A stretch of 64,000 bases of DNA from Hysterangium stoloniferum. Its lineage: Eukaryota; Basidiomycota; Agaricomycetes; Hysterangiales; Hysterangiaceae. How positions within the stretch are numbered: position 1 is the stretch's first letter; each line of letters opens with the position of its first letter. The notes below the pieces were generated by a model. It ran no database searches, was not told the DNA's origin, and saw only the letters and a list, made by a program, of their open reading frames with translations. Of this stretch, positions 1-64,000 are shown piece by piece. Made by a program: the position numbers and the translations under genes. Location: positions 496,001 to 560,000 of the forward strand of contig WHVD01000039.1 in the NCBI GenBank assembly GCA_015178975.1, written 5' to 3'.

Positions 1-12
1 TTCACCGAGCAA

Positions 13-231
13 ATGCAACTACTAGGTGTGGGGCTGGAGAAACAGACCAGCATCATAGAGTATGTCAGAGGACAACTCAAACAGTATTTAGAGCTGTTGA
101 GTTCCAATGAGGCTGGGCCTGGGGTTGGGACATTGGAGAAGGTCGGTAAGGAGATGTCAGTGGCCATCAGTGTGGGGGAAATCTCAGAGGCTGGGGAAGA
201 AGGAGAGGTTGTAGAGGAGACTTATAGATAG
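13..231 (+). pseudogene. Tail of antisense accessory gene of element A
   Basis: An open stretch on the strand opposite to pol. Its product contains RGQLKQYLELLSS followed by an acidic, glycine-rich tail. It matches the last part of the antisense gene in element B (29344-29526, GGQLKQYLKLPSS and a similar acidic end). The shared placement in two copies shows that the antisense gene belongs to the element family and is not host sequence captured once. Only the C-terminal part is inside the window. This is a fossil fragment. Confidence 0.6.
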
Positions 232-849
232 TGAATATATTGGTTTTCTTTTAAAACAAAACAAACAAAAAGCAGAAAACATAAGACATAGTCAGAAAAG
301 GGGTCGGGAACCACATGAGATCTATAGAGAACCTAAGGGACCGGGTTTATTCAGATATGCTTGATGAAAACCTAAAATGATTTCTGATGCATTGCCAAGC
401 TCTGTGGCTAGGATCCATGAAGTTTCTTCATCTGTTCCTTCATAGCCAGCCCATTTGACCAAATAAAGTAACTTGCATGAGCGTTAGCGATTGTTGATCT
501 TGGAGTCTAGGATTTTCAATATCTCGAATTCGGGTTCTCCATCAATGATCATGGGTGGTGGTGGTGGTTGTATGTGATCTGGTATGATGTTAGCAACATG
601 TGGTTCTAACATAGATACATGAAATACCAGGTGCACTGCATGCATGTTGTCAGGAAGCCAAAGTGTCCATGAAAGCGTGCCGGCTTGTGCTATAACTTCA
701 AAAGGACCTAAATATTTTTCAGAGAGCTTCTTAGAAGGTCTAGTAGTTCAGAAAAACTCAGCTTTGACAAATATGTACTTGGTCTCCAATCTTAAAGTCT
801 GGAGGTGGAAGTCAATTCTTATCCGCGGACCATTGGTATTGTTCTTGGG

Positions 850-1569
850 TGTTACAACCGTGTCGCAACCCTATCGGCCCCGAGGTTATCGCCACTTGTC
901 AATGTTTCAAGTCATCCTCTCGGAAACCATCGGCCCCGAAGCTGACAAATGTTTCGTGAAGATCAAACTCCATTTACGCCCATGTCAAATAACTCGTATT
1001 GTCTGGTCAAACTTTGATATGTCCCCTTTATTATGTTGATCCGTTCAATCTTATGTTTCGCATATGTCTATCTATATTTGTAGTCCTCGAACCATTTCCT
1101 TTTATTGTAATCCCGCTCTCGGTTATCATCGGCCTCCGAACTAATCATAAACTTCCCGTTCCTAGTCAAGCTTATTGTTAATACCGTGTTCCGCCCTTCT
1201 CCCCATTAGTATTTTCCAGACGCCTGTTACTGGTATATGAACCCGCTGTAATTGTAGTTACTAGGCAATCAGAATATCGACTCAGAATACCCTCATACGT
1301 CTGTAGCAGTCTCATACTAGAAGAACCCCCTTCCGCCTTCGCGTGCACTCGCCCACTCTCGGCCCGATCCCTTGGCCCGACACTTGACCTGTCCTTCGGT
1401 TCCGATCGGTATCTCACCGAAAGGTCCTTCTTAGGATATAGTCTTCGCCTGTCCGAAATTTAAGGACAACCTACGGATATTTGCGAGGGCGCAGCACATA
1501 AGCTGAAGCCAAGTCCTTCCGATCGGTCCCCGTCGGCCACCGACATTAGTCAGTTTCCAGTTCTTAACA
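850..1569 (+). repeat. Solo LTR of the chromovirus family, nested in element A
   Basis: A 720-bp block starts TGTTAC and ends TTAACA. It is flanked on both sides by the direct repeat TTGGG (845-849 and 1570-1574). The uninterrupted target (CTTGGGCCATTG) is visible in element B near 30180. The block resembles the other gypsy LTRs of the window, so it is a solo LTR left after LTR-LTR recombination of a family member that had inserted into the pol region of its own relative. Confidence 0.92.
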
Positions 1570-4500
1570 TTGGGCCATTGTGATAGTTTTTCGAAGCTCT
1601 TGATGTAGCTTGTCAAGGTTTGTAATGAAATATTGAGTACGGATGGATGTGAGATCATATTCCAGGTGGATTGTGATATTGGGGTTGTAGCCTTTGTTTG
1701 CAAAGAAAGGTGAAATGCCAGTAGTGGCATTTGGTGCATTGTTATATGCGAATTTGGCTAGTGGTAGTAGTGATTTCCAATTATCTTGTCGATAGTTACA
1801 ATAGACACAAATGTACTGTTCTAAGGTTTGATTCATGTATTCAGTTTGCCGTCACCTTCCAGGTAATAGTCCAAAGTGAAGTGTAACTTCATGTCTAGTG
1901 CTTTTCTGAGTGACCTAAAGAAATGAGAGACAAACTCGGATCCATGATCGGATGTGACATGTGACAGAATGCCGTGTTTGGAAAATACATGGGTGATGAA
2001 TAGTTCAGCTAACTGTACAGATGTTATTGTGTTATATGTTGGAATGAAAATACTTTGCTTTGTGAGCCTATCCACAACAACTAGGATTGCTGTATGACCT
2101 TCAGATGCCGGTAGGTGCTCAATGAAATCCATAGAAATTGAGTTCCAGGGTTTTTCCAGTTTTGGTAACTGTTTGAGTAGGCCATATGGTTTGTGTCACT
2201 GTGATTTAGAGCATAAACATGTTGTACAGGATTTGCAATAGTGCTTAATGAAATCTCAGATGCTGGGCCATGTATATTCTCTTCTAATGAGTGCAAGAGT
2301 TTTATTGAGGCCAAAATGTCCCAAGATCAGGTGGTCATGCTTATGCTGTAGAATTCACAGCCAAAGTGTGTCAGAATCCGGTACATAGATGCAGTTGTCA
2401 AGTCTAATGAAACCCTGCAAGTCTAGTGACCATTGAGGTTGATCAGGGTCAGACGGGTTATCGAGGTGTGCTTTGGTGACTGGGTCTAATGGAATTGCCA
2501 ATAGTATGTCTTGATGTAACTTTTTGGCATCGATAAGGATAACACTTTGCAAGACTGAATGAATGAGGTAAGTGGCTCGGATAGATGCGGACAGTTGTTC
2601 AGTTGAAAACATAGGCTTAAAGTTATATGGATTAACTGTGGTGTAGTCGCTACTCCCCTCTTTAGGATAGACATCCCATTGACTAGTCATAGCGTCAGGT
2701 TTCCCACCAAGGCAGCCAGGATGGAAGCAGATTACCATATTAAAGGCGGAGAGGTATTCAGACCATTGGGCTTGCCGACAGGTGAGTAGTTTTGTGGTTG
2801 AAAAGTAAACCAAATTCTTGTGGTCAGTTATAACATCTATTGGATGAGCCAATCCTTCCAGATAATGTCACCATGTCTTGAAAGCTTCAAATATTGCGAG
2901 TAGTTCCTTATCATGAACATCATAGTTGAGTTCAGGTGCCGAAAAGGTGTGAGACAAGAAGGCTACTGGGTGGACTTCACCGTCGGTGTCCAGAATGGAC
3001 AATATCGCAGTAAGTGCATAATCCAAGGTGTCAGTTTCCACAATGAGTTGAACATCGGGCTTCCAGTGCAACAAAATAGGGGCAGATGTAAATGCACTTT
3101 TCAATTCTCAGAATGCCATGCAGCATTCTTCAGAGAAATTCCACAGGGCATCTTTACAAGTAAGATGAGTAAGTGGAATGGTAATTTTTGAGTAATTGTG
3201 AATGAAACAACAATAAAAATTGGTGAAGCCTAAAAAGGACTGAATGTCCTTAACCTTTCAGGGTTCCGGCCAATCTTGAATGACTTGAATTTTAGAGTCA
3301 TCCATGCAGAGACCATCGGGTCCCATCATGAAACCTAAATATTCAACTGTGTTGACATCAAATGAACATTTTTTACCATTCGCAAAAAGACCATGTTTTC
3401 AGAGTCTTCAGAGAACTTCACAGACATGTTCGTTATGAAGTGTAGGATCTTTGGAAAATATGAGGATGTCATCTAAGTACATAATGACATAGATGTCGAG
3501 GAGGTTGGAAAAGACATTGTTGATAAAATGTTGAAAGACCAACAGAGTGTTGGTGAGGCCAAAAGGCATCACTAACCATTTGAAGGAGCCATAGTGAGTG
3601 CGAAAAGCTGTTTTCCACTTGTCACCTTCAGCGATCTGAACCAAATGATAGGCATGTTTGAGATCTATCTTTGTATAAATTTGGGCCTTCTGAGGGGCAT
3701 TGAGTAAATCGGAGATTAGTGGTAATGGGTACTTATCTTTCCGAGTGATCACATTTAGTTGTGGTATTTTTTTTGGAACACCTTCCAAATCTGCAATTGG
3801 TTTGGCCACTGGGGTTGTGAAATGACTGGTAGCTTCGTCAACTTTAAGATTGACTGTAAATGCTCGGGAGCCTTCCAATTTGATGGCTCTCATAAAGGCT
3901 GTGGCATTTATTAGAGAGATGGGAGGTGGAGAGCTCAGATTTGCCACAGGGGCTGGAGGTGCCATAGACAAAACAGGTAGAAACAGACCAGTTGTATTGG
4001 GCACTGACAGGGTTTGGAAATGGATACTGTCCAATACCCAATCAATCAACAGATTGTAGCGGGTGAGCCAGTTATGTCCTAGAACCATGGAGCAGCTCGA
4101 GTCCAACTGTGTTACAAAAAATGTAACTGTCTGAAAGGTTCCAGATGGAAACCAAAGTTGGAGTTTGCAAGCTTGCAAGATTACAGAGTTTGAGGTACCA
4201 TCAAAAAGTCAGAGTGGAATCGGATCTATTGCATAGGTTTTTAACTGATGTTTTCAGGAAAAACTTATATCTATAAAACAATGGGTTGAACCTGAATATA
4301 CGAGAGCTCAAAAAATAAGACTCCCAAAGGGTTCCAATGTGAGATTTATAAACGATGAATTTGGATCATACAGGGTGGATACATTAAGATGACAATTTTC
4401 TGGTGTGTGGGGAGATTCAACACAACTCTCCAACTGCATGGAATCCAGAGAGTTGCTTAATCTTTTTTTGACTCAGCAGCCGGCTTAGCCAGTTGTGAAG

Positions 4501-6067
4501 TCGTAGCTGTATTGGCCAATCAGGCTTTTGTGGCCTTTGGGCATGTGGCGACTCGGTGTCAGGGATCTGTGCACAACAAACAAAGGTTGTTGTTCATTTG
4601 GCATTGCTTTTCTTGTGGTAGGAGCTTGCCGTTGGAGCTGAGTTTGCCAGTAAGGTCAGGTTTGTCCTTGTCTTGAGACTTATTCAACTGTTTGCCCTTG
4701 CCTTTTTTGTCATTAGAACCCTTGTTGTCGGACTTCTTATCGGAGTTCGAGTTGCTGTTATTGTTGGTGTTTTGATTACCAGACTTGTTGGAATTCTTGT
4801 TGTCTAATGATTTTTTGTCTGATGGGTTTTTGCAACTGATTTCTGAGCATCGTTCCCAGTATTGGGCATCCATGTTTTGGACCTTTAGATGCATCAGGGA
4901 GAGAGTCTTCGGTTTGCCAGTCTCTCCTTTGGAAACTTCATCTGAGTAAAACTGGTAACGGAGGGCCGAATCACCCCAGTTGCATTGCACGGCAAGGTTG
5001 TTGAACTGGATGATGTAGTCGGTGATGCATTGGGTGTCTTTCATTTTGAGATTAGAAAGTGCAGTCTCAGCATTGCTGGTTTGGTCGTAGGGGCCGAATT
5101 TTGTTTTGAGTTCCTCAACAAAAGCATCCCAATCATGGAGCCAATCAGGATCTTCAGAAGTGAGGCTGGAAAATACGGGTTCAAACCAGGCTGCTGTGGA
5201 ATCCTTGAGGTAAGAAAGTGCTAAGTTTACCTTTTGGTCATCCATTGTGAAGGCAGCTGGTCAATCCCAAAAATTGAATCGACATTGCATAAGAAATGTT
5301 GGTAATTTCTTCGGGTTTGAGCCAGTAAATGGTTTGGGTTTATTGACTCAGGTTTGCCCAGGTTCCTTTTCCTTGGTATTGTTCTTAAGGAAATTGTTAA
5401 GGGAACTTAAGGTACCTGAGAACAATTCCCATGTTTTGTTGGGAGAGAAATCTGGTTTTTGTTTTGCAGAACTTCATAGGACCACTAGCCTGAGGTAAGT
5501 AAGGACTGGTTGCTCTCCTTGGGTTTGGGTCCCAGAGCTGACTGATTGTTAGCTTCTTCAGGTGCTTCAGGTTTGGTGGCTTTGGTAACTTCTTCAGCAT
5601 TGCTGGTAATTTCCACAAAGTGGGATTCTTCAGAGGGTTCTGGTTGTGGGGTTTTTGGAGTAGCTTGGACTGTATACAGGAATGGAGATCTGAGAGTGGA
5701 AGATTCTGCTTCGCCGCTTGGCTTAGCATCCTTCTTCCTCAGAGGCATGATTGATGGAAAATGCGAGTGTGAAATCAATTATACTGTTAAGAACAGAAAA
5801 CTGACTGATGCCGGTCAGTAGGCCGATGGGGACCAAATGAAAGGACTTGGCTTCAGCTTTATGTGCTGCGCCCTTGCAAGTTACCATTGGGTGTCCTTGA
5901 ATTTTGGGTGGGCAAAAACTAGTCCTATCGAATTCCTCATGGTGAGTTACCGATCAGAAACCAAAGGATAAGTTGAGTGTCAGGCCGAGGAGTCAGAGAC
6001 TGAGGGTGGGCGAGCACACGCAGAGGTGGGGAGCAGGATACTTAGAGTAAGGCTCATGAGAGATGTA

Positions 6068-7667
6068 CAGTGAGGGACAAAACCCTTCCAATGATTTTTA
6101 GTTGTGCAAAGATTCTTGAATAACTCAAGAACCACTGTAGATACAGATTTGAAATTTGGTGGTTAGTTAGGTCTACATGTTATCTATATGCCCTTAAAAT
6201 ATTATGACATAAGTATTAGTATTTCCCTTGCTATAAATAAAATAATAATAAAATCACATTGGAAGGGTTTTGTCCCAGTCACATGATCAGCACAAAACAT
6301 TATTGATTATATGGAAAGAAGTGCAAATAAAAATCATGTGACCTGTCAAAATTAGATATATATACAGCTGTTCACTTTCCAGTTCAACAACATCCCCACA
6401 ACTCAACATTCTACACCATGAAAGCTCTTACTCCTCCTCAGGTTAGCCACATTTTCATTTTGCTCAATAAGGGCAAGTCTGCTTCTCAGATCTCTACAAT
6501 CACTGGCAGAGGTCAATTTACTATATCCAGAATTCACTTTAACCATTGCCCATCACTTGCCAAAGCACCTGGTGGCCATCCATGCAAGCTTTCTCTCAGA
6601 TATTCATTATTCCCTCTAACAAATCACTTCTCAGAAGGCAGAACATGCCACTGAGGTCACCAAAATCCTTCAAAATATGACTGGAGAGTCCATTTCAGTG
6701 AAGACTTTTCATAAAGCACTCAAGAAAGCTGGAATGAGAGCTGTGGTGAAGAGAAAAAGGCCTTTACTCACTAAGAGACATAGGAAGGCAAGGATGGGCT
6801 TTGCTCTGGGACACAAGGACTGGACTGTGGATGATTGGAAGAGGTTTGTTTGGTTAGATGAGACAAAAATCAATTGTTTGGGGTCAGATGGGAGGAAGTA
6901 GGTATGGAAAAGGGCAGGAGAGGGGCTCAGTGATAGGTGGTTGAGGGTACAGTCAGGTTTGGAGGAGGAAATCTGATGTTGTGAAGCTGTATGTTGTGGG
7001 AAGGACCAGAATATTCCACCAAAATTGATGGAAGGATGGATGCTGACCTTTATGTTAGCATTCTGGAAGATGAACTTCAAGCAATCATGAAGTATTATGG
7101 CAAGAACACAGAAGATGTGGCCTTTCAGCAAGATAATGATCCCAAACACAAGAGCAAGAAGGCCACCAATTGGTTTAAAGATAATGGATTTGTGGTCATG
7201 GTATGACTACCTCAGTATGCTGACCTTATCTAATTGAACACCTCTGGTATTACCTCAAAAAGAGGCTGGGAGAGTATGAAGTGGCACCCAAGAGTATTCA
7301 TGAGTTGTGGGAGAGGTTTAGACAGAGTGGGAGAAGATCCCTGCCTCTACTTGTCAGAATTTGATAGAGAGTATGCCTAGAAGAGTTGAGGCTATTTTGA
7401 AGGCCAAGGGAGGCTATACCAAGTACTAGATTATTTGATTTGTGTTCTTTTTATACCAGGGACAAAACCCTTCCAATGTGATTTTATTATTATTTTATTT
7501 ATAGCATGGAAAATACCAGTACTTATGTCATAATATTTTAATGGCATATAGATAACATATAGACCTAACCAACCACCAAATTTCAGGTCTGTATCTACAG
7601 TGGTTCTTGAGTTATTCAAGAATCTTTGCACAACTAAAAATCATTGGAAGGGTTTTGTCCCTCACTG
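6068..7667 (+). mobile_element. Tc1-like DNA transposon (1600 bp) with 209-bp inverted ends
   Basis: TA target duplications lie at 6066-6067 and 7668-7669. The ends are inverted repeats of about 209 bp (6068-6276 and 7459-7667) starting CAGTGAGGGACAAAACCC. Within each arm the outer 20-mer GGGACAAAACCCTTCCAATG is repeated in inverse orientation at the inner edge (6257-6276 and 7459-7478). The element therefore carries four copies, and each arm alone looks like a miniature transposon. No CG dinucleotide was found in the 1600 bp when read by eye. It sits inside the 5' LTR of element A. The internal transposase is decayed. Confidence 0.92.
6418..7430 (+). pseudogene. Tc1-like transposase, decayed
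   Basis: The start at 6418 (MKALTPPQVSHIFILLNKG) opens a helix-turn-helix paired-like DNA-binding part. It is followed from 6677 by ALKKAGMRAVVKRKRPLLTK, the first catalytic aspartate in VWLDETKIN (near 6850) and the second in FQQDNDPKH (near 7130). In this family a third acidic residue follows about 34 residues later in a DLNPIE motif. Here that region (7215-7260) is shifted by a lost base, and a tryptophan codon just before it has become TGA. Another tryptophan codon near 6901 is TAG. These TGG-to-stop changes fit cytosine deamination. The family's end, RRVEAILKAKGGYTKY, is still readable at 7382-7428. It cannot make an active enzyme. Confidence 0.88.
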
Positions 7668-8138
7668 TATGTGGGTTTTCTGAGTCGATGTTCTGATTGC
7701 CTAGTAATTACAATTACAGCAGGTCTATATACGAGTTATCGGCATCTAGAAACTACTAACTAAGGGAAGAGCAGAAAATACTATTGACAAATAAACTTGA
7801 CTAGGAACTGGAAGGTTACAATAAGGTCGGAAGCCATGATTAGCTGAGAGTGGGATTACGAGAAAAGGGAATAGTCCACAGGTTACAAGTATATATGGGC
7901 AGATGTGAAACATAGAGTAGAATGGATCATCATAATAGAAAGGGACATATCAAAGCATAACCAGATAGTACAAGTATAACTTGACAGGGGCATAAACAGG
8001 GTTTGATCGCCGTGAAGGTATACGTCAGTGTCAGGTGGCCGATGGTTTCCAATACAATGACTTGATTAATAACTAGAAACATCGATAGACAGTAGTATCC
8101 TTGGGGACTGTCAGTTTGCGACATGGTCGTAACAGGGA

Positions 8139-8205
8139 CAGTTTTCTGAGCCACTGTATCAAAAAGTCACAGGGTCAATCTTTAAAATTGTTGGATTGGA
8201 TCTGC
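8139..8205 (+). pseudogene. Helitron helicase scrap
   Basis: The stretch KSQGQSLK followed by a VGLDL-like reading (8165-8200) matches the last helicase motif seen at 62150 (INKSQGQSLKLVGLDL), which is typical of the PIF1-like helicase of Helitrons. It starts a few bases after the LTR end at 8134, so element A inserted into or next to a Helitron remnant. Confidence 0.5.
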
Positions 8206-8209
8206 ATAG

Positions 8210-9033
8210 TTGTTCAAACCTAGTAATTATTTGCATTGTCTCAGACCTCTGTGAGCCTTTGGGCATTTATTGGGCATTTATTTTTGGCCTTGATAATGCT
8301 TGTATGCTTCATCATAGATACTCTACTTTAGTCTGTTCACTTCTACTTAGACTGCCTTCAGGCCCACTGGACCCTGTATTGGTGTCCCAATATGGCAAAT
8401 TGGTCCCCAACTTTTATCATTATTAAGATCTCTCCTGCATACAGAATTTCTGTGCGTTTGAAAGTTACTGCTCCATAGAGTACCGGAAGACTGTTGAATG
8501 GGCAATAACGGAATGTGAGCAGTTAGCCAGAACGACTTCGCCATGTATGGATACTTACTCAGTACATTTACTATCTTTTGCTGTTTTTCATGTACAATAC
8601 ACTATGTAAAGGAGCCATGACAATGGAAAAGCTGGGGAAATACATTTATACAGTCCCAAACACTACATATCTCACGGGAGGGTTCCTGAGCGTCTTGCAG
8701 CAGCCTTTCTGACGCATAAAATTAGCCTTTTAGGCATGTTTATATAATGGCGGCGGAATTAAGCAGACAAATACTTGCACAGGAAGATAGCTCAATTCAA
8801 GGATGGATCATAGAAATGAAAACGTGTAATGGAGAAAAGGAATGCAGCAATCATTGTGGCCTGTGGCAGGAAAATGATACTAGGATCATGGTGGCCTGTG
8901 GCAGAAAAACGAGACGAGGATCATGGTGGATATGTGTAAATGACAATCACGGGGGTTTGTTCATTAGAACATCCGAATCCGCCGTTTGATCTACCGGATA
9001 CATCTCATTGGCCTGTCACCGCATTGACATTTA
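8210..9033. other. Gene-poor stretch
   Basis: No convincing gene, RNA or repeat was seen. An open stretch at 8747-8989 lacks recognisable motifs and holds two near copies of a GGATCATGGTGG-containing segment. Confidence 0.4.
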
Positions 9034-10643
9034 TCAATACATAAGGACAACAAGGTAGTAATCACTATTCACCTCGTTCATATTAAACTCAAATTGTTGC
9101 TGCTCGTTTTCCTCAAATTCACCGAGTGGCAGCTCACATGCGTAAACGTACGTATCCTTCCATCGGCCTGTCAGGACCTGGCGATCCCGGGCGGATTCCG
9201 CTCCGCGCATGTTTGGGCCTACTATAACCAGGCGCCACTCGACATCGCGTTTGTGATTCATGATTTTGGAAACCTCGTCGAGGCCCTTGGTCGCAGAGCT
9301 ATGAGAAGCACTTATGGTGAACTGTAGTGCCCAAACAATGTTGTCGGAGCGAATGAGAGCATCAACACCTTTGAAATTGGACTCCCGAGGTCGCCAGTAG
9401 AAGTTGAACGGCGACTGGATGGTTTGCAGCGCAGTCGTACCTGATATCACCCTACTGGGGGTGGGAATTGGGTGCGGGTTTGGGTCACCGGGCAGATATC
9501 CTTGAAGTGATGCGGGATTCGGACCAGAAAAGCGGACGCGGGCGTAACTTTCAAAGACCCATCCCGCGGCGCTGCGCAGAGACGGATGACCGCTGAGCAA
9601 CGCGAAGAAACTGTGTTGTTGGGCTGCCGTCTGCGCAGAAACGGCTACGCCAAGGGTGCTGGCCAAAAATGGCGTCGGGATATGCAGAGTAGGCCTTCGG
9701 GATATCAAATTCTTAGGCCTGACAGTGAATATCATTGAGGAAATGTTGGAACTGAAATCCAGGCTTTCGAGATCCAAAAAAATTGATGGGAATTGCCCTG
9801 CAAGTGTGACGGCCCCCGTTCGCACATCGTCAAGGTATGTCTCTTCTTCACTTGGCTCGATGAGAATGGTGACGATACTCCTGGGGTTCGGCCCATATTT
9901 CTCAGAGAGGGCCATACCAGCCTCAACATCGAGCCCGGAGACAATGCTGGTCCAAATGTTAGAATGGAATAACATTGTAGATGAGATGATACCACGTACA
10001 ACAATGTTCGAAGCTCCTCCAACGACCATATGTCCATAATGTACCTGCGAGCGGTAAGGCGCTTTACCCAATCCTTCCAACGACGAGAAGACGGCGAGCT
10101 CGTGTGTATGACGTGTGCTCGTGGACTTTGGAAGGCGTTGCAAGGCTCAAGCTGTTGACCCCAGGAATCGGAAAGTGTCCAAGCGCCCTTTGGAATGACA
10201 TTGGCGGAATATGTACCCCCCGAATGCCGACTTACGCCGCCCTCCTTAAAGAGGACGAATTCGTTGGGGTCGATCTGGAGAGCGACGGGTTCCTGCTCTT
10301 CGAGTCGACGGACCAAAAGGTACAACAAGAACAGCGTTTTTCCTATCGAGTTAGATTAGTTGATGCTTTAGGGGTGTACGATCCGAGCACCGATTCCTGG
10401 TTGACCTGTGACTAGAAAAGCAGATCTGCGCCGTCCCACCTTGAGCGTATCCGCGAGAATGGTGTCGTAAGCGAGCCTATACTCTTCACGAATGAGGAGG
10501 ATGTTAGCGGGACGAGAGTTTTGTGGGATGTCGACGAGTGTTAGGTCGACAGTCGAGTAGCTCTTTCCAGCTGCGGTGACGATGTTGACCCTGTCTTGAC
10601 CCCAAAAATGTTCGTGAAGGCGTTTAAAGGTTTCGCCAGACAT
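9034..10643 (-). CDS. Crinkler/RHS-type protein: P-loop NTPase plus nuclease-fold C-terminus
   Basis: Three exons: 10643-10391, 10342-10000 and 9946-9034, with introns of 48 bp (10343-10390) and 53 bp (9947-9999). Together they give 502 residues. Residues 1-70 carry FWGQDRVNIV. The first intron splits the Walker A motif GQPGIGKT (lysine 86). A block near residue 175 (WKDWVKRLTARRYIMDIWSL) is typical of the family. The C-terminal part has GVDALIR followed by WALQFTISASH, which resembles the restriction-endonuclease-like fold of Crinkler/RHS proteins. These families are abundant in mushrooms. They are thought to act in conflict or effector roles in the nucleus, but the fungal function is not settled. 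A relic of the first exon lies at 59277-59640. The gene looks whole, and the family assignment is by motif memory. Confidence 0.72.
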
Positions 10644-10659
10644 GTGGTTGTTGACTGAA

Positions 10660-12520
10660 GCGGAAGGCGGAAAGCAGAAGCTTGGTAAGCAGATTACATT
10701 TTAATATGCCCTGCTGAGGATGCCACTTATCCAGATTGTACAGTAATCCTTTCACGGCATGACCTGTAGCTGCACGTCTCTATATGCCCGGACGCCAGGG
10801 TAGAATGTACGCACATCCCTCATGGCTGCCGTGACGTGAACTTCCGGTTCTTCACATCTTTGAGGCCATCAAAAGATGCTTAGCACTGCACGGCTTCCAT
10901 ATCTCTACACTACGAGCTGAAATGCCTTGCTTCGAAAGCGAATCGAAGATGTGGAGAATCCACTATGTAATACCAAGCGAGATCTTCAATATGCCAAAGT
11001 GGCCCTGGGACCATGGGTGTTACTCCGACACCTGCAGACATGATCCGAGCTACGAGGGCGAGTTCTTCCCATCAAGTAGCGAACCTGCTTGCCGAATCTC
11101 CTTCGTACTCTCTACCGTACTGTATTTGGCATGATGGATTAATCCAGGGCCATTGAGCTGTTTCACTGTGTTGAAACCCCGGAAGTCGTACAGATGTTCG
11201 GTGGAGACAAAGAAGTTTGAGAGAGTGTTTGAACATATGCCAAATTCCTCCGCACTTATCCCGAGTTTTGGATGGCATACCTCGATGAAGAGCCTCCACA
11301 CGCATTTCGTTCAGCACCCTCTACTCTCATCTCGCTGGAGCCAGTATCTATCTCGGTATGCGGATGCTAATTCTGCTGTTGTACATCACGCTATCCATTT
11401 GGTTCTCGTACATCATCTACGTTGGATGATTGGTGGTAACTCGCGGACGCATGCTGACGAAGAAGAAACTTGGACATCTTTCGGAGGGTCTGTGCGTCAA
11501 CTTTGATCAATGATATACTCCCAAAGGCGCAAAGTCTCAGCTCATATGTCAACGCTTATACATGCCCTCCTCGGACCCAGCCTAATACTGTCCCCATTTC
11601 CCTCAGTATGTCATTCAGTTCAGACTCCAGACTTTGGTTACAGCACTACTAGCAGGATACCATGCGCGAACAACGCAATATTGGACTATTTGTATCGTTC
11701 GGAATGAGTGGCCGTGAACATAAGCACGAGTATAATCAACCCTGGGTATGTCGACATACCAAGCGTAAGTATAAAGATAAGTGCCCTATTACCCATCTCG
11801 AAACTCTCTTCATTCGACCTCTATTCCCCGCCATTCTGAGGTTTCTCAAGCTGCTTGTCGTAACATTCAGCCACCATTACCACTATCAATCCAACTAGCG
11901 AATTGTCTCTTCTCAGCGTATACATCTCCCAAGGTGACATGTCACCTATTCGTCATGTCTAGGTACCCATCGCAGAAAGAGGCTGTAGTCGATGTGTTGA
12001 TAAAGCGGATATGTGTGGAGGAAACAAAGTCCAAGTTGACAAACCAATTCTGTATGTCGTGGTTTTTTTCTTGGTTATGCGCTGGGGTGCGGTGGGTCTT
12101 CCATGTCATTTCAGTGGAATAACCAGCCCTATCTTGGCGGAAAACCCAGTAGTAATTGGTCACGAATCTGGGTAACTTTAGTGGATAGACCGCCGACGTG
12201 TTCATGGACTTTCCTTACTTATTTGCCAGGGTTTCCTATTTTATTCCGCGGAATTTCCGGTACTATTTTGCCAGATATTGTCAAATACATCTACCAAATG
12301 AAAGTGAGTTTTCCTACAGATTTTCCGCTGGCGTCTGTAATAGATCTTCCATCAACTTTTACAGGCTTTTCCCGCAAGGTGAAGATTTCCCGTGTTATCT
12401 TTTCCTGGAATATCCACATAAAATATGTGGATAGTTTTCCCGTAGTGGTGTTGGCCTATATTGAACAATATATGATCTGATCATACTCTGCTTGATTTGT
12501 ACATATTTGGTTCCAGCGCC
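10660..12520. other. Gene-poor stretch upstream of IMPDH
   Basis: Several short open stretches occur on both strands (for example 11050-11317 minus, 11942-12205 minus), but none has a motif or intron pattern I recognise. The segment 12060-12480 is rich in TTTTCC runs. A decayed gene on the minus strand around 11050-11520 is possible but not supported. Confidence 0.35.
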
Positions 12521-12527
12521 AATCGAT

Positions 12528-12537
12528 TATATATAAA
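12528..12537 (+). promoter_or_regulatory. TATA box upstream of the IMPDH gene
   Basis: TATATATAAA ends 60 bp before the ATG at 12597, a plausible core promoter distance for a fungal gene. Confidence 0.55.
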
Positions 12538-12596
12538 CAATTCAAATTACAAAAGTTTTCTACCGGCCTCAGAGCCCCTCCTACCTCATTCTCTCA

Positions 12597-14448
12597 ATGT
12601 CTTCACTGCCTATTTTAGATCCCTCAACAGCTCTTGAGCACCTCGTTTTCTACAAGAGGGGCGATGGTCTTGCTGTATCTGAGCTCATCGACTCCACAGT
12701 CAACGGTGGTCTAACATACAACGACTTTCTTATTTTACCTGGCAACGCCGTTTATGAGTTTGCCTATGGATACAGTTACTGAGAAGGAGATGGCAATTAA
12801 TATGGCGGTATGTGTTTCTCTAGCTGGGTCGACGGAATATACAATGTTTATCATGCATAATCCCAGCTACTTGGTGGGATTGGTGTTATCCATCATAATC
12901 AGAGTGCCAAAGAGCAAGCCGAGATGGTTAGGGCTGTTAAGCGCCACGAAAACGGCTTTATAACAGACCCGGTTGTTTTGTCGCCCAAACATATTGCAGC
13001 GGATGTATTGGATGTTAAGGCGCGTCTAGGATTTTGCGGTATTCCCATTACAGGTGAGACCTTAATAGTATTATTACTTGTCATTGTGATGCATTCCACA
13101 ACCTTCGTTCTGCCGAGCCAACGTGCATTCGCGCGTGATTTGCGGAGATGTTTTTTACTAGTGCTTAACTGATTATTTATAACTACACATCCCCCAACTT
13201 CAACCATACTCACATTTATACTCTTGACCAGACACCGGCGCCGTGGGCGGTAAACTCTTAGGTATCGTGACCGGCCGCGATATCCAATTCCAATCCCCAA
13301 ATACGCCCCTCTCCGAACTCATGACCACTACCCTCGTCACAGCACCAGAAGGCGTAACCCTCGTCGAAGCCAACACCATCCTCCGGGACTCCAAAAAGGG
13401 CAAGCTGCCTATCGTCGACTCTTCCGGGCGCCTCGTCTCCCTCCTCGCCCGGTCCGACCTCCTCAAAAACCAAAACTTTCCCCTTGCGTCCAAGCGTCCA
13501 GAAACAAAGCAACTGTACGCCGCCGCAGCGATCGGCACCCGTCCCGCAGACCGCGATCGTCTCGACTTACTCGTCAAGGCGGGCCTGGATATTGTCGTAC
13601 TCGACTCTTCGCAAGGGAACTCAATTTTCCAAATCGACATGCTTAGATGGATCAAAAAGACCTATCCCCAGCTTGAGGTCATTGCAGGGAACGTGGTCAC
13701 GCGCGAGCAAGCCGCAACACTGATTCACGCTGGCGCGGATGGTCTCCGCGTGGGGATGGGGAGCGGGTCGATTTGTATCACGCAGGAGGTGATGGCTGTC
13801 GGTCGTCCGCAAGCTACCGCCGTCTATGCCGTGTCTGAGTTCGCGCGCAAATTCGGTGTGCCGGTGATTGCTGATGGAGGGATCAGCAATGTCGGGCACG
13901 TTGTAAAGGCGCTTGCGCTCGGTGCTGGGCAGTGATGATGGGAGGTTTGCTTGCGGGCACGACTGAGGCGCCTGGAGAGTATTTCTACCACGAGGGGAAG
14001 CGCGTTAAGGCCTATCGCGGGATGGGATCGATCGAAGCAATGGAACAGGGTAAGCCTAGTGTTTCCAAGACTGTCACGACGGCCTCGAAAACTGGTCCGA
14101 TCGACAACGCAGCGACGAGCAGATACTTCTCCGAGTCTTCTGCAGTCAAAGTTGCACAGGGCGTGTCGGGCGATGTGCAGGATAAAGGATCGATTCACGC
14201 GTTCTTGCCGTATTTGCATGCGGGGTTGCAGCATTCGTTGCAGGACATTGGGGTGAAGAATGTTGCGGCGTTGCAGGCGGGTGTGGAGAGTAAGAATGTG
14301 CGGTTTGAGTTGAGGACTGCGAGTGCGCAGGTTGAAGGTGGGGTGCATGGGTTGAATTCGTGAGTTTCACCGTTAATTTTAAGGGATGAAATCTTGGTCA
14401 TTGACGCTTTATCTCCTCTAAAGGTACACCAAACGACTCTACGCATAG
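12597..14448 (+). pseudogene. Inosine-5'-monophosphate dehydrogenase, disrupted
   Basis: IMPDH oxidises IMP to XMP with NAD, the committed step of guanine nucleotide synthesis. Exons: 12597-12807, 12867-13053, 13232-14359 and 14424-14448, with introns of 59, 178 and 64 bp. Visible blocks: [42 protein letters not shown], the CBS-domain region (13232-13480), GNVVTREQA, the catalytic-cysteine loop [46 protein letters not shown] and the end YTKRLYA. Two faults are visible. After LILPGN about 25 codons (normally up to SSPMD) are missing and the frame changes. One base is missing near 13930, where GASAVMMGG is expected. Everything else is well conserved, so the damage is recent or is a sequence/assembly error. 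If real, the organism must have another IMPDH. Confidence 0.88.
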
Positions 14449-16248
14449 GGGAGTTTATCATTATTGCTGCTCTAGCGCATAGTTTCTTTGCAGTTCATTA
14501 TATCATGAGCGTATTTTAAGAAATACTCTGAGATTTTGAGAATCTTTTTCGGGTAATTAGCGTTTCATGTACACCAGTGACCTGGTAGCCGCCTCGGGAA
14601 CCAAGACATTGGGAAGAAGCGCGTCCCCTCGATGCTCCTACACCTACGTGTGGTAGACCTCCCAAACGGGCTGCGGCGTGACACCCTTAGTAAGGGGTTC
14701 CTAACTACAACGCATGCATCCCGTCGACTTCCTGGAGCCTCTATATCGTTTAGACCTCGCGTACCAGACCACGTAGACCAGATGTTCCTTTTCAGTGTAT
14801 GTACGTGTGCTCTGTGCATTGCCACTAGTCGAGTCGTCTGCACGGTTCAAATTAATTTTCAAGTTTATCGCTGCAGTTATTAATGTACTGCTACACTGCT
14901 GGATTAAATGACATGTAGACCCACTTGGAATTTTTTTGCTGTGACTGAAGTCTGAGAAGCACAGATCTGCCACTGAAATGATTAGAAAGGCACCTACAGG
15001 TGCGTAGAATCCCGTTTCACTATAAATAGTCTTATATCTTTTGACACACTTGTTTAGATCATGCACCGTCGACGTTGTCGGAGCTGAGGATGGCGAACTG
15101 CCTCACTCTTGTCCATGCAACCCAAGATCCAAGGCATTCAAGACCACCGACGTTGCGAAGACCCATCTCGCAGCGTTTGAAAATGGATCTGGGAGGCAGT
15201 CTAAGGATCTACTCGATCGCGTTTGTTCCGTCCCCTTAATGAGGGCGCGATTCTAACAGGTTATATTCAGCATGGAAGTAGCGAAGGATTAACGACATGT
15301 GCACTTATCTGCGAGTTGACAGCAGATACAGCTACGGTAGTCTATCCTCCATAAAATTCTCGGTTCGGCTACTTGATATTCTGTTTGTCTTTTACTAAAC
15401 CGCCCCACATTGACTAAAACGGATTTCTCAGGGATCCCCCCACTGCTTCGCGCTCGCTTGGGAACGACAGATATGTGAAATAAACGATCTTCACTGTACG
15501 TCCCTAGTGGACAAATAGACCACCACTCAGACATAGACACATACTGGTTACCAGAAGTAACTGAACTCAGAAGACCGCATGTTGGACAGAGTCACAGACA
15601 TGGATAGGGACTATTATGGATACATGTGGTATTTAGAGTTCTGAACCACAAATTCCAACACTTCTGTGCCTCTCACATTTCTTCATACAAGCCTCCCCTC
15701 TTCCAACCCTTTCAAGCAGTGGAGCTGTAATCAATTGGGATCACTGGCGGTCACATGAGTTGACAGGACCACAGTGTATTGTCTAGAACTGAGATGAGAT
15801 ACAGGATGTTGCAGCGTACGGTAAGTTCTAAGGACTGGAAGACTTCCTAGCTATTTAAGTATGTGCCACAATCATGTGTTAATGGAACAATAGTGGAGGT
15901 GAACAAAAGGAAACAAGGGGCATATGCGAACAAAGGGAAACAAAGTGTGGAGGCAAACAAAGGGAAACAAGACAATGCGTAAGACTGGGGCGCCAGGCTA
16001 ACAGGAGCCTCTGACCTGGTACCTGGTACCATCGTGTGTATGTCTCGATCAACGAGCGATTTGGGATATAATCTGGAGTTGCATGGGTAATATCTTCGCA
16101 TGCTCCTAGGTCAGTCCATCCGAATGTACCGAAACCCAATGGAGCGTGGTGGACTGACATGTTAAGATGCCTGGAAGTCACGTCCTGCGATCATCGCCCC
16201 CGAGTTAGTTATATTTTGGGCAGCTGATTGCGATGAGACAGTTCTAGG
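14449..16248. other. Gene-poor stretch with small repeats
   Basis: No gene recognised. It contains one copy of a dispersed repeat (14731-14869). At about 15893-15971 there are three imperfect copies of a GAACAAAGGGAAACAA unit, two of them preceded by GTGGAGG. The open stretches on both strands have no known motif. Confidence 0.4.
14731..14869 (+). repeat. Dispersed repeat, copy 1
   Basis: It matches 43531-43689 along its length, from CCTGGAGC(C/T)TCTATATCG through GAGTCGTCTGCACGGTTCAA to AAGTTTATC. Copy 2 carries about 20 extra bases in the middle. No coding sense or terminal structure was seen, and the nature of the repeat is unknown. Confidence 0.7.
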
Positions 16249-16867
16249 ATGGACGACGACCCACGGTCGTGCCAGCCTCAAATAGAATTTCCCACGATTA
16301 CGGATGAAATTCAAGATCGTAGCAAGGGGGGACGCTCTATCAAAAGGCCTTATCATCGTTTAACAACATGGTTTATCATCCAATGCATTGCCAAGAAGGC
16401 AAAACGGCGACATACGACACAGATAGAACTTCTCACCGTCGCACTCGCCAGTCTCAATGTGATCATGTACTTCTTGTGGTGGAACAAACCGTTGAACATT
16501 CGATGCTCAGTGCCGGTTCATATACGAAAGACACATAAATCCTATCAAATTTGACGGATCCCCAGATACCGGCAAGCTATCAAATTCTACACTCACCAGG
16601 AAAAGGCCCACATGCGAGTTCTTTAGCTACATCATTGACAACATTGGTCAAGAATAGTTGGATCGAGGTTCTGGGACGCCGTTCGCGCTATTGGTGTAGG
16701 ATTGAGATATACAGCTTATGACCTTTGAAGGCGCTCGATTACACCTCGGTTCATCAATCCATTTAAAATCTTAATCCTTAATCAACTGGACACTGTCTGC
16801 TTTCAAAGCTATTTGTATCGAGGCAATGACTTGGCGTTGTCAGGGCGAGGCGGACCCCTCGTAGATG

Positions 16868-16995
16868 TGTTAGTTTGAGTAATGCTAGCAGTGCTTCCCA
16901 GGGTCAGGTGGTGTAATGGTTAACACCCCTGCTATATATGCAGAAGCCCTGGGTTCAATCCCCAGTCTGGCCATTCATTTTCTACACTTTTAACA
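16868..16995 (+). repeat. LTR 1 of the TRIM-like element
   Basis: 128 bp, identical to 17151-17278 base for base. The ends TGTTA and TAACA form a short inverted repeat. Confidence 0.9.
16902..16973 (+). other. tRNA-like cloverleaf in LTR 1
   Basis: 72 nt fold as acceptor 7 bp (GGTCAGG with TCTGGCC, G-T pairs included), D arm (GTG/CAC), anticodon stem CCTGC/GCAGA with a C-A mismatch, 4-nt variable loop and a perfect T arm (CTGGG TTCAATC CCCAG). The A box is TGGTGTAATGG and the B box GGTTCAATCC. The anticodon loop TATATAT has A instead of the invariant T at position 33, so decoding function is unlikely. A Pol III promoter role is plausible. Confidence 0.75.
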
Positions 16996-17150
16996 GGTTA
17001 TGGGCCCCGCTGTGTGCTATAGGGCATGGTTCCTGTGTGTAGAGTGAACAGCTATATTTGTGTGTGGTATAGTGGACAAGTCTGGACAAAAGAGCCAGAG
17101 AGGACCTATATCTGCTTATAGTATAGTTGAGTGCTAGCATTAAGGGAGTG

Positions 17151-17278
17151 TGTTAGTTTGAGTAATGCTAGCAGTGCTTCCCAGGGTCAGGTGGTGTAAT
17201 GGTTAACACCCCTGCTATATATGCAGAAGCCCTGGGTTCAATCCCCAGTCTGGCCATTCATTTTCTACACTTTTAACA
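17151..17278 (+). repeat. LTR 2 of the TRIM-like element
   Basis: 128 bp, identical to the first copy and followed directly by the AGATG target duplication. Confidence 0.9.
17185..17256 (+). other. tRNA-like cloverleaf in LTR 2
   Basis: Identical copy, 283 bp downstream of the first. It has the same folded arms, A box and B box, and the same atypical anticodon loop. Confidence 0.75.
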
Positions 17279-17660
17279 AGATGGATAGATGCGGGTTCCT
17301 TCATTCTACGCCCTTTCAACATATAGCCTGGATAAAAATACACACCCGCTCTCACCAGTTCTCGGAACAGTATTTGGAGCCATTCATTGCGTTGGTTGGT
17401 TTTACACATTCCCGACATACACAGAGGCGCGCTTTTGGTGCGTCTGCTCCCTCACCCTTCTGGTGACTACCGTCCCAGCCCTTTGCTCTATTCTTGTTGG
17501 AATTTTGAGCGCATGCGAAGATACAGATGATTACGGGCTTTATATGGCGTTAATAATTGCTACTATCACGGTATATTTCCTAGTACGACTTGCTTTACTA
17601 GTAGAGGCAGTCATCTCGCTTAGAGCCCTACCCACCAAAGCATGCGCGAATGTAGAATAG

Positions 17661-20600
17661 ATACCATTTCTCCCACACATTTAAATAGAAGAATATACCT
17701 TTTTCTTTCTTTCTTGAATTAGTGTGAAATAGTGAAGAGTCTCTAGGCTATCCAGGCATCTAGAGTTAAGCCGTTCTAATCGCTTGAAGCGCTTTGTTAC
17801 CATGAATTATAAAACAGCAGATGAGCGCGAGTTTCAGGTACATGTATGTGTGTGTTATTCCATTACACTCCGGGAAGCAACTGGAGTCCGCATCATACAC
17901 AAACGACGTTACAAATTAATCATGTGAGTCGCTTTTTCATTCCTTGACCAGCCAACATGCTTGCCTGCCCTCAAGTCCAACCCCCATGAGTTCCAGGTAT
18001 AACATTGTATGTTTAATGACTACGACTCCTAAAAGTCCGTTCGGCACAGAAAAAACTGTGAGATCTGGATCTGTTGGAATTGTGAATTCGTCCTTGGGTT
18101 AAGTTGAGGACTACAAGTGTAAAGGTCGAAGGTGGGGTGCACGGCGTGGTTTTGTGAGTTTACCTTTATTTTGAGGAATGAATTCTTGGTGATGAGAGCG
18201 TTGACCGACTTTGCAAGAGAAAACAACGCTCATAACGTGTGATTGGCCTTTCACCCTTCTTCCTCGCAGAGTGCGCACTCACACTTCCTTCCTTCTAATA
18301 AACCAGTGTAACGTCTGAGCTCCGAGTTGGGAAGACTGTGAAAATACACAAACGTGGTCTCGATATATATTGGCACGCGACATCAAATTTGCAAGAGGGG
18401 CCGTGGGGGAGCCAGACTCGTATTGGGGTAGAGAAAAATACATGTTTTATCCCTCATTTCACATTGTTCACTAACAGATGGCGACCAGACGGGATATAAC
18501 GGTTTGCACCACTCCCAGTGTAGCTTAGAGTAATAAATCCATACCACCACGAATAAACATTTTTCAGCTAGGCAATGAGATATGGCAAGAAAAAAGACAC
18601 GTATCTTGATGCGGAGAGGATGTCTGACGAATTGCACGCCGGCACGATGTTGCCATCCGAGTAGACAAGCCAACGTGAAATAAAGCGTGAACAATATTCA
18701 TTAAAGCGACGTTCTGATGTCGTTCACGGCGTGCATATCAGTCCAGGTGGGATGCCCCCCCTTAACCGATTTTAAATTTAGCGTGGGTGGCGTACCCCGA
18801 GCCGCCTTCCCCATCCCTCGCTATGGGCTCGCAGACAAAAGACGAAATATACAATGTTAAATTACGAGGTCAAATATCGAGCTTAGTGATAAACATACAC
18901 TACCTCTCGACTAACATTCTGTCCATGTGCCTGAACCCCATCCCCACATGGTCCTTCAACGACACCCACTCCGCAAGGATCAAAAGTCGGGCTATAATAT
19001 GTAGCCGATAGGAAATATACGGACGACACGTACATCTACGAGTATGAAGCTATCCTCAATGTTTAGATTAGCAACAGACTCGCGAAAGTTCCACCGAAGG
19101 CTAGGTTGTGAGACGACGGTTAGCGTGGAATGCATGTTGTGATCATCATCGTTTGGCGCCTGTAGTGCAGATGTATATAGACGACCAGAATACGGCATAT
19201 GCACTGGAATGTGATAGAGGTGGTAAGTAAAATCGAATCAAAACGCGAGATTCCGACCTTTTTGAATTACAGGGTGGAAAAAGCCGCCGTGAGTGTTATA
19301 CATATAAATACTCATGATGCATGTATGACAATTTTAAGGGAGATCATACTGGGCATGTGGGATGTGCTGAGTAGTATAGGGGTTGCCGTGGTCTCGTTGT
19401 AATGGGTTAGGTTAATTAACTGCTTTGGCTCCGAGGAATTTTTCAGGTCTTAGAGAACTTGAGTCATCACAGATGAAATCTGAATTTCTTTTCTATATAA
19501 AGTGGAACTCGTGAATTCCTACCAATACTGCCAGGAAGGCATGATTGTTTCAGAGACTTCAAAAATAGGTGGATGTGCTGCAAATTGCTACGATTGGTAT
19601 AATATGTCTATCTAAAAGAAGTGATGAATAAAACCTCCACTTTTTAATCTTATTTACCTCGGGGGTTTAAATGGAACAAACAGTAGGATAGCGAGCAAAA
19701 CTTCACGTGACTAGCGGCATCAAAATGCGGTCATGTGCGACCGGAAAGTCTTCCGATGAGACAGTTGGCGATGATGATAATAATATTTTTAAAGACAGGA
19801 CGTCATTCATGGCATAAGGCGCCGCTCTCGTGAAAGGGTGGGTTCACGTGGCATTGGCAAATAGGATGGGAGATGACTGTCATGTCATGCATGAGAATTG
19901 CCGAACGGTGGTGAGTACCCACAACATGTAAATGACCGCATGGGCCTGTCTGTTGATTTTGAAGCGAATGTGACCTGTCGATGATGATGGAATTGCGATA
20001 AGAACCTAACGTTCACATCTGTTAGATGGACAGCTTAGTTGACTCCTGCATTGTTTCGATCAAATGGTATGTGAACATTGCTTGGATAGGAGTATAATAA
20101 ATCTATGGAAAACATGAATCAATATTGTGGTGATCGTTTATTCTGGGCATGCACCTGGCAATGTTAGTCTCCTCCTTTCTGTCACGCCATACTACTATAA
20201 TCATAATTAGCAGGTGTTTGAGAAAAAATATGACATTGGAAGAAGCAAGAGAAGAGCCCGCTGACAAGCTTTTTTTGGTTAAGTTCATATGTCAAATAAC
20301 GATTCTGTATATATTCGTAGGAACACAACAAGATCTCTACTTATTTAATTATCGAACACCGGGTACGCGTCAAACACCTGACGCTCATAGAACATCGCCA
20401 GTTCTGTTGGGTCCAGTAGTGGCCTCTAATATGTCGCCCAACTTAGATCCGGCTTGTCGTTGACTCGATTAGCAAGGTCCAGGTACGCCAGGTTGATTTA
20501 CATGCGGGATCAAGGTGAATGACGCATGGATCTAAGAAGCATCGGTGGCCATATGGCGATTACGGTAAACTCTTCGATATCTCCTGTCCGACCACTCACT

Positions 20601-20711
20601 GCCTGGTGGTTATTTTTATTTATTTAATTGAATATATACACAAAAAACAAACGCTAGAGGACCCATTTTCAAATTGCAAGTTGGGTGCCCATTGCACAAA
20701 CGTCGCCCAGC
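17661..20711. other. Gene-poor stretch
   Basis: Apart from the IMPDH 3' fragment near 18097-18205, no gene, RNA or mobile element was recognised. The open stretches are short and without motif. The text around 19960-20100 and 20300-20640 is AT-rich with no clear feature. Confidence 0.4.
18097..18205 (+). pseudogene. Fragment of the IMPDH 3' end
   Basis: The segment with AGTTGAGGACTACAAGTGT, GGTCGAAGGTGGGGTGCACG and TTTGTGAGTTTACC parallels the last long exon and the start of the last intron of the IMPDH locus (14306-14405). It includes intron sequence, so it was copied as DNA and not through mRNA. About 80-85 percent alike by eye. Confidence 0.7.
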
Positions 20712-23238
20712 ATGCAATCATTGTACATAAGCGTATGGCTGCTTGCGATCCTCTGTGTTCAGGCACGACAAATCACGCCGGCGCAGATGAAAGCTCGCCA
20801 GCATCAAGCACTAGAGGCAAGACGATCTGCCCTATTATCCTCGAAATTGGAGACACTCGCAACGACACCGAATGCCAAGCCGGCCCCGGGTCCCAAGAAT
20901 ATTACGTTTTCGAATCCGAAGGCTTCCGGTATGAGAGACGTAGCACATATCTTCCGGATGTATCCTCAGGATTAGCATGTAGAATTTTTCGTCGATGGTA
21001 CATCCATTCCGGAGGTGAATTTCGACGTCGGACCAAGTTGGGCAGGTTTGCTGCCTATCAGCAATGCCACTGACGAGACTCGCAAGGTGAGCATCCTCTA
21101 TCCGCACATTGCATCCAGGGTATGTGCTTAAAGCCACCGAAGCTCTTCTTCTGGTTCTTCCCTCCCGGTCCTCAAGGAAGTCTTGACGACCTAATTTTCT
21201 GGTGAGGCTGCTCTTCAAATATAACATGAAATAGAGTCACTGGAATTAATGATATCTTGTCAAAAGGACAAACGGCGGGCCTGGCTGGTTTGTTTTCCCA
21301 TTCTCCCATGAGCTTCGTAACTTATACACGGACACTCAGCTCATCGCTGGAAGGCCTCCTCCAAGAGAATGGCGTAGGTCTGCTTGCATTACAGGCCAAT
21401 CAAATATTAATTGTGCCCCTACATGGGCTTTTTTCAACAGCCCTTCAGTTGGGCACCTGGAACTGCGGTTCCGATTGTTAATGACTTCAGCTGGACAAAC
21501 CTTAGTAGTGTTATTTGGATTGAACAACCAGTTGGAACAGGGTTCAGTCAAGGAACGCCCAATATCAGGGTGCGTTGTGTATTGTAACTTGCTGTCGGTG
21601 CTTCTGACGTTGATTGACCAAAGAATGAAGACGACTTGGCGGTTCAGCTTGTTGGATTTCTACAGCAATTTTTAGAGGTTTTCTCTGAGCTGAAGGGAAA
21701 GAAGTTTTATATTACTGGGGAAAGCGTGGGTTTTGGACGTTCGCGAGTATAATGGAGGCTAATACAACAATTGCTCTCAGTATGCAGGAACTTACGTGCC
21801 GTGTGAGTCTATAATATTTCCTGATTTTCTCGTCCTCATTATCCTCTCCATTAGACATTGCCAATCATATTTTTGAAAATCCTGGAATAGTCGATCTTGA
21901 CCTGCAAGGGATTTGGATTAGTGATCGTCAGTATACATGTCATCCTGCCTTATTCAAGTTAACCGTACTAATCCTAAGCTATCCTAAGCTTCTTTGTCAT
22001 GGGACGTTGTGCAGGAACAGATCCCCGCCGTCAACTTCGTAAGTGTCGGGTCAAATTTCTTACTTAAAAAAAAAGGCCTTGACTTGTTTTAGGTGAATAA
22101 ATACGAAAATGTCTTCGCATTCAAGTAAGTGGCATAGAGTTCCCCTGACATATGTATAATTACAATTGACTGTCCGGAAGTGAATCATTCAAAGCCGAAT
22201 TGCAAACCATTGCTGAGGGGTGCAACTACGCAGATTACTTCGAAAAGCACGTCACGTACCCGCCGACAGGTATTCTCCCTCTTCCTGGTAAATCCGTCAA
22301 CGCCGACCACGGGTGTGACGTTTGGGACCTTATCTTTGATGCTGCCTTGATCATCAACCCCGCATTTGACATTTATCGTATATACGATACCTTCCCGATC
22401 TTGTGGGACGTTCTAGGGTTCCCAGGCTCCTTCCCGAATGTGCAGCTGTCCCCGTTGTATTTCGATCGACAGGATGTGAAGACGGCCATACATGCGCCAT
22501 TGGATGTAGACTGGGAAGAGTGCTCGAACATTAATGTGTTCCCTCATGGCGACGGGTCTCTCCACTCCGCTCTCACCGTTCTCCCAAATGTCATAGAAAA
22601 ATCAAACAGGAGCGTCATCGTCCATGGTCTCGCAGTAAGTCGTTTTCTTGCAAGATGAGGATTTGGTAGTATTAAGTATTATTTTAGGATTTTATTTTGA
22701 TTGCTGAAGGGTACGTGGAAGAATCCTACCATACGTTGATTATTCGCTGATAAATATCTACTCTCTTCAAGAACCCGTATTGTAATCCAAAAGTAAGACG
22801 AACGTATATGCTAAGTGCTTATTATTGACATGGCGCTTCTTTTCTCTAGCATGACATGTTCGTTTAGTTCATTCCCTGTGTGTCTATTGTTCTTTTGCAT
22901 AACTAACTCCGAATTGCTCAGGGAATGGAATGCAAGGATTCCAAACACCTATCGCCAATGATAGTTTCCTCGTTGATGGCATTGGTGCTCTCGGGAACAT
23001 GCACCAAGAACGCGGTATGAGATACTACCAATAACTATTTTTGAATTTGTTTTTTTAATACCACCCTGAAGGTTTAACGTATTTTGAAGTCTCTCTAAGT
23101 GGACATATGTGGGTTTCCCCCTATTTCTCGTGGATGATGTTTGTCTCATGTCTTTTCTATATCAGGGTACCCCAGTTCCAGCCCCATGCTGCCTTCCAGA
23201 TCATGCAGTATTTGATGGGATTCAGAGCAAATCCATGA
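20712..23238 (+). CDS. Secreted serine carboxypeptidase, family S10 (copy 1)
   Basis: It removes C-terminal residues from peptides and is probably secreted or vacuolar. The ATG at 20712 opens a signal peptide (MQSLYISVWLLAILCVQA). By comparison with copy 2 the gene has 18 exons with consistent GT..AG borders, giving about 519 residues. Examples: exon 1 20712-20928, exon 2 20983-21086, the large exon 22181-22634, the 8-nt exon 22860-22867, and last codon CCA then TGA at 23236-23238. Conserved blocks: GGPGCSSLEG (split by an intron), WIEQPVGTGFS, the nucleophile serine in GESYAG (about residue 225), ISDPSLSWDVV, the aspartate in HGLADFILIAEG (about 436) and the histidine in GHMVPQFQP (about 495). 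It looks intact. One donor site is GTTTGT, weaker than GTGAGT in copy 2. The similarity to copy 2 extends into both flanks. Confidence 0.88.
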
Positions 23239-23299
23239 CCCTTTGCATGAACGTGTGTTATTTTGTTGAACTATATGGTACCAGACGGCACGAAATTTA

Positions 23300-23557
23300 G
23301 TTAACTCACCTGGAAGAACCACTAGCTAGATCCCTGTGCATTATGTTATATAATCAAGCTATCTGTCAGCAAAGAATTACTATCCATCGAAAATGGATTT
23401 GCTGGGAAAAAAGAAAAGAGAAAAGGAGAAAAAACAACACTCGTGCTGTCTAAGTCGGAATCAGACACCAGAATTTCATGTAATTCCACTTTGTGTGACC
23501 TGAATGTCCATTATTTGTAAGATTTTTGTAAAATATAAATTTAATTTGCCAAAGTTC
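23300..23557. other. 3' flank of S10 copy 1
   Basis: The first 150 bp still resemble the 3' flank of S10 copy 2 (near 56340-56470), showing that the duplication reached past the stop codon. The rest is AT-rich and featureless up to the copia-type element. Confidence 0.5.
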
Positions 23558-24799
23558 TGTTAGAATAAGATAATGTGATTAATTGTAATCTCATATCTTG
23601 TCTTGTGACTGTATAGGTTCCAGCTGGTTCACACATGAGATTGTTATATTTAGTTTAGTGTTCACTAGATCCATAGCATGTTTGTGCACAGACCAGTGCA
23701 CAGACCATGTATTCTAGTATATAGTTAGTTCAGATGAGGATAGATCCCTCATCTGAAAGCCTAGTTATATCACCAGTTTAGCATCTACCCGCTCTACTCT
23801 TAGTGGCTATGCTCCAACAGTAGAGAGTCCTTGTACTGTGATCACCAGGCTAGCAGATTATTCGAACACTTTCAGATAACCATTACTCATCACCACTGCA
23901 ACTATCATGTTGGACAGTGCAGCTGTATGGTGGGGTAAACTGGATGCATTGTTGTACAAGAAGCCTCCCATATTGATGAACAATCCTGGTATGACACAAG
24001 TCATCACAGTCATCTGGGGTTTCATCATCAACATGGCCACAACATTGGTTGGTTGGGTGCAAGCTACCTTCGTGGAGTTTTGCTGGCTTCCACCGTTGAG
24101 CACAGTGCAAGCCAAGTCAGCCTCTGTACCTATCAAGTGTATGAAGTGCTCTGCCAAAGGACACCAAGCTTCAACCTGTAGGTCTAAGAATCCCATGGCT
24201 ATTAGATGACAGATTGCTGCAAATCATAGGCAGTGGAAACTTGCTCCTCCACTTCCCATTTACAGTCCTCCCATTGCCCAGCCTTCTCCCTTTCTGCCCT
24301 TCACCCCTTAGTATGCTGCATTTGCTGCAGATACTGCTGAGTTATAATGGTGGCAAGTGCAATCAAGAAGAGACCACTCTCATGCCAAGAAGAAAGGCTC
24401 ATCCACTTCCACACCAGTGGCTACCACCTCCTTGTCAAAACCTAAACCAAAGAAGTAATCTCGCTAGTCATGAGATATTCAATTAAGGGGTGGTGTTAGA
24501 ATATGATAACATGATTAATCGTAATCTCATACCTTGTCTTGTGACTGTATAGGTTCTGGCTGGATCATGCATGTGATTGTTATATTTAGTTTAGTGTTCA
24601 CTAGATCCATAGCATGTTCGTGCACAGACCAGTGCAAAGACCATGTATTCTAGTATATAGTTAGTTCAGATGAGGAGTAGATCCCTCTAGTTATATCACC
24701 AGTTTAGCATCTACCTGCTCTACTCTTAGTGGTTATGCTATGCTCCAATAGTAGAGAGTCCTCATACTGTGATCACCAGGCTAGCAGATTATTCGAACA
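23558..24799 (+). mobile_element. Short copia-type LTR element
   Basis: LTRs of 311 bp (23558-23868) and 306 bp (24494-24799), starting TGTTAGAATA and ending TTCGAACA, are flanked by the 5-bp duplication AGTTC (23553-23557 and 24800-24804). A polypurine tract AAGGGGTGG lies just before the second LTR. The 625-bp interior holds gag-like remains, including a zinc knuckle CMKCSAKGHQASTC (C-X2-C-X4-H-X4-C) near 24139-24180. No reverse transcriptase is present. It is a broken, non-autonomous element. The copia assignment rests on LTR size and style and on the gag remains, and is tentative. Confidence 0.82.
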
Positions 24800-24848
24800 A
24801 GTTCATCTTCTTGGGCAGGATTTGCGGTGCATTAACAGTGAGTGGTTC

Positions 24849-25593
24849 TGTTATGACCATGTTGCAACCCAACGGTCCCCAAGGTTATTGCCACCTATTG
24901 ACATTTCAAGTTATCAATCAAGTCATTGCATTGGAAACTGTCGGTCACCCGACGCTGATGTATGTATGCTTTCATGGTGATCAAACCCCATTTACACCCC
25001 CATCAAAATATACTTGTACTATCTGGTTATACTCTGATATGTCCCTTTTTATTATGATGATCTGTTCTACTCTATATTTCACATATGCCCATATATACTT
25101 GTAACCCTTGGACTATTTCCTTTTCTTGTAATCCCACTCTCGGTTAATTCACGGCCTCCAAACTTATCATAACCTTCCCATTCCTAGTCATGTTTATTTG
25201 TCAAATAATGTTTCTGCTCTTCCCTTAGTTAGTATTTTCTAGATGCCGATAACTTGTATATGAACCCGCTGTAGTTGTAGTTACTAGGCCATCAGAATAT
25301 CAACTCAGAACACCCACTTACATCTCCATTGACTCTACACTAAGTGTTCTGATCCCTGCCTTCGTGTGCGCTCGTCCACTCTCGGTCTGACCCCCTTGGC
25401 CCAACACTTGACTTATCCTTCAGTCCCAATTGGCAACTCACTGTGAGAAACTCATTAGGACTAGTCTTCGCCCATCTGAAATTTAAGGACACCCGACGGT
25501 TACTTGCGAGGGTGCAGCATATAAGCTGAAGCCAAGTCCTTCTGATCGGTTCCCATTGGCCTACTGACATTAGTCAGTTTTCAGTTCTTAACA
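24849..25593 (+). repeat. Solo LTR of the chromovirus family
   Basis: 745 bp from TGTTATGACC to TTAACA, flanked by GGTTC on both sides (24844-24848 and 25594-25598). It is closely similar to the LTR at 62305-63045. No internal sequence is attached, so it is a recombination remnant. Confidence 0.92.
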
Positions 25594-25779
25594 GGTTCAC
25601 CCCAGCACGTTGAAGTAGAAACATTACATAAGCTAACTTCAGTAAGCTAGAATAGAGAGTATTTGCAACTAATCATTATCAGCTCCAGAATGATTCAGAC
25701 ATCAACTCTGCTGATCAAAATATTATCCCAATGTGTGACCTAAAATGTGACAGCTGAGTCTCCAAACCAGGCTCTTTAC

Positions 25780-26120
25780 CCTAACAGATATGTTCTCAAG
25801 GCCATCCCTTCATGTTCCAGTGGTCCCCACTAAGTTCAACCTGCCCCCTCTGTTTTCTATGCTAACAGACTCTTTTCTGAGGCTGCCATCACATTTTCCA
25901 GGTTTCTCAGTGCATCCAAACTATATCCCTTCTTCCTAATCTAACACATGCATTCTCAAGGCCATCCCTTTGTGTTCCAGTGGTACCCAGTAAGTTCAAC
26001 CCACTCCCTCTGTTTTCTATGCTAATATACTCTTTTCTGAGGCTATCATCATGTTTTCCAGGTTTCACAGTGCATCCAAACTGTGTCCCTTCTCTCCCTA
26101 ATCTAACACATGTCTGCAAG
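25780..26120 (+). repeat. Tandem duplication, 160-bp period
   Basis: The stretch from TTCTCAAGGCCATCCC (25793) through CTCTGTTTTCTATGCTAA to AATCTAACACATG recurs 160 bp downstream (25953). A partial third start is visible at about 26111. It lies inside the left arm of the Harbinger element. Confidence 0.8.
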
Positions 26121-26308
26121 GCCCACATATTCTGAGTGCCATGTCCAACCAATTCAGGACCATGTCACCTTCTGACTTCCATCAGACTTCCCTTCCCTTG
26201 CCCTCACCTCCTCTCCCATCATCACATGTGATGCCCCTGATGCCCACACTCCCACCTTCAAAATGTGCAAGATACTCCAAGAAGAGGATACAATGATGCA
26301 AGCCCAGG

Positions 26309-27080
26309 GAGGAGTTCACAACCAATGACCTCAAAGCACTGTTGAGCACAGTTCTAAATGTCAACCCCTGGATGTGTGCACATGGGGAGTCAAAGGACAA
26401 GTGGCAGGAGGTGTCAGTTTTGGTCAAACAGGCTAATGCATGTGAAGGATGACATGCTGAAAAACAAGGTGTACAGTCTCTTGAAAGCTGTTGAGGTGTG
26501 TTTTTTTCTCTTTATGTTTTTTATTTAACAGCTCTATTAGACTCAAGGTACTAGGATGTGGAATGCTCTCACTTGTGATGTGAATCTTTTCACTGCCATC
26601 TCAGGTCATTTGGATTCTGTGGCAGCTCTCAAAACACTGGTGGAGGAAACAAAGGAATCTGATCATGAGAAAGTGAAAATGGTATGTTGTTTTTGATATT
26701 ATATCTTTATTCTACTTACTTTTTTAGGCAGCTGAAGCTCAGAAGACTGCTGGCTTGAACTTGTGTGATGTGATGATAAAGGGCCATTCACACTGATTCC
26801 TGAAGAAGTGCACTCAGAACAATGTTTTTTCGGCCACAGGGCATTCTGATATAGTGCATGACAACGTCTGGCTCTGGAATATCAATGTTGATGAGCTGAC
26901 ACACTGAAGTCAATTGTTGGCCTCATTCATACTTCAGTGAACATGAGGGAGGTTATAATCAGTGAGAAATGCAAGCAGATAGAAGCATTTGTTCTGGAGG
27001 TGCATGCAGCATGTCTTGCCAGTGATGAGATTGAAAAGTCACTCATTGATGTGTTCAGAAAGAGTTTGTTGGGATGATAT
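26309..27080 (+). pseudogene. Myb/SANT-like protein of the Harbinger element, decayed
   Basis: The reading EEFTTNDLKALLSTVLNVNP followed by WMCAHGESKDKWQEVSVLV (26309-26440) and DMLKNKVYSLLKAVE (26449-26493) resembles the Myb/SANT-like DNA-binding partner that PIF/Harbinger elements encode beside the transposase. Further exonic text with SAISGHLDSVAALKTLVEET (26597-26680) is followed by an intron (about 26682-26728, GTATGT to TTTTAG) and a helical tail. Stop codons interrupt the reading several times (for example the TGA near 26447). In this family the partner protein helps nuclear import and binding of transposon ends. Confidence 0.6.
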
Positions 27081-27282
27081 CTGTTTTTCTCTATTTTCTT
27101 GTGATTTTATCATAGTTGGTTTTCTCAATAATATTTTGTCACTTGTATACAAAAAGGATAAAAGAAAACATGTTTTATTGTGAGGAATACAATGGAATAG
27201 AACACAGTAAAATTAATCATGAAAATATATATCTATAGTTGGTGGCATGCAACCATAATGAATAGATGTTTGATTTGGAGTG

Positions 27283-27440
27283 AGACACACATGGGTGTTG
27301 CACAGCAGGACACACATAGGCATTTCACAGCAGGACACACATGGTCATTGCACAGCAGGACACACATGGGTATTGCATAGCAGGACACACATGGGCATTG
27401 CACAGCAGGACCACATAGGTGTTGCACAGCAGGACACCAA
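27283..27440 (+). repeat. 24-bp minisatellite
   Basis: Six to seven copies of a 24-bp unit like GGACACACATGGGTGTTGCA followed by CAGCA, with small differences; one unit is 23 bp. It lies at the 3' end of the Harbinger transposase and adds repeated Cys/Val/Met-rich sense (such as CVSCCAM) to the frame. Confidence 0.88.
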
Positions 27441-27704
27441 TGCAATACATTGTTCCACACTGTGTCCCCAATATCTCTGCTTTGCAACTGAATTGATAAA
27501 TGGCTAGTCCTGAAGGACAGGGCCAAATATGTGCTCCACTGAAATACACACCCTACCCATTGCCGTGTTCCATGCATGCTGTTCTTCAAAGAGTGGTGTA
27601 ACTGCAGTATATGAGCTCACCATGACTGGACTTGTGCCATATACCAAATCTCCATAGATCTGAAAGTATTGGCACTCAGGGGGGTCATATGGAGTCAATC
27701 CTGG

Positions 27705-28336
27705 TGTTAAGAACTGACTGACGGGCTAAATGCCAGGTAACCGACAGGGGCTGAACGGAAGGACTAGGCTTCAGCTTATGTGCTGCGCCCTCGCAAGTTC
27801 ACGTTGAGTGTCCTTAGATTTCGGGCAGGTGAAGGTCGGAGACCAAGGGATACAGATGGTGGGATACTTATAGTAGAGCTAGGGGGATGTTCTGAGTCGA
27901 TATTCTGATTGCCTAGTAACTACAACTACAGCGGGTTCATATACAAGTAGCAGGCATCTAGAAAATACTAATGGGGAGAAAGGCGGAAGATGGTATTAAC
28001 AACAAGCTTGACTAGGAACAGGAAGTTTATGATTAGTTCGGAGGCTGATGATAACCGAGAGTGGGACTACGGTAAAGGAAATAGTTCGAGGGTTACATAT
28101 ATATATAGACATAGGTGAGACATAGTGTAAAACAGATCATCATAATGGAAAGGGACGTATCAAAGCATAACCAGACAGAAAAGGTGTAGTCGGGTTTGAA
28201 TCACCGGGAGGGTATACATCAGCATCGGGATGCCGACGGCATCCGAGATATCGACCTGATTGAAGACAGACAAATACTACGACGTTATACCATCGGGGGC
28301 TGTCGGCTTGCAAGGGGTCGCGACACAGTCGTAACA
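27705..28336 (-). repeat. 3' LTR of element B
   Basis: 632 bp, ends TGTTAAGAAC and GTAACA on the plus strand, preceded by CCTGG. Confidence 0.93.
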
Positions 28337-28398
28337 GTATCCCCTCATTTGGCCGAAAACCCAAGAAGGCCAAAAATCTAGATTGTGTATGTAAAACA

Positions 28399-29526
28399 AT
28401 GTCAGGTACGGGTTATGTGTCAGAATGTCATGTGACCGGAAAAATTTTTGCATATAAAAAATTGGAGGGTTACAAGGTGCTCGACTCTTCTTCCTTCCCT
28501 ACCAACCACGATGTTGTTGAACTCTGGGGCAAAAACCATCCTTGTCAGGCTGAAGGTAACCCCCTTGTCGGTTCTGAGCAGAACGCGGAACGCACAAGAA
28601 TGTCGTCACCAACTAGAGGTGAAGAAGAAGGTGCACGAGGAGGAGGAACATAAGGAGATGGAGGAGTTGAAGGTGATCGAGGTGGCTGAGGCGGAGGAGA
28701 AGAGACAAGCAGAGGTGGAGGCTACACACAAGCATCGGGAGGCCAAGCTCGCGAGAAAAAAACAGCAGGAGGCCGGTCGGGCCTGAGAGGAGGAGGAGGT
28801 GAGAAAGAGACGAGAAGGGAAGGTAAGTCAGGAGAAACATTGCACTGCGAATATCCACTAATGTTCTCTTCTCAGCGGAAGGCGGTATCGCCGTCAGCCT
28901 CCGATGAAGAGGATGAGGAAGATGATGATGAAGTTGCAGGGCCTTTGAGCCCGAAGGTGCTTTTGTTATATATATTATTTATTTTTTTTGCTTTTACTGA
29001 CTTTTAGTGATAGAGACAAAAGGGGGCCCCTAAGGCGGGGCCTGAAAATGATCCAAGGTGCAACCGCTGCACTGCTCGGAATCGAGCTTGCCATCCTTGG
29101 GCAAATGGTCGGGGCTGCACATGCCAAGAGTGTGCGGGTCAAAAACTCAGTTGTATCTTCCCGGGGGCCGACAGAAATGCGACCTACGGGGAGTGCCAGA
29201 CAGACGCGATGGAGGAACAAAATCACCTTATGCGGTTATACCTCTCAGAAACCACTCGGTGGTGAACTGAGTCTCTGCAACAGCAGGGACTCTTTCAAGA
29301 GCAAATGTGACTGCTGGGAGTCGCTATTGGGGAGCAAACAGCGATGCTACAATGGGTCGGGGGGCAGCTCAAGCAGTACCTCAAGTTACCCAGTTCAGAC
29401 AAGGTTGAGCCGGTTAGAGCTTTGGCGGAAGTTGGAGGGAAAGGGATATCGGCGGCCGTCGGTGAAGCACAAGCTTCGGAGGCTGAGGAGGAAGGAGAAG
29501 TAGTAGGGGAAACTTTAGATAGTTAA
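28399..29526 (+). pseudogene. Antisense accessory gene of the chromovirus, with coiled coil and Zn2Cys6-like cluster
   Basis: It lies between pol and the 3' LTR on the strand opposite to pol. Three parts are recognisable. A charged Glu/Lys-rich coiled-coil-like stretch (about 28590-28786) contains KKVHEEEEHKEMEELK. A serine/acid patch (ASDEEDEEDDDEV, 28899-28937) is followed by an intron-like GTGCTTTTG..CTTTTAG. A cysteine cluster at about 29070-29145 has spacing C-X2-C-X6-C-X10-C-X2-C-X6-C (CNRC, ACHPW, CTCQECAGQKLSC), which matches the binuclear zinc-cluster pattern. The C-terminal part (29344-29526) is shared with element A. The product is unknown; DNA binding is an inference from the cluster. 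The copy is fossil and not read through in one piece. Confidence 0.55.
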
Positions 29527-32500
29527 CAAAATAATAATTGACTTAATCCTCTTTTTTTTTTTGGCGTGAAATGAACTTGAAAAGCATCGGATAGTGAGAC
29601 TTGATAACCCAAGTTCGGCTTGAGGTTTGAGGATTGGAAAATGTCGGGTGCTGTGTGAAAACTAAAGAGAGTCTAAAGGACCAGGTTTGTTTGGGTATGC
29701 TTGATGGAAACCTAACACAATTTCTGACGCATTGCCAAGTTTGGTGGCTAGGATCCAGGAAGTTTCTTCATCTGTACCTTCATAGCCAGTCCATTTGACC
29801 AAATAAAGTAACTTGCACGATCACCTGCGATTGTCGATCTTGGAGTCTAGGATTTCCGATATTTCAAATTCGGGTTCTCCGTTGATAATTACGGGTGGTG
29901 GTGGTGGTTGTATGCACTCTGGTATAGTGTTAGTAACGCATGGTTCTAACATAGATATGTGGAACACTGGGTGGACTGCATACATGTTGTCGGGAAGCCA
30001 AAGCATCCACAAAAGTGTGCCCGCTTGTGCTATGACTTCAAAAGGACCTAAATACTTTTCAGAGAGATTTTTAGAAGGTCTAGTGGTTCGGAAAAACTCG
30101 GCTTTGACGAATACTCGATCACCAATTTTAAAATTGGGAGATGGGAGCCGATTTTTATCCACGGACCGTTGGTATCGCTCTTGGGCCATTGCGATCGTTT
30201 TCCGAAGTTCTTGATGTAGCTCGTCTAGATTAGTAATGAAGTCTTGAGCATGGGTGGATGCAAGATCGCGTTCCGGGTGGATAGCGATATTCGGGTTGTA
30301 GCCTTTGTTTGCGAAGAAAGGTGAAATGCCAGTAGTGGCGTTTGGGGCGTCGTTGTATGTGAATTCGGCTAGCGGTAGTAACAATTTCCAATTGTCTTGT
30401 TGATAATTGCAATAGATACAAATGTATTGTTCCAAAGTTTGGTTCATGCGTTCGGTTTGGCCGTCACCTTCCGGGTGGTAACCCAAAGTGAAATGCAGTT
30501 TCATGTCTAACGCTTTTCCAAGTGACCTAAAGAAATGAGAGACAAACTTGGAACTGCGATCGGATGTGACATGCGACAGGACGCCGTGCTTTGAAAACAC
30601 ATGGGTGATGAATAGTTCAGCCAACTGTACAGACGTTATTGTATCATAAGTTGGAATGAAAATGCTTTGCTTTGAGAGCCGATCCACAACAACTAGGATT
30701 GCTGTATGACCTTCGGATGCCAGTAGGTGCTCGATGAAATCTATAGAAATTGAGTTCCAGGGTTTTTCCGGTATCGGTAATTGTTTGAGTAGGCCATATG
30801 GTTTGTGTCGCTGTGATTTAGAGTGTAAACAAGTTGTACAAGATTTACAATAGTGCTTAACGAAAACTCGGAGGCCGGGCCAAGTATATTGTCTGCGAAT
30901 GAGTGCGAGAGTCTTGTTGAGGCCGAAGTGTCCCGAGATTGGGTGGTCATGTTTATGTTGTAGGATTTGCAGCCGAAGGGTGTCAGAATCCGGTACATAA
31001 ATGCGATTGTCAAGTCTAATGAAACCTTGTGCATCTAGCGACCATCGGGGTTGATTGGGGTTGGATGGATTATCAAGGTGTGCTTTGGTGACTGGGTCTA
31101 ATGGAGTTGCCAATAGTATATCTTGATGTAACTTTTCGGTATCCATAAGGATAACACTGCACATGACTGGATGTATGAGGTAAGTCGCTCGGATTGATGT
31201 AGACAGTTGTTCCGATGAAAACATAGGCTTAAAGTTATGCAGATTAACTGTGGCGTAATCGCTACTCCCCTGTTTAGGGTAGACGTCCCATCGTCTAGTC
31301 ATAGCGTCAGGTTTCCCGCCAAGGCAGCCGGGGTGGAAACAGATAATCATATTGAAGGTGGAAAGGTATTCGGATCATCAGGCTTGCTGACGGGTGAGTA
31401 GGTTTGTGGTTGAAAAGTAAACCAAGTTTTTATGGTCAGTTATAACATCTGTCGGGTGAGCCGACCCTTCCAAATAATGTCTCCATGTCTTGAAAGCTTC
31501 AAATATTACGAGTAGTTCTTTATCGTGAACATTGTAATTGAGTTCGGGTGCTGAGAATGTATGAGACAAAAAAGCTACTGGGTGGACTTCACTGTCGGTG
31601 TCCAGAATGGACAATATCGCAGCGAGTGCATAATCTGAGGCATCAGTTTCCACAATGAGTTGAACATCGGGTTTCCAGTGTGACAATATAGGGGCAGACG
31701 TGAACACACTTTTCAATTCTTGGAATGCCGATCGGCATTCTTTGGAGAAGTTCCACGGGGTGTCTTTACGAGTAAGATGGGTGAGCAGAACGGTAATTTT
31801 TGAGTAGTTGTGAATGAAATGACGTGAAAAATTAGCGAAACCTAATAAAAAGGACTGAATGTCTTTGACTTTTTGGGGCTCCGGCCAATCTTGAATGACT
31901 TGAATTTTAGAATTGTCCATGCGGAGACCATCGGGTCCCATCATGAAGCCTAAATATTCAACTGTGTTGACATCAAAAAAACATTTTTTACCATTTGCAA
32001 AAAGACCATGTTTTCAGAGTCTTCGGAGAACTTCACGGACGTGTTCATTGTGAAGTGTAGGGTCTTCAAAGAATATGAGGATATTGTCTAAGTACACAAT
32101 GATGTAGACGTCGAGGAGGTTGGAAAAGACATCGTTGATAAACATTGAAAAACCGATGGAGCGTTGGTAAGGCCGAAAGGCATCACTAACCATTCAAAGG
32201 AGCCATAGTGAGTGCGAAAAGCCGTTTTCCATTCGTCGCCTTCGGCGATCCAAACCAAATGATAGGCATGTTTGAGGTCTATCTTTGTATAAATTCGGGC
32301 CTTCCGAGGGGCATTGAGTAAATCGGAGATTAGAGGTAACGGGTACTTATCTTTTCAAGTGATCGCATTTAGTCCTCGAAAGTCAATGCAAAGCTGAAGG
32401 GAACCATCTTTTTTCTGAACGAACAGGACAGGGGCTCCATAAGGAGATTTTGAGGGTCAGATAAATCCTATAGCCAAATGTTCATCCAAGAAATCTCGGA

Positions 32501-34677
32501 TAGCCGATAACTCAGACTGCGAGAGAGGATAAACTGGCCCTAAGGGTGGATGTGAACCTTCTTCAATATCAATTTTCAAATTGTAGGGCCTATGAGGGGC
32601 AAGACAATCAGCTTTTTGTTTATTGAAGACGTCAGCAAAATCGTGGTATTTTTCTGGAACACCTTCCAAATCTGTAACAGGTTCAGTTACCGGAGTCGCA
32701 ATGCAACTGGTAACTTCATCAACTTTGAGTTTGATGGAAAATGCTCGGGAACCTTCCAACTTGATGGCTCTCATAAAAGCTGCGGCATTTATTAGAGAGA
32801 CGGAGGGTGGAGAGCTTGGATTTGCCATGGGGGCCGGAGGTGCAGTAAAGGCCATATTTGCCGATATGGGCGGAGACGGAGCAGTTGTATTGGGTGCCAG
32901 CAGGGTTTGGAATTGGATACTGCCCAATACCCAATCAATCAATGGATTGTAACGGGTGAGCCAGTTATGTCCTAAAACCACGGAGCAGCTCGAGTCCAAC
33001 TGTGTTATGAAAAATGTAATGGATTGAAAAGTTCCACAAGGGAACCAAATTCGGAGTTTGCAGGCTTGCGAGATTACAGAGTTTGAGGTACCATCGAAAA
33101 GTCAGAGCGGAATCGGATCTATTGCATAGGTGTTTAAGGGGTTTTTTCGGGAGAAATTTTTATCTATAAAACAATGGGTTGAACCTGAATCTACAAGAGC
33201 TCGAAAAACGAGGCTCCTGAGGGGTTCCGAAGTAGTAAGATTTACAAATAAGGCATTCAGATCATGAAGTGCAGACACGTTAAGATGACAACTTTCTGGT
33301 GTGCGGGGAGATTTAACGCAACTCTCTAACTGCATGGAATCCAGAGAGTTGCTTAATCTTTTTTTGATTCGGCAGCTGGCTTGGCCAGTTGCGAAGTTGA
33401 GGCTGTATTGGCCAATCGGGCATTTGTGGCTTTTGGGCATGCAGCAACTCGGTGTCCGGGATCTGTGCATAACAAGCACAGATTGTTGTCCATTCGGCAT
33501 TGCTTTTCCTGTGGTAGAAGCTTGCCATCGGGGCCGAGTTTGCCAGTAAGGTCAGGTTTGTCTTGAGACTTCCTCGACTGTTTGCCTTTGCCTTTTTTGT
33601 CATTAGGCCCTTTGTTTTCAGACTTCTTATCGGAGTTTGAGTTGCCACTGTTGTTAGTGTTTTGATTACCAGACTTGTTGGCATTCTTATTGTCCAATGA
33701 TTTCTTGTCCGAGGGGTTTTCGCGACTAATTTCCGAATGTCGTTCCCAGTATCAGGCATCCATGTTTTGGGCTTTTAGGCGCATGAGGGGGAGAGTCTTC
33801 GGCTTGCTGGTCTCTCCCTTGGAAACCTCATATTTGAGGTGAGACGGAAGGCCAGAGTAAAACTGGTAACGGAGGGCCGAATCACCCCAGTCGCAATGCG
33901 CGGCGAGGTTGTTGAACTGGACGATGTAATCGGTGATGTGCTGGGTGTCTTTCATTTTGAGATTAGAAAGCACAGTCTCGGCATCACCGATCTGATTGTA
34001 AGGGCCAAAGTTTGTTTCGAGTTCTTCAATGAAAGCATCCCAATCATGAAGCCAATCAGGATCTTCCAAGGTGAGGCTGGAGAATGCGGGTTCGAACCAG
34101 GCTGCTGCAGAATCCTTGAGGTAAGAGAGTGTGAAGTTTACCTTTCAGTCATCTGTCACAAAGGCAGCTGGGCAGTCCCAAAAGTTGAATTGACATTGCA
34201 TAAGAAATGTCAGCAATTTCTTTGGGTTTGAACCGGTAAACAGTTCAGGTTTGCCCAGGTTCTTTTTCCTTTGTATTGTTTTTAAGGAATTCATTAAGGG
34301 ATCCTAGGGTACCTGAGAACAATTCCCATGTTTCATCGGGATCAAGAGCCGGTTTGTGTTTTGTGGATTTTTTAGAACCACTGGCCTGAGGTGCTGGTTG
34401 GTCGTTATCCTTGGGTTTGGGTTCCGGAGCTGATTGATTGTTATCCCCTTCAGGTGCTTCGGGTTCAGTTGCTTCAGTAACTTCTTCAGCATCACCGGTA
34501 ATTTCCACAAAGCGGGATTCTTCAGAGGTTCCTGGTTGCGGGGTTCTTGAAATAGCTCGGGCTGTATACAGGAAAGGAGACTTGAGAGTGGAAGATTCTG
34601 CTTCGCCACTTGGCTTGGCATCTTTCTTTCTCAGGGGCATGGTTGACGTGAAATGCAAGTGTGAAATCAGAATATAC

Positions 34678-35322
34678 TGTTAAGAACTGACTGACAGGCT
34701 AAATGCCGGGTAACTGACAGGGGCCGAACGGAAGGACTAGGCTTCAGCTTATGTGCTGTGCCCTCGCAAGTTCACGTTGAGTGTCCTTAGATTTCGGGCA
34801 GGTGAAGGTCGGGGACCAAGGTCGAAGACCAAGGGATACAGATGGCGGGATACTTATAGTAGGGCTAGGGGGATGTTCTGAGTCGATATTCTGATTGCCT
34901 AGTAACTACAACTACAGCGGGTTCATATACAAGTAACAGGCATCTAGAAAATACTAATGGGGAGAAAGGCGGAAGACGGTATTAACAACAAGCTTGACTA
35001 GGAACGGGAAGTTTATGATTAGTTCGGAGGCCGATGATAACTGAGAGTGGGACTATGGTAAAGGAAATAGTTCGAGGGTTACATATATATATAGACATAG
35101 GTGAGACATAGTGTAAAATGGATCATCATAATGGAAAGGGACGTATCAAAGCATAACCAGACAGAAAAGGCGTAGTCGGGTTTGAATAGCTGGGAGGGTA
35201 TACATCAGCGTCGGGATGCTGATGGCGTCCGAGATATCGACCTGATTGAAGACAGAAAAATACTACGACGTTATACCATTGGGGGCCACCGGCTTGCGAG
35301 GGGTCACGACACAGTTGTAACA
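34678..35322 (-). repeat. 5' LTR of element B
   Basis: 645 bp. Compared with the other LTR it has one extra 13-bp stretch (a local duplication around GGTCGAAGACCAAGG) and about 5 percent base differences, nearly all transitions. Followed by CCTGG. Confidence 0.93.
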
Positions 35323-35674
35323 CCTGGTTGGATCACCTTTTGAGCCCACTCTCAGCTAGGACTCCCACATCATTTTGAGGGGTACAGAATGGCCCACTGA
35401 GATGTACCATTAGCCCATCGGGGGCTACAATGCTCTGGAACTTCATGCCATGGCACTTCTTGTAGCCAGTGTACACAAACTCCTGAAATTCCCCTGGTCA
35501 ACAGGTGGGATGGATTGTGCAATTGATGGAGCCAAATATTGTAGATGTGGTTGCTCCAAAGTTATGATAGGCTTCAGCATATTCTTGAAGATGATCCAGG
35601 TTGACAACCCCTTCTGCATCCCAGTCTAGTAGGTGATCCCACTGATTGTTAAGAAATTTCACTGTGGAGTTAAT

Positions 35675-36801
35675 TGCCAGGGTGTGTCTTAACACCAACC
35701 CTAGACAGATAAATCTATATTTGTCATCCTATCTGACTTTCCAAGGTTTGGGTTATAGTGCTATTGACGAATATCTTGAGTAGTGTTTAGATATTAGATT
35801 ATGAGGTCTGTGCACCATTCTGAGAAGGGTCTGTGCACAACACCTAGTACTGCTTTAGCTCTTAGCTAGATGCACAAGCATGTATATAATCTAGGTAGTT
35901 AAGGACACTAGGTCCTTAACTTTGTAATTGACTTGGGTACATGGCATCTACTGTAGTCTGAGTACAGACAGTCCCTAACAAATTACAAAGTTACTAGACA
36001 TCCCATATCCCTAGCCTGATGTCAACCACCCCACACTCCTTTACTGGACCCTATTTGATGCCTCACTATCTTTTACTCTTACTCACTGTCAAATGTAGCA
36101 TTGACACTTTCATTAGCTGTTGCCCTCTACACTACTAGTAGATATGCACTTACTCTACCAGTCATCATTGCTGATGCCATCATAGATGCCAATTGTCACA
36201 TGCAGAAATGTGTCTGACCTCTCTCCAGCCTCCACAATTATAGTTAATAGCAGATGTACAATGTCCAATACACATGCCCATCGTTCACAGCACTTTCATG
36301 TGGTGGTGACTATGTTGTATGACAAATGTGTGTTGTTATCCATTCGTATTGTGACATGGCTCTTTGGACTTTTGACTTGTCACAAGAAAATTCTATTGGC
36401 AAAGATATGTTATAGCAAAATGACATATCACAGAGATGTTGTTCATTTCCCCTGAGTCCAACTACCTCAGATCAATCTGTGTTTGTTCATGGATTTTTGA
36501 CACTTCACTGAATAAGTATCGTGCACCTCCCGATTCTTATCAGATCTTCATCCCCCCTATCGCCTTTGTCATTCAGTTCATATGACATTGCCACTGTTAT
36601 TCTAGTAGGTATTCAATTACTGAAACAATGTCCCCCACTGTACCTATGACTGGTAAAACTCCATCCCAGTCCCAGTCCAGTTTGTAGCTGAATAAGTTAT
36701 GAAGTCTGTTGACCATGTACACATAGATGCTCAAGTTGTTGAGATGCCAACCTTTAAAAGGAGGGTAATGTCAGGGTGTGTCTTAATGCCAACCCTAGAC
36801 A
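35675..36801 (+). mobile_element. Short element with 33-bp terminal direct repeats (1127 bp)
   Basis: The 33-bp direct repeats at 35675-35707 and 36769-36801 (TGCCAGGGTGTGTC.. and TGTCAGGGTGTGTC.., both ending CCCTAGACA) are flanked by the 5-bp duplication TTAAT (35670-35674 and 36802-36806). Removing the element and one TTAAT restores the Harbinger transposase frame, which fixes the borders to the base. AAAAGGAGGGTAA lies just before the second repeat and looks like a polypurine tract. The ends TG..CA and the 5-bp duplication suggest an LTR-type element with unusually short LTRs. Each 33-mer is also an imperfect palindrome. The 1061-bp interior has no recognisable coding sequence. Strand assumed from the purine tract. 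Confidence 0.8.
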
Positions 36802-37648
36802 TTAATTTCAGAGATGGGAATGTTATGCCAGAGGATACAGATATTCAGAGTTCCAAAGAGTTCTGAATATTGAGCATACAGAGAGAAGGAAGGAATAAGA
36901 AACTAAGTCAATATCAGATCTAATGTAAAGTACAAATTCATGGAAACTAATATAAGTTTTCTTGTTATTGTACTACAAACTGAGATCACAATAAGATGGA
37001 ATTGGAAGTATTCCAAAACAGGAATACAATAGGACAGACTAAGGAGAGTATACTGAAATGGGAATACAATAAGTAAATGAGTGAATACTTGTCAGTCGAC
37101 AAGTTACCAAATGTGGAACAAAGGTGAGATCTGGAAGTACAGGAACTATGAATGTTCCGTAGTTGGAAGTCAGAATTGGATATTGAGGTGGGAAATCAGA
37201 TTAGAGACTTGGGGCAAAGGTCAGATGTTTTGGATGATATCAGATATTGAAGTATCCAGGAATGGGTTATAACAGATGTCAAAGATTTGGCTCAATATTA
37301 TGAGCTCATCTGCTGTGAATCTATACACAGTAATACATTAGCAGTGGCCATTGAATCAAAATATATCCATACACACCTGAATGCCCAAAGACACCCCAAC
37401 CACCCAAGCCTATTCAGATAATCCACAGTAATCCTCTCTCCTCCCTGATCTGGCTAAGGTCATTGCTTGGGTAGTGCAGAAATGGTTGCAAGAGCTGCAA
37501 CATTGGCTGCATCCTCAACTTGATTGCATGACAGACATAACTATGCTGCAACTAATGTTGAATATTAGATACCACAGGTGCCAATATTATCCAACATAAT
37601 ATCAGATCATAAAATGCTAATATATATTAGTTGCAAATACTCTCTAAT

Positions 37649-39436
37649 AGATGAAGTTCGTGATCTAAAGTGACATGTCATGCACATAGCATTGTACTTG
37701 TAAGGCTGTTGGTATCAGCCTAAACACATATAACTAGTGTCAGGATAGAATGTACTCAGTAGTTTCTACATCTTCATAAAGACTGAGATATTACTCGTTA
37801 TAAGGGAGCCAATGATCTGCGAAATTTTTGTCGAAGATAATTCAACTGCCCCAACTGAAGCGTAACAATAAAACTCCGCTTCAATTGGTGCCAGTTAGGG
37901 TTGTCTTCGAGAAATGTCTCCGAGCTTTTCTAAAAAGGCCGAGGGGTCATCTACACAACACAAAAAGATGAAGTTTATGTAGAGAATGCACTGAATGGAA
38001 ATTATACCAGCTCTTGCTTCTGGGACGAATGATGGATATTAATGAGTAAATCAATTTAAATACCAGTTACTTCATATGCCATTCCCTGACCATTGCTATC
38101 CTAACAGCATTCCTCAGACCAAGCAACTCGGCGTCAACCACGGACAATGCAATACCTTCACAGGCTTTTGAACACCTGAGGATCTATTTGCTCAAGTCGT
38201 ACTGACTTCTTGTCACTTTGGCTCTGGAAAAAGTCATGAATCGAAGTAATGAGCAACTGGGATTGCGGGGGAAGTTCCACTATGTATCGATAGCTCTAAC
38301 TACTCTGTCTTCTCAACAACAAGACTCTGGATGGCTGAGAAATTGAGTTTCATGGCTGCTAAAAATTAGCTTCAACCGTTGTATCTATGATGAATTAGTG
38401 GGGCAGCGTAGAAGTATAAGTGGTATAGAAGAAAAAGAATTCACCTGGGAAGGAGGAAGACCATCATCAGCCAAACCATGTGAAAGTGTGAAAGTGATAG
38501 TTGTCTGACGGGCACTGCATCAGTGAAATGGTATTAAACGCTGGGAGGAGGTACCTCTATTCTGGGATGCTCCATACGCTCCACAACGTCCAGGAGCTGC
38601 CTAGAATGGGGAGATCTCCTCCGGGCGCCGTCCGGAACAAATACCATTTTACTGATGTGTTGATTGCGAATACTCTATTTTGTGTTTTCGAAGTTTCCCA
38701 GCGTCCCTAGTAGACCTACATAATACATTTCACATCGCTGGGGGGATCATTTCAATCAATAATAAAGGAGTTCTCAAATCTCCTATAATTATCTTTGTAG
38801 GTTATAGGTGGCGCTCGGAGGGCAACGGTGGTCAGTAGCACAGTCAACAACTACATCAGGGAATGGGAACTATACCAGATACCCTATCCAGAGCTACCAA
38901 AAGGTACCCGTACTAGTTCTGCTAGTCTTCAGCGAGCCGCAGTGTTTCCGAGTCCTTGATGCCTTTACCTACTTGTCATTATAATAGCTTACTATCAATG
39001 TAGGTGATCAAGCTTGTCTATGTAATGTATATAACAAGCGTAATTTTCCTAGGACATTCCCAATCTGTGATTTATTCAACAGTGAGAGAAGTTGTTTGAG
39101 AAAATTATCATTATTCTAGATAAAAAGTTCTTTTCAAGATATTTACCCCATCGTTCGATATGAACCCAATATTAATCGTCATCATCTTTGCTAGTTACAA
39201 GTAATATATATTGTCCGGAGGAATCTTAATACATGTAAGGCGGATTATGGTGTGATAACACAGTTAGATATATTAGAGAGTACATACTACTCAGAAGTGT
39301 TCCACTAAAAAAGATAGAAATGTGCAAACTGCTAGTACAGAATCGTTAGTTACGGGATGTTTTCTGGAGCTAAAAACCAGTTCCCCACCTGCTAGATGAC
39401 ATGTAAGGAGCCATGGTATCGGAGCCAAGTTACCAT
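37649..39436. other. Gene-poor stretch
   Basis: No gene recognised with confidence. On the minus strand around 38190-38080 a short reading EGIALSVVDAELLGLRNAVR looks gene-like but has no convincing neighbours or known motif. The rest holds only short open stretches. Confidence 0.35.
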
Positions 39437-40180
39437 TCAAGAATGTGACTGTCCTTGAGATCCATCACGACTTGGAGCGACGTCATAGTACGGAGAAACG
39501 GCTTCCCGACACTCTTTCCTCGGCATACCATGTCCTTCCTTCCGAAGAGGTTTAGACACTCCATGAACGATACGTTCGTGGCTAGCTTTATGGCTCTTTA
39601 AGACAATATTTCCGGGAGAAGTGCAGCCATGTAGTTTACAAACATAAGCTCTCTGACTTTGTACCATCGGATGTGATGTTGGCCTCAGAACCCATTCGGG
39701 GCGCATGGGGAGGCTAGCGCCAAATGCACTAGATTCGGAGGGTAGGCTGTCATCTTCTTCGGTATTGCGGGACGTCGGAAAAGGTGCATTACTATAATGA
39801 GGTAGAACCTGACTAGAGGGGTGACTAAACATCCCCTCACGCCCAGTGCCCCGACTCGGACCCTCCATATGTGTGGCGGGCAGGTATGGAGTATAGTGTG
39901 TGGGTACATGAAAGCCAGAAGAAGAAGGATAGTTTTGATAACTCTCAGGGGAACAATAATGTCCCTCTAATTGAGCCTGGGGGGGATCGTAGGTGTGAAA
40001 TTGAGGATTTGAAGAAGTGAGCTGTGAGGTGTACGAGTTCGACGTGATGTCGCCGAAAGCAGAGGAAGACTGGTATACTTGATCGACAGAATTCCATTGA
40101 TAGCCTCCCTGATCGAAAGTGGGAGTTCCAGAATATGTTTCCTCGTTAGTATGTGAGGGAAAGTTGTTCATGTCCCACAT
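39437..40180 (-). CDS. Finger protein 1 with C-X4-C-X14-H-X4-H motif
   Basis: A single-exon reading of 247 residues. Residues 1-165 are low in complexity and rich in Ser, Pro, Tyr, His and Gln, and probably disordered. The only structured-looking part is a C2H2-like finger: C181, C186, H201, H206 (CKLHGC, then SHKASHERIVH). It is followed by a basic stretch (PLRKEGHGMPRKE). The same finger spacing and the same length occur in the protein at 42341-43084. It could be a transcription factor or other nucleic-acid-binding protein. I do not recognise the family. A TATA-like box lies only 23 bp before the ATG, so the true start might be the in-frame Met at residue 4 or the leader may be very short. 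Confidence 0.6.
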   Translation of the reverse strand: MWDMNNFPSHTNEETYSGTPTFDQGGYQWNSVDQVYQSSSAFGDITSNSYTSQLTSSNPQFHTYDPPQAQLEGHYCSPESYQNYPSSSGFHVPTHYTPYLPATHMEGPSRGTGREGMFSHPSSQVLPHYSNAPFPTSRNTEEDDSLPSESSAFGASLPMRPEWVLRPTSHPMVQSQRAYVCKLHGCTSPGNIVLKSHKASHERIVHGVSKPLRKEGHGMPRKECREAVSPYYDVAPSRDGSQGQSHS

Positions 40181-40202
40181 TCAGAGGCGACTGAGGGACT
40201 CG

Positions 40203-40210
40203 TTTATATA
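40203..40210 (-). promoter_or_regulatory. TATA box before finger protein 1
   Basis: TATATAAA on the minus strand, 23 bp upstream of the ATG at 40180. Confidence 0.45.
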
Positions 40211-40214
40211 TGGA

Positions 40215-42340
40215 TAGAGGTGATAAATAAAATAGTTTATTCCACTTACCAAATGTGCTCGTTTGAAGCCCGACTCATTTTAAGTAACCTTAAGTTCAAG
40301 CGAGCCACGTAACCGATTAAATAATGCTCTTCGCATGCACTTTGGCAACCCTGATTTACACATTTTGTAAGCTTGAGATAATTTGAAGACCCTTAACACT
40401 TATTGTGAAATGAACTGTATTTAACGACACACAAGAAAGAAAGCGGGTATAGAACTGCCAAACATATGAGCATAGTCGATTCCAGGAATTAAACGATAAT
40501 AGTCGCAAATAAAATAACTAGCATTAAAAGGAATTATCCAAGCTGCCCCCGATTACAAGCACTACAAAAAATGTAATTCGAAGCCGTTAACTCGGTTAGT
40601 TTATGGGATAGCTAAATTAACCACATTCGTAGTGCACTTCAAGCATGGTCTGGGCTAGGCTGTGAAGCCGATCCACTGGCCAAAATATTGCTCCCAAATA
40701 CCTCATGCAGAAATAGTGGTCAATTAAAGGAGGTAATTAATGCCCCGAGGTGCCTGATTTCATTCCAACTCCTTTCTGCTTTACCCTGGTCCGCGCTCAG
40801 GGTACCTGTGGTCGCCGTCTCGTCGCCACCCATGCTTACCTCTATTGGAGCAGACCACAATTACGCTTTTGGGTACTGTCAACATTGTCTGAGATAAACT
40901 TAGGTTTAGATATGATGCGAACAACTCGTGTAATCAGCATCCTAGATTTCTTTCGGGAGCCATAGTCAGAATGATTCTTTCATACAATGGCGATAGATAT
41001 CTTATCTCACAGAAACGTATGACCTAGCTCTATTATGCTTCGTCATAAGAGCTAACTCCACTATTCATGCCCACTGTTGAGTGAGGATATCCGCTCGAGT
41101 GACTGCTCGCTAAACTGTCTGGACTCAATATCACATGCAAATGATGTGCAATGATGAGTCTGGCGGTTTCAGGAAGTCTGCATCAAGATTTCGCTCCTTT
41201 ATTCTTAACGCCGTCGAGGGTTGGTTGAGTTTATGGTGATAGCCTGACACCGCTAATCGGTTTGCCCCTAACCTGAATCGCGGTGGAGTAATATGTCGCC
41301 TTCCTATTTCATACACAGGGAACTTATTACATGAATCCATGCCATATCCTTTTAGATACAGTCGTAATGTATCTGATTCAAGGCATACCAGATTATATGA
41401 CGATTCACTCATCAAAGCCTTCTGTACAGCTCGAGTTGGATATCGAAAATATTCGATCAATTTACCTGACAAATAAGCCAGTGATTTTTCACATTTTGGA
41501 TGGATTAATCTGAAGATAAATGCAATAATGACCCGTCATATGCCGATATGGCAGTGGAACACTACACCAAGGTTTTCTACTAAGAATATGACAGAATGCA
41601 ACTCGGACTTGAAGTTGCTCAAAGGAATTGTGGGTATTTCATGCTAGCAATTACAAGTTGACGTTGTGTGTCATATTACCGTACCTTTAAATCGCCCCCA
41701 AGTCCTTCTGAGTTGTTCTCCTTGTGGTTTACCAGATCATGACACTTCTTATTGCTGTTCAAAATAGAAGGACCGAATCTACCGAAGAGCGCATGTACGT
41801 CCGGCCGCTTTTTACTACATATCAATAGCAGCCCGATCTGGCGATTTTTATGAAGAAGGAAAGGGAAGTTGGCAGCTAATCGGAGGAAGTAGAAAGGGGC
41901 CTGTCAGGCTGTCCGCCAACGTTGTTGCTCACTACTCCTACATACGTAGCCTGAGAGTGGCAAGGGAGGCATTACTGTCTCTCGTTTGACTTACGGTTGA
42001 CCTGCATAATCCAGCTTTTTGCCCCAAGGCCGGAAGGAACAGTGCCGTGAAATGAGACCTCTCCTTAGGCCGGGGCATTTATATGCAATGGAGATGATTG
42101 TCGTTGGGAAGCATTCGCTGGAACTTATTCTTTGTTTGGTGCTGTGTTACAAAATCTCTGAGGGGGAATAATGTGCCCGGTTTCGCTTCCCGTGTTCCGT
42201 TCCTATTGTACTTTCAAGCTCTTTTCTTCCGTTTTGGTGTTCAAACTGAGGCAGACTATACAATTCCATACCAATACAGAGGATAAATGTACAGGTAGAT
42301 ATGAGCTGATAAAATCTCGGAACATTATAGTAGTAATGCA
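40215..42340. other. Gene-poor stretch between the two finger genes
   Basis: AT-rich with short open stretches on both strands (for example 41131-41472 minus). No motif, repeat or RNA recognised. Confidence 0.4.
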
Positions 42341-43084
42341 TTAAATTTGCCTCCTTCGCTTTGTACTGGACCCACGGCCCTCAAAGTCGGATACCGGACT
42401 TGTTTGACTCCCTTCTTGATGATGCATGCGATCATGATGTTCCCGGTTCTTTTTCTGGACGGGTACGCCAAAGGGGCCACATGTTCCACGCCTGCAAATA
42501 TAGCTTTGATCATGATTATTAATTTGTGAACTGCTGGAGGGTAACGCCACGGGAGTGGAAGAACTTGATGCAGAAAACATCCCCGCGAACGGATTATTGT
42601 TATTCGGTCCGTGACTAGTCTGTATTGTAAAACTGTACGGAGATTGTGCCGGGATGGAGCGAGAGCTCGTCTGAGGCACTGCAGCATTAGCACCCCACTG
42701 ATGAAGATTTGACAGGTCGGTGGAATGTCTGCGTGAACTATCATTGTCATTTTGACCAGTTATGTATCTGTATAAATTCTGATCAGCTTGAACCGCAAGT
42801 GGCCGCCGAGCTTGAGGGGGACCGCGTGCTATACCGGGAGTGGTATGCTGTGGGGAAAGCGAAGGTGATGACGGAGCAGTTCTCTGCATTCGTATATGGC
42901 TGGAAGGATCTTCGAGACCTTGATGAAGGGAGTTTTGATATACACTTCGTTGTTGGTGGTCGACGTCTTCAAAACTCCCTGCGTGATGGTAGGTTGGTTC
43001 CCAGTCCATAAACTGATGGTCTGACTGACCATGCTGGAAATTGGAAGTCTGATTGCCGTCGGGGTAGTAGTGTCGAGTAGTCAT
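42341..43084 (-). CDS. Finger protein 2 with C-X4-C-X14-H-X4-H motif
   Basis: A single exon. I place the start at 43084 (MTTRHYYPDGNQTS) because a TATA box (43139-43146) lies 55 bp upstream, inside a longer in-frame extension that begins at 43240. From 43084 the product has 247 residues, the same length as finger protein 1. Residues 1-190 are Ser/Pro/Gln/His-rich and disordered-looking. The finger is C197, C202, H217, H222 (CRRGTC, then REHHDRMHH), and the C-terminus is basic (STKRRRQI), possibly a nuclear signal. Sequence likeness to finger protein 1 outside the finger is weak. The role is inferred only from the finger. Confidence 0.6.
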   Translation of the reverse strand: MTTRHYYPDGNQTSNFQHGQSDHQFMDWEPTYHHAGSFEDVDHQQRSVYQNSLHQGLEDPSSHIRMQRTAPSSPSLSPQHTTPGIARGPPQARRPLAVQADQNLYRYITGQNDNDSSRRHSTDLSNLHQWGANAAVPQTSSRSIPAQSPYSFTIQTSHGPNNNNPFAGMFSASSSSTPVALPSSSSQINNHDQSYICRRGTCGPFGVPVQKKNREHHDRMHHQEGSQTSPVSDFEGRGSSTKRRRQI

Positions 43085-43138
43085 CGTGTAGTCAACGAAA
43101 TTGAAATATTTAGTCTGGTCGACTTGAGGAAACACCAA

Positions 43139-43146
43139 CTTTATAG
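43139..43146 (-). promoter_or_regulatory. TATA box before finger protein 2
   Basis: CTATAAAG on the minus strand, 55 bp upstream of the chosen ATG. It argues against the longer reading that would start upstream of it. Confidence 0.5.
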
Positions 43147-43149
43147 TAG

Positions 43150-45210
43150 CCGGATGGTAATGCGCCAACCTAAATTTAAAATGGCAGTAAGTTGAGCAGG
43201 AAAACGTTTGATCGATTTGGCGTCTTTGGCCTCGTGTCATCGGCCAGGTTTCAATTGATTATCATGAGGCAACCTTAGGTGTCCTATTGTTTCTTGAGTG
43301 CCATGAAAGATTTCGCTGGCGTTTTACGGTTAACTTGTAACGGCCTCCGAATCTTTCTATTCCGGACACCACTGTCAAGTTGCTTTCATCATCCTGTGAC
43401 GTTTACGGCATCAATTTTGGGAAGAAGAATACATAAAGCAGATAATGCAAATGAATCGGTCGAGGGAGACTGATTATAAATCTGTAATAATTGAACTGAC
43501 CAGCAAAGTCGAAGAGGAGGTATGTACGGTCCTGGAGCTTCTATATCGCTCAGACCTCGCGTACTTTAGGTCCGGTTTGAGAGGGTACCAGACGTGGTCC
43601 AGATATTGCTTTCAGTGTATGGACATGTGCTCTATGCATTGCCACCAGTCGAGTCGTCTGCACGGTTCAAATTAATTATCAAGTTTATCCATTTTTAGTA
43701 ATAAATCGATCACTTGAATATTTTTAATAATTGATATATTTTTATCAAAAGGAAGATTACTTATAACTAACTAGCAGTACAAATGCTGATCCAAATTAGA
43801 TCTAAAGTGGGAATGATATGAAGAAAAGAGAAAACGAAAGAACTTGAAGTCACGGTCCATAAAAAAAGTAACTCAAAGAGGGGAACTTCTAAAAAACAAG
43901 CGACTCAAAGGGGCACGGGAGATAGGGGAAGGGACTTGAATGGTTGAGACATAAATCTTGAAATTATATTCAGGGCATGCAGGTCCACTGGTGGGTGTTG
44001 ATACACAGGTGAAATGAGAGTGAGAGATGAGGGGCTCTGGTAGACCCCAGAGAGTAGATGGTGTGCAACTTTACTAATAGTACTTCTTTGTTGGCTGATT
44101 CAAATAATGCAGACAATAGGAATATTGAAAATAGTATTAGTTGACATATTGTAAATGCACAATCTACGAGGGTTTTATAAACTTGTAATAGAAGTACTTG
44201 TGTGCCAATCAATGTGTCAGTTAGTGAGTCACCTTCTGACATGATAGGTTTGGTGATAGTTTAGGTGTACATGGGTAAGATCATGCATTAGCCTCACAAA
44301 ACATGGTCCACAATATGCATTTTCAAGGATAAAGTGGAAGGAGAGGGGTGAACCGCCCCTGGAGAGGTGGGTGTTTCATCACCATATGCGACACGGTGTT
44401 CGCCCATGCAGTTTCTGACTATTCCCCCTTTAAACATGGTCAGTAATTAGCTATGCATTACCACAATAGATATATTATATTTGTACTGTACTGGTATCCA
44501 AGGCCGTCTAACCCGATATTCGTGTACTAGGACTGTCTGTACCGTCTGTACAAGATCTTGTCGGTCTGGATAGCACTGTACATATTAGCGCCCATCGTTT
44601 TCCTGCAGGCAACCTCGAAGTCTTGCCTACCAGCCCTCCAATTAGTCCCCACATACTTCCTTTCTCAAGTTGGTCGTGGTCAATAAATAGAATGGGCGTT
44701 GAACTGTATATCTTCTTTTGTTTCTCTCGCCTTGTGCGTTTTTGGATATTTAAGTTGTCGGCTCATTGAATCTGGCACCAGTATGTTTCCTCGACGCTCA
44801 GCGCGCCAGTCAGTGCCCCCATCTCACCGACTATTATGACCTCAAGTATTATTGGAAATATTAACTCATTTAATGGCAACATCATTGTTACTCCCTACCT
44901 ATACAAGTCACAGACCTGCCTGGCTAAACCACCCACCAAAAGGTTACCAAAACTCTGATATATCTAGACAAGACTTTGTGGGGTTTATAGAACTATGTTA
45001 ACCGGGGTTAGTGTATCCTAATGATGAGTACCAATGTTGACATGCCAAAGGTAAGATACCACCCATCGCCCTCTCCCAGCATGGATGCTTCTGCGTGGGA
45101 AACCCTATACTTATTCTATACCTTGTTGCATCTAGCTTTCACTTCTTCGGCTCTCACTTAGTCCGACTTGACCCCGACACCATTAATACTAGTAGGAACA
45201 AACTGCTAAG
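43150..45210. other. Gene-poor stretch
   Basis: Contains copy 2 of the dispersed repeat (43531-43689) and AT-rich text (43690-43950). No gene recognised. Confidence 0.4.
43531..43689 (+). repeat. Dispersed repeat, copy 2
   Basis: Pairs with 14731-14869 in the same orientation. It has about 20 extra bases (around 43570-43590) relative to copy 1. Origin unknown. Confidence 0.7.
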
Positions 45211-46156
45211 ATGGAAACCGCCTTGAAGATTGGTAAGTGCTGCTAGCAAGGCAATGATCTCATTTTTCTTACCCGGATTTCATTAACCTTCAGTTGACAT
45301 CCTGATTCCTATCATTCCTTTAAACGCAGCTCTGTGCACCTTTCGGTTGGTTCTTGCATCCCAACTTCGAACACTAGAAGAAGACGTTATTTTATTTCGA
45401 GGTCGCTTCCAGCACGTTGGCTCGCTGTCTTCAGTCGTATGTTTTTTTGATTCTCCATCTGCCGAAGTCTAGATCTCACAAGTGCCGCAACAGGCAGCCT
45501 TTCTTGCCGCCGTGAATGCCCAATTCGTTTCATTCACCTTCCAGAAGAGCGACACACCTATACAAAAGGCGGCAAATGCCACCTTTGTGCTGGGAGTCGC
45601 CTTCAATGTCATGGGTGCGGCATCCAGCTTGGGTGCTGCAAGCTCAATGCCAAGCATTTCGTCAATTGACGAAGAATTCAAGGCATATCAGGGAGCCATA
45701 GAGGCACTCGAGCGCATGGTCATTAATGTAGATTCGTCTCAAGACATTGATGTGACGAAGCTCCCATCTGAACAATTGCGGCTTTGGAAAAGGGAGCACT
45801 ATCGCAATGTTAGGTTCATGCGCATCACGAGCAAGCATATTCGACGCTGGAACCGCCAGAGCGCTATCTATACGCTTGTGATGCAACTGGGGATTGCCTG
45901 TTTTTGGCTAGGACTCCTATTTTTTTTAATCGACACTCAAAATATTGAGATATGGCTGACGGTACTGCTAATCGCTGTCGTCGCATACATTCTCATCTTC
46001 GGAGTCGAAGCATTGGGCTCCTGGATTGCACAGCAGCATATCCAACTATACCAGCAAGGTAGTGAGAGGGAAGACGGCGGCGATTTCAAGCACCTTGCTT
46101 GTAGAAAACGTGAGGATTTGCTTCTGGGTGTATATCATAGTATGCACTGTCTATAA
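45211..46156 (+). CDS. Fungal membrane protein, unknown function
   Basis: Three exons: 45211-45232, 45294-45436 and 45473-46156, with introns of 61 and 36 bp (GTAAGT..TTCAG and GTATGT..TCTAG). The lengths add to 849 nt, giving 282 residues. The ATG at 45211 begins METALKIVDILIPIIP. A polar helical part with FRGRFQHVGSLSS and QQAAFLAAVNAQFVSFTFQ is followed by a weakly hydrophobic segment (FVLGVAFNVMGAASSLGAAS). After a charged stretch come two strong membrane segments near the C-terminus (LVMQLGIACFWLGLLFFLI and WLTVLLIAVVAYILIFGV). The layout resembles uncharacterised mushroom membrane proteins. No catalytic motif was seen. Confidence 0.68.
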
Positions 46157-47571
46157 GATAATTGTTAGTGAATGGTGACTCCGATGAGTATAAATCAATA
46201 TCTACCTTAAGGATAATTAACACTTGCAAGCAGTGTAAGAGACTATGAGTCACTACTTCATACCTCTACCATGCCGATATAAGAAAACACTATCCAGCGA
46301 ATAGCCATACATGGGCCGAGCACGATTCTTCTAACGCAGGAACGATGGACGCGGGCTTGACAAAAATATCACGATGGAAGATTCTTCAAAAAAAAAGGTT
46401 TCTTCATCAAATTTGGAGAGCAATTTGCCCTGACGTTAGAGATTTTGGCTTCTAGACCCGTCGGATAGACAACCAAGTGAATTTTTCAATTCAAAGGCAT
46501 GGTAAGTGTTGCCAAAACTCCAGACATAGCCCAGAGGTCTTTGTATCAATAAGAGCCGAAATTTCCTGGTTTTGTTTTTTAAAAGATGTAGAATATAAAA
46601 TGGTAATAATTAACGGCCCAAAGAGGGTGTCGTGTGTGAAGGCATTTTAACATTTCGGAATTCGGGGGGAGGTGGCTTCGTCTGCTGTACCGCGGGGACA
46701 GTAAGTAATGAACACATAATATAGAATCAACATGAGGGCCGAAAGCCATGTGAGCGGTGTGGGGTGAGAGTAGGGAGCCATGATGACAGCAAGTCAAGCG
46801 GCATATAACTAGTATGCCCTGAATCAAACCATTCCGACTTTACAATTGCTTACAAAATTTACTCCCCTTGTAGTCAATCAAGACCCAGAACCTATTGCAC
46901 TTCTCTTTTATTCTCTTCGACCTAAAAACACATCTTTATCCTGTCTGTTACTCACCCAATGAAGGCTGCATTACCAACACCACCAGCCTTTCACTTGCCA
47001 TTTAAAACCTGCGATTTGAATCTTGGATGTTTTTTACCCGATGTTCTCTCTCCTTTTCATAATAGTAAAATATGAATAAAAAGAGTAAATGATTTTTCAA
47101 AGAAAAATATGCTTTTGTGTGAAGACGACATCATACAGGACTCATCACGATCTATTACGATGCACTCGATTGCCTGACGAAACCGTGATGAAGGAGGCAT
47201 TATATGACGCGTGTAGTGGGATATAGATCTTAATTGTCGTCATTACGTGTTTGACCCACCATCTAAGTCCACATTCCTTGATACATACCGACAGTGTCGG
47301 TGTCCACAGACCCATGCTTGGACGACGCCTGACTATGAGTTGAGACACACCACAAGGGACGACGCTATGCACAATCTAGTTATGCACCCAGGATATCCTT
47401 CCCCCCCCTAAAGATACCCACCGTCTGCCTTGACGTCATAGATTCAGTCTATAATTAATCCCCCTTCAAAAGAACAAGGGGTCGCTGTAGCTAGGGAATT
47501 AATCACACTAGGCAACCCGAAAACAACAACAAAACCATACATTACAGCTACGCTACTTTTTTATCCAACAG
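46157..47571. other. Intergenic stretch, nothing recognised
   Basis: AT-rich region between the membrane-protein gene and the 3' end of the kinase gene. Only motif-free open stretches were seen. It probably includes the kinase 3' UTR next to 47571. Confidence 0.4.
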
Positions 47572-50529
47572 TCATACAGATCCAGCCTGGTCCTCCTCAC
47601 CAGCCGCAACATCCTTCTCCTCTCCTTCCTTATCCTCCTCAATAATATTAGGCGCCGCATCCGATAATACAACACTGTCCAAAAGCCCCCCCAGCCCATT
47701 CTCCACAACGGCCAACCAGCGCGACAGCTCATCCACGGTGCGTGCAAGCTCCGCATGCGTCTCTGCTGCAGATGACACGAACGCCATGAAATCGAGCGGG
47801 CGGATATCTGGCAGCGTCAGTGCTGCGAGCGGTTCGGGCGACAGTTCGCTCGACGGCGACGACGTGTGTTCTGGGGAACTAGAGATGATGTTGCTCAGAT
47901 GCAGTCGCTGGTGGCCGAAAGTCCGGTTTGAAGGCGGGGAGTGTACCGAGGGCGACGGTGGCAGGAGATCAGCAGCGCCGCCTGTTAAATCCATCGGCAG
48001 TGGGCTCAGCTGTGCACACAAAAAACACGGTCGGTCACGAATGCAGCACAACGGAGAACACAACATCAGCGTACCTTCAGAACATCCTTCAGCGCCACAG
48101 GCGGAAGTCTCAGCCCGACCATTTCCCCGTCGCTCTTATATCCAGCGGTGCTGGCGCTCCCACTCCTGTCCCTCGTCCGTGACGGCAATCTCAACGGTCC
48201 AGTCGGCGAAGGGACCGTCTCCATTACAGCGACCGAGCCTTTTCTGTTCAGAGATGGCCGCCGCGAGAGCGGCACGGCAGGAGTGACAGTCGGAACCGAG
48301 CGCGTCCCAGCAGGTGTGGCACTCTGTGCTCGCGAGAACAGCGGCATAGGGGGAGGCAATCCAGCAAGCGGCATCCCCCGCCGAATACTAGACACGTCCA
48401 ATGAATGTGTCGTTTGGTGGGATGGCGAAGAGGTCTGCGAAGTAGGGACATGCTGATTATCGTTGGTGGGCGAAGAGGAGACTTGCGGCGAGGGTACTGG
48501 GGCAGGTGCAGGCACGGGCACGGGCACGGGCGTCTGATTTTTTGGGGGAGAGTTGACTTGAGGCTGGGATCCACCTCGTGGACGGGTCGTAGGAGGGAAC
48601 TGGAAATTAACCGGAGAGGCTACGGCTACTCTGCGCACGCGGCGGATCGTGGATGTCGATGATCCCGAAGCGACAGAGTCACTTCGTACGGCTGGAACGG
48701 TGGGGAAGGGCGGCATAGAACCAGGGGATGAGGACACAGGGGGAGATGTGTCGGAACTCCGATGGTGGCGGTGTGTGGTCGGGTTTGAAGGTATGGAGAT
48801 ATCTGGCAGTCTACGATTATTGCGGACTTCACGATATGTTGGTGTCCGTGCTGAGCGGGGTTGACTGTCTGCCGAATCGTCATCAGATGATGATATCTGA
48901 GAGCCAGCTTTTTCCTTGGATACGGAACGCGATGTGGGTGCTGAAATAGGAGGAAGTGGCGGGAAGGCGAATGTAGCCTGCCGCGCTGTCGCAGGGTCTG
49001 GGATGCGAGAAGACGGGGATGGAGAGTGTGATTGTGGGGTAGAGAGTGGTGTGGGCGGAGAAAATGCGGGGTCTGTTGAAGCTAACGATGGTAAAGGCGT
49101 TGGGGTCGAAGGTACTGGTAGTTGCTTTAAAGTCTTGTCAATATCCCGGGATCGCTCGACTGGCGATTGACGACTAGGAACGGGCGGAGCAGATGCGGTA
49201 ATACGCGACTGAGGCTGTATTCGAAAGGCTTCCATCCCCATGTTAGGATTCTCGGCATCTTCGAAAAGCATACGTAGTGACCGTGGTGGCATGCGCGGAG
49301 GAGACATCTCATCACGGGGAGCTGTATCTGCTGCAAATTGAGAGGGATCGATTAAAGATGATCCAGCGCGCACAGTGTCGAACTCCCATGTGCTTTCACG
49401 GTTACCGGGACGAAGGCTTTGCTGGAACGTAAGTCCAATCAAGGTAAGGCGTCTCGCGAATCGCTTACCTGTCATCGTCGCCATCGTTATTATCATCCAC
49501 CAGACTATTACGAACGCCGCCTGCGCGGCTCCAAGACTCGTACTGGTTGACAAGTTCTTTGAGAATAGAAACTGGTGTTTTTGCAGCACCTTTGATCCAT
49601 TTTGCCTTGGTTAGTTCCTCAGCAGTTGTTCGCTAAATAAAGGTGTCAGACAGAGACTTAGTTATCAGCCAAATGCGACGTACCTCCCCAGGAACCTCTT
49701 TCAAGCAAAGCGCGATGAAGTCTCGCATGTCCTTACTGCCCTGGTGTTCGGCCAGCCTGGGAGGCTTCGTGCTTGGAATAAGGGCAAGGACACGCATCTC
49801 GACTTGATTTGAATGTGGTGGAAGTCCGGTCACCATTTCGTACAATGTGATTCCCAGACTCCACACATCAGCTTTCGCATCGTACATTGACCCAGATGTT
49901 ATGACTTCGGGTGCCATCCAATACGGTGTCCCGACAAAAGTTGTTCGCTTTGATTGAGTAGTTGCCAATAACGCCGAAACACCAAAGTCGCAGAGCAGAA
50001 CACGGCCTTGGTCTGTCACTAGAACATTGGCTGCTTTGATATCACGATGGATGACGCCGGACTTGTGAAGATACACTAGAGCCACGAGAAGCTCTCTAAT
50101 AATTACAACAGAGTGGCGCTCTTCGATAACATTTCCCTTCGTCGCCTTCATGAGGGTTCTTACGCTACCTCCACTGGCAAAATCCATGACAATCCAGACG
50201 CGTGGACCATCAAGGTAACACCCGTAATATTTTGTGATATTATTAGTTCCTGGGCCTCTTAGCTGACTGAGAAGCGCAACTTCTCGTTGTATGTCGGCAA
50301 CGTCGTCGTCTGCAGTGTCGAGATTGATGATCTTGAGGGCGACAACATCGCCAGTAGGTATGTGAATACCACGGTGTACGGATCCGTATGCACCTTTGCC
50401 AACTACCTCGAGCTTCCTGTATAGCTGTGAAGGAAAAGGCTTTAATTCGAGTACATGATGAGCTCAAGAGGACCAAACCTGAGTCACTGGTAGCTGGTTT
50501 TGGACGGGAATCGACCTAGCAGAGGACAT
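47572..50529 (-). CDS. Ste20-like protein kinase of the germinal-centre-kinase type
   Basis: Serine/threonine kinase. Five exons: 50529-50479, 50424-49684, 49632-49469, 49416-48075 and 48009-47572, 911 residues. The exon 4 start uses the AG just before CCTTCG (49416), because the nearer AG would break the frame. Kinase domain about residues 18-290: glycine loop GKGAYG (26-31), lysine 48, VIHRDIKAAN (Asp145), DFG (Asp163), TTFVGTPYWMAPEV and DVWSLGITLYEM. The TPYWMAPEV signature marks the Ste20/GCK group. The closest role I would suggest is that of Kic1 (budding yeast) and Nak1 (fission yeast), which act in the RAM/MOR polarity pathway. The C-terminal 550 residues are Ser/Pro/Thr-rich and disordered, with a PV/PA run near 48500, and the end is acidic. 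It shares a 440-bp divergent upstream region with pdxT. Confidence 0.9.
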
Positions 50530-50969
50530 TCAGACCGGCATCGGATAATTTGCTTCCGCGAGTATCGATCAAATAAATGAAGCCAACCTTATAATTACTA
50601 GTACACCCTCGGAAATATTTTGAGACATTATTTTCAATTATTTGCATGTCTAAATACTTGAAATATCTTCTTTTCTTTTATTATTATTTCAAGTTAGTAA
50701 AGGTTCCTGGAAGTTGGCATCTTTCCAAACTTTCAAAAAAAGCTCCACACCTTAGATCGTTGATAATTGGAGGAGAATATTTTAATAAAATTGGCAAACA
50801 TCCTGGTAGCTTGTGTAGATGCAGTTACAAGTCTCGGACGACTTGAAACAATATTTCTCGTCGGATCCCGCTTACTCATAGTTCGGATGATCTAAGCTGC
50901 ATTTATCACGTGACCTACCACCATAGCTTTCCACATTTGTCAAAATTTTGGCGGAGGCGACAAGGATTC
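50530..50969. promoter_or_regulatory. Divergent upstream region of the kinase and pdxT genes
   Basis: 440 bp between two ATGs pointing away from each other, so it must hold both promoters. No clear TATA box was picked out for either gene. It includes a TATTATTATTT-like AT tract at 50660-50700 and a CACGTGAC sequence near 50910. Confidence 0.5.
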
Positions 50970-51888
50970 ATGGGGCGTCCAGGATTAACTATCGGTGTTC
51001 TAGGTACCCCGCCTTTTTTGGAAAATACTCATGTTCAATACTTGATTCTGTGTTTTCCAGCTCTCCAAGGCGCCTTTGCTGAACACCACACAATCCTATC
51101 ACGACTCAAAATCTCCCACACAACGATTAATCCATGCCTGGTCAAGACACCTGAGGATCTCCGACAATGCGATGCCCTCATTATCCCGGGCGGTGAATCA
51201 ACGACGATTGCGCTTCTTGCGAGGCTAGCGGGCCTCCTGGATCCCTTGAAGATCTTTGTCCAGCAGAAGCCCGTTTGGGGCACTTGCGCTGGTGCCATTC
51301 TCCTCTCAGAGAGCGTTCAAAACGCCAAGAAGGGCGGTCAGGAGCTCCTCGGGGGGATAAGCGTGACCATTGAGAGGAATGGGTGGGGATCTCAGGTTAT
51401 CTATCATCTCCGCGCACTCCTGGGCGAGGCGTTACGATAATATGCTGACTATTCCGCCTTGTGCGTGTGCTTGCCTCTTTTAGGTCGAGTCATTTGAAGC
51501 TGCCATTGAAGTTGAGGCGTTGAGAGAGCCAGAGATACCCTTCACGGGGGTGTTTATCCGTGCACCGGTGGGTTTTTAACCAATGGCCTGTAGTACTTAT
51601 ACGAGAAGCTACTCACACTACCTCCTTTTTCCGATGAAAAAGGTCGTCCTTGATTTCATCGAGAACGATGCTCGCCCACCCATTCAAGTATTAGCACGCC
51701 TGCCCGAGTCTTTATTACCCCGCCCAGAAGATGGTTCTACCGATGATCCCGCATACCTTGGCCAACGCAGAGTAGTCGCACTGCGACAGGGTCGCCATTT
51801 GCTCACCACGTTTCATCCAGAACTCACACGTGACGACCGCTTCCACGATTACTTCGTTCGTAGCTGCGTCTGCCCTCCCCAACATTAG
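50970..51888 (+). CDS. pdxT: Pyridoxal 5'-phosphate synthase, glutaminase subunit (PdxT/SNO type)
   Basis: It hydrolyses glutamine and passes ammonia to the PdxS/SNZ synthase, which builds vitamin B6 (pyridoxal 5'-phosphate) from a pentose phosphate and glyceraldehyde 3-phosphate. Four exons: 50970-51003, 51061-51395, 51484-51567 and 51643-51888; introns of 57, 88 and 75 bp; 232 residues. The start at 50970 gives [20 protein letters not shown], the normal N-terminus; an ATG 60 bp upstream would add a foreign-looking extension. Motifs: IIPGGESTT (54-60), catalytic Cys87 in [25 protein letters not shown] and the His209/Glu211 pair in FHPELT. All triad parts are present, so it should be active. 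The gene is convergent with the alkyltransferase gene, with 121 bp between the stops. Confidence 0.95.
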
Positions 51889-52009
51889 AGATTTACAGGA
51901 CACCGGCTCTTCTCCCACATCGTAGATGGATTTGGTTAAATATAGACAGGATATTATAATGTTATACTCTTACACTGGGTGGGACCGTCATTGTACATGG
52001 TTAATATGC

Positions 52010-52776
52010 TTATCCTCTCCATAACATTTTATCTCCCCCCATAAGGTATCCGTTTTCAGTGAATCCCACACCTTCTTGAGCAAGCATGTTAAGTTTATCG
52101 TGAAACTTCTCTCCGGTCTTGCTATTTTGGCCCCATTCGCCATAGAAACCTCCTATAAAATGGTTGGAAGCAATGATGCGATGGCAGGGAATGAAAGGCG
52201 CAAAAGGATTATTTCGTAGTGCACTGCCGACTATATGTTATCAGACGAGGGATGTTATTCATGATAATTAAAGTAGTTTCGTTACCAGATCGAGGTGAGC
52301 CTTCACCTAACGCTAGACACACGTCCTATAATAAATGAAGCACTACATCAATTGGGTTCATAGACACAACTCCATCTTGAAAACTCACTTTATACGTCGT
52401 AACTTTCCCAACAGGTATTTGACGAACATGATCATAAACAGCCCATTGATGCGGGGTTATTTTCTATGAGGTAGCGCTGGAAGCTTCATCATAATCTACC
52501 ATCAATGACTACCCACCTTTCCCTGAGTGGTAAGAAAATCGCGTCTCTTCTCCTCGTCTACAGGATAGACAACATCGCCTGGACGATAAATCAGAATAAA
52601 ATCCTGGAATACCTCGAAAGACACTCATCACATTTAGCAAGGTCCACCGCCTCGTCTGTCGAGGCAACTACTACTGGTGGTCGCGAAGGCTGCGGAATTG
52701 TGTTTGTACGCGAAGTGGCCTTCCCCACAGGCGAGTACTGATACTGGCGTATTTGAAGACCCCGAACTGCAGGCAT
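52010..52776 (-). CDS. O6-alkylguanine-DNA alkyltransferase (methylated-DNA-cysteine methyltransferase)
   Basis: It repairs O6-alkylguanine by moving the alkyl group to its own cysteine. Exons on the minus strand: 52776-52517, 52463-52389, 52325-52286 and 52230-52010. The conserved reading ITPHQWAVYDHVRQIPVGKV, TTYKDVCLALG, GSPRSVGSALRNNPFAPFI, IPCHRIIASNHFIGGFYGEW contains the acceptor cysteine in PCHR. The first exon reads in two frames. AKCDECLSRYSRILF runs into a stop near 52590, while YRPGDVVYPVDEEKRRDFLT in a neighbouring frame joins the conserved part. Either a small intron, a sequence error or a one-base change lies near 52585. The catalytic half is intact, so family confidence is high but gene integrity is uncertain. 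Confidence 0.82.
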
Positions 52777-52977
52777 AGTCGAAGCTCAATGTGAGACGTG
52801 ACTAAGCCCCCTCATCACCGACTGAAACCGCCACTCTGCTGGCTCTGTGTGCGGATCCAAGGATTTTGCACGGCAAATCAATACAGACCCGAGACGATTT
52901 TTATCAGATATTTTCATTATCTTCCTAGGGTGAAGAAATGACAATATTTTTCCACACAGATTCCATCTTGGTTCTGG

Positions 52978-53160
52978 TCAAGGCGCCGCCCGACCCATGA
53001 AATACTGCATGATCTGGAACGTAAATTAGTAATAAGTATGTATATAATTACCCATCTCCCTCGCAGCTCGCGTCTCCACGTACCGCATTCTTGATGTGTC
53101 CGAAAGCCCCCACGCCGTCGACTACGCTGTTATCTTCGATGACGTCACCACAATGTATTC
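52978..53160 (-). pseudogene. S10 carboxypeptidase relic, C-terminal part
   Basis: On the minus strand EDNSVVDGVGAFGHI (53150-53100) matches KDSFLVDGIGALGNM of the neighbouring S10 gene, and FQIMQYFMGRAAP with a stop (53018-52978) matches its last exon AFQIMQYLMGFRENP. An intron-like gap separates the two, but the exon carrying the catalytic histidine was not found between them. It faces away from S10 copy 2 on the opposite strand. Confidence 0.65.
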
Positions 53161-53770
53161 GGTGGACTTGATACATTTACGGCCGTTCTTGTCATCCAGC
53201 GTGTAGTTGTGTTGCTTATATAATGTAAGCAGCAACCCTAGGGGACTCTAGTGGAGGTGACTTGACATTTAGAAATTCACGGAATATTGCAGATATCGTG
53301 CCGCCTTACTGATCATGTGCTCAATATTCCAAAGGATGATCCAAGGCCTTGATTCCGGCGGTGCTGGACCGCATTAGAAATTTATGGAACGTCAGAGCTG
53401 AGGTGCACTATCCGTCCCACTACCGCATATACTCAGCCTACACGGACTGTATTCTACCTTGTTATTCGGGTACTGGAATCATGGTCTCCACTGGATGTAG
53501 TACTGCGGTGGTGAGGTTACATTTTCCGCATGACCGCCACAAACGTGATTTCGTTCCCGAACGAGCCCTTAGTTCCGGCCCTGCGGCTGGCTTGGCTACC
53601 GATCTAACTGGTGGTTGCAATGATGATTTCGGCAAACGCGTTGATTTTTAATGATGTTACCTAGCACTCATTGCTAGGCGGAGGTTTTTTTTTTTTAACC
53701 TAACTGAATATTTATATCGAGGACGAGTCAAGTCGGAAGTGGGTACACATTGCACAGACCACAGTCCAGC

Positions 53771-56293
53771 ATGCTACCATTGTTTGGAATATGGCTGCTT
53801 GCGATCCTCTCTGTCCACGCACGACAAATCGCGCCAGCACAGATGAAAGCTCGCCAATATCAAGCACTACAGGCCAGACGCTCTACTCTGCAATCCCTGA
53901 AATCGGCGACTCTGGTAGCAACACCGAATGCCAAACCAGCTACCCCTCAGGGTCCAAAGAATATCACATTTTTGAACCCGACGGCTTCCGGTATGCGAAA
54001 CGTAGTCGACATCTTCCCGATATATCCTCAGGATTGCATTTAGAATTCTTTGTCGACGGCACATCCATTCCGGAGGTGAATTTCGACGTCGGACCAAGTT
54101 GGGCAGGTTTGCTGCCTATCAGCAACGCCACTGAGGAGACTCGTAAGGTGAGCGTCCCCTGTCTGTACATCGCATTCAGAATATGTGCTTAAAGCCACCA
54201 AAGCTTTTCTTTTGGTTCTTCCCACCCGGTCCTCAAGGAAGTCTTGACGACCTAATTTTCTGGTAAGGCTACTCTTCAAATATAATATGGAATAGAGTTA
54301 ATATAATTGATGATATCCTGTTAAAAGGACAAACGGCGGGCCTGGCTGGTGAGTTTTACCGTCCTACCTAAGCTTCGTGCTTATACACGGATACTCAGTT
54401 CATCGCTGGAAGGCCTCCTCCAAGAGAACGGTGTGAGTACTAGTGTTGAATGCTAATGAACGTTAATTGTACCCTAAATGTGCTGTCTTCGACAGCCCTT
54501 CAGTTGGGCACCTGGAACCGCTCTTCCAATTGTCAATGACTTCAGCTGGACGAATCTTAGTAGTGTGCTTTGGATTGAACAACCGGTTGGAACAGGATTC
54601 AGTCAAGGAGAGCCCAATATCAAGGTGCGTTGTGTATTGCCAGTCGCTGTCGATACTTCTGAACTTGATTGCCCAAAGGATGAGGACGACCTGGCGGTTC
54701 AGCTTGTTGGCTTTCTCCAGCAATTTTTAGAGGTTTTCTCTGAGTTGAAGGGAAAGAAGTTTTATATCACTGGGGAAAGCGTGAGTTTTGGACATTCGTG
54801 AGTATAACTGAGCCTCACATACCAATTGCCTTAGTACGCAGGAAATTACGTGCCGTGTAAGTCTATGGTGTTGTCTAGCTCTCTCGTCCTCTTCACTGTA
54901 TTATCCATTAGACATTGCCAATTATATTTATGAAAATCCTGGAATAGTCGATCTTGCCTTGCAAGGGATTTGGATTAATGATCGTTAGTACACAATCCAT
55001 TAGGCTGTATTCAACTGTACTAATCATAAGTATTGAAGCTTCTCTGTCATGGATGGTTTTGCAGCAACAAATCCCTGCCGTCAACTTCGTGAGTGTCAGG
55101 GGTCAAATACCTTATACAAGCCCTTAACTCGCTTCAGGTAAATAAATACGAAAATGTCTTCGCATTCAAGTAAGTGCATAAGGCTCCCCTTTTGTTCCTG
55201 TCCTGTTCATACTTATAAACTTCCGGCAGCGAATCGTTCAAAGCCGAGTTGCAAACCATCGCAAAACGTTGCAACTATGCCGATTATTTCGAAAAGCATG
55301 TCAAATACCCGCCGACCCAAGGCCTTCTCCCCTTTCCAGGGAAAACCACCGACATCGATCCAGGGTGCGACGTTTGGGCCCTCATCTTTGATGCCGCTTT
55401 GCTCATCAACCCCGCATTTAACATCTATCGCATATTCGATACCTTCCCAATCCTGTGGGACGTTCTAGGGTTCCCAGGGTCGTTCCTAAATGTGCAGCTG
55501 GCCCCGTTGTACTTCGATCGACAGGATGTGAAGGCAGCCATACATGCCCCATTAGATGTAGACTGGAAAGAATGCTCGACCATAGATGTATTCCCTGACG
55601 GTGATCCGTCTCCCAACCCCGCTTTTACCGTTCTTCCGAACGTCATAGAGAAGTCAAAGAGGAGCGTCATTGTCCACGGTCTCGCAGTGAGTTGCTTTCT
55701 TGCGATCATTGATATACTGGTATGAAATGTCGTTGTAGGATTTTATGTATATCGCTGAAGGGTAGGTGGGAAAACTGTACCATGCGTACATTGTTCGCTG
55801 ATAAATATTTGCACTCGTCAAGAACCCGTATTATAATCCAAAAGTAAGACCGAACGTTTACCAAGTGCTTATTATCGACCTGACGCTTCTTTTATCCAGT
55901 ATGACATGTTCGTTATATTTATTTTCATCTCCTATGTGTCTCTTTCCTTTGCATAGCTAACCCCGAATTGTTCAGGGAACGGAAAGCAAGGATTTCAAAC
56001 ACCAATCGCCAAAGATAGCTTCCTCGTTGATGGCATTGGCGCTTTAGGAAACATGCACCAGGAACGCGGTACGAGCTCTTATCAACGATTGGCTGTTAAA
56101 TATTTTTTTTATATCACCCAAAAGGTTTGACGTATATCGAAATTTCTCTCGCGGGACATATGTAAATTTTCTCCAATTTTCTAGTGAATGATATATGTCT
56201 CATGGCTTCTCTAATATCAGGGTACCTCAATTCCAGCCCCAGGCTGCCTTCCAGATCATGCAGTATTTGATGGGCTTCAGAGAAAATCCATAA
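53771..56293 (+). CDS. Secreted serine carboxypeptidase, family S10 (copy 2)
   Basis: 18 exons, all with GT..AG borders: 53771-53990, 54044-54147, 54195-54262, 54328-54348, 54399-54432, 54496-54624, 54679-54780, 54835-54856, 54912-54983, 55039-55088, 55138-55169, 55230-55686, 55739-55761, 55823-55843, 55900-55907, 55976-56068, 56125-56161 and 56221-56293. They total 1566 nt, 521 residues. Signal peptide MLPLFGIWLLAILSVHA. Catalytic triad Ser226 (GESYAG, split after the serine codon), Asp438 (HGLAD) and His497 (GHMVPQ). The oxyanion and substrate region GGPGCSSLEG and the block WIEQPVGTGFS are present. Exon 15 is only 8 nt and supplies the NMT part of QNMTWNG. It is a close paralogue of the gene at 20712 with the same exon plan. 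It likely degrades extracellular peptides. Looks intact. Confidence 0.92.
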
Positions 56294-56299
56294 ATCTTT

Positions 56300-58640
56300 G
56301 CATATATTTTTCTTATTTTGTAGAACTTTATGATACGAGATGTTCAGCGGCACGAAGTGGTTAACTCAACCGGCAGAACCACTGGACCTTTGTCCATGGG
56401 GTTGCATGATCGAGCTATTTGTCAGCGAAGAATTAATCATGGATCGGAAATGGATTTGTGAACAAAAGCATTCGGACCGTCCGAATGGGAATCTGGGGTT
56501 GAGTTATAAATCGAGATTTCATATTATCTCCAAGAACGACATGTATGCTTTGCTAAAGGGAGTGGCATCATTGCACTATATTTCTAATCAAAAAATATCA
56601 TTCGACATCTTCAGCCAGTCAGTTATTTGCATTCAATCCAAGTCATCTGTCCGTGTTTTTTTTTGACGCAATAAGGTGGTAGGATGTTATTTATCTACAA
56701 GCGACTTCCATGCAGACGCAGTCATCCCCCATTTTATAATTACCCGCCTCTTGCGGTGTTGCTGAAAATATTCATAGTCCACTCCTCGTCTTCGCTACAC
56801 ACTCTCATTTCCTTTGGCACAACGGGTGTTTGAAAGCAATGACATCGTGTTTGTAGAAAGGGCCGGCTCGTATGCGACTACTTTTGCTTGATCGATAGAT
56901 GCTGAGACCAAGTTCGTTTGTTGGCGAATTCCACCATTGTAATCCTGACCGTATTACCACTTTGACCCCGATGCCAATCGCTCTATTATTACCTCCCGAT
57001 CATCCCCCCATTGCTAGACCGACCCAAACGAGATCTATCATTTACCTCTCCGCCCCGATCTCTCCCTTGTCTCCCATCGTTATCCCTCAAACCTTATTAC
57101 CACCCCATTGTTAATTGTGGATATAGAGGAGCACGGATATATATACATAAACTACCTACCGACTTCTCTGTATCTAGATACTTCCCTTGCGATCAACAAC
57201 AGAACATTGTCCTGTCTGTATCGACTGAGTGAGGTTGATACAACAACCTTTCAACCATACACGCTTTCGCATCTCCTAAAGGGCTAGTATACCAGCAGTA
57301 TTTACCCCCGCCCCTTCCAACTCAACTGTGTTGTAAAGCACTGGCATGGAAATGGGGTTAATTTATACGGTAATATCCTCATTATCATTATTTTGTAAAA
57401 GCGTCACAGGCTGGGAGACAGAGACTTGGTGGATAGAATTGGGCATTGCAGCCGCAGCAGACGTCAGGGTTTTATGGCGAGCGTAAAAGTGTGTATATAT
57501 ACCACGGCTCAGAATATATACCAGTTTTTGGTTTGCAATACCATATACGCGTTCATGCATCATGCTACGAACACATCAATTGAATCAACGCACTACAACG
57601 CCACAGTTGGATGCTAACATCATCTAAAGTGGATTGCACTTATTGCGGAGAGATCGACAACGCCGTCGGCTGAGATTCCTCTTAGTTCGTTTAAGTTGGC
57701 GCAACGGTTCTACTCCATGATAGGAACAGCGTGTATTTGGGATAGCGACAAAAACTATAATAGGGCAAGAATTTGCCCAAACTATGTACATGAGCTATTC
57801 AGCACAATGGCGTGTACAAAGCAACGGAACATACCCCAGTGGCTCCCCAAGACTGGAAATAGAACGACTGAAGTAACATGCTCAAAATTTTTAGTATATA
57901 TATAAGGCGGGGTAGAGGCTGTGCTCGATGTTCGCAATACGAGGCAGCGGCCTCTAAACTGGCTCATCCACTGCTATGTTTTGTCAGATAGATGCCACTC
58001 TACTCAAGCGGACGCGAATTTGATAATTGAAAATTCATGTAAAGTACTGCTATCGTGCCGCCTTACGGAAGCCTGTACTACATGTCCTAAAGGAGCCGAG
58101 GTCTCGGTTTCCCGCCTGATCCCCAAACCTTGTGGGACAGTGCCGAACAGCATTAATTATGGACAGAATTGAGTATAGCTACTGTGAGTCTTTCTCTCCA
58201 CATTATCTCTCGCAATTGTAACCTTGGCCTCGCTCATTAAGGAAATCCATCCCTCCGATTGTTATAACGTTCCAGCCCCCGAGGGCCGTCTGTCTGGTTG
58301 CCAACCAACACTTCAACCAAAACTTAAAAGCACAGCAATGAAATGGAAATATACCTATTTCATGCCACCATTTTGTATGGGCGGTGCCCGGGCGTAACAG
58401 ATGCAGTCAGATCACATGCATCGTTTGCCCCGCCCGCCGTTTCCAAAAATATGTATCGAGACCCAGGACTTAGCTTGAGGGCGAGATACTAAATAATACA
58501 GCAAGCTGGAACGGTCGTGACCATTAAGCTACGAGTAAGAGAATTTGATTCTAAAGTGTGTGAAGCATTCTTCACATCTAATTGAAGTAATAGTAACAAC
58601 TATTCCTCTTGATGTCTCTCAAATGCCAGCAGCCAGGGGG
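56300..58640. other. Gene-poor stretch
   Basis: The first about 170 bp are the 3' flank shared with S10 copy 1. No gene recognised in the remainder. A CCCC/TTACC-rich segment lies at 56950-57110, and short motif-free open stretches occur on both strands. Confidence 0.4.
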
Positions 58641-58749
58641 TTTATTTATTCTTCAAACTATGCTCAACGTCAGTGGAATGATCTGCCGGTGACCGTTATC
58701 AATGGCCGTTTGGGAGATCGTAATATTCTTGGCACGATCAGCCCAGTAG

Positions 58750-59276
58750 GACCCACTGTATTTCGATTGGGCGGATGTAACGGAGGCTATTCATGCTCCG
58801 GCGAACATTGACTGATAAGAGTGCCGAGAAACCAAACTGTTCCCGCAGGGTGATGGCACTCTCATCTGCTTTCACTCTTCTCCCGAATGATATTGAAAAG
58901 TCGCAACGGAGTGTGATTGTACATGGCCTTAGGGGGAGTTCTTTCTATCTACTATTCTGTCCTTCTTCCGCACGGTTCTTAGCATGAAGCTAATAAATAC
59001 AGGCACAGGACTTCATTTTGATCGCTGAGGGTGAGTTATACTGAAGCCAAATTTTACAACGTAAACTGGCCTTCTCTGGTAGAACAAGGATTGTGATTCA
59101 AAAGTAAGCTTTTTGCTGAGGGCTCGTTCGCCCCACGAGCTTGCGATAATAAAGCACCTCTCTTTAAGCATGATATGCAAGCCTTTCTCCCATTGAACCT
59201 TTTTTGACAAAAATATTCAATCATGGAATACAGGGAACGGTCTTCAAGGCTTCCAAACTCCCATCGAAAAGGCGAT
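58750..59276 (+). pseudogene. S10 carboxypeptidase relic, C-terminal half
   Basis: Readable pieces in several frames: the VYFDRQDV region (as TVFRLGGCN shifted, 58755-58800), FPQGDGTLI (58842-58866), PNDIEKSQRSVIVHGL (58886-58930), DFILIAEG (59011-59033), RIVIQ (59090-59103) and GNGLQGFQTPIEKA (59234-59273). The exon order and intron positions match the intact paralogues. It stops abruptly at about 59277, where a Crinkler-like fragment begins, so the last two exons are missing. More diverged than the two intact genes. Confidence 0.75.
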
Positions 59277-59640
59277 GATCTGGAGAGCGACGGGTTCCTG
59301 CTTTTGGAGTCGACGGACCAAAAGGTACAACAGAACAGTGTTTTTCCTATCGAGTTAGATTAGTTGTTGCTTTAGGGTCGATCCGACGCACCGATTCCTG
59401 GTTGAGCTGTGACTAGAAAAGCAGATCTGCGCCGTTCCTCCTTAAATGTATCCGTGAGAATGGTATCGTAAGCGAGCCTATACTCCTCACGAATGAGAAG
59501 GATGTTAGTGGGACGAGAGTTTTGTGGGATGTTAATGAGTGTGAGGTCGAGTAGCTCTTTCCAGCTACGCTGACGATCTTGACCCTGTCTTGACCCCAAA
59601 AGTGTTCGTGAAGGTGTTTAAAGCTTTCGCCAGACATGTC
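59277..59640 (-). pseudogene. Crinkler/RHS-type gene relic (5' part)
   Basis: It matches 10274-10643 closely on the DNA level, including the first intron. Shared coding text is MSGESFKHLHEHFWGQDRVK and PTNILLIREEYRLAYDTIL. Only the first exon, first intron and start of the second exon are present. It is a broken fossil copy, joined end to end with the S10 relic. Confidence 0.8.
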
Positions 59641-59649
59641 GTTGTTGAC

Positions 59650-60022
59650 TGAAGCGGAAGGCCGGAAGAGCAAACTTGGTAAGCAGCAGTTTCCGCCGTA
59701 TGTCCCCACTCAATGTGAGGAGTTACATCATTGAAACGCCGATTAAGGGTCTAAATTTTCATCTCAGAATGCGTAATATTTCTCAAAATAGTCAATGTTT
59801 GAAGATTTGTGGTATAATGTCTTGAACAGCAGTGCGAAAAAAGCGAAGCCGCTGTTTGACTAATATCAGAGTTTGGTCTCTGAGTTGAGGCTTGCACGGC
59901 GGAGAATCCCCGGATGGAGCGCATATATATTTACTTGACCATGACGCAAAACATAAGGGTCTTATCTCTGATTTCAGATACTGACGGAAGTCTATCTTCA
60001 CAATCAACGTCCCCTCCAAGAA
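59650..60022. other. Short intergenic stretch
   Basis: Region between the Crinkler-like relic and the 3' end of the F-box gene. No feature recognised. Confidence 0.4.
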
Positions 60023-61576
60023 TCATATCATATCAAGGTAGACACGACATTCGGGAATGCCGAGATAATACCCTCCCCAATTATATCCAGGATCATCCCA
60101 CTTTGCCAAGCCCTTTAATTCAATACATCGGACATATCTCCTGCGATTTTCGCGTTCAATCAAAAACCACAGCCCATATTCCACGCTAATGTACTGAAGG
60201 GATCGCATTGACAACACCACCTCAGGTGCATAAAGTGAGTTGTGCCGGCAATCTGTCATAAGAAGAAGATGCGTGAGACGGCTGAAGGTAAGGTTTTTAA
60301 TTGCCGATTTGGCCTGAAGAGATTGTTAAAGTGTGAATTTTACTTGATAAGCTAAAAGATCACCTTTTCAGAATCAGGTTTCATGTCCCATAGCAGGACA
60401 CCGAGTCTTTCCAATTCCGGTGCCAATTGGACGACTTGAGCCACATCGTGAGCATGAATGGAGAAGAGATATCGAAGACATGGCATATCGCCGATCATGC
60501 TGATCCATTCCGAGCATAGACCTTCACTGATTTCAAGGGAGTGGATATGACTAAGAACCCGAGGTGGAAAGAGAGCCCTCGGGGACGCGAAACGGGAATG
60601 ATCTGCCTTGAATGACCGAAACGCCGATGTCACGGGTATACTACCGGGTAGAAGAGGCGTATGTGAATAAAAACATTCTATTTGGGGATGTTTTTCCAAA
60701 AATCTTGATAAGACAGTGACCATCTCTGTGTCTGAGGTGCCCTCGCTGACGAAATTGAACAACATGTAAAATCTTTGCAGAAATGGCCACTGTGCCCGCT
60801 CCAAAAGCCTAGGGAACGTCTGACTCCACCCATCAATATGTAGGTCGCGCAATGCAGGCATGCCATGGACTAGTATATCGGCAAGTGCAGAAATGAACGG
60901 AGGGATTCTTTCCTCCTCGAACACCGTTATTCTCAAAGTTATTGAGAATTGGGTGAGATTGGAAAAGACGTGAATCTTATAATGGTACTCAGTCAAATTT
61001 AAGCGGTTGGAGTAAGGGACTAACAGGATTTCCTATAACTTCTATACATGCAATTAGAGAAAATTTTGCCTTGCAAAATAGATGCAGCTCTTGGAGGGAA
61101 TGACAATGGTCACGTATACCAATGAAAAAATTCTTCATTTGAAGTGTCTCATCGTGCTCAATGTGCATATCGTGCCAAGCCAATCGACGGAGGGACGGTG
61201 TATTGTGAAGAATGGTTACAAGAGCTGCCGTACAAGCTTTCAGATGCCTTGCCCCGTATCCGTACCCATCACAGTAGTCATCGTCATCGTCATCTTCAAC
61301 CATTCTCCATGGTATTAGATCACTTGCACCGGATGAAGTTTGCGCCAAAACCAAGCTTCGCAATCTCGCCGTGAGTCGTGGTCGAGATAGCAGTGCTTTC
61401 CACACAGAGAGTTTGGTCCAATTGCAACGAACGTGGCGGAACTGTAGGTGATCCCGAATAATCATTCTATAAAGGCTCCGACAAGTCAATGCAAGAGATA
61501 ACAGGTCTTTGGGGTGGTCGATGAAGGATGCGATCGCGTCTTGCAGTTCGTATAGCACGTCCGTGAGGGAGTGCAT
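60023..61576 (-). CDS. F-box protein
   Basis: F-box proteins pick substrates for SCF ubiquitin ligases. Three exons: 61576-61025, 60975-60364 and 60313-60023, with introns of 49 bp (GTTAGT..TAAG) and 50 bp (GTGATC..TTCAG). All junctions are in phase, 484 residues. The N-terminus LYELQDAIASFIDHPKDLLSLALTCRSL is a typical F-box start (LPxEL-like, then an ALTCR block). The rest has weak leucine-rich spacing (LKACTAALVTILHNTPSLRR, ALRDLHIDGW, IKNLTFSRLTHLLL) as in many mushroom F-box proteins with divergent repeats. An aspartate run (DDDDDDY) lies near residue 97. It is one of the large, fast-evolving F-box families of Agaricomycetes, so the substrate is unknown. Confidence 0.75.
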
Positions 61577-61870
61577 GTTGTATAAGTGACAAAGAGTTAC
61601 GTGGCGGTCAGTTTATCAAGAATGAAGCCATCCGATAAATACCTGCGGAGTATCAAATAAAATGAAGGCTGATTCAAGTGCCGAGTTGTACAATTGAATA
61701 CGTATCCAAGTTGACTAATGTCAATTAGGCAAATACAAGGCTGTGGCCGTGGGGGGCAACCCCCCACCCCACAACTTTACTCTGTATCAACAATTCTAAG
61801 TATCTAAGGCATGTAATCTAACCTAGAGAAACTTATTTTAAAGTGATTAAACATTATTAATTATTTACAA
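61577..61870. other. Upstream region of the F-box gene
   Basis: No coding feature. Contains CGTGGGGGGCAACCCCCCACCCC near 61750, a short G/C-rich palindrome, then AT-rich DNA. Confidence 0.35.
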
Positions 61871-61871
61871 T

Positions 61872-61897
<26 letters not shown>
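61872..61897 (+). repeat. (TA)n microsatellite
   Basis: About 13 TA units in a row, next to the Helitron scrap. Confidence 0.9.
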
Positions 61898-61902
<5 letters not shown>

Positions 61903-61904
61903 TC

Positions 61905-62304
61905 ACTAAACCTAAAACACATAAATCAGTCTCCTTTTGCAACTTTGTGGAATATTTACATATGATAACATCCTTAAACACTACATTCACAGTCATATCA
62001 GTGTCATGGAGCAGGATTTTCACTCTTCTCCAATTTGTCTCTCTTGAAACACCAACATAACACTGTCCATGTAGGAGAAGACAGGAGTGCATAGATCCAA
62101 TCCAACTAATTTTAAAGATTGACCCTGTGATTTATTAATAGTCATAGAAAACCCTAGTCTGACTGGAAACTGCCAACAATGCAGTTCAAATGGCACTTGT
62201 TTTGTAGTTGGAATAGTTATTCAAGGGATAAATTCCAGCTCTCCTGCTGAAGGTCCTGTAATGATATTTACTTGAAGTACTCTGTGAATCATTTGTATTA
62301 ACTG
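61905..62304 (-). pseudogene. Helitron helicase fragment
   Basis: On the minus strand: MIHRVLQVNIITGPSAGELE (62291-62235), FPVRLGFSMTINKSQGQSLK then LVGLDLCTPVF (62180-62085), and in a neighbouring frame HGQCYVGVSRETNWRRVKI (62075-62015). These are the last motifs (V and VI) of the PIF1-like helicase in Helitrons. One frame shift separates the two last blocks. Upstream parts are cut off by the chromovirus LTR at 62305. Confidence 0.75.
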
Positions 62305-63045
62305 TGTTACGACCGTGTTGCAACCTGACAGTCCCTGAGGATATTACCGTTAACTGACATTTCTAGTTATTGATCCAGTCATGGTATCAGAAACTGTCGG
62401 TCACTGAACACTGACGTATGCCTTCATGGTGATCAAACCCCATTTACGCCCCTGTCAAGTTATACTCGTACTATCTGGTTATGCTTTGATACGTCCCTTT
62501 TTATTATGATGATCCATTCTACTCTATGTTTCACATATGCCTGTATATACTTGTAACCTGTGGACTATTTCCTTTTCTTGTAATTCCACTCTCGGTTAAT
62601 CACGGCCTCTGAAGTTATCATAACCTTCCAGTTCCTAGTCAAGCTTATTTGTCAATAGTATTTTCCACTCTTCCCTTAGTTAGTATTTTCTAGATGCCAA
62701 TAACTCATATATAAATCTGCTGTAGTTGTAGTTACTAAGCAATCAGAATATCAACTCAGAACACCCACATACATCTCTCATAGTCTTACTCTAAGTATCC
62801 TGCTCCCCACCTCTGTGTGCACTCACCCATCCTTGGCCTCCGACCCCTCGGCCCGACACTTAACTTATCCTTTGGTTCCGATTGGTAACTCACTGTGAGG
62901 AATTCAATAGGACTAGTCTTCACCCACCCAAAATTTAAGGACACCCGACAGTAACTTGCGAGGGCACAGCACATAAGCTGAAGCCAAGTCCTTCCGATCG
63001 GTCCCCATCGGCCTACTGACATTAGTCAGTTTTCTGTTCTTAACA
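62305..63045 (+). repeat. 5' LTR of element C
   Basis: 741 bp, similar to the solo LTRs at 850 and 24849 and, more distantly, to those of element B. Confidence 0.9.
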
Positions 63046-64000
63046 GTATATTCTGATTTCACACTCACATTTTCCATCAATCTCCAAATTAATTGTTTAT
63101 AAATCTCACTTCAGAACCCTTCAGGAGTCTTACTTTTCGAGCTTTTGTAGATTCAGGTTCAACCCATTGTTTTATAGATATAAGTTTTTCCCAAAAACAT
63201 CAGTTAAAAACCTATGCAATAGATCCGATTCCACTCTGACTTTTTGATGGTACCTCAAACTCCATAATCTTGCAAGCCTGTGAACTCCAACTTTGGTTCC
63301 TGTGTGGGACCTTTCAGACAGTTACATTTTTTGTAACACAGTTGGACTCGAGCTGCTCCATGGTTCTAGGACATAACTGGCTCACCCGCTATAATTCATT
63401 GATTGATTGGGTATTGGACAGTATCCATTTCCAAACCCCATCGGCACCTGGTCCATCTCTGCCTGTTTCGGCAAATATGGCCTCTACAGCACCTCCAGCC
63501 CCTGTGGCAAATCCGAGCTCTCTGCCTCCTATCTCTCTAATAAATGCTGCAGCTTTTATGAGAGCCATCAAGTTGGAAGGCTCCCAAGCATTTAAAGTAA
63601 ATCTTAAAGTTGACGAAGCCACTGGTCATTTTGCAACCCCAGTGGCTGAACCAATTGCAGATTTGGAAGGTGTTCCAGAAAAATACCATGAGTTTGCAGA
63701 CATCTTCAGTAAACAAAAGGCTGATCGACTTGCCCCTCACAGGCCCTACAATTTGAAAATTGAGATTGAAGAACGTTATGCTCTTATGCAATTATGGCCA
63801 ATGCAGTAAAGGAGGCTAGTGTAGCACTTGTACCTACAGTGTGAATTGTTGACATCCGCCCTAGGCCCAGTTTATCCTCTCTCACAGTCTGAATTATCAG
63901 CTATCTGAGATTTCTTGGATGAACACTTGGCTATAGGTTTTATCTGACCCTCAAGCTATCTGAGATTTCTTGGATGAACACTTGGCTATAGGTTTTATCT
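62305..64000 (+). mobile_element. Element C: chromovirus (Ty3/gypsy), 5' part, runs off the window
   Basis: A 741-bp 5' LTR (62305-63045, TGTTACGACC to TTAACA) is followed by the same leader (GTATATTCTGATTTCACAC) that adjoins the 5' LTRs of elements A and B. Then come a retropepsin region with [19 protein letters not shown] (63340-63396) and the start of the reverse-transcriptase region (63640-64000). It inserted into a Helitron remnant. It is a broken copy with a reduced interior. Its 3' part and target duplication lie beyond the window. Confidence 0.85.

What the first reader, a model, noticed from the sequence alone, without database searches (positions are those of the whole stretch)
16863..17283. 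Miniature LTR element whose LTRs each contain a complete tRNA-like cloverleaf
Seen: two identical 128-bp TG..CA direct repeats, a 155-bp non-coding interior, AGATG duplication at both sides, and in each repeat a 72-nt cloverleaf with good A and B boxes but an abnormal anticodon loop (no T33). Known: plant Cassandra TRIMs carry 5S rRNA and Pol III promoter sequence in their LTRs. Inference: this fungal element may use a tRNA-derived Pol III promoter in its LTR, a parallel solution from a different RNA gene. The identical LTRs mean it moved recently.
Basis: partly seen in the sequence, partly recalled or inferred. Interest (0 to 1): 0.82.

Follow-up and report, generated by a model that had tools for sequence, protein, structure and literature searches.

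The report
Tiny retrotransposon with tRNA-like ends
A 411-base mobile element, probably from a fungus, carries a tRNA-like sequence in both of its end repeats; this kind of element was described in 2024 under the name Helenus, so it is a real but already recognised kind of genome parasite.

Summary
Two identical 128-bp TG..CA repeats (16868-16995, 17151-17278) flank a 155-bp non-coding interior; the whole is bracketed by AGATG; each repeat holds a 72-nt cloverleaf (Rfam tRNA, 46.8 bits, E 7.4e-07) with A instead of T at position 33. So it is a TRIM (miniature LTR retrotransposon), not a local duplication of a tRNA relic. The idea of a tRNA-based parallel to Cassandra is already in print: Kojima 2024 (PMC10886601) names TRIMs with tRNA-like LTRs 'Helenus', with 113 families in rust fungi, 5-bp duplications in fungi, and priming mostly from the initiator-Met anticodon loop. 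This locus meets the points that could be tested, apart from a slightly different box A. It is a new member of a known kind, or even a catalogued family (Repbase and the paper's supplement could not be consulted). Pol III use remains inferred. No host genome was held, so copies could not be sought.

The parts
16863..16867 (.). left target-site duplication AGATG
   Evidence: identical to 17279-17283
16868..16995 (+). 5' LTR, 128 bp, TGTTAG...TTAACA
   Evidence: identical to 17151-17278; exact repeat of 130 nt including the TG before it
16902..16973 (+). tRNA-like cloverleaf in the 5' LTR (anticodon position TAT, A33, no intron)
16909..16919 (+). A-box-like TGGTGTAATGG
   Evidence: pattern match; function inferred
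16952..16962 (+). B box GGTTCAATCCC
   Evidence: pattern match; function inferred
16978..16991 (+). two TTTT runs (16978 and 16988) downstream of the tRNA-like part: candidate weak Pol III terminators; same in the 3' LTR at 17261 and 17271
   Evidence: function inferred
16996..17012 (+). primer-binding site GGTTATGGGCCCCGCTG, directly at the LTR junction; the reverse complement of its core, GGGCCCATAACC, carries the CAT anticodon of initiator tRNA-Met (tRNA arm recalled, length of the match therefore approximate)
   Evidence: the 12-base core is the only match in the window with up to 1 mismatch (mean 0.23 in 100 shuffles; 22 of the 100 had at least one); the iMet anticodon-loop PBS type is described in PMC10886601 section 3.6
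16996..17150 (+). non-coding interior, 155 bp, no TTTT
17142..17148 (+). polypurine tract AAGGGAG, 2 nt before the 3' LTR
   Evidence: two other purine runs of 7-8 nt lie further inside the interior, so its identity rests on its place
17151..17278 (+). 3' LTR, 128 bp
17185..17256 (+). tRNA-like cloverleaf in the 3' LTR
17279..17283 (.). right target-site duplication AGATG

Best explanation
It is a Helenus-type TRIM: a non-autonomous LTR retrotransposon of 411 bp. [quoted passage not shown] the RNA starts near 16900, reads through the short TTTT runs of the 5' LTR part of the time, and ends at the same runs in the 3' LTR, so the tRNA-like part plus the stretch up to the T run forms the terminal R repeat (inferred). 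A cut initiator tRNA-Met primes minus-strand synthesis at the PBS through its anticodon arm (site shown, use inferred), the AAGGGAG tract primes the plus strand (site shown, use inferred), and the reverse transcriptase and integrase of an autonomous Copia element supplied in trans insert the DNA with a 5-bp duplication (duplication shown, partner inferred from the literature). The confidence given is for the class, a Helenus-type TRIM; the Pol II rival below disputes only the transcription step.
For: Identical LTRs, TG..CA ends and 5-bp TSD; tRNA covariance match in each LTR with 0 tRNAs in 20 shuffled windows; PBS core exactly at the LTR junction; PPT 2 nt before the 3' LTR; no coding capacity. 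These match the published description of fungal Helenus: tRNA-like LTRs, PBS and PPT, 5-bp TSDs, PBS mostly of the initiator-Met anticodon-loop type, length 311-1263 bp, proposed Copia dependence.
Against: Only one copy is seen: none elsewhere in the window, and no exact match in five pattern scans of virus and prokaryote collections, where none would be expected for a eukaryote. No Copia protein domain turned up in the 30 reading frames scanned, a small part of the window's 235 frames of 70 codons or more, so no partner is shown. The absence of TTTT in the interior is expected by chance: 1795 of 2000 interior shuffles and 5983 of 12769 window stretches of that length also lack it. The A box (TGGTG) departs from the TRGCY that most Helenus carry. 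TTTT runs in the 5' LTR could stop Pol III before it reaches the interior.
Confidence: 0.93

Rival explanations
1. Same kind of element, other transcription: the tRNA-like sequence is a passenger or a decaying remnant of a SINE insertion in the LTR, and the element is transcribed by Pol II, for example from the TATATAT that sits in the anticodon-loop position.
For: TATATAT at 16933 and 17216; position 33 is not T, so the RNA is unlikely to work as a tRNA; TTTT runs in the 5' LTR could hinder Pol III.
Against: Box B, an A-box-like motif and the whole cloverleaf are kept; [quoted passage not shown]
Confidence: 0.15
2. A local duplication: a tRNA pseudogene in a 128-bp unit duplicated with a 155-bp spacer.
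For: Only one locus is visible.
Against: TG..CA ends, a 5-bp duplication outside both repeats, a primer-binding site directly at the left junction and a purine tract at the right one are not expected from a duplication.
Confidence: 0.02
3. Two functional tRNA-Ile(TAT) genes, as ARAGORN calls them.
For: ARAGORN call and Rfam score.
Against: The loop has A33 instead of the near-universal T33 (recalled rule) and the anticodon stem has a C-A mismatch at its top; both copies lie inside LTRs.
Confidence: 0.02

Closest known systems
Helenus (TRIMp3), fungal families; Kojima 2024, PMC10886601
   Same: tRNA-like sequence in both LTRs, short non-coding interior, PBS of the anticodon-loop type, PPT, 5-bp TSD, size within 311-1263 bp
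   Different: box A reads TGGTG where most Helenus have TRGCY; identity with any of the catalogued families could not be tested
Cassandra (plant TRIM with 5S rRNA in its LTRs)
   Same: TRIM with a Pol III gene promoter inside the LTR
   Different: 5S rRNA instead of tRNA; land plants; 565-860 bp (facts as given in PMC10886601)
SMARTs and other TRIMs without a Pol III gene
   Same: very small, non-coding, LTRs with PBS and PPT, moved in trans (as given in PMC10886601)
   Different: no small-RNA gene in the LTR
tRNA-derived SINEs (SINE2)
   Same: tRNA-derived promoter in a short non-coding element
   Different: SINEs are moved by non-LTR retrotransposons and have no LTRs, PBS or PPT (recalled)

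Membership tests
Helenus (PMC10886601) | TRIM-sized element (the paper's first screen: shorter than 1000 bp; its families span 311-1263 bp) | tested here: met
   128 + 155 + 128 = 411 bp; definition
Helenus (PMC10886601) | tRNA-derived sequence inside the LTRs | tested here: met
   Rfam tRNA 46.8 bits in each LTR; ARAGORN
Helenus (PMC10886601) | PBS and PPT between the LTRs | tested here: met
   PBS 16996-17012 and AAGGGAG 17142-17148; the iMet arm it is matched to is recalled, not fetched
Helenus (PMC10886601) | 5-bp TSD in fungi | tested here: met
   AGATG on both sides
Helenus (PMC10886601) | box A TRGCY and YGG (most families) and box B GGTTC | tested here: inconclusive
   GGTTC present; box A is TGGTGTAATGG, so YGG is met but TRGCY is not; the paper says most, not all
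Helenus (PMC10886601) | dispersed family of copies and solo LTRs in the genome | not testable with these tools
   host genome not held; no other copy in the 64-kb window
Helenus (PMC10886601) | sequence match to a catalogued Helenus consensus | not testable with these tools
   Repbase not available; look-ups in supplementary files are capped at 0
Cassandra | 5S rRNA-derived sequence in the LTR | tested here: not met
   Rfam finds tRNA in the LTRs and no 5S rRNA in the window, also at E up to 5
functional tRNA gene | T33 and a normal anticodon arm | tested here: not met
   A33 and a C-A mismatch at the top of the stem

The most novel reading that the evidence does not exclude
A so far uncatalogued Helenus family whose RNA uses the whole tRNA-like part as its R repeat, with leaky TTTT runs letting Pol III pass the 5' LTR and stop in the 3' LTR. 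This would explain how one and the same LTR can both start and end a Pol III transcript.
Probability: 0.25. Interest if true: 0.4.

Novelty: new member of a known kind. Interest (0 to 1): 0.22.

Why it matters
It is a clean, young-looking example of a known but little studied kind of element. Such LTRs inflate tRNA gene counts in fungal genomes: in Table 2 of PMC10886601, 481 of 492 predicted tRNA-Thr-AGT genes of Puccinia triticina are Helenus copies. Here ARAGORN and Rfam likewise call a tRNA in each of the two LTRs. The element also makes a concrete test case for whether Helenus is really transcribed by Pol III, which the paper leaves open.

Tried and rejected
Rejected: local duplication of a tRNA relic (PBS, PPT and TSD argue against it); functional tRNA genes (A33, stem mismatch); the tRNA-like part serving as the element's own primer (best local match between it and the reverse complement of the first 20 interior bases is 4 nt, G-U pairs not counted; PMC10886601 reports no complementarity for Helenus). 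An apparent partial repeat of the LTR start inside the interior (17124-17139) is not better than chance: 231 of 1000 shuffles reach its score. The lack of TTTT in the interior is not informative.

Led nowhere: four exact-pattern scans of viral contigs, one of genome contigs and one distant search of the phage records gave 0 matches. These are collections of viruses, prokaryotes and phages, so this is no evidence that the element is single-copy. A search of viral contigs with the window's Gypsy integrase ORF, made to find contigs from the same organism, gave 2 pattern matches and 0 confirmed relatives. Host naming: the IMPDH exon at 13228-13932 matches PDB chain 4af0 best (E 1e-110), which I recall as Cryptococcus (a basidiomycete); few fungi are in the PDB, so this and the 44.7% GC fit a basidiomycete such as a rust but do not name the host. 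The kinase and Pdx2 pieces gave no help with the host.

Full report
Observation. The two 128-bp repeats at 16868-16995 and 17151-17278 are identical; the repeat finder reports 130 identical bases because a TG precedes both copies. With the 128-bp boundary the element is flanked by AGATG at 16863-16867 and 17279-17283 and has TGTTA...TAACA ends; with 130 bp the duplication would shrink to AGA. I take the first boundary as the better one. The interior is 155 bp and the whole element 411 bp, with no stop-free run above 56 codons in six frames.

tRNA-like part. ARAGORN and Rfam both place a tRNA at 16902-16973 and 17185-17256 (46.8 bits, gathering score 29, E 7.4e-07). ARAGORN finds 0 in 20 shuffled windows. 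Acceptor and T stems are complete, with two G-T wobbles in the acceptor stem; the D stem is four pairs; the anticodon stem has four pairs and a C-A mismatch at its top; the loop is TATATAT, giving A at position 33. So it is a well-kept cloverleaf that is unlikely to work in translation. Box B GGTTCAATCCC and an A-box-like TGGTGTAATGG are present; the A-box pattern also hits twice in the interior. Folding is moderately better than shuffles (z -2.18, 7 of 200 as stable).

Directly at the end of the 5' LTR the interior begins GGTTATGGGCCCCGCTG. Its reverse complement contains GGGCCCATAACC, the anticodon stem-loop of initiator tRNA-Met around the CAT anticodon (recalled). The 12-base core occurs once in the window with up to one mismatch allowed, without mismatch and exactly at the junction; 100 shuffles give a mean of 0.23 such matches anywhere in the window, 22 of them at least one. 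Priming at the anticodon loop is reported for Copia-superfamily elements (PMC10886601 section 3.6). The interior ends with AAGGGAG two bases before the 3' LTR, the place of a polypurine tract; two other purine runs of 7-8 nt lie inside the interior. With the 5-bp TSD these parts make the element a retrotransposed LTR element and not a tandem duplication.

Comparison. PMC10886601 (Kojima 2024) was seen as outline and abstract, parts 1 to 4 of 6 of its full text, the legends and tables, and one word search; its supplement was not seen. It names TRIMs with tRNA-derived LTR sequences Helenus; reports 113 families from Pucciniales and some from Agaricomycetes; gives 5-bp TSDs for the fungal ones, with PBSs mostly complementary to a tRNA anticodon loop, that of initiator Met being the dominant type, and similarity to Copia elements at the PBS; and gives lengths of 311-1263 bp. 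It proposes the Pol III promoter role by analogy with Cassandra and says that this needs experimental validation. The element here meets these points where they could be tested. One mild departure is box A, TGGTG in place of TRGCY. Paper searches: (126 papers, 20 listed) led to this paper; three narrower searches held 1, 1 and 2 papers, in each case this paper, plus one that, by its title and the start of its abstract, is on another subject; (64 papers, 8 listed) was on Cassandra and listed it again. No second paper on tRNA-bearing TRIMs appeared in these listings; unlisted papers were not seen.

Mechanism. Shown: LTRs, TSD, PBS-like and PPT-like sites in their right places, cloverleaf. Inferred: Pol III start near 16900, RNA ending in the 3' LTR, priming by a cut initiator tRNA, and Copia proteins in trans. 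A tension is noted: TTTT at 16978 and 16988 lies behind the tRNA-like part of the 5' LTR, so Pol III must read through these runs at least part of the time to make a full-length RNA. Runs of four T are weak terminators in yeasts (recalled), so leaky read-through is plausible. The interior has no TTTT, but this is what chance gives (1795 of 2000 shuffles). In the paper's main text the word search found termination mentioned only for Cassandra's transcript (two occurrences of 'terminat'). A Pol II start from the TATATAT in the loop position is the main rival for this step.

Surroundings. The window is rich in repeats: the self-comparison shows repeat pairs of 69-96% identity besides this element. 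Gypsy-type gag (4559-5245), reverse transcriptase (3408-4178), RNase H (31378-31944) and integrase (29821-31350) pieces are present on the - strand. Gene pieces seen are IMPDH, a STE20-like kinase and a Pdx2-type amidotransferase, and, below Pfam's cut-offs, carboxypeptidase-like and F-box-like pieces. No Copia domain was seen in the 30 reading frames scanned. The IMPDH exon is closest to PDB 4af0, which I recall as a basidiomycete enzyme. The host is thus likely a basidiomycete; the species is unknown.

Limits. The host genome is not held, so copy number, solo LTRs, empty sites, the Copia partner and the parent tRNA could not be tested. Exact-pattern scans of viral and prokaryote collections were empty, as expected for a eukaryote.

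Verdict. Real and correctly read, but already described as a class. New member of a known kind, perhaps an already catalogued family. Interest is low to moderate.

Noticed in passing
window 1570-5908 and 30181-34798: Two related Gypsy-type LTR retrotransposon stretches, 86% identical over one aligned part and 81% over the next; gag and reverse transcriptase were seen in the first, RNase H and integrase in or beside the second.
   Followed up: partly
window 20669-23401 and 53728-56458: A 2.7-kb pair at 81% identity with a serine carboxypeptidase match below Pfam's cut-off in both copies; may be a gene pair or part of a larger repeat.
   Followed up: partly
window 25793-26112: Tandem pair of a 160-bp unit, 88% matches.
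   Followed up: no
window 27284-27437: 25-bp minisatellite, about 6 copies.
   Followed up: no
window 16933-16939 and 17216-17222: The anticodon-loop position reads TATATAT, which could also serve as a TATA box for Pol II.
   Followed up: no
window 42925-42982: A short stretch matches a microRNA precursor model on both strands at E about 0.5, far below the gathering score; probably chance or an inverted repeat.
   Followed up: no
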